Shown one piece after another: positions 1 through 44,934 of a stretch of 44,934 nt of DNA; the stretch's first letter is position 1, and each line of letters opens with the position of its first letter. The stretch is from Candidatus Coprenecus stercorigallinarum (GTDB lineage Bacteria > Bacteroidota > Bacteroidia > Bacteroidales > UBA932): contig DVIL01000076.1 in assembly GCA_018711305.1 (NCBI GenBank), positions 1 through 44,934 on the forward strand, read 5' to 3'. The notes under the pieces are model-generated. The model had not been told where the DNA came from. It saw nothing but the letters and a program-made list of their open reading frames with translations, and did no database searches. Made by a program: the position numbers and the translations under genes.

Positions 1-7
1 TACTGAC

Positions 8-931
8 ATGTCTACAAAAAGAGCAGCATTGGGCAAAGGTCTCGGGGCACTGATCTCGGGAATGGACGGAATAGGCCAGACCCCTCCCGCAGGAGCGGTG
101 CCCGCATCAGTACCGCCGATACCTGGTCCGGCCTCCATCAGCGAGATTCCGGTGGACAAGATATCCGCCAACCCGTACCAGCCCAGGAGCAATTTCGACG
201 AGCAGGCTCTCGAAGAGCTTACCGAATCCATCCGGCAGCTCGGCATCATACAGCCCATCACTGTCCGCAAAATAGGCCTCAGGTACCAGATTATCAGCGG
301 AGAACGCCGTTTCAAAGCAGCGCGTGCCGCAGGTCTGGAGACCATTCCGGCATATATCAGGGACACGGATGACCAGGGAATGCTGGAAATGGCGATAGTA
401 GAAAACATCCAGAGGGAGGATTTGGACGCCATCGAAGTCGCACTCAGCTTCCAAAGGCTCATCGACGAGTGCCATCTCACGCAGGAGAACATGGCAGACA
501 AGGTCGGCAAGAAAAGGGCTACTGTCACCAACTACCTCCGCCTCCTCAAACTGCCTGCAGAAATTCAGGTCTGCATCCGTGACAAGAAAATATCCATGGG
601 ACATGCCAAGGCAATACTCTCTCTCAACGACCACATGTCCCAGACCTGCCTGTGCGACGAAATCCTCAAAAAGGGACTTTCCGTAAGGCAGGCAGAGGCA
701 AAAGCCCAGGCAATGCTCAAAAGGGACTCAGGCGGGCATAAAGAGGAAGAGAAGAAAATGACGGCCGAACTCCCGGATTCCTACTACAGGGTTCTGGAGA
801 TCGTAGGAAAATATTTCGGAAACAACATAAGCCTCAAGAGATCAGAACAGGGCAAGGGTAGCATCACCATCCAGTTCTCCTCAGATGCAGAAGTGGAATC
901 ATTTTTGAAAGCGATAGAAAGCATTAACTAA
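8..931 (+). CDS. parB: ParB chromosome-partitioning protein
   Basis: ParB binds parS sites near the origin, loads as a CTP-dependent clamp and works with the ATPase ParA in chromosome segregation. The 307-residue protein has the usual order: a Gly/Pro-rich N-terminal linker starting with MSTKRAALGKGLGALI, a ParB/Srx CTP-binding domain (about residues 45-140) with the GERRFKAARAAG motif and ENIQREDL, a helix-turn-helix (about 150-185, QENMADKVGKKRATVTNYL), and a C-terminal dimerisation region. The TGA three bases before the start codon fits the end of an upstream parA outside the window. It heads a same-strand run with the DUF5683 and transglycosylase genes. This order is common in Bacteroidales and implies nearness to the origin. 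Confidence 0.97.
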   Translation: MSTKRAALGKGLGALISGMDGIGQTPPAGAVPASVPPIPGPASISEIPVDKISANPYQPRSNFDEQALEELTESIRQLGIIQPITVRKIGLRYQIISGERRFKAARAAGLETIPAYIRDTDDQGMLEMAIVENIQREDLDAIEVALSFQRLIDECHLTQENMADKVGKKRATVTNYLRLLKLPAEIQVCIRDKKISMGHAKAILSLNDHMSQTCLCDEILKKGLSVRQAEAKAQAMLKRDSGGHKEEEKKMTAELPDSYYRVLEIVGKYFGNNISLKRSEQGKGSITIQFSSDAEVESFLKAIESIN

Positions 932-950
932 CAATTATCAGGGAAAACAG

Positions 951-1868
951 GTGCGGAAGACAGTCTTAATCGCTTTATTGCTGATATTGCTCCCTGCCGG
1001 ACATCTGTCGGCTCAGTTCGCCACAGGGATGCAGGGCGGAGCCATGTCCGGCACAACCGGTTCGGACAGTACCGGTTCACAGGCGGAGACCTACACCCTC
1101 AAGCGATATTTCAGTTCTTTGGCGCACCGCGACACCATGGCCATCGGATGGTCCTTCGGAGGCTCCGTACTGCTGCCTGGAACCGCCCAGATATACAACA
1201 AGAACTACTGGAAACTGCCCGTCATATACGCCGGCATAGGCGGCATGATAGGTGGAGGCATCTATTACAATTCACAGTTCAAGAAGACCGGAAGCGAATC
1301 TGACAAACTGGCCCGCAACCTGTTCTTCATAGGCGCCGCTGCGTTCTACTGGGGGCAGATGCTCGACGGAGCCGTATGCTACCGGTCCTACCGCGATCAC
1401 CTTCCGGGCAGAGCCACAGTATATTCCATCCTCTTCCCCGGCCTCGGACAGATCTACAACAGAGAATACTGGAAACTGCCGATATACTACGGAGGACTGG
1501 CCGTTGCCGGATACTTCTGGTACTACAACGACATGCAGTACCGCAGATTCCAGAAGGACTACAACGCCGCCACCACCCCAGGGGGCAACTACGAAGGCAG
1601 CATGTCCACAGACAACCTTCAATACTACAGAGACTACTACCGCAGGTTCAGAGACTACTCGATAGTCGCCACCGTGCTGATTTACCTGCTCCAGGTGATA
1701 GATGCCGATGTGTTTGCCACCATGAGCACATTCGACGTCAACCAGAGCCTGAGCATGGATATACAACCGGCCGTCATCGAACCGCTCAACTGTGATTTCA
1801 CCACCAACTACACATCTGTCATGCCGACCGGAAGCGCCGTAGGGGTGCAGATGCATTTTAAATTCTAA
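951..1868 (+). CDS. DUF5683 membrane/envelope protein
   Basis: The 305-residue protein has a signal peptide (cleavage near LSAQ, residue 22) and two related hydrophobic modules. Each contains a P-G-x-x-Q-I-Y-N-x-x-Y-W-K-L-P motif: LLPGTAQIYNKNYWKLP near residue 76 and LFPGLGQIYNREYWKLP near 162. This duplicated motif is the hallmark of DUF5683. Its function is unknown; the place between parB and a cell-wall lytic enzyme suggests an envelope role. The start is a GTG 19 bases after the parB stop, chosen because it gives a complete signal peptide. It ends four bases before the next gene, so co-transcription is likely. Confidence 0.85.
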   Translation: MRKTVLIALLLILLPAGHLSAQFATGMQGGAMSGTTGSDSTGSQAETYTLKRYFSSLAHRDTMAIGWSFGGSVLLPGTAQIYNKNYWKLPVIYAGIGGMIGGGIYYNSQFKKTGSESDKLARNLFFIGAAAFYWGQMLDGAVCYRSYRDHLPGRATVYSILFPGLGQIYNREYWKLPIYYGGLAVAGYFWYYNDMQYRRFQKDYNAATTPGGNYEGSMSTDNLQYYRDYYRRFRDYSIVATVLIYLLQVIDADVFATMSTFDVNQSLSMDIQPAVIEPLNCDFTTNYTSVMPTGSAVGVQMHFKF

Positions 1869-1872
1869 TACG

Positions 1873-3576
1873 ATGAAAAGGAAACTGATATTGATTCTCA
1901 CAGCACTCGTCACACTCTCAACCACTGCATTCTCCGCTCCAGACAAGGACAGGGGGAAACCAGTACAGGACAAGCAGAAAAAGACCTTGACATTCGGTTC
2001 GGCCACAGTTACAAAGAAAAGCCTTCTGCGTCAAAGGGACTCCCTCATTCAAGCCAACCGCGAACTCCAGATGCAGCTCGACAGCCTGTATATGGTCAAC
2101 GAGAGCCTCATAATGGCAGAAGAAGAGCAGAACGGCGATTCCATCAATCCCGGATTCATCGAAATGACAGGACTCGACCAGTTCATTGCCGCCGACACGG
2201 CACACACCGTCTCCACAGACTCACTGCTCAGTCTGTGGTATCAGAAACGCAACCTCAATCTGATGGAAATAGAGCCTTCCGACATCGACACCATAGAGAT
2301 GACATCGGACATACCCGACTCCGTCTACATAAAGCGGCTCCAGAAACTGAACTCATTCATATCAGTCCCGTACAACCGCATCATACGCAACCACATCATA
2401 TACTACACCCAGAGGATGCCAGACAAGATGGAACGCATCCTCGGACTGGCCACCTACTACATTCCCATTTTCGAAGAGATTTTTGACAAATACGATTTGC
2501 CCCTCGAGCTTACCGCCATGGCCGTCATCGAATCGGCCCTCAACTCCAAAGCCGTTTCCAGGGCCAGAGCCAAAGGCATGTGGCAGTTCATGTATTCCAC
2601 CGCAAAACGGTATGGTCTGACCATCAACTCATACGTTGACGAGCGTTTCGACCCCATTGCCTCCGCGGATGCCGCTGCAAGATACCTCCGCGACTCCTAT
2701 CTCATCTTCGGTGACTGGAACCTCGCCATAGCTTCCTATAACTGCGGAGCCGGAAACGTCAACAAGGCCATCCGCAGGTCCGGAGGATCAAAGGATTTCT
2801 GGGCAATCTACCCCTACCTGCCCCGGGAGACCCGCGGCTATGTCCCCTCTTTCTTCGCGGCACTCTATGCCATGAAATATTACAAGGAGCACAACCTCAC
2901 CCCGGACTACATCCCCATGCCACCCCACACAGACACCCTGAAGATCAACAAGATGCTGCACTTTGAGCAGGTTGCCCACTACACTGGAGCCAGCATTGAG
3001 GAACTCCGCACCCACAATCCGCAATACCTTCATGACATCATTCCCGGCACTGAACATGAATACATACTCCAGCTGCCCTACCAATACACCAATGCCTTCA
3101 TAGACCACGAAGACGAGATATATGCGTGGAAAGACTCCGTATATTTCAGTCCCGCAGCGATGAAGAAGATCGAGCAGGGAGTTTCGGCCAATGCCACCCG
3201 CATTGTCCACCGCGTCAAGAGCGGCGAGACCCTGAGCCACATCGCCCTCCGCTACGGAGTATCCGTGCGCAACATCCAGAGATGGAACGGCATCGGCACC
3301 CGCATCAGAGTCGGCCAGAGACTCGCAATCTACCTCAACGGCAGCGGACCGGCAGCCTCCCAGTCCTCCCGCAGTTCATCCTCGTCCGGAAGCAGCCCTG
3401 CAACCACAGTATCGGACGGATATGTAATCTACACAGTCCGGTCTGGAGACAACCTATGGGACATCTCCCGCAAATTCAACGGAGTGACAATGAATGACCT
3501 GATGGAACTGAACGGACTGACCAAAAACAGCAAGATACATCCCGGCAAAAAACTCCGCATCAAAAAGGCAGAGTAA
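1873..3576 (+). CDS. mltD: LysM-containing lytic transglycosylase (MltD type)
   Basis: This is a secreted murein transglycosylase that cleaves the MurNAc-GlcNAc bond of peptidoglycan to form 1,6-anhydro ends. The 567 residues contain a signal peptide (about 1-21), a coiled-coil-like stretch (about 50-80), an SLT catalytic domain (about 195-320) with the ES motif in AVIESALNSKAVSRARAKG (catalytic Glu about residue 220) and the GMWQFM and ASYNCGAGNV motifs, and two LysM repeats (about 443-488 and 517-566) joined by a Ser-rich linker. It lacks the lipobox of E. coli MltD. It follows the DUF5683 gene by four bases. Its 3' end overlaps the convergent helix-hairpin-helix gene by 17 bases. Confidence 0.95.
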   Translation: MKRKLILILTALVTLSTTAFSAPDKDRGKPVQDKQKKTLTFGSATVTKKSLLRQRDSLIQANRELQMQLDSLYMVNESLIMAEEEQNGDSINPGFIEMTGLDQFIAADTAHTVSTDSLLSLWYQKRNLNLMEIEPSDIDTIEMTSDIPDSVYIKRLQKLNSFISVPYNRIIRNHIIYYTQRMPDKMERILGLATYYIPIFEEIFDKYDLPLELTAMAVIESALNSKAVSRARAKGMWQFMYSTAKRYGLTINSYVDERFDPIASADAAARYLRDSYLIFGDWNLAIASYNCGAGNVNKAIRRSGGSKDFWAIYPYLPRETRGYVPSFFAALYAMKYYKEHNLTPDYIPMPPHTDTLKINKMLHFEQVAHYTGASIEELRTHNPQYLHDIIPGTEHEYILQLPYQYTNAFIDHEDEIYAWKDSVYFSPAAMKKIEQGVSANATRIVHRVKSGETLSHIALRYGVSVRNIQRWNGIGTRIRVGQRLAIYLNGSGPAASQSSRSSSSSGSSPATTVSDGYVIYTVRSGDNLWDISRKFNGVTMNDLMELNGLTKNSKIHPGKKLRIKKAE

Positions 3577-5506
3577 GCTGGAGCCTGACTCCAAGCTCAT
3601 CCTTCTCCGGCATATCCAGCCGCTTGAGCAACGAGCATTTCAGACTCACATCAACCCACCTGACGGGCCTGTACGTCACTACAGCGTACAGGCCCGCTCC
3701 TTTTCCATAACAGGCAGGAACCGAAAATGTGCCAGGCACGTCCCTCTCATAGCAGTATATCCTCGAGTCCCAGTCCTCAGTGCTGAACACAGTAGCCCTT
3801 ATACTGCATCTCATACGGCCGGAAACAGCAGCATAGTCAAGTTCCTGGAAAGCCAGAAAACCAACGGGACCGCCTCCCCAGCAGCCTTCTATCCTCGTAG
3901 ATGTCTCCAGACCTTCCGCAATCGTGTACGTATACTCTCCCCGCAAGCGCAGCAGACGGGTGGAACGCCCGCTGTCAAAGGTAGCGCCCAGCCTGCAATA
4001 GACCCGGTGCCTCTCTCCGTCTTCCCACAGACAGTCAGCCGAGGCCTTCAGACAGTCGGACGGTTCCCTGACACCGAAACGTGCCCATGGGAAACGGGTA
4101 TACTCCATACCGGTCGAAATCAGGGTCCTGGCGCCGCACCTCCATCTTAAGGCAGCAGACACACCGTGCTCATTGTTGACGTTACTCCTGCAATAGGCTC
4201 CGGCATGAGTCGCAATATACCCGGAAGAATAGTATCTGTAAACCAAGGATGTCTCCACAGATGACGATATCGGCCACACCGTCCCGGCTATACCTGCAAA
4301 AGCCCCTCCAAAATCCAGCGCAGCTTCTCCGAATACCCGTACTCCCCTAAAAGACAGCAGGAAATCCGCAGACGCATTGCCCCACCAGCCATCATATCGC
4401 AGATGGGCATTGTAATATGAGGTACGCCGTCCGTCAAGCCTGTCATAGCGGTACGCAGCTGCTGTAAGTCCCGCCTTCAGCCATTTCCCCCGCCAGGAGA
4501 CATTGCCACCGGCAACTTCCTCCCTCATGGCATTGCGGACAAGAAGTCTCTTAGGACTGTCATGCAGGCCATCCTCCGGCTTGGAGGTAAAGAAATCTCC
4601 TTCAACGGCAGCATCCACCCCATTGTTGGAATAAAATACCGAAGCTCTCACACCTCCCGGAAAACCGAATGTCACCCCTGCCCCGTGAAAATAGTTGTTC
4701 TCGTCCGAAGACGTATAGGGACGTACCTCACCTTCCCTGCGTATTGCCGCCGAAGGTGTGGAAATGTCAGACATGGAAAAGGCGTTCCAAAGTACAAGAC
4801 CCTGCCCGAAACGGAGGGAAAAGTCTCCGGCCACAAACGACTCGATCCTGAAACTCCCGTCTCCGGCAAGAGGAATATCCTTCACGGACAGGAACATCGA
4901 GTAGAAATCCGGAAAACCGGTCTCCCCTCTGTCGCTCTCGAGCGTAAATCCAGCGGAATATCTGTCCCCGTAATCCATCCTGAAACGGGAATAGACAGGT
5001 ACAGGCAGACCGGTTTCAGGGAAACCGCCGTCACGCTCAATTTCCATCTTTGAGCGCATAATCCACTTGCCAGAAAATTTCCCCTGCCGGCCATCCTTAT
5101 TGTCCGGATCCGCGTTTCCCAATGTCACGAATGGCATAAGGACTTCTACCACAGCAGGAGAGAATCCGTCAATCAGAGCCAGCTCCGCAGCCGATGCCAC
5201 AGGGCCGTATTCCTCACGATACTCCAACAGGCTCGCAACCATGAAAGGAGTCAGCAGCGGACATGACTCTATCGTCTCCCTGTCCGCCCTGTTCAGATCC
5301 AACGGCCTGTCGAGCAGTTCTGAAAAATACTCTGCTATGGCCTCAGGGTCCCCTACTCCATCCTCCGCGCCGGCTTCGATCAGCCGCACTATCTCCAAAG
5401 GCAGATCCTGTGCCGATACCGGCCTGATGCCGGCACACAACAAAAGAGCCGCCCCGAGAAGGGCGGCCCCGCATACTGTCGTCTTCCCCTCTATTCTCCA
5501 ACACAT
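3560..5506 (-). CDS. Helix-hairpin-helix (ComEA-like) predicted outer-membrane barrel protein
   Basis: After a signal peptide there is a short ComEA-like helix-hairpin-helix region (about residues 50-130: PLDLNRADRETIESCPLL, then SLLEYREEYGPVASAAELALIDGFS). The remaining 500 or so residues are rich in alternating aromatic/hydrophobic strands and end in a short terminal strand, LQLTLPF, as expected for an outer-membrane barrel. Family knowledge: the N-terminal part resembles DNA-binding HhH repeats, but the role of the long Bacteroidetes proteins is unknown, and DNA uptake would be a guess. The ATG at 5506 is preferred over a TTG at 5521 because it places a good signal peptide at the N-terminus. 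The gene is alone on its strand, with purE starting its own unit upstream. Confidence 0.8.
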   Translation of the reverse strand: MCWRIEGKTTVCGAALLGAALLLCAGIRPVSAQDLPLEIVRLIEAGAEDGVGDPEAIAEYFSELLDRPLDLNRADRETIESCPLLTPFMVASLLEYREEYGPVASAAELALIDGFSPAVVEVLMPFVTLGNADPDNKDGRQGKFSGKWIMRSKMEIERDGGFPETGLPVPVYSRFRMDYGDRYSAGFTLESDRGETGFPDFYSMFLSVKDIPLAGDGSFRIESFVAGDFSLRFGQGLVLWNAFSMSDISTPSAAIRREGEVRPYTSSDENNYFHGAGVTFGFPGGVRASVFYSNNGVDAAVEGDFFTSKPEDGLHDSPKRLLVRNAMREEVAGGNVSWRGKWLKAGLTAAAYRYDRLDGRRTSYYNAHLRYDGWWGNASADFLLSFRGVRVFGEAALDFGGAFAGIAGTVWPISSSVETSLVYRYYSSGYIATHAGAYCRSNVNNEHGVSAALRWRCGARTLISTGMEYTRFPWARFGVREPSDCLKASADCLWEDGERHRVYCRLGATFDSGRSTRLLRLRGEYTYTIAEGLETSTRIEGCWGGGPVGFLAFQELDYAAVSGRMRCSIRATVFSTEDWDSRIYCYERDVPGTFSVPACYGKGAGLYAVVTYRPVRWVDVSLKCSLLKRLDMPEKDELGVRLQLTLPF

Positions 5507-5548
5507 ACCAGACTTGTCCAAATGTTATTTCTGTCAGTGACAGGTCAC

Positions 5549-6064
5549 TTACTCATCGACTTTAAACCTGTATTTTATCTCTTTCAGTTCCTTGTTTGCC
5601 TTTTCGATCTTCGACGCAAGGTCATTCTTGAAGGCCACCACCTTTTCCATTACCGAAGGATCTCCGGTGGCAAGGATCTGTGCGGCAAGGATAGCGGCAT
5701 TCTTCGCTCCGTCAAGGGCCACAGTAGCCACAGGTATGCCGGACGGCATCTGAAGAATAGAAAGGACCGAATCCCATCCATCCATGGAGTTGGAGGATTT
5801 GATAGGCACTCCTATCACGGGAACGGGTGTATAGGCTGCGATCACTCCGGGAAGGTGGGCAGCGCCTCCGGCACCGGCTATAATCACCTTTATGCCCCTC
5901 TCACGGGCCGCAGTCGCGAACTTCATCACCTGCACCGGCACCCTATGAGCAGACAGGGCATTGATCTCAAAAGGTATTTCCATAGAATCGAGGAACTCCG
6001 CGGCAGCCTTCATGACAGGCATGTCCGAGGTACTTCCCATAATAATTGATACGAGAGGTTTCAT
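5549..6064 (-). CDS. purE: N5-carboxyaminoimidazole ribonucleotide mutase (class I PurE)
   Basis: PurE converts N5-CAIR to CAIR in de novo purine synthesis. The 171-residue length and the motifs are standard for class I: SIIMGSTSDMPVM at the N-terminus, the nucleotide-phosphate-binding SAHRVP (residues about 40-45), AGAGGAAHLPG (about 66-76) and GVPIKSS. No purK is next to it. It is divergent from hpt, a purine salvage gene, with an 80-base gap holding a -7 element on each strand, so purine synthesis and salvage start from one intergenic region. Confidence 0.97.
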   Translation of the reverse strand: MKPLVSIIMGSTSDMPVMKAAAEFLDSMEIPFEINALSAHRVPVQVMKFATAARERGIKVIIAGAGGAAHLPGVIAAYTPVPVIGVPIKSSNSMDGWDSVLSILQMPSGIPVATVALDGAKNAAILAAQILATGDPSVMEKVVAFKNDLASKIEKANKELKEIKYRFKVDE

Positions 6065-6091
6065 CTTGTTTCTGATTTATTTTGTCCATCG

Positions 6092-6099
6092 CAAATTTA
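6092..6099 (-). promoter_or_regulatory. Bacteroidetes -7 element for purE
   Basis: TAAATTTG on the minus strand matches the TAnnTTTG consensus and lies about 28 bases before the purE start codon. I see no clear TTTG -33 box at the expected spacing. Confidence 0.5.
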
Positions 6100-6133
6100 C
6101 GCTAAAAAAACATTAATTCTCCATTTTTTGACG

Positions 6134-6141
6134 TACTTTTG
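6134..6141 (+). promoter_or_regulatory. Bacteroidetes -7 element for hpt
   Basis: TACTTTTG matches TAnnTTTG and ends only four bases before the ATG at 6146, so the transcript would be leaderless or nearly so. This also argues against the TTG at 6128 as the start codon, because that would place the promoter inside the coding region. No good -33 box is visible. Confidence 0.55.
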
Positions 6142-6145
6142 CGCC

Positions 6146-6685
6146 ATGGACAGGATAAAACTTCACGACAGGTATTTCAATCTTTTCATACCCAATGAGA
6201 AGATAGAGGCAGCCATCCGTCAGACTGCCATGCGCATCAACAGTGACTACTCGGAAAGCGGCTCGGTTCCGGTATTCCTCAGCGTACTCAACGGCTCTTT
6301 CATGTTCACCGCCTCCCTTATGAAATACATCACCTTTCCATGCGAGCTGTCCTTTGTAAAACTGTCTTCATACTGCGGTACATCTTCCACAGGACAGGTA
6401 AAGCAGCTGATTGGCGTTTCTGACAGCCTGAAAGGCCGGCGAGTCATCATCGTGGAAGACATTGTCGACTCCGGAAAGACCATTACAGACATGTACGCAC
6501 TGCTTCAGGCACAGGAAGTGGAGGACATCAAGGTCTGCACCCTCTTCCTCAAGCCCGCAGCATACAAAGGCTCGGTCAGGATAGACTACCACGCCATGGA
6601 GATAGGAAATGAGTTCATCGTCGGTTTCGGACTGGACTACGACCAGCTCGGACGTCAGTATCCTGACATCTACATAGTGGAATAA
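6146..6685 (+). CDS. hpt: Hypoxanthine phosphoribosyltransferase
   Basis: This salvage enzyme joins hypoxanthine or guanine to PRPP, giving IMP or GMP. The PRPP-binding motif VIIVEDIVDSGKTI is present near residue 100, with the flexible-loop region (SSYCGTSSTGQVKQL) before it and the base-binding segment FIVGFGLDYDQLGR at the C-terminus. With the ATG at 6146 the protein is 179 residues, the usual size. adk follows 24 bases downstream on the same strand, so the two nucleotide-metabolism genes probably share a transcript. Confidence 0.95.
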   Translation: MDRIKLHDRYFNLFIPNEKIEAAIRQTAMRINSDYSESGSVPVFLSVLNGSFMFTASLMKYITFPCELSFVKLSSYCGTSSTGQVKQLIGVSDSLKGRRVIIVEDIVDSGKTITDMYALLQAQEVEDIKVCTLFLKPAAYKGSVRIDYHAMEIGNEFIVGFGLDYDQLGRQYPDIYIVE

Positions 6686-6709
6686 CCTTTTTAAATCAAA
6701 TACAGCATC

Positions 6710-7279
6710 ATGAAATACTACATTCTTTTCGGTCCTCCGGGAGCTGGCAAAGGCACTCAGGCCAAACAGATAGTCGAGAAATACCATTACCTTCACCTCT
6801 CCACCGGAGACCTCCTGCGTCAGGAAATGGCAGCCGGTACTGAACTCGGCAAAAAGGCAGCAGACCTCATCAACAGAGGAGACCTTGTTCCTGATGAAGT
6901 GGTAGAAGGCATGATCCGCAACAAGATAGCTTCCAACCAGAATGTTCCCGGATTTCTCTTCGACGGTTTCCCCCGTACCATCGCACAGGCTGAAGCCCTC
7001 GACTCCATGCTTGAAGAATTCGGAGGCAAGGTGGATGCAGTCCTCTCCCTCACACTGCCCGACCAGCTCGTTTACGAGCGTATCCTTCACCGCGCCCAGA
7101 TAGAAGGCCGCAAGGATGACACCGACCGCAGCATCATCGAGAACCGCATTGCCACATACCACGAAAAGACCGAGCCCCTTATCTCCTACTACAAGGGACA
7201 CGGCAACTACCGTGAAATAGAGGGCAACGACACCATCGAGAACGTATTTGCAGCCCTCTGCGGTATCCTCGACAAATAA
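6710..7279 (+). CDS. adk: Adenylate kinase (short form)
   Basis: Adenylate kinase catalyses ATP + AMP to 2 ADP in the cytoplasm. The P-loop GPPGAGKGTQ (residues about 8-17), the AMP-binding segment LSTGDLLRQEM and the FLFDGFPRT motif are all present. At 189 residues it is the short version with a reduced LID and no zinc-binding cysteines, normal for Bacteroidetes. Only 18 bases separate its stop from the end of the convergent lplA, and no classical terminator is visible between them. Confidence 0.97.
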   Translation: MKYYILFGPPGAGKGTQAKQIVEKYHYLHLSTGDLLRQEMAAGTELGKKAADLINRGDLVPDEVVEGMIRNKIASNQNVPGFLFDGFPRTIAQAEALDSMLEEFGGKVDAVLSLTLPDQLVYERILHRAQIEGRKDDTDRSIIENRIATYHEKTEPLISYYKGHGNYREIEGNDTIENVFAALCGILDK

Positions 7280-7297
7280 CGGGACATTCCGCAGGAA

Positions 7298-8293
7298 TCA
7301 GAAGAATAGCGAAGTCAGCTCCTCGGGACTGACAGGTCCGAAGCAATCATTCAACGGCAGTGCCGAAAGCGCATCAAGGACTTTGGAATATGAGTGGGGC
7401 AGCCCCGTCAGGGCCTGCTCCACTTCTTCTGTAGGGCGGGTAAAGAAGTAATCACCGTGTATGGAGCAGGAACGGATAACACCCCCGGCCACATCGAGAG
7501 ACACTTCAATGAACCCCCAGGGGAAACGTCTGCTCTGGTTGAAGCCGTAACGGGGGGAGTTGCCGAAATTCCACTCCCAGGTAGAATATTTGTCCCGGCA
7601 CAGACGGTCTATTGCCGCCTTCTCCTGGGCCGAATAGCCTCTGGTCACTATATCCCCGCCATTTCCGGCAAGAGCATCCTGCAGATAGACAATGAATCCC
7701 TCTACGGACATGGAGTCCGGTCCGGAAGGCAGATGTCCGGAGATATTGGTAACCCTCGAGCGGTTGGACTGCACGCCCTTGCCGATGAATTTTTCCGGAC
7801 GCGTATTCAAGGCTCCTGAAAGGTCCGCAACAGAGGACGCGAAAAGCAGGGTTCCGTGCTGCAGGACCCTGTCTCCATGCACGCATACCGCATTACCGGA
7901 AAACTTGCGGCCGTCTATCACCAGATCATTGCGTCCCTCCAGCGATGCCTCCACTCCTATTCCGCGCAAGGCCGCAATCACCGGTGCCGTAAAACGGCGG
8001 AACATGGCGGAAGTATCCTCCTCAGGGATTTTCTTGTCTATGAAAGTATAATTGATGTTGCCAAGATCATGGAACACCGCCCCTCCTCCGGTCAGGCGGC
8101 GGACAACGGGAATACCGCGGCTGCGTACGAAATCGGCATTGATCTCCGCAACGGCATTCTGATAACGGCCCACTATGACGGAGGGGGCATTTCTCCAAAG
8201 ACGGAATACAGGTTCCTGAATGTCAGTCAGAAGATACTCCTCAGCAGCCAGATTCCAGTAAGGGTCTACGGTAGTGTCAGTAAAACAGATCAT
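7298..8293 (-). CDS. lplA: Lipoate-protein ligase A
   Basis: This enzyme activates free lipoate with ATP and transfers it to lipoyl domains of 2-oxoacid dehydrogenases or glycine-cleavage H protein. The lipoate-binding RRLTGGGAVFHD motif (about residues 64-75) and NDLVIDGRKFSGNA, holding the conserved Lys, are both intact. The 331 residues include the C-terminal accessory domain. It starts three bases after the PAP2 gene ends, as the last gene of an obg-PAP2-lplA operon. No lipB or lipA is nearby, so salvage of exogenous lipoate is the likely role. Confidence 0.93.
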   Translation of the reverse strand: MICFTDTTVDPYWNLAAEEYLLTDIQEPVFRLWRNAPSVIVGRYQNAVAEINADFVRSRGIPVVRRLTGGGAVFHDLGNINYTFIDKKIPEEDTSAMFRRFTAPVIAALRGIGVEASLEGRNDLVIDGRKFSGNAVCVHGDRVLQHGTLLFASSVADLSGALNTRPEKFIGKGVQSNRSRVTNISGHLPSGPDSMSVEGFIVYLQDALAGNGGDIVTRGYSAQEKAAIDRLCRDKYSTWEWNFGNSPRYGFNQSRRFPWGFIEVSLDVAGGVIRSCSIHGDYFFTRPTEEVEQALTGLPHSYSKVLDALSALPLNDCFGPVSPEELTSLFF

Positions 8294-8296
8294 CCG

Positions 8297-8914
8297 TTAA
8301 GAATATTTTTTTGATATCAGGGTCAGTATCCACCGGTAAAGCAGGTAGACCACTATGGCTACAAGAGCTCCTGCCAGTGCTCCGCAAATGACATCGGTGG
8401 TAAAATGTTTGGCAAGGTAGATTCGGCTGAAGCTGATCAGTGCTGCCCATGTGATTATTCCGGCAGAATACCACCCTCGCCTGAAGATCAGGGCCGTGAC
8501 AACGGCCATACCAAAGGTGTTGGAGGCATGGGCCGAGAAAAAACCGTAACCGCCGCCCGCACCTTCGGGGAGGTGGAGCAATCCCTGAAACAAAGGATCG
8601 TTACCAGGCCTGGGACGTGCCACCCAGTCTTTCACAAGATTGGTCACCTGTTCTGTAAGTCCGAAACAGAGCAGGACGGCCAAAACTCCTGCAAGCCCTG
8701 TCAGCCAAAGCGGTATGCGGCTTCCGTGACGGAATGCAGGGGACTTTCTGCCATACCATTTTGGAATGAACATCAACACGGCCAGCACCGCATACAGCGG
8801 AATCCACACCTTCTTTGCCGAAAGGATGAGCATAATGCTGTCCAGAAAAGGGGTATGCGCTGCATTGAGTGCGAGCGTAATCCCGTGGTCAAGCTCTATC
8901 AGCCAGTCAATCAT
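8297..8914 (-). CDS. PAP2-family membrane phosphatase
   Basis: The 205-residue protein has about five or six hydrophobic segments and the three-part phosphatase signature of the PAP2 superfamily: KDWVARPRP, the SAHAS core (a variant of PSGH), and [13 protein letters not shown] with the catalytic His. Such enzymes remove phosphate from undecaprenyl pyrophosphate or phosphatidylglycerol phosphate, and the sequence does not tell which. Its ATG overlaps the obg stop codon (ATGA), implying translational coupling. Confidence 0.9.
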
Positions 8915-9912
8915 ACCGATGTCCGGTTAAGTGTTGTCCACAACAAATCTTTGAGCTGAGGGATATTTTCTCCGCTTACCGAGGAGAAAAATATGGCGGG
9001 CACACCTTCCGGAAGTTCTTTCTGCAGTCCGGAGCGGAGTTCCTCATCGAGGATATCGGCCTTGGATACGCCGATTATCCTGTCCTTGTCCAGCAGTTCA
9101 GGATTGAACTGTTCCAGCTCGCTCAGCAGAGTCCGGTATTCGGATTTGATATCCTTGGAGTCGGCCGGTATGACAAAAAGCAGCATGGAGTTGCGCTCAA
9201 TATGCTTTAAGAATCTGATACCAAGTCCTTTCCCCTCATGCGCCCCTTCGATGATGCCCGGGATGTCGGCCATCACGAAGGAATGGTCGTCACGGCAGGA
9301 CACGATGCCCAGATTGGGCTCGAGGGTCGTGAACGGGTAATCCGCTATCTTGGGCCTTGCTGCCGATACGGCTGACAACAGCGTCGATTTGCCTGCATTG
9401 GGGAATCCCACCAGACCTACATCGGCCAGAAGTTTGAGCTCAAGAATAAACCAGCCCTCCCGGCCCGGCTCTCCTTCCTGAGCGAAACGGGGAGTCTGCA
9501 TGGTCGCCGTCTTGAAGAAGTTGTTGCCCTTGCCGCCCCGGCCGCCCCGTACCAGTATCTCCTGCTGCCCTGGTTCCAGGATTTCGCAAAGCAGTTCTCC
9601 TGTCTCCGCATCCTTCGCAACTGTCCCCAGAGGGACCTCGAGGATTATATCCTTGCCGTTCGCACCATGCCTTAGGCCGCCGCTTCCGGCTCCCCCGTGC
9701 TCGGCCTTGATGTGCTTGCGGTATTTCAGATGAATAAGAGTCCAGTACTGCGGATCTCCTTTGAGTATGATGTGTCCTCCGCGGCCACCGTCACCTCCGT
9801 CCGGACCTCCCTTGGGAATATACTTCTCGCGCCTCAGATGTGTGGAGCCGTTGCCGCCGTTACCGGAGGCACAGAATATCTTCACGTAGTCTATAAAATT
9901 GCTGCCTGGCAT
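8911..9912 (-). CDS. obg: Obg/CgtA ribosome-associated GTPase
   Basis: Obg is an essential GTPase acting in 50S subunit maturation and stress control. The 333 residues show the glycine-rich Obg fold (about 1-158, with [11 protein letters not shown] and [11 protein letters not shown]), then the G domain with G1 [10 protein letters not shown]3 DIPGIIEG, G4 as the diverged VSKAD and G5 SSVSGE. It lacks the C-terminal OCT domain of some Gram-positive Obg proteins, as is usual in Bacteroidetes. It heads the operon with the PAP2 and lplA genes and has its own promoter upstream. Confidence 0.96.
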
Positions 9913-9942
9913 AAATCGCCTTTAATTTAAAGTACGTAACTG

Positions 9943-9971
9943 CAAAGATAGCGAAACTTTTGAATTGCAAA
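9943..9971 (-). promoter_or_regulatory. Predicted obg operon promoter
   Basis: On the minus strand a TTTG box (9968-9971) and a TATCTTTG -7 box (9943-9950) are separated by 17 bases, slightly shorter than the usual 19-21. The -7 box lies 30 bases before the obg start. Confidence 0.55.
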
Positions 9972-10019
9972 ATAAACATGAGTCTGAAGCATTATAACCT
10001 GGGATTGCATATATTTCAC

Positions 10020-10027
10020 TATATTTG
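10020..10027 (+). promoter_or_regulatory. Predicted -7 element for the BAHD-like gene
   Basis: TATATTTG matches TAnnTTTG 25 bases before the ATG at 10053. A TTG at 10005-10007 is too close to be a standard -33 box. Confidence 0.45.
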
Positions 10028-10052
10028 ACAGAATCAATCCAGCAAGCCGACA

Positions 10053-11315
10053 ATGCCGACACTGATAACCGCGCCACACCGGAACCAACTTACCTTATAT
10101 AATGCCTCTTGTATTGATATTGCATGCAAACCACTTGTTATCAATCAATTCTGGCTCTACAACCAGAATCTCGACGCTGAGGGGCTGAAGTCTTCTCTTT
10201 CAGAGATTCTGGGCTTGTACCCGACATTGGCAGGGAGGATTTCCGGCAACAGCATAGTCTGCAACAATTCCGGGGTCTATTTTGAGGAAGTCAGCTTAAC
10301 TTCGGAAAAGACCGGTGACATCTCAAGATTAACTATACCTAAGAAACAATATCAGGCTGAATTTGACCCCAAGGCGGCTTTGGCAGGAAAATCGCCATTG
10401 ATGAGCGTCAAGCTCGTATCATTGAAAGACGGTTCCCTTCTCAACGTGAAATGTTCGCACTTCTGTCTTGACGGCAACGGATTCTATTCCATGATGGAAA
10501 ACTGGGCCTCCGCATCCAGAGGCGGAAGGATAACTGTCCGCCCTATCTTCGATGATACAGTGTTCCCCTCGGCCCTGTCATCCTCCGGTCTTTACGGGCA
10601 AATCCTGTCCATGAACGCAAAAGAAGCAGAGCTGTTCCTACAGAACGAGGGGATGTTCAGAATCCGCCAATCTGTGATATTCAACATGATATGGCAGAAA
10701 TTGGCACGTATTGACAAGCGTCTGTCCTCCCCCGTCCGGGTATCTGAACAGGAAATAGACTTCTTTAAGAATCTGGCTATGAAAGCATGCGGTAAGCCGG
10801 TCAGCCGCAATGCTGTCCTGTCCGCACTGACCGTAAAACTGCTGGAAAAATCTCTGGGTTGGTCCGGTAAGACAACTGTGAGCATGATTCACACTGCAGA
10901 CCACAGGGGAAGAAAGTCCGGAATACCGGCAGATTATTCCGGCAATGCCTCATTCACGCTTCAGCCTTCGACCTTTGAAGCCGGCCTTCCGACGGAGGAA
11001 TTGGCAGTACTGGCAGATGAGGACATAAGGAGGATGTTATCGCCGGACATTGAAGAGAAATACTTCTGCCTTTACTGCGCCATGCTCGTAAAGAAGTTTC
11101 CTTATCTTCCGTTCGACATCGGGGCGATGTGGTGCTCCCACCCTACCACGTTTATCATAAACAATTGTCTGAAATTCAACATCTACGGTATGGATTTCGG
11201 ACACGGAACCCCCGCATTTGCCTGGCCATTGGATTTTGGCGACCCAGTACGTTTCTGGCCGGCCCCGCCGGAAGAAAAAGGAGCGTACATCTATTTCACC
11301 GGACCATTTGCCTGA
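10053..11315 (+). CDS. BAHD-like (transferase family) acyltransferase
   Basis: The 420-residue protein has the signatures of the plant/fungal BAHD acyltransferase family (Pfam Transferase) within the chloramphenicol-acetyltransferase/condensation fold. The catalytic HxxxDG motif appears as HFCLDGNGF (His about residue 136), and a DFGWG-like motif appears as YGMDFGHGTP (Asp about 381), at the positions expected for this family. The N-terminal substrate-channel motif LYPTLAGRI also fits. BAHD enzymes move acyl groups from CoA thioesters to alcohols or amines; the substrate here is unknown. It has no signal peptide, is monocistronic with its own -7 box, and is followed convergently by an HTH gene. 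A diverged condensation-domain protein is the main alternative. Confidence 0.7.
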   Translation: MPTLITAPHRNQLTLYNASCIDIACKPLVINQFWLYNQNLDAEGLKSSLSEILGLYPTLAGRISGNSIVCNNSGVYFEEVSLTSEKTGDISRLTIPKKQYQAEFDPKAALAGKSPLMSVKLVSLKDGSLLNVKCSHFCLDGNGFYSMMENWASASRGGRITVRPIFDDTVFPSALSSSGLYGQILSMNAKEAELFLQNEGMFRIRQSVIFNMIWQKLARIDKRLSSPVRVSEQEIDFFKNLAMKACGKPVSRNAVLSALTVKLLEKSLGWSGKTTVSMIHTADHRGRKSGIPADYSGNASFTLQPSTFEAGLPTEELAVLADEDIRRMLSPDIEEKYFCLYCAMLVKKFPYLPFDIGAMWCSHPTTFIINNCLKFNIYGMDFGHGTPAFAWPLDFGDPVRFWPAPPEEKGAYIYFTGPFA

Positions 11316-11318
11316 TTC

Positions 11319-11591
11319 TCATGGAGCACCATACCCGATCAACTTGAGTTGATTCCCGATTTCGTCTTTTGTTTTTATCCTGCCGCCGGAGAGCCATTGG
11401 TCAATCTCGCTGCGGAGGAAGCGCAGTTTCTTTCCGTCTTCGTGTACCGGGATGCGGTTCTGGCAGACCCGGTCGTAGATGGTGGATCTGGCGGGGCAGT
11501 CCGGGTGGTATGCCTTGAGCTGGTCAATATTCATCCGTTGGTCGGGATTCTCTGCCGTTGTGGAAGGGGCCTTTATTGGTTTCTGGGGCAC
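11319..11591 (-). CDS. Excisionase-type helix-turn-helix protein, possibly truncated
   Basis: The small protein (90 residues from a GTG, or 71 from the ATG at 11534) carries an HTH_17/MerR-like DNA-binding domain: MNIDQLKAYHPDCP, ARSTIYDRVCQNRIP, and a wing with GKKLRFLRSEIDQWL. Such proteins in Bacteroidetes are often linked to integrative elements. Family members usually have a longer N-terminal region, so this may be a remnant. It ends four bases from the convergent acyltransferase gene. No integrase, transposase or mobilisation gene lies beside it, but an inverted repeat begins about 55 bases upstream of its start. Confidence 0.65.
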   Translation of the reverse strand: MPQKPIKAPSTTAENPDQRMNIDQLKAYHPDCPARSTIYDRVCQNRIPVHEDGKKLRFLRSEIDQWLSGGRIKTKDEIGNQLKLIGYGAP

Positions 11592-11645
11592 AAGTTCTCA
11601 AATTTTATTTGGTACACCAGCCTACATTGAGTATTTGGTAGTACT

Positions 11646-11836
11646 TCACTCCCACGATGCTTTTTAGTTATAACATATATACCTAATACTCAAGATGTTG
11701 TAAATTCGATTGCTTTCAATGTGGCCCGTTTAGAGACGGAAATGGCCTGTTTTCGTCTGATGTTGAATTTTGATATTTTCTTAACTTACTTATCTTCAAT
11801 CGATTACATTTCAACTAAAAAGCATCGTGAGAATGA
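11646..11836. repeat. Inverted repeat pair, 24-bp arms, enclosing AT-rich DNA
   Basis: Arms at 11646-11669 and 11813-11836 are inverted copies matching at 22 of 24 positions, including a perfect 17-bp core at 11653-11669 and 11813-11829 (CACGATGCTTTTTAGTT and its complement). A smaller inverted pair (11628-11640 with 11681-11693, 12 of 13) overlaps the left arm. The 143-base interior is AT-rich with no gene. It may be a MITE or the ends of a lost element. The remaining non-coding sequence from 11592 to 11923 holds nothing else I can recognise. Confidence 0.7.
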
Positions 11837-11923
11837 ATAAAGAATAAGAATGGAATGGAGACCGTCATGCGTATACCACCTAACTTCTACTAACCTCTAC
11901 TGAGCCCGGACCGAAACAAAAAA

Positions 11924-11950
11924 CGGGACCGCCCGCAAAGGGCAGTCCCG
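11924..11950 (-). terminator. Intrinsic terminator after hpf
   Basis: An 11-base stem with one mismatch (CGGGACCGCCC / GGGCAGTCCCG) and a five-base loop is followed on the minus strand by a T-rich run. It lies 34 bases beyond the hpf stop and ends the Ntn hydrolase-patB-xerC-hpf operon. Confidence 0.85.
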
Positions 11951-11983
11951 AATCACAATCAAAATTATATGTCGTCCGAAATG

Positions 11984-12274
11984 TTATTTGCCGAACCTCT
12001 TCTCTTTCATCTTGACAATCTGGTCCTGGAGGACATCGACGCAATCCACCACCGCGTCCTCGAAAGTAGGTGCTGTCCTCTCGATGATAAGATCGTCGCC
12101 GGGAATGCCGAGTCTCACCTTCACGGTCTTGCCGTGATCGGGCTGGACAGTGAGGGCGACATCGCAGCTGATGATGTTGTCAAAAAACTTTTCCAGTTTA
12201 CCGACTTTCTTGTCGATGAAGTCGAGCAGTTTCTGATCTGCATCGAATTTGATCGATTGAACATTAATTTTCAT
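11984..12274 (-). CDS. hpf: Short ribosome hibernation-promoting factor (HPF/RaiA family)
   Basis: HPF binds the 30S decoding region and stabilises idle ribosomes. The 96-residue protein is the short type, consisting of the beta-alpha-beta-beta-beta-alpha domain only: MKINVQSIKFDADQKLLDF, KVGKLEKFFDNI, and EDAVVDCVDVLQDQI near the end. Its start lies inside the end of xerC (11-base overlap), and its ribosome-binding site, GGAGG at 12280-12284, is a full Shine-Dalgarno sequence, which is uncommon in Bacteroidetes. Confidence 0.9.
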   Translation of the reverse strand: MKINVQSIKFDADQKLLDFIDKKVGKLEKFFDNIISCDVALTVQPDHGKTVKVRLGIPGDDLIIERTAPTFEDAVVDCVDVLQDQIVKMKEKRFGK

Positions 12275-13211
12275 TATTACCTCCTTTTTTAGCTCTTGGA
12301 TGAGCGGTTAAATAAGTATCCTTCAACTGTTCGAAGGAGTTGTGCGTGTACACCTGCGTAGCTGCCAGCGAGGAGTGTCCCAATATCTCCTTTATCGAAT
12401 TGAGGTCGGCCCCATGGTTCAGCAGGTGGGTCGCCAGCGAGTGCCTCAGCACATGGGGCGACTTGCGCCCGGTAAAACCTTCCACCCCGTCCAATTCCTC
12501 ATGCACCGTCTCGTTGACCAGCTCCGGATATATCGGCTGACCCGAATCTGTAAGAAAAAACCTACCGTCATCGGAGACTTCCGGAAACTCCTTCCTAATT
12601 CTCTTCAAATATAGTAAAATTTCCTTACAAACGGAAGCCGGCACCGGAATTTCCCTCATTTTATCTCCTTTTCCCAGAACAGTAAAAACACCTCTTCCGG
12701 AGTCAAAATCATTCCTGCAAAGTCCGGCTATCTCCGAACGGCGCATCCCGGTAGCATAGAGCACCAGCATCATCACCCCATTGCGGTAGTCATGAAAACT
12801 CATCTCAGAACATGCCCTGCCGGACCCGTCCAATCCCTTAGAGTCAAAGAAATGCTCCAGGGACAATTCCGAGTAGAACTCCGGCAGGCGATGACTTTCC
12901 TTGGGACGGGCAATCCGACGCACCGGGTTGGACTGCAGCAGAGAACGACGCACCAGCCAGGAGCAGCAACTGCTCAGTGCCGAAAGCCTGAGGTTGACAG
13001 TACGGGGAGACAGTCCAGCATCCATAGAGAATGCGACGAACCCTCTTATTGTGCTGAATGTCATCGCATCTATCTGCTGTCGGGATGTCAGTTCCCCTCC
13101 CTCAGGATAGGCATATCCGAAAAAGGCCTCCAGAGCCTCACGGTAAATCGCGCAAGTCCTGGGCGAATACCTCCTCTCCACGGAGATATACTGCAGAAAC
13201 TCCTCCAGCAT
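12264..13211 (-). CDS. xerC: Tyrosine recombinase XerC/XerD type
   Basis: Xer recombinases resolve chromosome dimers at dif. The 315-residue protein has the core-binding SAM-like domain (about residues 1-90, MLEEFLQYISVERRYSPRT) and a catalytic domain with Arg in YATGMRRSEIAGL, Lys in LGKGDKMREIPV, HVLRHSLATHLL, LGHSSLAATQVYTH and the nucleophilic Tyr in that last motif. The ATG at 13211 is chosen over an upstream start at 13301 that would add a non-homologous 30 residues overlapping patB. It starts six bases after the patB stop. The place in a housekeeping operon favours a cellular Xer enzyme over a mobile-element integrase. Confidence 0.9.
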   Translation of the reverse strand: MLEEFLQYISVERRYSPRTCAIYREALEAFFGYAYPEGGELTSRQQIDAMTFSTIRGFVAFSMDAGLSPRTVNLRLSALSSCCSWLVRRSLLQSNPVRRIARPKESHRLPEFYSELSLEHFFDSKGLDGSGRACSEMSFHDYRNGVMMLVLYATGMRRSEIAGLCRNDFDSGRGVFTVLGKGDKMREIPVPASVCKEILLYLKRIRKEFPEVSDDGRFFLTDSGQPIYPELVNETVHEELDGVEGFTGRKSPHVLRHSLATHLLNHGADLNSIKEILGHSSLAATQVYTHNSFEQLKDTYLTAHPRAKKGGNNEN

Positions 13212-13216
13212 TCCGC

Positions 13217-14392
13217 CTACCTGATTCCAGCCTTTTCGGCAAACGCCCTGAAACGGCGGAGTCCCTCTTCGAGAGTAGCACGTGGACAGGCGATATTCCA
13301 CCGCATATAGCCCTCACCTCCAGGACCGTACATCGTACCTGCATTGAGCCATATCTTGGCTTCGGCCTTAAGGGTATCCTCCAGTTCCTTAGATGTCATT
13401 CCGAAAGCCGAGCAGTCCATCCATACCAGATAGGTTCCTTCTAACTTCATTACCGGAAATGCCGGCAGGTACTTCTGGATATAATCCCGCATGAACTCGT
13501 AGTTGTCCGAGATATAGACATTCAGCTCGTCCAGCCACTCGGCTCCGCCCGCGCTGTAAGCCGCCTGCAGGGCATCTATTCCGAATGGTCCAGGACCGCC
13601 TATTTCCCTTTGCTCCACGGTCTTATGCACACGCTCGCGGATGTCGGGATCCGGGATGACCATATTCGCTATCTTCACACCGGCCATGTTGAAAGGCTTG
13701 GTCGGCGAGACACAGATGATGGAATTGCGGGCAATCTCCTCACCGACAGTAGCAAAAGGCACGTAGGCACGGCAGGGAGCCGCCAGTTCGCAATGTATCT
13801 CGTCCGATACCACGGTCACACCATGCTTCAGACATATTTCTCCTACCCTCCTCAACTCATCCCTGGACCAGATTCTGCCCACCGGATTCTGGGGATTGCA
13901 AAGCACCATCAGCGATATCTCCGGATCGGAAGCCTTCTCCTCCAGCGCGTCAAAATCCATACGGTATGTGTCACCCACACGTATCAGTTCTGCCGATACT
14001 GCCTCGCAGCCGTTCTGCTCGAGCGAGATGAAGAAATGGTTGTAGGCAGGGGACTGGACCAGCACCTTGCCTCCCTGCGGCATGTAGGTGGCGATAGAAG
14101 CCGAAAGGGCCGGAATGACTCCTGTGACGGGCAGTATCCATTCTCTCTCGATCTTCCAGCCGTGTCTGGATTCAAACCAGCGTATGACAGCATCGTAGTA
14201 AGCATCCGGTATTGCAGCATAGCCGTAAATGCCGTGCTGCGCCCTCTGTATGAGGGCTTCGCGTATAGGCTCTGCTGTAATAAAATCCATATCAGCCACC
14301 CAGAAAGGCAGCACTTCCGGTTCCGGACAGGCATCCCATTTGAGGGAACCTGTTCCCCGTCTGGGGACTATACGGTCAAAATCGTATCTCAT
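13217..14392 (-). CDS. patB: PatB/MalY-type PLP-dependent C-S lyase
   Basis: This is a fold-type I PLP enzyme of the MalY/PatB group, which cleaves cystathionine or cysteine to pyruvate and ammonia (beta-lyase). The 391 residues include MRYDFDRIVPRRGTGSLKWD at the N-terminus, LCNPQNPVGRIW with the cofactor-contacting Asn, SDEIHCEL, and the Schiff-base lysine in SPTKPFNMAG. Typical annotations are cystathionine beta-lyase or bifunctional aminotransferase, and substrate cannot be settled by reading. It lies 25 bases after the Ntn hydrolase gene and just before xerC. Confidence 0.93.
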   Translation of the reverse strand: MRYDFDRIVPRRGTGSLKWDACPEPEVLPFWVADMDFITAEPIREALIQRAQHGIYGYAAIPDAYYDAVIRWFESRHGWKIEREWILPVTGVIPALSASIATYMPQGGKVLVQSPAYNHFFISLEQNGCEAVSAELIRVGDTYRMDFDALEEKASDPEISLMVLCNPQNPVGRIWSRDELRRVGEICLKHGVTVVSDEIHCELAAPCRAYVPFATVGEEIARNSIICVSPTKPFNMAGVKIANMVIPDPDIRERVHKTVEQREIGGPGPFGIDALQAAYSAGGAEWLDELNVYISDNYEFMRDYIQKYLPAFPVMKLEGTYLVWMDCSAFGMTSKELEDTLKAEAKIWLNAGTMYGPGGEGYMRWNIACPRATLEEGLRRFRAFAEKAGIR

Positions 14393-14417
14393 AAGTCTAT
14401 TTTAATAAAATATAACA

Positions 14418-15662
14418 TCATTCGTTATCAGGAAGGTACCTGCCGCATGCCTCACGGATGAGACTGTCGAGACCGGAATAAAGGTCCTTCAGTTCTCCGG
14501 AGTCCACCCTGCCTGCAGCCCTCCATGAATCCAGGACCGGACGTGACGCCTCGAACACCGCCTCCTCAACCGGAGCGAGCTGCTGCATGTAGCCGTCCCC
14601 GTCCAGATTGTACAGAGCCTCCCAGTACATATACTTTTCCGAGCCGTTGCCCTGGTCATAGGAAAAGACCTCCGACGCCAGATTCTGCGACATCACGCAC
14701 AACGGGGACAGCCCTGTCTCCGGATTCTCCGCCACCAGAGACGGAAGACCTGACGACGCATCCTTGAGCAGCACGGGCATGACCACGCCGGTAGGGGTAT
14801 AGCCGAGGACTGTCCACATTACCGTAAGCTCGGGATTCTCGCCCGGCATGACTCCCTGCACCACCACAGAACTCGAAGTCGTCCTGCGGGGAATGAAGTC
14901 GTAGTCCAGGAACCATCCCGTAGTATGCGGACGGTTGAAGTCGCCCGAGCGCAGGTCTATTCCCAGAAGCGGATGACGGAAACTGCGGGCCACCTCGCCC
15001 AATATCCACTGCGGTGTTATAATCCCCATTCCGGCCGCCGGCATCAGCAGCTGGTCCTCCGCCATATAGCGTACCTGCCCGGAGCCGGTATTGACCCCTC
15101 CGGAAAAAGAGTAGTTGGACCTGGCCACATAGCCGTGTGGAGCGACAGCCGGATCGTTCGCATCGTACTCCACATAGCCGTAGTACCCCACCTCGAACAT
15201 CACGGCCCCGCCAGCCGCATCGATCACCCCGATATTGGCCTCGATCATACTCGGCTTTGAGAGTGTATCCAGAAAATGCCTGAAATCCTCGACAGTCGCG
15301 CATATCTCCAGCGCCATGCACATGATCCTTCCATTGGCGGCACCGCGCTCCTCACCCGGTCCGACCTCCTCCAGATTATAGGACTGGGTATTCATGATGG
15401 AGAATCCGGCGGAATTGGTGCCTATCCAGACCTCGTCCGGGTCCTTGACACCGCTGTTGACAATCCCTATGAAAGAATACTTCCCGCCCTGGAAAAACTT
15501 CACGGAATTCTGGGGAAAACCGCAGTCCCTGTTCTTCCACAGCAGGGGACGCCCGTCAGGAGTGACCTTGCCTGAAATGACGGCAGCGGTACATGCTGAT
15601 GCAGGCCGGTTTACGGAGATTACAGCCACAATGGCCATGAGCAGGTATGCAAATCTTGACAT
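14418..15662 (-). CDS. Secreted Ntn-type linear amide C-N hydrolase (C45-like)
   Basis: The 414-residue protein starts with a signal peptide ending in RPASA, directly followed by Cys24 in CTAAVISGKVTPDGRPLLW and then KNRDCG. A Cys exposed as the new N-terminus, followed by DG-x-P-LL-x-K-N-R-D, is the pattern of N-terminal-nucleophile hydrolases of the C45/C69-like group (acyl-CoA:6-APA acyltransferase, carcinine hydrolase relatives). Signal-peptidase cleavage would itself make the active enzyme. It probably acts in the periplasm on an amide; the substrate is unknown. The ATG at 15662 is preferred over an upstream start at 15692 because it gives a normal signal peptide. First gene of the patB-xerC-hpf operon. 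Confidence 0.75.
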   Translation of the reverse strand: MSRFAYLLMAIVAVISVNRPASACTAAVISGKVTPDGRPLLWKNRDCGFPQNSVKFFQGGKYSFIGIVNSGVKDPDEVWIGTNSAGFSIMNTQSYNLEEVGPGEERGAANGRIMCMALEICATVEDFRHFLDTLSKPSMIEANIGVIDAAGGAVMFEVGYYGYVEYDANDPAVAPHGYVARSNYSFSGGVNTGSGQVRYMAEDQLLMPAAGMGIITPQWILGEVARSFRHPLLGIDLRSGDFNRPHTTGWFLDYDFIPRRTTSSSVVVQGVMPGENPELTVMWTVLGYTPTGVVMPVLLKDASSGLPSLVAENPETGLSPLCVMSQNLASEVFSYDQGNGSEKYMYWEALYNLDGDGYMQQLAPVEEAVFEASRPVLDSWRAAGRVDSGELKDLYSGLDSLIREACGRYLPDNE

Positions 15663-15685
15663 ATCGGTACCGGTTTGAAAAATTG

Positions 15686-15716
15686 TTTGCAAATTTAATA
15701 AAAATATCTACCTTTG
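15686..15716 (+). promoter_or_regulatory. rpsU promoter, near-consensus
   Basis: TTTG at 15686-15689 and TACCTTTG at 15709-15716 are separated by exactly 19 bases, an excellent match to the Bacteroidetes housekeeping promoter. The -7 box ends 30 bases before the rpsU ATG at 15747. An AGGTGG at about 15732-15737 could serve as ribosome-binding site. Confidence 0.85.
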
Positions 15717-15746
15717 CGCTCCTAACAAAAGTAGGTGGTAAAAAGA

Positions 15747-15938
15747 ATGATTATAGTACCTATCAAAGAAGGCGAAAATATAGAGAAGGCTCTGAAGAAA
15801 TTCAAGCGTAAATTCGAGAAAACAGGAGTGGTACGCGAGCTGCGCAGCAGAAAGCAGTTCGAGAAACCTTCCGTGAAGAGAAGAAACGAGATCAAGAAGG
15901 CTATCTACGTACAGCATCTCAGACTGAACGAGGAGTAA
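15747..15938 (+). CDS. rpsU: 30S ribosomal protein S21
   Basis: S21 is a small basic ribosomal protein near the anti-Shine-Dalgarno end of 16S rRNA. The 63-residue form starting MIIVPIKEGENIEKALKKF is the usual Bacteroidetes length; a GTG at 15735 would add four residues without support. The rest is rich in Lys and Arg, as expected (FKRKFEKTGVVRELRSRKQF). It is monocistronic with a strong promoter and a terminator. Confidence 0.97.
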   Translation: MIIVPIKEGENIEKALKKFKRKFEKTGVVRELRSRKQFEKPSVKRRNEIKKAIYVQHLRLNEE

Positions 15939-15957
15939 GCCCAAGATCACACAGATA

Positions 15958-16007
15958 CAGAAAAGAGGGATACCGGAACTTTCCGACATCCCTCTTTTTC
16001 TGTTTTT
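15958..16007 (+). terminator. Intrinsic terminator after rpsU
   Basis: Arms around 15960-15972 (AGAAAAGAGGGAT) and 15989-16002 (ATCCCTCTTTTTCT) pair around a 16-base loop, with a T-rich 3' arm and tail. It lies about 20 bases after the rpsU stop. Confidence 0.8.
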
Positions 16008-16100
16008 CCGGAAGTCTGGTGATTTTTTCCAATATCCGGAGATTCTGGCATGATTCGGATGTAAAATCCGAGCATCGTCAAAATCTCGCCTAGATCTTTA

Positions 16101-16246
16101 CCACAACGGCAGTGATTCCTGAGATTCAGTGCCGGTGTGGTCTGCCGGATTCCACGTGTCCCATCCTACAGACCGGTCTGGGGACGTTTCCCCGTCTGCC
16201 CCATTCCACAACGGCAGCATTTCCCGCAATTCAGTGCCGGTGCGGC
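16101..16246. repeat. Two imperfect direct repeats of about 41 bp
   Basis: Copies at 16101-16141 and 16206-16246 begin with CCACAACGGCAG and end with ATTCAGTGCCGGTG, 105 bases apart, with only scattered differences in between. They sit just upstream of a decayed barrel gene in the rpsU-sulfatase gap. The rest of that gap (16008-16100) holds nothing I can recognise. Confidence 0.65.
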
Positions 16247-16248
16247 CT

Positions 16249-16359
16249 ATAGGCCTGGGCCTGCGCTTCGAATTCAAGCACAGGATGAACATCCGCATTG
16301 ACTACGGATTCGGCAAGGGCACGTCCGGGCTGGTGGTCCAGTTCGCCGAGGCGTTCTGA
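16249..16359 (+). pseudogene. C-terminal remnant of a BamA/Omp85-like barrel gene
   Basis: The last 35 or so codons of this reading frame give GLGLRFEFKHRMNIRIDYG followed by GKGTSGLVVQFAEAF and a stop. This reads like the final strands of an Omp85-type surface-antigen barrel, which in Bacteroidetes often ends RxDYGFGxGxSGxxxxxxEAF. No barrel-like sequence or signal peptide precedes it; the 41-bp direct repeats do. I infer that a deletion left only the 3' tail. A small expressed peptide is unlikely. Confidence 0.5.
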
Positions 16360-16379
16360 GGGAGTGGTGCAAATAGAAC

Positions 16380-16410
16380 TTGCTTTACTCCAGGTTTATG
16401 CGTATGTTTG
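16380..16410 (+). promoter_or_regulatory. Leaderless promoter of the sulfatase gene
   Basis: TTG at 16380-16382 and TATGTTTG at 16403-16410 are 20 bases apart. The -7 box ends six bases before the ATG at 16417, so transcription should start at or next to the start codon. Confidence 0.7.
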
Positions 16411-16416
16411 TAAATT

Positions 16417-17913
16417 ATGAAGAAATATCTGATCATAGGCGCCGGCATGCTGCCGCTGGCTGCCTGCACGGAGTCCGGGCAGCAGCAGGAGAAACCCAAC
16501 GTTATATTCATCATTGCCGACGACCTCGGCTACGGAGACCTGAGCTGTTACGGACAGGAGCGGTTCCAGACCCCGAACATAGACTCGCTGGCCGCTGACG
16601 GGATCATATTCACCCGTCACTATGCCGGCACATCGGTGAGCGCCCCCTCGCGGTCATCCCTCATCACCGGCCTGCACACCGGACACACCCCCATCCGGGG
16701 CAACAAGGAGCTGCCGACAGAAGGCCAGTACCCCATCCCAGGAGACACCTACAATGTATTCCGCCTGATGAAGTCCCAGGGCTACGTCACCGGAGTTTTC
16801 GGGAAATGGGGGCTCGGCGCACCCGCGACTGAGGGCGCACCTGAGAACCAGGGCGTGGACGAGTTCTACGGCTACAACTGCCAGCGGCTGGCCCACCACT
16901 ATTTCCCCTATCACCTGTGGCACAACACAGAGAAGGTCATGCTCAAAGGCAATGAGGGCACAGCCGAAACCGAATATTCCCCCTATCTCATACACAGCCA
17001 GGCTCTCGACTTCATCCGGGAGAACAGCGACAGCACCTTCTTCATGATGTACACCTCGGTGATTCCCCATGCCGAGCTGAGGCTGCCGGAAGAGGAGATA
17101 GAGCCGTTCCTCGGCAAGTTCGAGCCGGAGAAATCCTACAAGGGCTGCGACGGAGGGCCGGGCTACAGGCAGGCAGCATACGGGTCACAGGAGCATTGCC
17201 ACGCAGCCTTCGCCGCCATGGTCAATGTCCTGGACAGGCAGGTCGGAGAGCTACGGTCCCTGCTTGACAGCCTCGGAATCAGCGACAATACCATCGTGAT
17301 ATTCACCTCCGACAACGGCCCGCACATCGAGGGTGGAGCCGACCCGGCCTACTTCAACAGCAACGGCGGCCTGCGCGGCATCAAGCGCGACCTCTATGAG
17401 GGCGGCATCCGCGTACCATTCATCATGGCCTGGCCCGGACACATAGAAGGCGGCAGGACCACCGACCACGTCAGCGCGTTCTGGGACTTCCTCCCTACCC
17501 TGGCCGACATCACTGGCGTAGAACTGCCTGAGGCACAGGCACCCGTACAGGAGGGCACTGCTGCATCAGTTCAGGGACACACATCCGACGACACCGGCTG
17601 CCCTGTACCGTGTTCCTATATCACTGACGGCATATCGTTCCTGCCGGCAGCCACAGGCCAGGGAGAACAGCCCGAGCACGAATACCTCTACTGGGAATTC
17701 CATGAAGCAGGAGGCCGCCGCGCCATCCTCCAGGGTGACTGGAAAGGCGTCATCTACGACTACCGCAACGGAGGCGCCATGCAGCTCTACAACCTCGCCG
17801 AAGACCCCGCAGAGCAGCACGACGTCGCAGCAGATCATCCAGACATCGTCTCCCGCCTCAGCACCCTGCTCGAATCAGCCCGGACTCCATCCCCCATCCC
17901 GGAATTCAACTGA
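16417..17913 (+). CDS. Ser-type sulfatase lipoprotein (S1 family)
   Basis: This is a type I sulfatase that removes sulfate esters, most likely from host or dietary glycans. It has a lipoprotein signal with lipobox LAAC (Cys17), the metal-binding ADDLGYGD (Asp35/Asp36), the sulfatase signature SAPSRSSLITG with Ser75 in the formylglycine position, GKWGLG, and the TSDNGPH motif. Having Ser instead of Cys means formylglycine must be made by an anaerobic sulfatase-maturating enzyme; one is encoded at 27069-28322. About 50 residues near 370-415 look like an insertion (QAPVQEGTAASVQG and onwards). No carbohydrate-uptake or other sulfatase genes flank it. The substrate cannot be read from sequence. 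Confidence 0.93.
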   Translation: MKKYLIIGAGMLPLAACTESGQQQEKPNVIFIIADDLGYGDLSCYGQERFQTPNIDSLAADGIIFTRHYAGTSVSAPSRSSLITGLHTGHTPIRGNKELPTEGQYPIPGDTYNVFRLMKSQGYVTGVFGKWGLGAPATEGAPENQGVDEFYGYNCQRLAHHYFPYHLWHNTEKVMLKGNEGTAETEYSPYLIHSQALDFIRENSDSTFFMMYTSVIPHAELRLPEEEIEPFLGKFEPEKSYKGCDGGPGYRQAAYGSQEHCHAAFAAMVNVLDRQVGELRSLLDSLGISDNTIVIFTSDNGPHIEGGADPAYFNSNGGLRGIKRDLYEGGIRVPFIMAWPGHIEGGRTTDHVSAFWDFLPTLADITGVELPEAQAPVQEGTAASVQGHTSDDTGCPVPCSYITDGISFLPAATGQGEQPEHEYLYWEFHEAGGRRAILQGDWKGVIYDYRNGGAMQLYNLAEDPAEQHDVAADHPDIVSRLSTLLESARTPSPIPEFN

Positions 17914-18129
17914 TCTAACTGACAGCCAAGCAAAGTGCTGCCCCTTTGGGCCAGGCAAGTCCGTTTACGGGCGGCCTGACACGGACTCGTAACCTGCCAA
18001 CAACAACCCCTCCGTGCTCCCCAAGATTCGCGCTAATTTCGGAGCCGCGGGTGCAGCCCTTTTACCTACCATCCTATATATCAACAATTTAGAATCTTCC
18101 ACTGCACATCTGAGCATTTTAAAACCGGC

Positions 18130-18535
18130 CAAATGTGCACCGCTTTTTGCAACTATCTATAAATCAAGCAGTACTTCCACCCCACCGCACCGCCACTTCC
18201 ATTTTCTCAGCGAAAATTGCAGTCCGTTTTCTAACTATCTGAATATAACGCACTTACGAAACGACTTGCATTTCTCAGGTACTTCTGACGCTGTGAGAAT
18301 TGCAGGGCTTTTCGTAACGCACTGATTCACAAGCAACTGAAAAACAGCGTGCAATTCACAAGCACCCGTAACAGCGCGAGAATTGCAGCCACTTTCATAA
18401 CTACCTGAATATACCGCACTTACAAAACGACTTGCATTTCTCAGGTACTTCTGACGCTGCGAGAATTGCAGGACCTTTCGCAACACACTGATTAACAAGC
18501 AACTGAAAACGGGATGCATTTCACAAAATTGATTA
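18130..18535. repeat. Degenerate tandem array, about five units of 83 bp
   Basis: Equivalent points of successive units (AAATGTGCAC, then GAAAATTGCAG and GAGAATTGCAG) fall at 18130, 18212, 18295, 18378 and 18461, giving steps of 82, 83, 83 and 83. Alternate units resemble each other most, for example a segment starting at 18241 recurs at 18407, making a 166-bp higher-order repeat. A related stray copy starts near 18837. There is no convincing gene here. The flanks, 17914-18129 and 18536-18737, show nothing beyond a possible weak hairpin at 17958-17987. Confidence 0.8.
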
Positions 18536-18737
18536 TCCGTAAATTTACATCTTGTATCGTCTGCTCTTCTGATGTCGGTTCTGCTTCATTATCAACCTTA
18601 TCGCGTTCGCAGGAGCCCTTTACCCACAGCTTGGCGGAAGACCGTAATTGACCGTACCGAACATTTTACATTCATGACCGACTGCTGTCCTCAAGCCAAG
18701 CTCAAAAGGCGCTGCGCGGAGGCGGCCTGAGTGCAAT

Positions 18738-18915
18738 TTGAACGAATTTACTTCGTAGTGCACAGGAGAGACAAACATCCATGTAAATCAGATTGTTACA
18801 AATCGCGCTGTACATCCGCCCCCTTTGAGAGAAGCCAAATGTGCAGCAGTATTTGCATGCTACTGATTTTCAATCGGTTGTAAAAGCGAGTGCACCACGA
18901 AGTAAATTCGTTCAA
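18738..18915. repeat. Inverted repeat, 26-bp arms matching at 25 of 26
   Basis: The left arm at 18738-18763 (starting TTGAACGAATTTACTTCGT) is the inverted copy of 18890-18915 (GTGCAC to TTCAA) with a single mismatch. The interior of 126 bases holds a stray copy of the 83-bp repeat (from about 18837) and no gene. It could be a small non-autonomous mobile element or a long cruciform. Confidence 0.75.
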
Positions 18916-19127
18916 AATGAATCTCCGGTGCATGTTGCGAGGTAAGCGTCCCTTACTCCTTCGGAAGGAGTGGGAAAATGCCGGAAAACGCGACTCCTTC
19001 GGAAGGAGTGATGGGTACATTTTCGGCGAAAATGGCTCTCTGGTGCCTGTAGCAAGGGTGTGCGTCCCGTACTCCTTCGGAAGGAGTGGGAAAATGCCGG
19101 AAAACGCGACTCCTTCGGAAGGAGTGC
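18916..19127. repeat. Palindrome locus 1: two 116-bp tandem units, four palindromes
   Basis: ACTCCTTCGGAAGGAGT occurs at 18955-18971, 18993-19009, 19071-19087 and 19109-19125. The spacing of starts is 38, 78 and 38 bases. Each pair is separated by the same 21-base sequence, GGGAAAATGCCGGAAAACGCG without its last base repeated exactly in both pairs, and the whole unit recurs after 116 bases. The array lies between the 3' ends of the sulfatase and the GNAT gene, ending 12 bases from the GNAT stop. There is no T-run, so these are not ordinary terminators. Confidence 0.9.
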
Positions 19128-19136
19128 GGGGTAATT

Positions 19137-19703
19137 TCATTTCCGGCAGTACTGCAGATGCCACATGTCGTGCCCGAGGAATTTCCTTTCCTCTACACGC
19201 GTGAATCCGAGTGAGAGATACAGCCGTTCCGCGTCCGGGTTCCCGAAATCCACCAACAGACCGACACGCTCATGGCCTTCCGCCAAAGCCCGGTCACGCA
19301 TTGCAGCAAGCAGCCTGCCTCCGACACCGCATCCCCGGAAGGCCGGGAGAACCGCGATGGAATCGAGATAGAATTCCCCGGGACCGGTCTCATCCTCAAT
19401 AAAGGGGAGTGCTGTCCCGATGTGCATACGGATTACGTCAAAAGTATGACTGCGCAGCTCCTGCAGCCTGGCCCCGTCGTAGCCTATGACAGCTCCCGCC
19501 AGAGCGCCATCCACCTCAGCCACAAGTGCATTACGCCAGCTGTACTGTGAGGTCTCCATCCTCGCCAGTTCCTCTAAAACGGTCATATAATCATCCCCGC
19601 AATACTTCCGCACGGACTCATCTCCGCCGATGGCCATCACCACAGCCGAGGCTATCAACTGCGCATCATCCTCCGATGCATGTCTTATAACAATCTGTCT
19701 CAT
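19137..19703 (-). CDS. GNAT-family N-acetyltransferase
   Basis: The 188-residue protein has the GNAT fold signatures: the N-terminal strand MRQIVIRHASEDDAQLI, then the acetyl-CoA-binding core LDSIAVLPAFRGCGVGGRLL (motif A, with R-x-x-G-x-G/A), and the C-terminal NPDAERLYLSLGF motif. It would move an acetyl group from acetyl-CoA to an unknown amine; protein or small-molecule substrates are both possible. It is monocistronic, with non-coding repeat-rich DNA on both sides. Only a weak -7-like CATCTTTG lies upstream. Confidence 0.9.
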   Translation of the reverse strand: MRQIVIRHASEDDAQLIASAVVMAIGGDESVRKYCGDDYMTVLEELARMETSQYSWRNALVAEVDGALAGAVIGYDGARLQELRSHTFDVIRMHIGTALPFIEDETGPGEFYLDSIAVLPAFRGCGVGGRLLAAMRDRALAEGHERVGLLVDFGNPDAERLYLSLGFTRVEERKFLGHDMWHLQYCRK

Positions 19704-20141
19704 ATATTTTTACTTGCAGCCGTTTCCGACCGCCATCAGACGCAAAGATGGGAAAAACATTGCAACTGAAAGAAAAATCGGCCAAAAACCGCTACAAATT
19801 GACCTTTCCCGAAACGCCGGCGGCGAGACGGTTTTATACGGCATGGGCACTCAGCAAATGCGATCTGTGTAAACAACTGATATTCAAGCGAAGTTATATA
19901 ACTATTCTTTTTAGTGGCTTATAAAAACCACGCACAGCCTGTTTATGGTGCAACATAAAATCCAGTTGCTTTGTAAACATCTGGTTATCAGAAATTGTCT
20001 TTCAACGATACTGTTTAGTGGAGATTGGAGTGGAGATATGACCACCTGATTTAATTAATTTGATTACCAAACTCCAATTCAGACTCAAAGATGCCGCCTC
20101 TATCTCATGATGAGCAGGATAGCGTTGATGATGCACAACTC

Positions 20142-20175
20142 ATGGCGATGATGGCGATGATGGCGATGATGATGA
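20142..20175. repeat. Short tandem repeat of ATGGCGATG
   Basis: Three copies of a 9-base unit followed by ATGATG. It lies in non-coding DNA between the GNAT gene and the decayed barrel gene. Apart from this, the predicted promoter and the palindromes, the 19704-20429 gap shows nothing I can recognise. Confidence 0.7.
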
Positions 20176-20280
20176 GTCAGTAATCTTGGACATTTAGTAA
20201 ACTTCTATGAAATAAGAGAATACACGGAATTAGGCGATACATACTGCGACACATCCCCACATCCCAACAACACAACATTA

Positions 20281-20338
20281 TTGCCCCCACTAAAGACAAC
20301 ATACCTTTGCTTAGATGCCTAAGAGCTAGATATCTAAG
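20281..20338 (+). promoter_or_regulatory. Orphan Bacteroidetes promoter and stem-loop
   Basis: TTG at 20281-20283 and TACCTTTG at 20302-20309 are 18 bases apart, a good promoter match. Directly downstream, CTTAGAT (20310-20316) can pair with ATCTAAG (20332-20338). The only downstream coding sequence is the barrel fragment about 90 bases further on, so this may be the surviving promoter of a gene that lost its 5' half. Confidence 0.5.
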
Positions 20339-20375
20339 TGTAAGGGTAGTTTACGGATAATCACATTTAATCCAT

Positions 20376-20431
20376 ACTCCTTCCGAAGGAGTCACGATAT
20401 CGCTCGCTTTCCCTACTCCTTCGGAAGGAGT
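20376..20431. repeat. Palindrome locus 2: two palindromes 39 bp apart
   Basis: ACTCCTTCCGAAGGAGT at 20376-20392 and ACTCCTTCGGAAGGAGT at 20415-20431 start exactly 39 bases apart and differ only in the central base, so they are the two orientations of one element. The second abuts the barrel fragment. Confidence 0.9.
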
Positions 20432-20819
20432 GAACCGTCAGCTGCCTAAGCCGCCGGTATGTGCAAGCTCGATGTTCGGAGACAATGGCAGCGGCAGGCG
20501 ATTGAGGGCTAAGCACCATGAATCATACCGCTGGCCGCAGCTGCGCGCAGACCTGAAGTACAGCTTCATCAACGGTACTGTAAGTCCGTTCGTGGCACTC
20601 AGGGGCGGAATGATCATCGGCACCTCGTACAAAGGTTTAGGAGGCTACCTAAGGCCATCCGTAGGCGTGGATGTCTGGAGGTTCTCCCTCACTCTTTCAT
20701 ACGAGCTGATGGGCAATCCGCACCGCAAGTCCTACACCGACCTGTCGGGAGCCACAGCTACAGAAAGCTGGCGGAGCAACGCCAACAACTTCAACGTAGG
20801 CATCGCCTTCAGATTTTAA
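20430..20819 (+). pseudogene. C-terminal remnant of an outer-membrane beta-barrel gene
   Basis: The frame encodes about 115 residues of barrel-like strands: LRADLKYSFINGTVSPFVAL, GGYLRPSVGVDVWRFSLTLSYELMG and a C-terminal NNFNVGIAFRF ending in Phe, as outer-membrane barrels do. The only start is a GTG that overlaps a palindrome, there is no signal peptide, and the barrel starts in mid-sequence. I read it as the 3' end of a porin-like gene whose 5' part was lost or replaced. A promoter candidate survives upstream. Confidence 0.6.
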
Positions 20820-20842
20820 GAATGTCGGAAAGACTATAAAAA

Positions 20843-20871
20843 AGCCCGGCCGGAACTGTTCCGGTCGGGCT
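20843..20871 (-). terminator. Intrinsic terminator after mutB
   Basis: A 13-base stem (AGCCCGGCCGGAA / TTCCGGTCGGGCT) with a short loop is followed on the minus strand by six T residues. It lies 35 bases past the mutB stop. On the plus strand there is no T-run. Confidence 0.9.
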
Positions 20872-20905
20872 GATTCAAAAGCATTCTGCCTCAGAAGCAT
20901 CTGCA

Positions 20906-23035
20906 TTAACGCATGTTGAGCAGCTCGATCATCTTGATGACTGCGGTGGAGATACGGGTACCGGGGCCGAAGATGGCGGCGGCACCTGCCTTGTAGAGGG
21001 CGTCGTAATCCTGAGGAGGAATGACACCGCCGACTACCACCATGATGTCCTCACGGCCGAGCTTCTTGAGCTCGTCGATGATCTGGGGCACGAGGGTCTT
21101 GTGACCGGCTGCGAGGGAGGATACGCCGACGATGTGGACGTCGTTCTCCACAGCCTGCTTTGCTGCCTCTGCAGGAGTCTGGAAGAGAGGGCCCATATCC
21201 ACATCGAAGCCGCAGTCGGCATAACCGGTAGCCACAACCTTGGCTCCACGGTCGTGTCCGTCCTGACCCAGCTTGGCAATCATGATACGGGGCTGACGGC
21301 CTTCCTTCTTCGCGAACTCGGCAACCATCTCCTTGGCTTTCTCGAACTCGCTGTCATTCTTGACCTCTGAAGAGTAAACACCTGTATTCATACGTATAAC
21401 TGCTTTATATCTTCCTACTACTTTCTCGCATGCATCCGAAATCTCACCGAGGGTGGCGCGGTTGCGTGCGGCCTCGACTGCGAGCTCGAGCAGGTTACCG
21501 CTCTTGGTCTCGACAGCCTTGGTGATGGCATCCAGAGAAGCCTGGACAGCGGCATTGTCACGGTTGGCACGGAGCTCTTTCAGACGGGCGATCTGGGACT
21601 CGCGCACCTTGGTGTTGTCGATGTCGAGAATCTCGATGGGATCCTCCTTGTCCAGACGGTACTCGTTGATACCGATGATCTTGTCCACGCCTGAGTCGAT
21701 ACGGGCCTGCTTGCGTGCGGCGGCCTCCTCGATACGGAGTTTGGGGATACCGGTCTCGATAGCCTTGGCCATACCGCCGAGCTTCTCGATCTCCTGGATG
21801 TGCTCCCATGCTCTGTGGGCGATCTGGTCGGTCAGGTACTCTACATAGTAGGAACCTGCCCAAGGATCTATGCCGCGGCATACGTTGGTCTCCTCCTGGA
21901 TGTAGATCTGGGTGTTACGTGCGATACGGGCGGAGAAGTCGGTAGGCAGGGCGATAGCCTCGTCGAGAGCGTTGGTATGCAGGGACTGGGTATGTCCGAG
22001 TGCAGCGCCCATGGCCTCGATACATGTCCTGGCCACGTTGTTGAAAGGATCCTGCTCGGTGAGGGACCAGCCGGATGTCTGGCAGTGGGTCCTCAGTGAG
22101 AGGGACTTGTTGCTCTTAGGATTGAACTGCTTTACAATCTTGGCCCAGAGCATACGGGCTGCACGCATCTTGGCGATCTCCATGAAGTGGTTCATGCCGA
22201 TGGCCCAGAAGAAGGACAGACGGGGAGCGAATGCATCCACGTCGATGCCGGCCTTGATACCTGTACGCAGGTACTCCAGACCGTCAGCCAAGGTATAGGC
22301 CATCTCGATGTCGCAGGTAGCGCCGGCCTCCTGCATGTGGTAGCCGGAGATGGATATCGAGTTGAACTTGGGCATGTACTTGGAGGTGTAGGCGAAGATG
22401 TCGCCGATAATCCTCATCGAGAACTCGGGAGGATAGATGTAGGTGTTGCGGACCATGAACTCCTTGAGGATATCGTTCTGGATGGTACCCTGCATCTCCT
22501 CGAGCTTGGCACCCTGCTCCTGGGCTGCCACGATATAGAAGGCCAGGATAGGCAGAACGGCTCCGTTCATGGTCATGGACACTGACATCTTGTTCAGAGG
22601 TATCTGGTCGAAGAGCACCTTCATGTCCTCTACGCTGCAGATAGACACACCGGCCTTTCCGACGTCACCGACTACGCGGGGATGGTCGGCATCGTAGCCT
22701 CTGTGTGTAGCCAGGTCAAATGCCACGGACAGACCCTTCTGTCCTGCGGCGAGATTCCTGCGGTAGAAAGCATTGGACTCCTCTGCCGTGGAGAAGCCTG
22801 CATACTGACGTATGGTCCAGGGCCTCATCACGTACATGGTGCTGTAAGGTCCGCGGAGGAAAGGAGGAAGACCTGCTGCATAGTTCAGGTGCTCCATTCC
22901 CTCATTGTCCCCGGGAGTGTAGATCTCCTTCACGCCGATGTGCTCCGGAGTCTCCCAAATCTGCTGTGAAGCAGCTGCCTGCGCGCATCCTGCGGCGGCA
23001 TTGTCAAACTGTATGTCTTTAAAATTAGGACGCAT
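20906..23035 (-). CDS. mutB: Methylmalonyl-CoA mutase, large (catalytic) subunit
   Basis: The adenosylcobalamin-dependent mutase interconverts succinyl-CoA and (R)-methylmalonyl-CoA, which in Bacteroidales feeds propionate formation. The 709-residue subunit has the TIM-barrel catalytic domain (about residues 1-560), with [18 protein letters not shown] near residue 70 and substrate-binding segments such as [17 protein letters not shown], and a C-terminal B12 domain (about 575-709) with the base-off motif [13 protein letters not shown]. It starts 11 bases after mutA, so the two subunits are co-translated from one message. No B12 riboswitch, epimerase or MeaB-type chaperone gene is visible in the window. 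Confidence 0.97.
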
Positions 23036-23046
23036 ATCTTCTGAGA

Positions 23047-24939
23047 TTAAAGAGATTTGATTCCGAGCTTCTCCTGATAGCCGCGAAGGGTCTCGAGGAC
23101 GTTGCTCTTGACACTGATAAAGTTCTGGATTCCTTTGGACTGGAGATCCTCCTTGCAGGCAGGTTCGCCTGCTACGACTACGATGGCCTTGTCACCGATA
23201 AGGCGTGCGATCTCAGGCACTGCCTCAGCGTACTCGTCGTCGGACGAGCAGGCAACCACGATCTCGGCTCCGGAAGCGAGGGCAGCCTTTACGCCCTCCT
23301 CGATGGAAGCGAAACGGTTGTTGTCGATGATGCGGATACCGGCCACTGCGAAGAAGTTCGAGGAGAACTGGGCGCGGGCGCGGCACATGGCCAGGTTGCC
23401 GAATGTAAGCATGAATGCCTTGGGCTCCTTGCCGCTGCGGTCTGTAGCCAGACGGAGGGCCTCGAAGGCCTCAGCTGCGCGGTAGGGCTTCAGAGGCTCC
23501 ACTGCATCCTCTTTCTGGCAGCCGTAGGCGGGAACGACCTGACCCATGCGGGTAAGGATGTCGCGGGACACGATCTCGGGAGTAATCTCGTCACCGGCCT
23601 TCTCGAGGAAGTTGGGATACTGGTTGCTGCCGAGGATGGTGTCGCGGCGGGTAGCGTAGTTCTTGTCCCTCTTGTCGGATACGGCCTTGATCTCGGACTG
23701 GATGAATCCGGCCTTGAACTGGGCCACATAGCCGCCGGCGGCCTCTACCTTGCGGAAGAGATCCCATGCGGCCTCGGCGATCTTCTCGGTAAGCATCTCC
23801 ACATAGTAGGAACCGGCTGCAGGGTCAACGACCTTGTCGAAACGGGCTTCCTCCTTGAGGATGTTCTGCACGTTGCGTGCGATACGGCGGGAGAAGTCAT
23901 TGGGCACTCTGAATGCGAAATCGTAAGGCAGCACTTCGAGGTAGTCCACGCCTGCGATGGCGGCACTCATGGCCTCGGTGGTACCGCGGAGCATATTTAC
24001 ATAGGAATCGTAGACTGTGAGGTTGTACTCGGAGGTGGTGGCGAATACCAGCATCATCTCAGGGCAGCCCTTGGCGCAGCCGTAGTCCTCGACAACATTG
24101 GCCCAGAGCATGCGGGCGGCACGGAACTTGGCGATCTCCATGAAGTAGGAGCTGCCTACGGCAAACTCGAAGAAAGTCTTGCGGGCGATGGTCTCCACAT
24201 CGATGCCCATCTCGGAGAGACGGGAGATGTACTCGCTGCCCTGGCTGAGGGCAAATGCGAGCTCCTGGGTAGAGGAAGCTCCGCAGCTGTTGTAGATCAC
24301 GGCATCCACTGCGATGACACGTACATTCTTATAGGAAGCTGCAGCCTTTACGCACTCTGCAAGAGCGGCGAAAGCCTTCTCCTCGCAGAAAGAGCCCTTC
24401 TTGTTGAGAGGTCTCAGAGGCGAGAAGTCAAATGTAGCGCGGACAGCGTCCTTGTCGATACCGAGAGAGTCAACATATTTGAGGAAATTGTGCAGGCCGT
24501 CCACATTCTTGGGGCAGCAGCCGCGGAAGTTCACAGGCACCTTCTCGAGAGAGATACCCTTCAGAAGAGCCGTATAGTCGGCCACTTCCATTACCTTACC
24601 CTCGGGGAGGTGGAATGTGAAGGACTCGACACCCTTTGTCAGAAGGGTGATGGCCTGGCTGTTGGCTGCAGCGATATCACCGCAGCATACGCTCTCGTTG
24701 ATGAACCACTTGTTGTTCTGACGGGTTCCTCTTACAAAGGGGAACTCACCGGGATTCTTCCCTATGTACTTCAGACCCTGAAGGTCCTCAGCGCGATAGT
24801 AGGGGCGCACCGTGAATCCGTCGAGGGTCCTCCACACGAGCTTCTTCTCGTAGTCGGCCCCCTTGAGGTCCTTGGTAATCACCTCTTCCCATGCTGACGT
24901 AGGGACAGGAGGAAATTCGGTAAATAATTTTTCTGCCAT
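23047..24939 (-). CDS. mutA: Methylmalonyl-CoA mutase, small subunit
   Basis: This is the non-catalytic partner of MutB. The 630-residue protein follows the same domain plan, with a barrel region ([20 protein letters not shown] at the start, later [20 protein letters not shown]) and a C-terminal flavodoxin-like domain that lacks the cobalamin-binding D-x-H-x-x-G, as is normal for the small subunit. It starts 54 bases after the hutU stop, so read-through from hutU is possible. No strong promoter is visible in that gap. Confidence 0.95.
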
Positions 24940-24993
24940 ATTTCAAAAATTTGAAAGTTATTTTAATAGTTGCAAATATGTTCTGTCAAAATA

Positions 24994-26982
24994 CTACAGG
25001 AGCTTGTCGTCCACCAGATAAGGAATGGTAACCTTCAGCTCGGGAGTGCGCTCCATCTCCCTCTGGATGGCAAACATCGCACCCTTGTTGCGGGCCCAGC
25101 TGCGGCGGGCTATGCCGTTGTTGACATCCCAGTGAAGCATGCTGCGGATCTTGCGGTCGGAGTCCTCACTGCCGTCGATGACCATGCCGAAGCCTCCGTT
25201 GATGACCTCGCCCCAGCCTACTCCGCCGCCGTTGTGCAGGGATACCCATGTAGCGCCGCGGAAGGAATCTCCAATGACGTTCTGCACTGCCATATCGGCG
25301 GTGAACTGTGAGCCGTCGTAGATATTGGAAGTCTCACGGTAAGGAGAGTCGGTGCCGGACACATCGTGATGGTCGCGGCCCAGGACTATGGGGGCTGAAA
25401 TACGTCCCTCACGGATAGCGCGGTTCATCTCCAGGGCTATCTTGGTGCGTCCCTCAGCATCAGCGTAGAGAATACGGGCCTGCGAGCCTACCACCAGCTT
25501 GTTGCGGCCGGCCTCGCGGATCCAGTGTATGTTGTCGGCGAGCTGGTTCTTTATCTCGTCGGGAGCTGTCCTGTAGATGTCCTCGAGCACCTCTGCCGCG
25601 ATACGGTCGGTCTCGGCCAGATCCTCGGGCTTCGAGGAGGTACATACCCAGCGGTAGGGACCGAATCCGTAGTCGAAGAACAGAGGGCCCATGATGTCCT
25701 GCACATAAGAGGGATAACGGAATGCCCCGTTCACGCCCATGATGTCAGCCTTGGCGCGGGATGCCTCCAGCAGGAAGGCATTGCCGTAGTCGAAGAAATA
25801 CATGCCGCGTTCGGTGAGCTTGTTGATGGCGGCCACCTGACGGCGGAGGGACTTCTGCACCTCCCTCTTGAACTTGTCAGGTTCCGATGCCATCATCTCG
25901 TTGGACTCCTCGAAGGTGAAACCTGCGGGATAGTATCCGCCGGCCCAGGGATTGTGCAGGGAAGTCTGGTCGGAACCGAGATCCACATCCACACCCCTCT
26001 TGGCCAGTCTTTCCCAGAGGTCCACGATATTGCCCTGATATGCCAGAGCCACAGCCTCCTTCTTCTCGCGTGCCTCCAGAGCCCTGTCGATCAGCGGGTC
26101 GAGCTCGGTATACACCTCGTCCACCCAGCCCTGGGAATAGCGGGTACGGATGGCCTTGGGATTGATCTCCGCGATGATGCCGACCACGCCGGCTATCACC
26201 GAAGCCTTGCCCTGAGCTCCGGACATTCCTCCGAGGCCCGAGCTTACGAATATCTTGCCCCTGTTCTCCGTCCCGGGACGGGTGTGCATTCTGGCGGCGT
26301 TCATCACTGTGATGGTAGTGCCGTGAACGATACCCTGAGGGCCTATATACATGAAAGAGCCCGCAGTCATCTGCCCGTACTGGGAGACGCCGAGGGCGTT
26401 GAACTTCTCCCAATGGTCCTTGGAAGAGTAGTTGGGAATCACCATTCCGTTAGTAATGACCAGACGCGGTGCGTCCTTATGCGAAGGGAACAGTCCGAGC
26501 GGATGTCCCGAATACAGTACCAGAGTCTGCTCGTCCGTCATCTGGGACAGATACTGCATGGTCAGACGGTACTGGGCCCAGTTCTGGAAAGCCGCGCCGT
26601 TACCGCCATACACGATGAGCTCGTGGGGATGCTGGGCGACGGCCATATCCAGATTGTTGGATATCATGAGCATGATGGCCGCTGCCTGACGGCTCTTATG
26701 GGGAAAGTCATCTATGCTGCGGGCATAGATCTTATAATCGGGACGCAGGCGGTACATGTAGATCCTTCCGTATGTCTCCAGCTCTTCCTTGAACTCCGGG
26801 ATCAATGTTGCATGATGTTTCGGCGGGAAATAGCGCAGAGCGTTGCGCAGTGCCAGCTTCTTCTCATCCGCTGTCAGTATCTGCTTCCGGTGGGGAGCAT
26901 GGTTGACAGAGGGGTCAAACGGTTTGGGTGCCGGAAGTTCGTCCGGAATACCCTCAATGATTGCTTTCTGAAAATCAGTCAT
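24994..26982 (-). CDS. hutU: Urocanate hydratase
   Basis: Urocanase hydrates urocanate to 4-imidazolone-5-propionate using tightly bound NAD+, the second step of histidine degradation. The protein has the NAD-binding GLGGMSGAQGKASVI, FVSSGLGGM, and a Cys in RWVCTSSKPEDL at the place expected for the catalytic Cys, followed by LHNGGGVGWGEVINGGFG. The ATG at 26982 gives 662 residues; an in-frame start at 27084 would add 34 unrelated residues and overlap the promoter. No hutH, hutI or ftcD gene is adjacent, so the pathway must be completed elsewhere. Confidence 0.95.
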   Translation of the reverse strand: MTDFQKAIIEGIPDELPAPKPFDPSVNHAPHRKQILTADEKKLALRNALRYFPPKHHATLIPEFKEELETYGRIYMYRLRPDYKIYARSIDDFPHKSRQAAAIMLMISNNLDMAVAQHPHELIVYGGNGAAFQNWAQYRLTMQYLSQMTDEQTLVLYSGHPLGLFPSHKDAPRLVITNGMVIPNYSSKDHWEKFNALGVSQYGQMTAGSFMYIGPQGIVHGTTITVMNAARMHTRPGTENRGKIFVSSGLGGMSGAQGKASVIAGVVGIIAEINPKAIRTRYSQGWVDEVYTELDPLIDRALEAREKKEAVALAYQGNIVDLWERLAKRGVDVDLGSDQTSLHNPWAGGYYPAGFTFEESNEMMASEPDKFKREVQKSLRRQVAAINKLTERGMYFFDYGNAFLLEASRAKADIMGVNGAFRYPSYVQDIMGPLFFDYGFGPYRWVCTSSKPEDLAETDRIAAEVLEDIYRTAPDEIKNQLADNIHWIREAGRNKLVVGSQARILYADAEGRTKIALEMNRAIREGRISAPIVLGRDHHDVSGTDSPYRETSNIYDGSQFTADMAVQNVIGDSFRGATWVSLHNGGGVGWGEVINGGFGMVIDGSEDSDRKIRSMLHWDVNNGIARRSWARNKGAMFAIQREMERTPELKVTIPYLVDDKLL

Positions 26983-27029
26983 ATAGTTAATATTTTCGTC
27001 TGTGTTGCCTGTTTCGGACAAAATTCTCA

Positions 27030-27037
27030 CAAAAGTA
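27030..27037 (-). promoter_or_regulatory. Predicted -7 element for hutU
   Basis: TACTTTTG on the minus strand, about 48 bases before the hutU start, matches TAnnTTTG. A -33 box at the right distance is not evident. It suggests that hutU-mutA-mutB can be transcribed apart from the upstream lipoprotein operon. Confidence 0.5.
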
Positions 27038-27068
27038 ATAAAAACTATTACAACTTCTTCCTTTTCAG

Positions 27069-28322
27069 CTAACAATTGTGACAAATCTCTGCAGGAGACC
27101 TCCCTTCAGCTATAATCTGCCGCATCCGGTCCATCACAGGAGCTATATGCGAATAGAAAAGACGGTAGCCGGAACATAGAGGCAGCTGCCCTGAGGAAGT
27201 CCCGAAGCGGTGTTTAGGGCAGCCGCCACGACAAGCCCGCAGCCAGGGACAACGGAGGCAGGACTGAGGCAGGTCTGTTCGCTTGGCAAGGCCGAAACGG
27301 GTCAGCAGGGGGGACGTGGCGGCATCCCTAAGAGAGAGCTCCCGGATATTGCCGAGCCGCCAGTCGGGATAGACAAAATGATCGCAGGGATAGATATCCC
27401 CGTTGTGCTCTACTGTCAGATTTCCTCCGCAGCTCTCGCAGAAGGTGCAGATACCCGGCTGTACCCCGCACCAGGACGACAGGGCCGCGTCGAAGGTAAG
27501 GACAAAGTAGCGCCCGACATCCCGTTTCACCCACTCATCGAAAACATCGCAGAGATACCGGCCGAATGCTTCCGGTCCCACGGACCACGGGGCAAGGACG
27601 GTCTCCGGCTCCCGTGGAGAAGCAATCCGCACGGCCTCCCGTCCGGACACGGATGACAGTGCCGGCAGCAGATGCTCGTATACCGGCATGAACTGCATAT
27701 ACTGCGAACCGACGGATTTAAGGAAGCGGTAGACCTCCGCCCCTCTTCCCTCGCCGGCCTTGCTGACTGTCGTGAGGGTATTGAACTCCACCCGCTCCCG
27801 ATGCATGATCTCCAAAGCGTGCATCACATCCCGGAATGTCCCTCCCCCCGAAGCAGTCCGGCGGTAACGGTCATGAATGTCCTCCGGGCCGTCGAGAGAA
27901 AGGCCGAGAAGAAAATCATTGTCGTGGAAAAATTCGGTCCAGTCCCTGTCCAGCAGAGTGCCGTTGGTCTGAAGCGTATTGTGGACAGGACGTCCTCCGG
28001 CATATTTCCGTTCAAAGGCCAGTGCACTGCGGAAAAAGTCCACGCCTGCAAGCAGAGGCTCCCCACCGTGCCACTCGACCGTCAGCTCCGGCAAGTCACA
28101 GGAAGCACAGAAATCCCGGATGCAAATCTCCAGCAGATCTGTACCCATCACCGGTTCCCGCCCGGAATACACCGAAGAAGCCTTGTCAAGATAGTAGCAA
28201 TAGTCGCAACGCAGATTGCACTTCGAGCCCACCGGCTTCAGCATCAGGCTGAAAGACGTGTTCCTCCCGCCGAAGCGTGAAGCCTCGGACAGTGTGATGG
28301 TCCGGTCTCCACCTACTCCCAT
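27069..28322 (-). CDS. Anaerobic sulfatase-maturating enzyme (radical SAM/SPASM)
   Basis: anSMEs are radical SAM enzymes that convert a Cys or Ser in the sulfatase signature to formylglycine without oxygen. The 417-residue protein begins FSLMLKPVGSKCNLRCDYC, with the cluster cysteines C35, C39 and C42 and the typical YYLDK after them. It has EWHGGEPLL and TLQTNGTLLD, and a C-terminal SPASM domain (CGVQPGICTFCESCGGNL, PCDHFVYP, CLRCPWLRACRGGCPKHR) for two auxiliary clusters. It is the last gene of the DUF4493/PCMD operon, overlapping the preceding gene by 10 bases, and has no sulfatase beside it. The Ser-type sulfatase at 16417 is a plausible client. A start at Met27 is also possible. Confidence 0.9.
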   Translation of the reverse strand: MGVGGDRTITLSEASRFGGRNTSFSLMLKPVGSKCNLRCDYCYYLDKASSVYSGREPVMGTDLLEICIRDFCASCDLPELTVEWHGGEPLLAGVDFFRSALAFERKYAGGRPVHNTLQTNGTLLDRDWTEFFHDNDFLLGLSLDGPEDIHDRYRRTASGGGTFRDVMHALEIMHRERVEFNTLTTVSKAGEGRGAEVYRFLKSVGSQYMQFMPVYEHLLPALSSVSGREAVRIASPREPETVLAPWSVGPEAFGRYLCDVFDEWVKRDVGRYFVLTFDAALSSWCGVQPGICTFCESCGGNLTVEHNGDIYPCDHFVYPDWRLGNIRELSLRDAATSPLLTRFGLAKRTDLPQSCLRCPWLRACRGGCPKHRFGTSSGQLPLCSGYRLFYSHIAPVMDRMRQIIAEGRSPAEICHNC

Positions 28323-29935
28323 ATCACATCTCCATCGTAGCCGAAGGAGAATTCATCCACATACATGAGACTGCCTATACCGCCGGTGAAATAATCCGCG
28401 TACTGACTGGCCACGGCCACTACGGCACAATAGGTCGGCTTTACGTTCCGTTTGTCCTCCCGGTACTTGATATTGATGGTAAACGGCTTGTACTCCCCTC
28501 CTGTTCCCACCTCATCTATAAGCTCGCCATAACCGAGTACGTCGGGGTCGTTGACATCCAGATACCGGTGCTCGGTGGTATTCACACGATAAGGGCCGTC
28601 CCAGGCCGTCACGTACACGAAGATGTGACAGCGGTCCGACTGGCCAGCTATGGCAGATGCATCGAAAGGAAGCTCAACACCATCGGGTGGATCCACATTA
28701 TCGATAGGGACAGGAGAATAGCTGTAATACCCGCTGAGAGTCAAGGGACGGCTCTCAAAAGGACGGCCAAAGAAAACCTCGGCACCAAGCCCCTGCACAC
28801 TTCCGAAATGGCCTGAGAACACATTTCCTCCAGCCATTTTTATAGCAACTTTGACTGATTCCAAGCGTGCAGCACGCTCGCCATCTCCGCTGACAGCTAA
28901 AAACACCTCCTCAGGAGAAGTCGGATTAGCCTCCCCTATCATATTCGCCCCATAATTTCCTGAATCCCACCAATAACCGCTTTCAAGGTCCGGATTTGCA
29001 TACCAACTTTTTCCGTCCTTTACCCACTGATCAAACCCCATGTTTGGCATCTGCGCCGCCTCCTCCGTAGTGAATGCCACCTCAGAACCTTCAAGATCAC
29101 CGGAAACTATCTTGTAGACATAGTCCGTCCCCGGAGACAGTCCGCGGAGCAGGGCCGAAACATTCATTCCGTCCACTGTCACATCCTCCGCCGGCACGTC
29201 GAGCCACTCGCTGCCGCCGGCCTCCACGTAACGGAAAGTCGGAGTCTCCGCACCCGAGGGCACCATACCGTAAAGGTAGGCAAAGTGCGCCCAGGCATCG
29301 GCATCCGAAGTCGTTACCGTAACCTCAGTAGGCATGACCGCTATGGTCCACTCCTCAGTAATATCGCGATACGTGACCGTAAACTTCTGAGGTTGGGTGA
29401 AATCATGGACCTCTCTCGGATCCGGAGTTATGACCGAATTCGAGGGGCCGAGCTGTACTTCTGTAATGACAATCTCGTCCAACGGCACATCTTCCGAAAT
29501 CGGAAGTTTTACACTGAAGGTACTGGCACTGATAACAGCCTCACCCACCTGATTCTCCGCCCTCACATACCGTTCTATAGTCTGCGTGGCCGTCACCGTC
29601 CACAAGTACTGCTGGCCCGGCCATGTAGCAAGACTGTACTCGAGAGACGCCGTCATGTCCAGCACATCCCCGCTGTCCGCAGCAGGCTCGGCCACGGCCT
29701 TGTCCGACAAGGCAAACTTCAAGAGCCTCACCTGAGCCAGATCCACGGTGTCAGCCATATCGACAGTCACAGTAAGCGCCGCACTGTCGATTACCGCTGC
29801 CGAAAGCTGCCCCTCCACCTCGAAGGCTGTGATGTTGCCCTGAAGGCGCGGGTACGGAATGTCATTCTTGATACATCCCGAAACTGTGGCGGCGAGGAGC
29901 AGGACACCGAGCAATTTTATCTTTTCCACAGACAT
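28313..29935 (-). CDS. PCMD-domain surface lipoprotein
   Basis: The 540-residue lipoprotein (lipobox VSGC, Cys21) has an N-terminal half with two Ig-like modules. A fibronectin-III-like segment follows (about 200-290, ending TTEEAAQMPNMGFDQW), then a C-terminal PCMD (putative carbohydrate metabolism) domain with GYWWDSGNYGANMIGE, GRPFESRPLTLSGYYSYSP and the end YADYFTGGIGSLMYVDEF. The last motif is nearly the same as in the protein at 30736-32931. The PCMD name reflects context, not a proven activity. It is exported, probably to the cell surface. It follows the barrel gene by six bases and lacks the DUF4493 half of its paralogues. Confidence 0.8.
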   Translation of the reverse strand: MSVEKIKLLGVLLLAATVSGCIKNDIPYPRLQGNITAFEVEGQLSAAVIDSAALTVTVDMADTVDLAQVRLLKFALSDKAVAEPAADSGDVLDMTASLEYSLATWPGQQYLWTVTATQTIERYVRAENQVGEAVISASTFSVKLPISEDVPLDEIVITEVQLGPSNSVITPDPREVHDFTQPQKFTVTYRDITEEWTIAVMPTEVTVTTSDADAWAHFAYLYGMVPSGAETPTFRYVEAGGSEWLDVPAEDVTVDGMNVSALLRGLSPGTDYVYKIVSGDLEGSEVAFTTEEAAQMPNMGFDQWVKDGKSWYANPDLESGYWWDSGNYGANMIGEANPTSPEEVFLAVSGDGERAARLESVKVAIKMAGGNVFSGHFGSVQGLGAEVFFGRPFESRPLTLSGYYSYSPVPIDNVDPPDGVELPFDASAIAGQSDRCHIFVYVTAWDGPYRVNTTEHRYLDVNDPDVLGYGELIDEVGTGGEYKPFTINIKYREDKRNVKPTYCAVVAVASQYADYFTGGIGSLMYVDEFSFGYDGDVIWE

Positions 29936-29941
29936 GGGCCT

Positions 29942-30739
29942 TTACTGTTTCTTTACGGCGGCAGTGTCATCCTTGCCCACCGGCAGGACGAAATTGACAC
30001 CTATGTTTATCGACAGGAGATTGAGCTTGAAATTGGCATTGGAAGTCTCGTACCGTCCTGTGTATACCTGGTCGGTCGTCTGTGAAATGCGTTTCCAGCC
30101 CATACCGAGAATTCCGACAGAAGCCTCTACGGACATCTCGTTGGTGATGAACACCGCTATACCCGGAATCACGTCTATGCCCACATCGAGAATATTCTGA
30201 TAGGTACCCGTAACATTCTCCCCGGTACCGTTGACTGTCTTTCCCTGCCCGGCCCCGAAGTTCAGGGATATGTCACTGAAGAGGCCGAATACCTTGCTCT
30301 TGCCCAAAGGGATGTAGTAGCGGTAGGACAGCGAGCCGTAGTAGGTATGCTGGAGCATGTAGAAATTGGAAATGCCGAAGGACAGGTCGGAAGACAGCGA
30401 GAGATTGGTCTCGTCGATCCGGGCTAAGGTCCTGTTGTAGGAAAACTTGACTCCCACTGCCATATTCTTGGCAAAGGAGTAGTAAATATAAGGTGTGGCC
30501 GCCAGGGTGTAGGCGTTGATGTTCATATCGTCTATGATGAGGAACTTGTAATCGTAGAAATTGTAGTCCCGGTACGACACCGTACCTCCGAACATCAGCT
30601 GCCCCTTGGGCATGAACACCGAGGCCTGCTTGAAGCCCATGCCGCGGTCGAACTTCTCGGCCGCCGCTGCACCGTATCCCCCTCCCATGACGAGAATGCA
30701 GGACACAAGTGCGGATATTATTGTCTTTCTTGTTTTCAT
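29942..30739 (-). CDS. Outer-membrane beta-barrel protein of the lipoprotein operon
   Basis: The 265-residue protein has a signal peptide (cleavage near YGAAAA, residue 27) and about ten amphipathic strands: GQLMFGGTVSYRDYNFYD, YIYYSFAKNMAVGVKFSYN, YGSLSYRYYIPLG and FKLNLLSINIGVNFVLPVG. It ends with a short charged tail, KDDTAAVKKQ, after the last strand. Such proteins usually anchor or export surface components, but the role here is unknown. Its ATG overlaps the stop codon of the gene before it (ATGA), so it is translationally coupled to the PCMD lipoprotein at 30736. Confidence 0.8.
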   Translation of the reverse strand: MKTRKTIISALVSCILVMGGGYGAAAAEKFDRGMGFKQASVFMPKGQLMFGGTVSYRDYNFYDYKFLIIDDMNINAYTLAATPYIYYSFAKNMAVGVKFSYNRTLARIDETNLSLSSDLSFGISNFYMLQHTYYGSLSYRYYIPLGKSKVFGLFSDISLNFGAGQGKTVNGTGENVTGTYQNILDVGIDVIPGIAVFITNEMSVEASVGILGMGWKRISQTTDQVYTGRYETSNANFKLNLLSINIGVNFVLPVGKDDTAAVKKQ

Positions 30740-32931
30740 TCGAAGATAAATTCAAATTCGTCGATGTAGAGGGTGCTGCCGTTTCCTCCGGTAAAGTAGT
30801 CAGCATAGGCACTTGCTGTTGCTACTACTAATACATAAGTCGGCCTGACGTCCTCATAACGGTAGTCCAGTTCAATGGTAAACTCCTTGTACTCGGAGCC
30901 AGTACTCTGGTCAAGATTCAACTCTCCATATGCAATCACATTATCGGCTGAAGGGTCAAAGAGAGTCTTGGGATCAGTAGAATTATTTACCCGGAATGGG
31001 CCTGAACTCATCAGTGCAACATATATTTTTCCGACATCAAGCTCTCCCTTTTTATCCCCATGAATTCCTTCAGCATAATCAATTACAACAGGAGCGTAAC
31101 TGTACCAGCCGTGAAGTTTTGATGGTCTTGATGTATATGGGCGACCAAAATCGATACTTGCGCCACTCATTCCATGCGTTTCTACATAAGCTCCGGAATA
31201 GATATTTCCCCCTGCAAATTTTCCTAAAGAACCAAGACCTACAAACTGTGACACCATTTTAACAGCAGACCCGGCCTTAACATATCCTGTCTCCTGCGAT
31301 GTAGGATACTTATTTAAAGTCGAAGCTCCTTCATTGCCGGAATCCCAGAAAGAAGTCCCCTCCGCATTGGCAGAATGCCCATTGTCTGACCACGAGTCAA
31401 AATTGAAGTTGGGCAGCTGGGTTTCCTCCTCGGTGACAAACGAGGCAATATTCGCTTCATTCTGTTCCGCATCAGTTATGGCCCAGACCTCATACCCGGT
31501 ACCGGGCTCGAGTCCGGCAATCTTCGCCGAGAATTTCCTGCCTTCCTTGACGAGCTGGTCAGCAGGGAAGACTGTCCAGTCGGCATCTCCGGTCTTGCGG
31601 TACTGGAATGTCATTCCGGCAGGTTCGGATTCGGTCTTGTATTCGGCGCTGACATTGGCGAAACTGCTCCAGACATTCCCCTCTTCCACCTCATCGAGCT
31701 GCACTTCCATATCCGGCAGTACTGTAATCACCATCCGGCACAGCACATACTGGCGCTGACGGTCGAGGGCGCTGACGGACAGATCGTATGTACCCACTGG
31801 CAGAGTGGCGAACAACGGTCTGAAATCCACCTGCATCTCTTTTGTACCGGTCTGCACCCCATCGGTCCACGTCATGCCTGCCTCGGCTGCCGAAGCCTTG
31901 TAGAGCAGGGCTATATTGGGGTCGAAAAGGTTGAGCGAGTCCGGCAGGCTACCGTCGGAAAAGGCAGCCATGCCCCTTACCACCACTCTGTTGAGTCCGG
32001 CCTCGGACTCTATTCTGAAAAGTCCCGGAGTATTCGCCGCAATATCCGCCTCGGTGAGTCTGAGTTCATAGGAAGCAGGGCGTTCGTAATCCTCCCCCGC
32101 ATCATCCGGACGGGTATCGACCAATCCCGACATCTCACGTATGCGCGGCTCGACGGCTGTGCCGATAGGGATGGTCACGGTGTGTTCGGACTCATTCACC
32201 CTGCTGTCGATTGTCACCTTGATGGAAGAAGACGAGAGCCCTCCCTTGTCCACGAATACCTCTCCGTCCACATCGAAGTGGATGTTGTAATGCTCCTTGG
32301 GCTGTACATCCTGTATGTCATCCGAAAGGGTATACGAACGTCCGTCGGACGAAGTGATGGAAAGTACCCATGAGAGAGTACCGGTACAGGGGAAATATCC
32401 CTCGGAGGAAAGGGTCTCGTCCGCGTACTCCAAGGAGCCATTGGGCAGGCCGTTGGAGACGGTAACCGAGAAGTCTGTAAAACTCTGGGTGACTGTCTCT
32501 GACCTGGACACGGTAACTTTCACGTTGGCTATCGTTGCAGTGAGCTCCGCCTGGGCCTCGGCACCGGCCTCCACCGTCACCTCGGTCGTACCCTCATAGT
32601 AGGGCGAATCAAATCCGGCCTGGATATTGTCTCCGGCATAGGCCAGTACGGTGTACTTGCCCTCGGGGAGCACCATAGGCTCATCGGCCAGAGTGCGGTG
32701 GTCCTCCACCGTCCTGACGACCTTGCCGGTCTCAGTCTCGCTGACCGTCACCGCCAACACGGGTTCCTCCCCGGCACGGGTCACTGCCAACACCTCCTGG
32801 TCCACATTGCAGGACAGGGTCAGCAGACCCTCCCCCCGGGAGGCCAACAGGCTGAGTTCGGTCCTCGAGCAGGACAGGGCCGACATCAGAGCCGGCACCG
32901 CCGCCACGAGTATTTTCATTGCAAACCTCAT
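30736..32931 (-). CDS. DUF4493 + fibronectin-like + PCMD lipoprotein
   Basis: The 731-residue lipoprotein (lipobox ALSC, Cys21) has a DUF4493 N-terminal half (about 30-250: GKYTVLAYAGDNIQAGFDSP, YYEGTTEVTVEAG, IANVKVTVSRS), further Ig-like modules (about 250-420) and a fibronectin-III-like module (about 420-505, with GLEPGTGYEVWAITDAEQ). It ends in a PCMD domain (about 505-731: FNFDSWSDNGHSANAEG, GRPYTSRPSKLHGWYSYAP, YADYFTGGNGSTLYIDEFEF). The PCMD-coding part, 30740-31340, is visibly AT-richer than the rest. The function is unknown; tethering to the outer membrane and ligand or glycan binding are inferences. Confidence 0.8.
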   Translation of the reverse strand: MRFAMKILVAAVPALMSALSCSRTELSLLASRGEGLLTLSCNVDQEVLAVTRAGEEPVLAVTVSETETGKVVRTVEDHRTLADEPMVLPEGKYTVLAYAGDNIQAGFDSPYYEGTTEVTVEAGAEAQAELTATIANVKVTVSRSETVTQSFTDFSVTVSNGLPNGSLEYADETLSSEGYFPCTGTLSWVLSITSSDGRSYTLSDDIQDVQPKEHYNIHFDVDGEVFVDKGGLSSSSIKVTIDSRVNESEHTVTIPIGTAVEPRIREMSGLVDTRPDDAGEDYERPASYELRLTEADIAANTPGLFRIESEAGLNRVVVRGMAAFSDGSLPDSLNLFDPNIALLYKASAAEAGMTWTDGVQTGTKEMQVDFRPLFATLPVGTYDLSVSALDRQRQYVLCRMVITVLPDMEVQLDEVEEGNVWSSFANVSAEYKTESEPAGMTFQYRKTGDADWTVFPADQLVKEGRKFSAKIAGLEPGTGYEVWAITDAEQNEANIASFVTEEETQLPNFNFDSWSDNGHSANAEGTSFWDSGNEGASTLNKYPTSQETGYVKAGSAVKMVSQFVGLGSLGKFAGGNIYSGAYVETHGMSGASIDFGRPYTSRPSKLHGWYSYAPVVIDYAEGIHGDKKGELDVGKIYVALMSSGPFRVNNSTDPKTLFDPSADNVIAYGELNLDQSTGSEYKEFTIELDYRYEDVRPTYVLVVATASAYADYFTGGNGSTLYIDEFEFIFE

Positions 32932-32933
32932 GG

Positions 32934-34439
32934 CTATTCAGTCATTATGATGGTCAGTGTCTTCGAGAGCTTATCCCCGTTGCCGTCGGTTATCACGACC
33001 TCGAGTTTATTCGTCTCGTTAGGCATGGCGCTGAGGAATGCGGCTATCTGGAAGGACACCCCGGTTTTGCCTTTGACATCGGCGGAAGTCATTCCGAACA
33101 GATTTCCCCAGAATCCCGTCTCTTTATCATTCATATTTGCCAGATCCACTGAATACCCCATCTCCATCAAATCAAGCAGTCCCTGCAGTCCTGCTGAATT
33201 GACATTGACCACATACTTGGCGATACCGGCAGGTGCCTCCACTGAAAGGGAGAATTCCTCAGGGAGCGCCGACTTGCTGTAGGTCACCGGAGCATCAATG
33301 CCGGCAGTGGCCGAGATGGTGATATCCGGTCCGGCCTCCTGTCCTCCGGCAGTAGTGAAAGTCAGGGAATACGCCTCGCAGGGATCGGCTGTCACTGCGT
33401 TGAGCACCGCTCCTGCAGGGACATTGAGAGTGTACTCCGTGTCCTCGGCCATATCCGGCAGAATGACGCTCACCATATTGTTGGAGGCTGTCGCCATGCA
33501 GGGTGTGTCATTGAGGGTGATCTGGGCGGAAGCCGATACCTCGGTCACGGTCGACCAGGTCAGAACAAGGATGGAGGTGTTGGCCGGTACGTTTCTCTCC
33601 CCGTTCTCTATTGAGGAAGAGGTCACCTCAGGGACAGTCAGTCCGTCTACAGGCTCTTCAAGGATAGCGTCTATCTTGATGGCCTCCTCACGGTTGTTGC
33701 AGGTATAGTCGATGGACAGGCCCTGAGCCAGGTCAGTATAACCGGTCTCGGCTGCATCGAGGGTAAACACATGGTGGTCGCGCGGAGCCACATCCGATAT
33801 CTCCACATGATAGTTGACACGGGGGCCGCCAGTCTGACGGACAGCGGTCAGGTCCATGCTCAACGGAGCCACATCGAAGTAGCCGGAGCGTCCGGCCTCT
33901 ATCTCCTCCTTACCGAAGATCAGAACACCGTCCTCGGAAGTCACCGTTACGGTATATTTAGCCATTTCATTCCTGAACTTTTCAGTGGTCTGCACAGAGA
34001 CCTTCATATTGCTCAGGGAGCATACTATTGCGACCTCCTCTACCTTGCCGGGAGTGATGGTCACCTCCAGGGAACCCACGTACATGGGCTGGTCCCACGA
34101 CACCGCCTTGTCACCGGGGGAACGGGCCTCTATGGTATAGGTTCCGGGGTCCATGGATATCACCTCCGGCACCTCGTCAAACCTGTCCCAGGACCAGTCG
34201 GCCACACCTTCCGAATTCAATATCTTCAGGGTAAAGGCATTGATGTCCACCGTCGTCTCCTCGCCGGCCTTTGTCATGGCTCCGGCCCCGTTGTCAACGG
34301 TGGTAAACTCCCCCTCCGAGCTGATGGAGAGGGAAAGGCTGGCGGAATGCCCGCTGCCGTACTCTATGTTCTCCCGCGAGCAGCCCGCTGCCACCGCAAG
34401 AGCAACAATCATGATTGAAGATACAATAGCTTTTCTCAT
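32934..34439 (-). CDS. DUF4493 + bacterial Ig-like lipoprotein
   Basis: The 501-residue lipoprotein (lipobox AAGC, Cys20) has the DUF4493 region (about 25-240: DPGTYTIEARSPGDKAVSWD, PMYVGSLEVTITPGKVEEV, VAPRDHHVFTLD). A Big_5-like Ig module follows (about 275-370: PEVTSSSIENGERNVPANTS, DTEYTLNVPAGAVLNA). The last 120 residues (TYSKSALPEEFSLSVEAPAG to KTLTIIMTE) have no PCMD domain but resemble the middle of the protein at 34455, which also has a plain beta-rich module. Two bases separate it from the next gene. Function unknown; a structural or adhesive surface role is one possibility. Confidence 0.78.
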   Translation of the reverse strand: MRKAIVSSIMIVALAVAAGCSRENIEYGSGHSASLSLSISSEGEFTTVDNGAGAMTKAGEETTVDINAFTLKILNSEGVADWSWDRFDEVPEVISMDPGTYTIEARSPGDKAVSWDQPMYVGSLEVTITPGKVEEVAIVCSLSNMKVSVQTTEKFRNEMAKYTVTVTSEDGVLIFGKEEIEAGRSGYFDVAPLSMDLTAVRQTGGPRVNYHVEISDVAPRDHHVFTLDAAETGYTDLAQGLSIDYTCNNREEAIKIDAILEEPVDGLTVPEVTSSSIENGERNVPANTSILVLTWSTVTEVSASAQITLNDTPCMATASNNMVSVILPDMAEDTEYTLNVPAGAVLNAVTADPCEAYSLTFTTAGGQEAGPDITISATAGIDAPVTYSKSALPEEFSLSVEAPAGIAKYVVNVNSAGLQGLLDLMEMGYSVDLANMNDKETGFWGNLFGMTSADVKGKTGVSFQIAAFLSAMPNETNKLEVVITDGNGDKLSKTLTIIMTE

Positions 34440-34454
34440 ATCTTTAAATTTCTG

Positions 34455-36605
34455 TTATTCGTAAATAAGTTCTATGTCGTCGATGGTAAGGGTACTGCCG
34501 CCGTGAACATTGGCGGTCTTGTTACCTCCATAGGTAATAGATTGATCATAATCCCATTTATCGCTATCACTACCGCTGACAAACTCGATGTATATCCCGT
34601 CTGCTTTCAAATCTGCCCTACTGTATGTTATATCAACTGACAGATCTGTCCAGTTTGCCTTTGATTCTGATGACGTGAATGTTCCTTCACCTATGACAGT
34701 ATCACCACTTTTAATTGAAACATAAACCTTGAAAATATCAGAATCATTCGGTGAATACTTATACCAGAACTTCATCTTGTCCGGACGCGACGGGAATGAG
34801 CGTCCCTGCTCACCTCCGTACACTCCGGTGAATATACGTCCGAAACCGACTGTCGGACTTGGTGCAGTTCCACTCGTCGCTGTATTGCTTATCGCTATGA
34901 CCATTAACTGAGCAGCCTTTTCTCCGGTTCTGCCAGAAACATATGAGACCATAGGGAAACTTTTATAATCAATATTAGATACCGTCCTATTACCTGGTGT
35001 TGTTTCTGAATTGTTGCAGTCCCACCACCTTGTATTCTCATTAATGTAAGGCGCATAATTAGTCTGGTCTTCCGCACCAAGCCCGAATAGTCCTTCAGTA
35101 GCACGATATTCCCACTCGCTCCACTCCTCGAACCCTGCATTCTCCACCTGCTGGGTGGCCTCAGTCGTAAACTCACGGACCTCTTCCGAAATATTGGCAT
35201 TGTCGACGTACGCAGCTACGACCTGATACTTGGTCGAAGGCTCCAACCCGGTGATAGTTACAGTCTTGCTGCCCTCGGAGACGGTCCCGGTAAAGGCGGG
35301 ACGTACCCATTCCTCGCTGCCCTCAGCCTTCACCAAGGGATAGAGATATTCGGGATTGCCGTCTGTCGTCATCGTCACGTTGTAGACCCTGCGGGCCCAG
35401 ACATTGCCGTCATCCACTGGGGAGATGGACTTGGATGCCGGCTTGGGAGCCAGTGCCCATCTGCCGTCAGCTGTCTTTCCCAATCCGTCGGTGACCTTAA
35501 TGCCAAGGCTTTGCCCGGAGCCGTCTTCCAGCACCCTCACCAACATCGCTATGCTGCTGAAGTCTATTTTCTGCGTACGGGAACGGTACAGGTCCGGAAC
35601 TGTAAAGCCTGCATCGGAGAGTTTCGACTTCTGTTCCTCCGTCAGATCGAGCAGGTCCATGTCCGAGGCCCAGGCAAGCTCGGGATTGGAGCTGGACACC
35701 GAAACCTTCAGACTGTAGATTCCTGCCGGTACATTCATATCCACTACGAAAGGATCTCCTTCGGGCAGGACACCCTCGACGAAGGATATGGACTCGCCAT
35801 CCGCCGTAAAGGCCGCTGTCATTTCCGGAGCATCGGCGGGGAGCATGAAGGACGGCAGGGTCACACCCACATCCTTCCTGTCAGTACTGCTGTCCACAAT
35901 GACGGTCAACGATACATTTTCCTTTTCAATAGGCTGGGTATCGACTTTGAGGGTTATGTAGTCGCCTGCCGCCGCAGCAATGCTGCTGCTGTTCATGAAA
36001 TACTTTTTCTCCCCTGCCGCATCCGTCAGCTCGACATACACAGACAACTCCCCGGCATGGATGTAACCCGAGCGGGCCTCATTTTTGCCGAATATCACCG
36101 AACCACGGTCGCTGTAGACAATGGTCCTGAAATCAGTATAATCCTCGCGGATATTCTCACCGTATTCTACTGCAAGCCGAGCATTGCCCATAGAGCACAC
36201 CACAGCCACTTCCGTGGTCTGCTGGGGGACGACAGTGAATTCCTGCTCACCCATAAAGAACAACGCCTGAAAACCGCTCGCGGTAGAATCACCGTAAACG
36301 GCCCTGATACGGTAGGGCCCGCCGGCATTCATCTGGAAACCGGCTCCTTCCTGCGACTTGTACTCTGCAAATGTGGACCACCGCTTGAAAATAACTCCCG
36401 AGGAGTTGATGACCTCCACCTGGAAGTCATCCGGATCAAGCTGCAGGTCATCCATGACTTCGGCCTTAGTAGCAGGTAAGTCCGTCGTCAGGTCTATCAT
36501 CACCCCGCCCATGCCGGGTGAGTAGAGGGTCTCCTCCTTACGCGAACAGGAGACCGTGAGTACAAGGAGCATGAAGAGTACTGGAACAAATCTCTTTTTA
36601 CTCAT
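34455..36605 (-). CDS. DUF4493 + fibronectin-like + PCMD lipoprotein, first gene of operon
   Basis: The 716-residue lipoprotein (lipobox VSC with Leu upstream, Cys20) has DUF4493 (about 25-245: GGPYRIRAVYGDSTASGFQA, LFFMGEQEFTVVPQQTTEV, SDRGSVIFGKNEARSGY), a beta-rich module (about 250-385), a fibronectin-III-like module (about 390-485: ITGLEPSTKYQVVAAYVDNA) and a PCMD domain (about 490-716, ending GGSTLTIDDIELIYE). The segment 34480-35110, which codes for the PCMD part, is clearly AT-richer than the GC-rich first two thirds. It leads the six-gene operon, with a -7 promoter box 45 bases upstream. Confidence 0.82.
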   Translation of the reverse strand: MSKKRFVPVLFMLLVLTVSCSRKEETLYSPGMGGVMIDLTTDLPATKAEVMDDLQLDPDDFQVEVINSSGVIFKRWSTFAEYKSQEGAGFQMNAGGPYRIRAVYGDSTASGFQALFFMGEQEFTVVPQQTTEVAVVCSMGNARLAVEYGENIREDYTDFRTIVYSDRGSVIFGKNEARSGYIHAGELSVYVELTDAAGEKKYFMNSSSIAAAAGDYITLKVDTQPIEKENVSLTVIVDSSTDRKDVGVTLPSFMLPADAPEMTAAFTADGESISFVEGVLPEGDPFVVDMNVPAGIYSLKVSVSSSNPELAWASDMDLLDLTEEQKSKLSDAGFTVPDLYRSRTQKIDFSSIAMLVRVLEDGSGQSLGIKVTDGLGKTADGRWALAPKPASKSISPVDDGNVWARRVYNVTMTTDGNPEYLYPLVKAEGSEEWVRPAFTGTVSEGSKTVTITGLEPSTKYQVVAAYVDNANISEEVREFTTEATQQVENAGFEEWSEWEYRATEGLFGLGAEDQTNYAPYINENTRWWDCNNSETTPGNRTVSNIDYKSFPMVSYVSGRTGEKAAQLMVIAISNTATSGTAPSPTVGFGRIFTGVYGGEQGRSFPSRPDKMKFWYKYSPNDSDIFKVYVSIKSGDTVIGEGTFTSSESKANWTDLSVDITYSRADLKADGIYIEFVSGSDSDKWDYDQSITYGGNKTANVHGGSTLTIDDIELIYE

Positions 36606-36650
36606 TCGTGAACCTTTAGGTTTAGCACTAATTTTCCATTATAACCGTCG

Positions 36651-36658
36651 CAAAAGTA
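36651..36658 (-). promoter_or_regulatory. Predicted -7 element of the DUF4493/PCMD operon
   Basis: TACTTTTG on the minus strand, about 46 bases before the first start codon. No clear -33 box is seen. It is divergent from the parE promoter. Confidence 0.5.
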
Positions 36659-36701
36659 GCATTTTTTTCTCCAGTGGAATCATTCTTCCCGAAATTCTTA
36701 A

Positions 36702-36709
36702 TAAATTTG
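36702..36709 (+). promoter_or_regulatory. Predicted -7 element for parE
   Basis: TAAATTTG, 30 bases before the parE ATG at 36740, matches TAnnTTTG. A -33 box is not evident. Confidence 0.5.
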
Positions 36710-36739
36710 CGGGGTCCCAAAAAGGGGCATTTCAGGATA

Positions 36740-38587
36740 ATGAGCGAAGAATTAAGGAATTACGACAGCAGTACGATAGAGACCCTCGACTGGTACACCC
36801 ACATCCGCACCCGCCCCGGCATGTACATCGGCAGCACCGGAGACGGCTCGATGCCGGACGACGGCCTGTATGTGCTGGTCAAGGAAGTGATTGACAACTC
36901 GATAGATGAATATGCCTCCGGCTTCGGCCGCGAGATCATCATCACCGTGGAGGGCCGTCAGGTGACGGTGCGCGACTTCGGCCGCGGCATACCTTTGGAG
37001 AAGCTGGTGGACGCCTCCAGCAAGCTGATGACCGGCGGCAAGTTCGACAGCGGAGCCTTCAAGAAAAGCGTCGGGCTCAACGGTATAGGTATCAAGGCGG
37101 TCAATGCCACCTCGGTATATTTTCAGGTAACGGCATGGAGGGACGGAAAATGGCGTAGCGCCACTTATTCGAAGGGTATCCTCGAAAAGGACGAGAGCGG
37201 GGAAGGCTCTGCTGAGAAGAACGGCACCCTGGTCAGTTTCATTGCCGACGACGAGGTCTTCCACAACTACTCCTACAATATGGAGTTCATCGAGACCATG
37301 GTACGCAACTACGCCTACCTCAACACCGGTCTGACCCTCCGTCTCAACGGCACGGCATATCATTCGCAGAACGGTCTGCTGGACCTGGTCAACGAGACCA
37401 TGGTCGCCGAGCCGCTGTACCCCCCTATCCATCTGAAGGGCGATGACATAGAGTGCGTCATCACCCACGGGGACAGCAACGGGGAGAACATCGCCTCCTT
37501 TGTCAACGGCCAGAACACCACCCAGGGCGGCACCCATCTCGCCGCATTCCGCGAGGCTGTGGCCAAGACCGTCAAGGAGCATTTCAAGAAGGATTTCGAG
37601 CCGGCTGACATACGCCAGTCGATAGTCGGAGCCATCAGCATCAGGGTCAATGAGCCGGGCTTCGGCAACCAGACCAAGACCAAGCTCAGCTCCAAGGACG
37701 TGCGCCCCGGTCTGTCGGTCCGCTCCTTCATAGGGGATTTCATCCAGGAAGAACTGGACAACTACCTGCACAAGCATCCGGAGACTGCATCGATAATGCT
37801 CAAGAAGATCCAGGCCTCCGAGAAGGAGCGCAAGGCCATCTCCGGCATCCAGAAGAACATCAAGGAAAAGGTCAAGAAGGCCAGCCTCTGCAACAAGAAG
37901 CTGCGCGACTGCCGCGTACACTACACCGATACCCGCAATCCCCTGGCCGAGCAGTCCTCGATATTCATTACCGAGGGAGACTCCGCCAGCGGCTCGATCA
38001 CCAAGATCCGCGATGTGAACACCCAGGCCGTGTTCAGCCTCAGGGGCAAGCCCCTCAACTGCGTGCAGAAGAGCGAGAAGGAAGTCCGCGAGAATGAGGA
38101 GATGCTCCTGCTCAAGGCCGCCCTCAACGTCGAGGAGGACATGGACAACCTGCGCTACAACAAGATAATCATCGCCACCGATGCCGATGTGGACGGCATG
38201 CACATCCGCCTGCTGATGGTCAGCTTCTTCCTGAAATACTACCCCGACCTCATCCGTCAGGGTCACGTCTACATCCTCCAGACCCCCCTCTTCCGCGTGC
38301 GCAACAAGAAGCGCAGCATCTACTGCTACAACGAGGAGGAAAAGACCGCAGCCATGAAGGAGCTCGGGGCCGGCCATGAGATCACCCGTTTCAAAGGTCT
38401 CGGAGAGATATCCCCGGACGAGTTCAAGGACTTCATCGGAGAAGAGATGCGTCTCGACCCGGTCCGCCTCGATCCGGACGACAGCATTCCTCCCCTGCTG
38501 CAGTTCTACATGGGGAAGAACACCATGGACCGCCAGTCATTCATCCGTCAGAACCTGCGTTCCGACTTAATCCTTGAAATCGTATAA
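36740..38587 (+). CDS. parE: Type IIA topoisomerase subunit B (topoisomerase IV ParE)
   Basis: ParE is the ATPase subunit of topoisomerase IV, which unlinks daughter chromosomes. The 615-residue protein has the GHKL ATPase domain (IRTRPGMYIGSTG, EVIDNSIDEYASG, DFGRGIP, GLNGIGIKAVNA), the transducer domain, and the TOPRIM domain with ITEGDSASGS and ATDADVDGMHIR. The end, FKGLGEISPDEFKDF then QFYMGKNTMDRQSFI, matches ParE/GyrB. EGDSASGS rather than EGDSAGG and the compact length favour ParE. The ATG at 36740 has an AGGA sequence upstream; an earlier start at 36674 has no family support. No parC follows it in the window; its stop overlaps the acyltransferase start (TAATG). Confidence 0.92.
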   Translation: MSEELRNYDSSTIETLDWYTHIRTRPGMYIGSTGDGSMPDDGLYVLVKEVIDNSIDEYASGFGREIIITVEGRQVTVRDFGRGIPLEKLVDASSKLMTGGKFDSGAFKKSVGLNGIGIKAVNATSVYFQVTAWRDGKWRSATYSKGILEKDESGEGSAEKNGTLVSFIADDEVFHNYSYNMEFIETMVRNYAYLNTGLTLRLNGTAYHSQNGLLDLVNETMVAEPLYPPIHLKGDDIECVITHGDSNGENIASFVNGQNTTQGGTHLAAFREAVAKTVKEHFKKDFEPADIRQSIVGAISIRVNEPGFGNQTKTKLSSKDVRPGLSVRSFIGDFIQEELDNYLHKHPETASIMLKKIQASEKERKAISGIQKNIKEKVKKASLCNKKLRDCRVHYTDTRNPLAEQSSIFITEGDSASGSITKIRDVNTQAVFSLRGKPLNCVQKSEKEVRENEEMLLLKAALNVEEDMDNLRYNKIIIATDADVDGMHIRLLMVSFFLKYYPDLIRQGHVYILQTPLFRVRNKKRSIYCYNEEEKTAAMKELGAGHEITRFKGLGEISPDEFKDFIGEEMRLDPVRLDPDDSIPPLLQFYMGKNTMDRQSFIRQNLRSDLILEIV

Positions 38588-39165
38588 TGAGAATAATCAG
38601 TCCCAAAACCGCCAGGCGCATACTCAACATGATGGGTTGGAAAGGAATGGACGAGGCCATCCCGGCGCCCAAGTGCATCATCCTCGGAGCGCCCCACACC
38701 TCGATCTGGGACTTCGTCATATCCTGGCTCTACTACCGCTCCGTCGGGGGCAATGCCAAGGTAATGATAAAGAAGGGCTTCTTCAAATGGCCCCTCGGTC
38801 CCGTTCTCCGTCATCTCGGCGGCATCCCCGTTGACCGCACCACCGGCGGCGGAGCCCATCTGGTGCGCCAGATGATAGAGGAGTTCGAGAAGGACGAATA
38901 CTTCCAGCTGGCCATAGCCCCGGAGGGCACGCGCCGGCCCGTAAAACGGTGGAAGGGAGGCTTCCACCTGATAGCCAAGGCTACCGGAGTACCGGTCTTC
39001 CTCGGCTATTTCGACTGGGGTACCAAGACAGTAGGCGCCAAGGAGGAGTTCCACATCACCGACGACGTGGATGCTGACCTCAAACGCATCAGACAGTGGT
39101 ACAAGGACAAAGGTGTAGTGGGAAAATATCCTGAAAAATTCACTACCGGGGACGACCTGGATTAA
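38587..39165 (+). CDS. PlsC-like 1-acyl-glycerol-phosphate acyltransferase family protein
   Basis: The 192-residue protein has the acyltransferase motif I H-x-x-x-x-D in GAPHTSIWDFV and motif III in APEGTRRPVKRWKGGFHLI, as in LPLAT/PlsC-like enzymes that acylate lysophosphatidate or related acceptors at the inner membrane. It is shorter than PlsC and without an obvious N-terminal membrane helix, so the acceptor is uncertain. The gene is coupled to parE by a one-base stop/start overlap and is followed 12 bases later by an acyl-CoA ligase, a natural supplier of acyl groups. Confidence 0.85.
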   Translation: MRIISPKTARRILNMMGWKGMDEAIPAPKCIILGAPHTSIWDFVISWLYYRSVGGNAKVMIKKGFFKWPLGPVLRHLGGIPVDRTTGGGAHLVRQMIEEFEKDEYFQLAIAPEGTRRPVKRWKGGFHLIAKATGVPVFLGYFDWGTKTVGAKEEFHITDDVDADLKRIRQWYKDKGVVGKYPEKFTTGDDLD

Positions 39166-39177
39166 CAGCACAGCATT

Positions 39178-40857
39178 ATGGACAACATACATCAGCGGTC
39201 GCTCAGAGCGCTGCTCGAATTTTCATTTACCAGATACGGAGACAAGCCCTTCCTGCATTTCATAGACGGGCCGGGCTACACATACGCGGAGTTTCACGCC
39301 AAAGTCTATGAGGTAGGAGAACTGCTCTCCCGCTACGGGCTCGGCCGGAACGACATGATCGGCCTCCTGAGCCAGAACATGCCCAACTGGGGAGTAGCCT
39401 ATTTCGCCACCACGGCCTTCGGGAGGATAACCCTGCCGATGCTGCCCGATTTTTCCGAAAGCGAGATCAAGCACATCCTCAAACATTCCGCCGCCAAGGC
39501 CCTCTTCGTCTCCCGCAAACTGCTGCCGAAGGTCCTGCCCAAGGCCCTCGACCGGCTGGAAGTGATCATCTGCCTGGACGATTTCTCCATAATCAAGGGA
39601 GAACCGTGCCCGGCCGGCCCCGCCCCCCTGCCCTCCGAAGAGGAGATACAGCCCGATGACCTGGCCGCCATCATCTACACCTCCGGCACCACAGGCAGCT
39701 CCAAAGGAGTGATGCTCAGCCACCGCAACCTCTGCGCCAACCTCTGGTCCACCGAGGATGCCCGCCCGAGCTTCGACTGGGACGTATGGCTCTCCCTCCT
39801 TCCCCTGTCCCATACCCTCGAATGCAGCATGTGCCTCCTCCTCCCGATGCAGGCCGGAGCCAGCGTAAACTACATCGAGAAGGCCCCCACCCCCTCAATC
39901 CTGATGAACGCCCTCGCGAAGGTGCGTCCCACAACGATATTGTCCGTACCCCTTATTATAGAAAAGGTATACCGCAGCGCCGTCCTGCCCAAACTCACCG
40001 CGACACCGCTGCTGCGTTTCATGCACCGCATCCCCCCTCTCAGGAAGATGATGCACCGCAAGGCCGGGAAGCAGCTCTTTGAGAAATTCGGAGGACGCAT
40101 CCGGTTCTTCGGCATAGGCGGGGCAAGACTCGACCCCGAAGTTGAGCGTTTTCTGCTCGAAGCCCATTTCCCCTACGCCATAGGCTACGGCCTCACCGAG
40201 ACATCGCCCCTCATCGCCGCCGCTCCCCCCGACATGGTACGGCTCGGATCCACCGGTCCGGTAGTCAAGGGAGTAGAGCTTCGGCTGCTGGACAAAGACC
40301 CCAAGACCGGCGTGGGAGAGATAGCCGTCAAGGGGGACAATGTCTTCAAAGGCTATTTCAACAATCCGGAAGCCACCTCGTCTGCCTTCACCGAAGACGG
40401 CTGGTTCAAGACCCGCGACCTCGGCAAGCTGGACAAGGACGGCTGGCTCTATATCAAGGGCCGTTCCTCCACCACCATCATCGGACCCAGCGGAGAGAAC
40501 ATCTACCCCGAGGAAGTCGAGAGCGTCATCAACAGCCACGACATGGTGGCCGAGTCCCTGGTAACCAATCGCAAAGGCCGCCTGACCGCCCTCGTCCACT
40601 TCGACTCCGAGAAACTCAAGGCCTTCCTCGAATCCACAGATGAGTTCAAGCGCACCACCCAGGAGAAACTCGAGAACCTCAAGAAAGAGCTCCTCGAATA
40701 CGTCAACCAGAAAGTCAGCAAATTCTCCCGCATCAGCGAGATAGCCCCCCAGGACCAGGCCTTCGAGAAGACCGCCACCCACAAAATCAAGCGCTACCTC
40801 TACGACGGGTCCAAGACTTCCGGCAAGTCCTCCAAGGACAGTAAGGGTTCAAAGTAG
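39178..40857 (+). CDS. Long-chain acyl-CoA synthetase (AMP-binding)
   Basis: This adenylate-forming ligase activates a fatty acid with ATP and CoA. The 559 residues contain the P-loop-like IIYTSGTTGSSKGVMLSH (about residues 163-180), GYGLTETSPLIA, the GWFKTRDLGKLDKDGWLYIKG hinge region and IYPEEVES. The catalytic Lys near the C-terminus is likely in ATHKIKRYLY. It ends in a Ser/Lys-rich tail (GSKTSGKSSKDSKGSK). Together with the PlsC-like gene it forms a lipid-acylation pair behind parE. Palindrome locus 3 begins 31 bases after its stop. Confidence 0.93.
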   Translation: MDNIHQRSLRALLEFSFTRYGDKPFLHFIDGPGYTYAEFHAKVYEVGELLSRYGLGRNDMIGLLSQNMPNWGVAYFATTAFGRITLPMLPDFSESEIKHILKHSAAKALFVSRKLLPKVLPKALDRLEVIICLDDFSIIKGEPCPAGPAPLPSEEEIQPDDLAAIIYTSGTTGSSKGVMLSHRNLCANLWSTEDARPSFDWDVWLSLLPLSHTLECSMCLLLPMQAGASVNYIEKAPTPSILMNALAKVRPTTILSVPLIIEKVYRSAVLPKLTATPLLRFMHRIPPLRKMMHRKAGKQLFEKFGGRIRFFGIGGARLDPEVERFLLEAHFPYAIGYGLTETSPLIAAAPPDMVRLGSTGPVVKGVELRLLDKDPKTGVGEIAVKGDNVFKGYFNNPEATSSAFTEDGWFKTRDLGKLDKDGWLYIKGRSSTTIIGPSGENIYPEEVESVINSHDMVAESLVTNRKGRLTALVHFDSEKLKAFLESTDEFKRTTQEKLENLKKELLEYVNQKVSKFSRISEIAPQDQAFEKTATHKIKRYLYDGSKTSGKSSKDSKGSK

Positions 40858-40887
40858 CCACTTTCAAGTAGCGGCTTTGAACATCTC

Positions 40888-40982
40888 ACTCCTTCCGAAG
40901 GAGTCGGGAATTGTCGGGATTCGGCTACTCCTTCCGAAGGAGTAGGTATTTGCCGGGATTTAGCCGCTCCTTCCAAAGGAGT
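40888..40982. repeat. Palindrome locus 3a: three palindromes exactly 39 bp apart
   Basis: ACTCCTTCCGAAGGAGT at 40888-40904 and 40927-40943, and a degenerate GCTCCTTCCAAAGGAGT at 40966-40982. The two 22-base spacers resemble each other (GGAATTGTCGGGATT and GGTATTTGCCGGGATTT), so the true unit is 39 bp: a 17-base palindrome plus a related spacer. It lies just after the acyl-CoA ligase gene. Confidence 0.9.
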
Positions 40983-41065
40983 GGAATGTTGCACTTAAGC
41001 CGGTCGGCCTATAACGAAATCCAGAAGGTAGTGGCAAAAGACCACTTCTCTCGGCACCTTCACCT

Positions 41066-41385
41066 TAACTAACTCACCTTCCGAAGGTGGGACGATTTCG
41101 CAGGAAAACTGCACACCTTCGGAAGGTGGGAAAGGCCGGAGCGGAAGGAAAACGCGGCTACAGACGCTGTGGCGGACATGGCGCGAATACTCACCTTCCG
41201 AAGGTGGGACGATTTCGCAGGAAAACCGCATACCTTCCGAAGGTGGGAAAGGCAAGAACGGAAGGAAAATGCCGCTACAGACGCTGTGGCGGACATGCTG
41301 CGAATACTCACCTTCCGAAGGTGGGACGATTTCGCGGAAAAACTGCACACCTTCCGAAGGTGCGAAAGGCCAGGAGAAGGAGGAC
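41066..41385. repeat. Palindrome locus 3b: three 117-bp tandem units, six palindromes
   Basis: CACCTTCNGAAGGTG palindromes start at 41075, 41114, 41192, 41231 (first base T), 41309 and 41348. The steps are 39, 78, 39, 78 and 39, so the unit is exactly 117 bp (three times 39). Between pairs the sequence GCTACAGACGCTGTGGCGG recurs. The array ends 26 bases from the stop of the convergent metallophosphatase gene. No T-runs follow the palindromes. The 40983-41065 stretch between 3a and 3b has no recognisable feature. Confidence 0.9.
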
Positions 41386-41387
41386 GG

Positions 41388-42224
41388 CTACTTGAAGTCA
41401 ATGTCGAAACGGCCTACCCACTCGCCCTGGGCACCGGCCTGCACAACAACGACGTCACGGCCGACGCGGTTCTTGTAGACGCGGTCGGTTTTTAGGAAGG
41501 TGTGGCTGTGGCCGCCTATGATGATGTCGATATTCTCGGAGTCCTTGGCCAGGGCGACATCGTTGGCCTGGTCAGGATAGCCGGAGTAGCCGAGATGGGA
41601 AAGGGCTATCACCAAGTCGCACTTTTCCTCCTTCTTGAGATACTCTGCCCACTTGTCGGCCGTAGCAAAGGCATCCATGTAGATTATACCCTTGAGGTTC
41701 TGTCTGGCCACCAGAGTACGGAGCGGAACAGTCAGACCGAAAATGCCTATCTTCCTGCCTGCCTTCTCCACTATCACGTATGGCTTGACTATGGACTCCA
41801 AAGCTGTGCCCGAAAAGTCGTAATTGGCACAGACTGTCTGGAACTTGGCCTTGGAGAGGCGGCGGGCCAGTTCATCCACCCCGTTGTCATATTCATGGTT
41901 GCCGATGGCCACTACCTCGTATCCGAGGGCATTCATCACCTCCATCTCGAGGTCTCCCCCGAAGACGGTAAAATAAGGAGTGCCCTGATTGTAGTCCCCG
42001 GCGTCGACGATGAGCACATGGTCCTTGCCATACCGGTCCAGCACCTGACGGAAATATTCGGCACGCCTGTGTACCCCCCTGGTACCGGCGCCCTTGCCTA
42101 CACGCACTTCCTCTATCTGGGAATGGGTATCATTGGTATGCAGAATCACAAGGTCCTGGGCACTCGCGGAAGAAACCGCCACAGACAGGAGCAACGCAGC
42201 TGCAAATATATGTCTCACTTTCAT
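41388..42224 (-). CDS. Secreted metallophosphatase, N-terminal half of a split 5'-nucleotidase
   Basis: The 278-residue protein has a signal peptide (ending SASA, residue 22) and the calcineurin-like metallophosphoesterase domain of UshA-type 5'-nucleotidases: LHTNDTHSQIEE, DAGDYNQGTP, GNHEYDNG and GGHSHTF with the metal-binding Asp, His and Asn. It stops where the substrate-binding C-terminal domain would begin. That domain is encoded by the gene just upstream (42234-42980), nine bases away. The two products together would form a periplasmic nucleotide-scavenging enzyme. Confidence 0.93.
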   Translation of the reverse strand: MKVRHIFAAALLLSVAVSSASAQDLVILHTNDTHSQIEEVRVGKGAGTRGVHRRAEYFRQVLDRYGKDHVLIVDAGDYNQGTPYFTVFGGDLEMEVMNALGYEVVAIGNHEYDNGVDELARRLSKAKFQTVCANYDFSGTALESIVKPYVIVEKAGRKIGIFGLTVPLRTLVARQNLKGIIYMDAFATADKWAEYLKKEEKCDLVIALSHLGYSGYPDQANDVALAKDSENIDIIIGGHSHTFLKTDRVYKNRVGRDVVVVQAGAQGEWVGRFDIDFK

Positions 42225-42233
42225 AATTTTTCC

Positions 42234-42980
42234 TTAATCATCAATAATTACACGTCCGTCAGTCTTGTTCTCGAGGACAATCCCTGACTCGGAAAGTTCC
42301 TCTAAATAGGCGACAGCCGCATCACGCATCACTATGCCGGTGCGCTCTATTGACACGGCCTCACTGCCGATGTGGAAACGGTCGCCGCCATCGAGGAGGA
42401 AGTCGATGGTCACAAGATTGTACAAAGCGTCATCCTCGAGTGGATGGCCGTCTATCATACAGTTCTCTATTTCCTTGTCTTCAACGAGAATACGTACGCC
42501 ACCAAGGGCCTCGAAACGTTCCCTGTGCGCAAAGTTCTCCAAAATCTCCCGCACGTCCTTGCCTTTCATCACGGCCACCACGACCGAATTGTTGAACGGC
42601 AGGGTGGAATAGACATCGTAGACACGGACAGCCCCCTTGGGGAAATTACTCCTTATACCTCCCATATTGGTGAGGGAAAGCGTAGGATAGTCATTGTCAA
42701 TAAACGGCGCGGCGGCATGGATCAGCATATCGGCGACAAGGTTGGTAAGGGCGCTCTCCGGCTGGTCCTCCTGTATCTCCGCATTGGAGTAAATCACCAC
42801 TTTCATCAGCGGGGCCATCTGTTCCTCATGCTCGGCCACGATACGGTCAACAGGATAAACGGTTGAACTCTCGTAGGTCGAATCCATCCGCACTCTCTGC
42901 CAGTGGTACTCAAAGTTCTGCGCTCCAAGAAAAGGGAAGGGGAGCACAGCGGCTATAATCATTAACAGAAATTTTCGCAT
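42234..42980 (-). CDS. 5'-nucleotidase C-terminal-domain protein, other half of the split enzyme
   Basis: The 248-residue exported protein (signal peptide ending FLGAQ, residue 21) matches the C-terminal substrate-specificity domain of 5'-nucleotidases: ESALTNLVADMLIHAA, LTNMGGIRSNFPKGAVRVYD and STLPFNNSVVVAVMKGKDV. It contains no metallophosphoesterase motifs of its own, so it needs the partner at 41388-42224. The gene order, C-terminal domain first, is reversed compared with the fused protein. Confidence 0.93.
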   Translation of the reverse strand: MRKFLLMIIAAVLPFPFLGAQNFEYHWQRVRMDSTYESSTVYPVDRIVAEHEEQMAPLMKVVIYSNAEIQEDQPESALTNLVADMLIHAAAPFIDNDYPTLSLTNMGGIRSNFPKGAVRVYDVYSTLPFNNSVVVAVMKGKDVREILENFAHRERFEALGGVRILVEDKEIENCMIDGHPLEDDALYNLVTIDFLLDGGDRFHIGSEAVSIERTGIVMRDAAVAYLEELSESGIVLENKTDGRVIIDD

Positions 42981-42984
42981 ATCC

Positions 42985-44337
42985 TTAGTACTTTAACCAC
43001 TTCCAGATGTCCTTCCAGGAGTACTTCGTGCCATGCATGAGTATTCCTATTCTGTAAACCTTTCCCGAGAAAAATACCGCTATGAGGAATGTCAGCAGCA
43101 GCAGACCTATCGACAGCAACAATTCCCAGGTCTGTACGCAACCCTCGAAGGGTACGCGTGCAAGCATCACCATCGGGGATGTGAAGGGAATCATCGACCC
43201 CCAGAAGGCCAGCTGGCTGTCAGGGTTCTGGAATGCCTGTAGCATGAGCAGCAGACCGAGGATAAGTGGAATGGTCACCGGCAGTACAAGCTGCTGGGTG
43301 TCGGCCTCATTGTCCACTGCGGAGCCTATGGCCGCGAACAGGGATGCGTAAAGCAGGTATCCGAGGACAAAATAAATCAGGAAGCAGCCAATGATCAGGG
43401 CGAAGTTGACTTCCTTGAGGGCAGCGAAGGTCTGGGCGATCTCACTGTCCGAAGCCTGGGCTATCTGGCTGATCTGGTCAGAGCCCATACCTGCCATCTG
43501 TGTCATCTGCTCCATAGCTTCAGGGTCGCTCACGAGCTGGGGTCCCATGACAAGCTGGAATCCGAAGAAAATGGCCAGCGTAAGTATCACCCATATAAAG
43601 AATTGCGTCAAAGCCACGCTTGCAACTCCGAGTATCTTGCCTATCATCAGGTCAAATGGCTTTACGGAGGAGACGATCACTTCGACAATCTTGTTGGATT
43701 TCTCGTTGATGACACTGGACATCACCATGTTGCCGAACATAGTCACGAACATGTAGATGACAAATCCCATTATAAAGGAGATGGCCATGTTGATACCGAG
43801 TATGGACTTGCGGTCCTGCCCGTCCTCACCTACAATATATGTGTTCAGGTCCACCTCATGATTGAGGTCAGCCTGAATCTCATCGAAGTTCTCTATGTTG
43901 TACTGCTGGAGTTTGTATCTTTCCACAATATTGTTCACATCTGCCGCTATGGCCTCGCTCACTTTTGCGTTTATCTGCTTTGTGGCGTAGGCGTCCACAG
44001 TCACGTTATTGGCTGTATCGAGGGGGGAGACATACATGACAGCATAGGCGCCGAGACTGTCGAGATGGCTCTTGAGATACTCCATATCGCGGGTATCAGG
44101 CATGACATACTCTATCTCGGCCCCGCTCTCCAGAGCCTGTGCCACTATACCGGAATCATCGACGACCAGCACCTTGTTGACATCCTTGTCCCAGTCGGCC
44201 ATCATGATGAGGGTCGGGACAATCATCAGGGCCGCAAAGAGGATAGGCGTGACGATTGTGGTGATTATGAATGATTTCTTCTTGACGCGGATGGAGAATT
44301 CACGTCCCAGTACGAGTTTTATCTTCTTGAAGTCCAT
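42985..44337 (-). CDS. ABC-2 type transporter permease (NatB-like)
   Basis: The 450-residue membrane protein has one N-terminal transmembrane segment (about 20-45, ITTIVTPILFAALMIVPTL), a long extracytoplasmic region (about 55-190), then five or more transmembrane segments (about 190-440, for example FIMGFVIYMFVTMFGNMVMS and the VIWVILTLAIFFG type). This is the layout of NatB/YhaP-like exporters. A Met-rich stretch near residues 275-300 (EAMEQMTQMAGMGSDQI) is unusual. Its ATG lies one base after the ATPase stop, and the two form an exporter of unknown substrate. The 5'-nucleotidase genes start five bases after it ends, so the four genes look like one operon. Confidence 0.9.
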   Translation of the reverse strand: MDFKKIKLVLGREFSIRVKKKSFIITTIVTPILFAALMIVPTLIMMADWDKDVNKVLVVDDSGIVAQALESGAEIEYVMPDTRDMEYLKSHLDSLGAYAVMYVSPLDTANNVTVDAYATKQINAKVSEAIAADVNNIVERYKLQQYNIENFDEIQADLNHEVDLNTYIVGEDGQDRKSILGINMAISFIMGFVIYMFVTMFGNMVMSSVINEKSNKIVEVIVSSVKPFDLMIGKILGVASVALTQFFIWVILTLAIFFGFQLVMGPQLVSDPEAMEQMTQMAGMGSDQISQIAQASDSEIAQTFAALKEVNFALIIGCFLIYFVLGYLLYASLFAAIGSAVDNEADTQQLVLPVTIPLILGLLLMLQAFQNPDSQLAFWGSMIPFTSPMVMLARVPFEGCVQTWELLLSIGLLLLTFLIAVFFSGKVYRIGILMHGTKYSWKDIWKWLKY

Positions 44338-44338
44338 A

Positions 44339-44934
44339 TTACTTGTCCTCCCCTTTTACCAGTTGGATGAAAATATCGTTCATGCTCGGTATCAGTTCGC
44401 GGTAAGATACCACGTCGATACCGCCTGCCGCCAGTTCTGAAAGTATCCGGCCGGAAGGCGTTCCCTTGACCACATCGTAGACGGCCCTGCGGATATCCTT
44501 ATGCTCCACGTCAAAGGCCAGAGTCAGAATCTCCGATCCGGCCATCTCTACCGACGCATCGCCGGGACGGTAAAGCACCTCCACCTGGTTCTTGCCGTGC
44601 TCGCGGCGGATCTGCTCAACGCCGCCGGTGACCACAAGGTTGGACTTGTTGATCAGGGCTATGTTGTCGCACAGCTCCTCCACCGAAGCCATGTTGTGTG
44701 TCGAAAGGATTACTGTAGTGCCCTCATCCCTCATACGCAGTATTTCGTCACGGATGAGCTGCGCGTTTACCGGATCGAAACCGGAGAACGGCTCGTCGAG
44801 AATCAGCAGTTCCGGCTTGTGGAGGACAGTGGTGATGAACTGCACCTTCTGGGCCATTCCCTTGGACAGTTCCTCCACTTTTTTGTTCCACCAGCTCTCG
44901 ATTCCGAACTTCACGAACCATTTTTTAAGTTCGG
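44339..44934 (-). CDS. ABC transporter ATP-binding protein, 5' part beyond window
   Basis: About 198 C-terminal residues are visible. They include the signature LSKGMAQKVQ, Walker B LLILDEPFSGFDPVNAQ, the H-loop in STHNMASVEEL, and a C-terminal extension typical of drug/sodium-exporter ATPases (NatA-like). The Walker A motif and start lie outside the window. A GTG at 44914 is not the start, since the frame stays open and homologous beyond it. Confidence 0.93.
   Translation of the reverse strand, partial: ELKKWFVKFGIESWWNKKVEELSKGMAQKVQFITTVLHKPELLILDEPFSGFDPVNAQLIRDEILRMRDEGTTVILSTHNMASVEELCDNIALINKSNLVVTGGVEQIRREHGKNQVEVLYRPGDASVEMAGSEILTLAFDVEHKDIRRAVYDVVKGTPSGRILSELAAGGIDVVSYRELIPSMNDIFIQLVKGEDK

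Follow-up and report, generated by a model that had tools for sequence, protein, structure and literature searches.

The closest described systems are the REP palindromes and their RAYT proteins (TnpA_REP; REPtron), which are related to the HUH Y1 enzymes of IS200/IS605. RAYTs are relatives of single-strand DNA transposases and occur as single, mostly vertically inherited genes; REPtrons and GT[AG]G feet are described, the classes with REPs or REP-like structures have median protein lengths of 151–213 aa, no REPs or REP-like structures are given as found for class 2.1 (238 aa) or class 2.3 (325 aa), and subclass 2.6 and class 3 also go without GT[AG]G (PMC6006769). REPs lie mostly between co-directional and convergent genes (PMC3733652), TnpA_REP co-evolves with REP (PMC8266576), and the orthoswitch of RAYT-flanking REPs was defined by Nunvar et al. 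2013, where its mechanism is only speculated on (PMC3686654).

The palindromes analyzed here resemble REP/RAYT systems in several respects. They are short and extragenic and number from tens to more than 100 copies, they flank one HUH/Tyr gene copy and are otherwise mostly at gene 3′ ends, their arms covary, and their versions go with RAYT alleles. On the other hand, there is no 5′ GT[AG]G guide, the protein is long and carries an extended C-terminal tail, cutC is included in the flanked segment, and the pitch is fixed at 38/39 bp and 116–118 bp. Overall, we consider it highly probable that the palindromes are a REP-like family belonging to one long RAYT encoded beside cutC. Our confidence is slightly lowered by a hybrid palindrome downstream of one RAYT (genome G008) and by the fact that most array-free sites are not strict empty sites. 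A sequence-only reading of this DNA had matched the palindromes to no named element, a view that is now less supported, as the evidence favours the REP/RAYT kind. We found no literature report of this palindrome family or of REPs in Coprenecus, with most subscription journals outside the search.

The palindrome array and its predicted hairpins

The window, which is the whole stretch of DNA that was analyzed (44,934 nucleotides of Candidatus Coprenecus stercorigallinarum, contig DVIL01000076.1), contains nine palindromes at 40888–41362 in a convergent intergenic region. All nine were confirmed: three have ACTCC arms, the third being decayed, and follow each other in steps of 39 and 39 bp, and six have CACC arms with steps of 39, 78, 39, 78 and 39 bp. 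The number of palindromes, the steps and the two arm versions are as originally read. The single 39-bp grid proposed for all of them holds within each group, but from centre to centre the groups are separated by 108 bp and not by 117. The features are as follows (no strand is assigned unless a sign is given).

18955–19125: second family site in the window, four ACTCC-version palindromes with steps of 38, 78 and 38 bp
20376–20431: third family site in the window, one ACTCC-version dimer with a step of 39 bp
39178–40857 (+): flanking gene, which we take from its sequence to be AMP-binding long-chain acyl-CoA ligase-like; it ends 30 bp before the array
40888–40904: ACTCC-version palindrome 1, ACTCCTTCCGAAGGAGT
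40905–40926: spacer of the ACTCC dimer, 22 nt, the loop of a predicted long single-stranded DNA hairpin
40927–40943: ACTCC-version palindrome 2, 39 bp after palindrome 1 and forming a dimer with it
40966–40982: third ACTCC-version palindrome, decayed and imperfect, core CCTTCCAAAGG
41072–41188: CACC unit 1 of the 117-bp tandem repeat, with palindromes at 41075–41089 and 41114–41128, then a 63-nt interval
41189–41305: CACC unit 2, with palindromes at 41192–41206 and 41231–41245 (the latter with one outer mismatch)
41306–41371: CACC unit 3, partial, with palindromes at 41309–41323 and 41348–41362
41388–42224 (−): flanking convergent gene, presumably 5′-nucleotidase/metallophosphoesterase-like, with its gene end at 41388

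The CACC group consists of three 117-bp tandem units, the last one partial, which are 91–94% alike over the compared parts. With up to two mismatches allowed, the window has 14 matches against shuffle means of 0.27 and 0.22, and no shuffle reached 14; chance is excluded as an explanation of the palindromes. The Rfam scan of the window gave 0 matches at the gathering threshold. A CRISPR array is ruled out, as first suggested, because the spacers between the repeats are related to each other. The shared spacer core had been given as GG-TTTGCCGGGA, which fits the left group, whereas across the genus the purine-strand core is GAAAANGCGGGAAA. At 40995–41401 the 117-bp (39-codon) period keeps overlapping ORFs of 102–117 aa open on both strands; these are probably spurious and likely to give rise to false gene calls. 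A coding repeat was rejected: the period of 117 leaves the frames open, but the 38-bp and 118-bp steps seen elsewhere break the frame.

We collected 124 distinct dimers. For the 71 CACC dimers of step 39, the purine-strand consensus reads tgC.CACCTTCgGAAGGTGaG..GAAAA.GcgGGaAA.CtgC.CACCTTCGGAAGGTGGgA, and the 19 ACTCC dimers of step 39 have the common core GgAAAatGCGGGAAa. The central bases are equal in 63 of the 71 CACC dimers, which gives the two palindromes the look of direct copies instead of inverted ones. The flanks are conserved in the 117-bp unit, and the element is larger than its palindromes.

The arms change together. We examined 265 partner palindromes, for which the core was the sole selection criterion. 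Their third pair from outside lies beyond the search core; it is Watson-Crick in 236, compared with a mean of 142 and a maximum of 159 in shuffles that ignore relatedness, and of the 265 it is A-T in 173 and T-A in 60. Within the 124 dimers, both palindromes have A-T in 80 cases and both have T-A in 24, and the pair is changed in one or both palindromes in the remaining 20. This covariation bears out the earlier description of a real hairpin family with jointly changing arms. The outermost pair is not conserved family-wide (96/265). Intact-arm CACC and intact-arm ACTCC palindromes are never combined in one of the 124 dimers. The tetranucleotide GT[AG]G was found within 2 nt 5′ of the stem in 0 of 218 palindromes on either strand. 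The spacer showed no covariation, and on this ground its interpretation as a conserved stem was ruled out.

Five stretches were folded as single-stranded DNA. In four of them, two of which are the two strands of 41072–41130, the best structure is one long hairpin with the spacer as the loop region (−14.6 to −21 kcal/mol, z from −3.9 to −8.5); in the fifth, a longer stretch from G011, the long hairpin appears in the centroid only. These predictions suggest that a dimer exposed as single-stranded DNA, e.g., on the lagging-strand template, would fold into one long hairpin, with a stem mostly interrupted at the central base and a purine-rich spacer as its loop. The RAYT would recognize, cut and rejoin this hairpin, so that copies spread between genes, and the pairing would be under selection, so that both arms change together. 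In having dimers that are predicted to form one long single-stranded hairpin and in occurring as tandem arrays, the family resembles REPINs and BIMEs, but judging by their central bases its palindromes are direct and not inverted copies, and its tandem unit holds a further interval of about 61–63 nt.

Copies across the genome and the genus

The window's own genome (G000; 2.137 Mb in 102 contigs) has 70 matches to the ACTCC palindrome at up to two mismatches, some of which may be the CACC version, compared with 4 for a reversed control pattern. Random spacing or few copies had been named as the outcome that would speak against a repeat family; the copies are many and their spacing is nonrandom. 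The core CCTTC[C/G]GAAGG occurs 72 times (2 for its reversed control), and the stretches around these occurrences hold 73 cores, one of them T-centred, in 42 clusters with up to 8 exact cores at one site. At the level of sequence, these counts demonstrate dispersal over the genome. Distances of 38 or 39 bp make up 22 of the 31 neighbour distances under 400 bp (39 bp, 17 times; 78 bp, 6 times; 38 bp, 5 times; 116, 118 and 147 bp, once each). Arms of at least 7 bp are present in 32 of the 42 clusters, and 31 of these 32 lie outside gene calls made with a home-made caller that uses a codon score (coding fraction 0.76); a cruder ORF caller, since replaced, had put 9 of the 32 within ORFs. Seven of the ten core-only clusters overlap gene calls, and these are probably due to chance.

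The dimer pattern was found in the window's own genome and in 12 of 18 other Candidatus Coprenecus genomes, and in 0 of 40 genomes outside the genus, which the NCBI taxonomy places in Rikenellaceae. Exact copies (CTCC...GGAG / CACC...GGTG) were counted in the 19 genus genomes with the following results for ACTCC/CACC.

G000 51/8; G003 24/71; G008 14/99; G005 19/23; G002 30/63
G016 10/99; G013 38/117; G011 3/50; G018 2/6
G014 5/2; G009 1/7; G012 0/1; G017 2/2
Six further genomes 0/0

A scan of named genomes for the core gave at least 80 loci, of which 40 were taken as Coprenecus and the other 40 served as a spacing contrast only; among the matches listed were Candidatus Coprenecus merdigallinarum, avistercoris and merdipullorum as well as Bacteroidales, together with unrelated genomes that have the core with other arms. 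As separate observations, the Chloroflexi isolate Go_Eff_bin_125 has many CCTTCNGAAGG pairs at a spacing of about 42 bp whose outer arms are others and whose central bases often differ, which apparently form a dimer repeat family of their own, and Ignavibacteriae HGW-Ignavibacteriae-1 has AACCTTCGGAAGGTT-type palindromes about 36–38 bp apart with alternating central bases in the locus stretch from 3323 on.

Placement is extragenic: among 61 distinct dimer clusters from the window's own genome and related loci, none overlaps a gene call, and 27 lie between co-directional, 14 between convergent and 3 between divergent genes, with 14 at stretch ends and 3 far from genes. Convergent placement exceeds divergent placement (p = 0.013). 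Sites mostly at gene 3′ ends would also suit a transcriptional or RNA element, either bidirectional terminators or 3′-UTR hairpins that end or stabilize mRNAs and are spread by selection with no transposase. The spacer consensus on the pyrimidine strand also has TTTT a few bases past the hairpin, and one terminator-like hit exists at 41346–41364, where the hairpin is followed by CAGTTTTTCC on the minus strand, so that the earlier remark that there are no T-runs was inexact. However, this one hit in the window compares with a shuffle mean of 1.2, and among the 27 co-directional sites, 13 have the T-rich strand in sense and 14 in antisense orientation, which speaks against a strand-specific RNA signal. 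Intrinsic terminators were rejected on these results, in agreement with the first reading. An RNA element would, moreover, leave the linkage to a single RAYT locus and the 117-bp tandem units unexplained, and REPs themselves are mostly at 3′ ends (PMC3733652). We therefore regard this explanation as very unlikely. The proposal of an RNA hairpin family or a protein-binding array was right about hairpins; the RNA or binding role is less supported, and the evidence favours a DNA element of the REP/RAYT type, with which a secondary RNA role is compatible.

The site in the window was compared with its orthologues by means of the phosphoesterase gene, which has a match in 17 of the 19 genus genomes. 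In G000 it is followed by an array of three CACC units plus three ACTCC palindromes; the array has three CACC units plus a single ACCCC palindrome in G008 and two CACC units in G013. The three sequences are alike on the phosphoesterase side of the array. Presence and unit number vary at one orthologous site. No core palindrome was found within about 1.5 kb per side at the other 14 loci; the ligase neighbour is present in only 4 of these (G001, G003, G004 and G010), and most array-free sites therefore do not qualify as strict empty sites. The phosphoesterase and ligase genes are separated by another ORF in G003 and almost adjoin each other in the repeat-free genome G001. We also observed an indel of 166 bp between G008 and G013; it lies a short way past the last CACC palindrome and is bordered by TTAA on either edge.

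A RAYT-like gene beside cutC

We found 42 Y1_Tnp matches in 15 of the 19 genus genomes and examined 40 of these loci (all except G005:C156 and G015:C51) over about 3 kb per side, less at contig ends. One RAYT-like orthologue of 311–313 aa is intact beside cutC in G002, G008, G011, G013 and G016, with one copy per genome. The gene order is trpS-cutC-RAYT in four of these five genomes, and in G013 the contig ends before trpS; the names trpS and cutC are presumptive. Family palindromes are present on both sides of the RAYT in all five genomes, starting 13–37 bp after the first base of its stop codon on the downstream side and lying 1.2–1.5 kb before its start, beyond cutC, on the upstream side. 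The downstream side of G008 has a single imperfect palindrome with a CACC left arm and a GGAG right arm, which supports neither version. In contrast, 34 of the other 35 RAYT-like loci had no core palindrome in the stretch examined, and the remaining one had a single core at +773. Within 700 bp of other RAYT-like genes there were isolated palindromes at most and no array, and the same holds for other RAYT groups and sister genera, where a few of the isolated palindromes are common to orthologues. Each genome encodes several further RAYT-like proteins, in orthologous groups of about 280–390 aa, with no arrays within 700 bp.

The protein matches the NCBIfam model NF047646, "REP-associated tyrosine transposase" (E 6.5e-10 and 2.3e-11), and Pfam Y1_Tnp (E 2.1e-4 and 1.1e-3), in each case below the curated cut-offs. 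Residues H51-V-H53 and Y108 are invariant in the five RAYT sequences, and a published motif table assigns them the putative roles of HUH motif and catalytic Tyr. A structure model built from a two-sequence alignment was unusable (pLDDT 39). The PDB profile search gave one hit, to myosin (E 0.3), which was taken as chance, and the single PHROGs hit (E 0.069) was not used. Set beside the length and motifs published for TnpA_Y1 subclass 2.6, the system is similar in its occurrence in Bacteroidetes and in flanking structures without GT[AG]G. It differs in length (311–313 aa here, median 179 aa there), in its motifs (THVH and YVLRNP here, NH[LIV]H and YIH[QN]NP there) and in its perfect or near-perfect palindromes, the structures of subclass 2.6 being weaker (PMC6006769).

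A cutC gene is present in 18 of the 19 genus genomes. Of its 20 matches we used 17, leaving out two contig-edge pieces in G010 and a weaker second match in G002. All seven loci with RAYT sequence have family palindromes, and the other ten have neither RAYT sequence nor palindromes, the flanks at some of these ten being shorter than 1.5 kb. The seven comprise the five intact loci, G003, where the RAYT is cut by the contig end after 38 residues, and G000, where a RAYT remnant covers codons ~25–193 and lacks the start and the last third. At the G000 locus, the upstream side of cutC carries an ACTCC dimer, and the downstream side has no exact palindrome. The summed copy number is 53–155 in the seven RAYT-locus genomes compared with 0–42 in the other 12. 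The highest of the latter is that of G005, which has 42 palindromes though no RAYT at its cutC locus. By eye, leader-like sequence between cutC and the RAYT position is kept in G005, suggesting that this genome lost its cutC-linked RAYT; broken RAYT-like pieces lie on its contig C156.

In the cutC tree, the seven RAYT-locus genomes and G005 form one clade (99/94), and hence both the seven-against-none result and the copy-number contrast reflect few independent events. The phosphoesterase tree instead places G005 with G009 inside the RAYT-locus group. In addition, a conserved stretch that starts with AAACCGGC[AG]GAGC and contains CTCCACCGGTT follows the downstream array in four RAYT-locus genomes and comes directly after the broken RAYT in G000; it was not found in the G008 stretch examined. 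It is perhaps the terminator of the next gene.

The linkage of the palindromes to this one RAYT locus bears on two further explanations. Near-perfect dyads, the fixed 38/39-bp pitch and as many as 8 exact cores per site would also suit a duplex binding array for a chromosome-organizing or regulatory protein, with versions that follow that protein and a RAYT locus that merely carries sites. Such an array is poorly reconciled with palindromes at 7/7 cutC loci with RAYT sequence and 0/10 without it, with a version that goes with the RAYT allele, with a unit number that differs between species and with 6 of 19 genus genomes having no copy, and we consider it quite improbable, although the palindromes may have a protein-binding role beside mobility. 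Least probable are MITE-like remnants of another, unseen transposon, the nearness to the RAYT being due to hitch-hiking: the element does extend beyond its palindromes, with conserved flanks in the 117-bp unit, and copies remain although the window genome's own RAYT is broken, but the palindromes flank one orthologous RAYT in 5/5 intact cases and 34 of 35 other RAYT-like genes have none nearby.

Arm versions and RAYT alleles

Within the REP-like family, the arm version goes with the RAYT allele. CACC arrays lie on both sides of the RAYT in three of the five genomes and upstream of it in G008, and ACTCC palindromes lie on both sides in G002. The four RAYTs with CACC palindromes are 94–97% identical to each other, and the ACTCC-flanked RAYT of G002 is 61–62% identical to them. 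The difference is concentrated in the C-terminal part. Invariant columns among the five proteins number 81 of 84 in residues 1–84, which include H51-V-H53, 21 of 29 in residues 85–113, which include Y108, and 85 of 199 in residues 114–312, where the CACC-type proteins are 92–96% identical to each other but share only 45–46% of residues with the ACTCC type. At the DNA level, identity to G002 is mostly 0.8–1.0 through cutC and the first ~250 bases of the RAYT gene and lower between the genes; in the RAYT gene it is ~0.7–0.8 up to ~350 bases and 0.2–0.7 thereafter. According to this profile, two segments distinguish the alleles, one being the C-terminal part together with the downstream array and the other the upstream array, and the cutC gene in between is alike.

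The ACTCC allele is known from one intact gene (G002) and one remnant (G000), the latter being 82–84% identical to the ACTCC-type RAYT and 62–64% identical to the CACC type. The window's genome thus combines a broken ACTCC-type RAYT with mostly ACTCC repeats, and because its RAYT is a broken remnant, its arrays are probably relics. The ACTCC share of copies is highest in G000 (0.86) and G002 (0.32) among the seven RAYT-locus genomes, followed by 0.25 in both G003 and G013; even so, G002 has the ACTCC allele yet about twice as many CACC copies. Inverted flanking arrays as the ends of a composite transposon were considered and dropped, as the arrays are, by eye, inverted in G011 and not in G002.

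Preservation of the copies was compared in 17 stretches of G002 (contigs C1–C10), 6 loci of G013 and 7 loci of G008, alongside G000; the stretches were chosen through exact cores, and the fractions exclude copies with 3 mismatches. Intact ACTCC copies amount to 64 of 88 in the two ACTCC-allele genomes and 7 of 18 in the two CACC-allele genomes (p = 0.011). CACC copies were not worse preserved in the ACTCC-allele genomes (39/53 versus 59/71 intact, p = 0.27), and within G002 the ACTCC copies were not better preserved than the CACC copies (15/24 versus 31/41 intact, p = 0.28). By the latter comparison, the idea that the ACTCC copies of G002 are young and so prove a recent switch is not supported.

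These results suggest that one RAYT locus has two specificities, which appear as the two arm versions: CACC arms go with one C-terminal part and ACTCC arms with the other, and specificity, and thereby the version, may be determined by this part of the protein. Cleavage and mobility would be activities of the RAYT. The two compensating versions of the sequence-only reading look like an orthoswitch coupled to an exchange of the C-terminal part of the RAYT. As in the orthoswitch described in PMC3686654, the REPs around an orthologous RAYT are of another class within the same REP group, and the older class persists in the genome, as it does in G002. Unlike in that description, the C-terminal part of the RAYT is replaced here too, with the HUH part kept. 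We tentatively put forward, as a possibility rather than an expectation, that the C-terminal part of ~200 residues is a swappable specificity module, which would be replaced by recombination downstream of a fixed catalytic N-terminal part, after which the arrays at the locus, and then the copies in the genome, would be rewritten in place to the matching version.

If this is true, a swappable C-terminal module would provide a mechanism for the orthoswitch. The natural pair of alleles described here bears on how RAYTs choose and change their hairpin substrates: with a near-identical catalytic N-terminal part, a different C-terminal part and different arms, it allows one to ask which part of the protein reads the hairpin. 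The findings also suggest that Bacteroidales may carry REP systems that would be missed by searches for GT[AG]G feet and short RAYTs.
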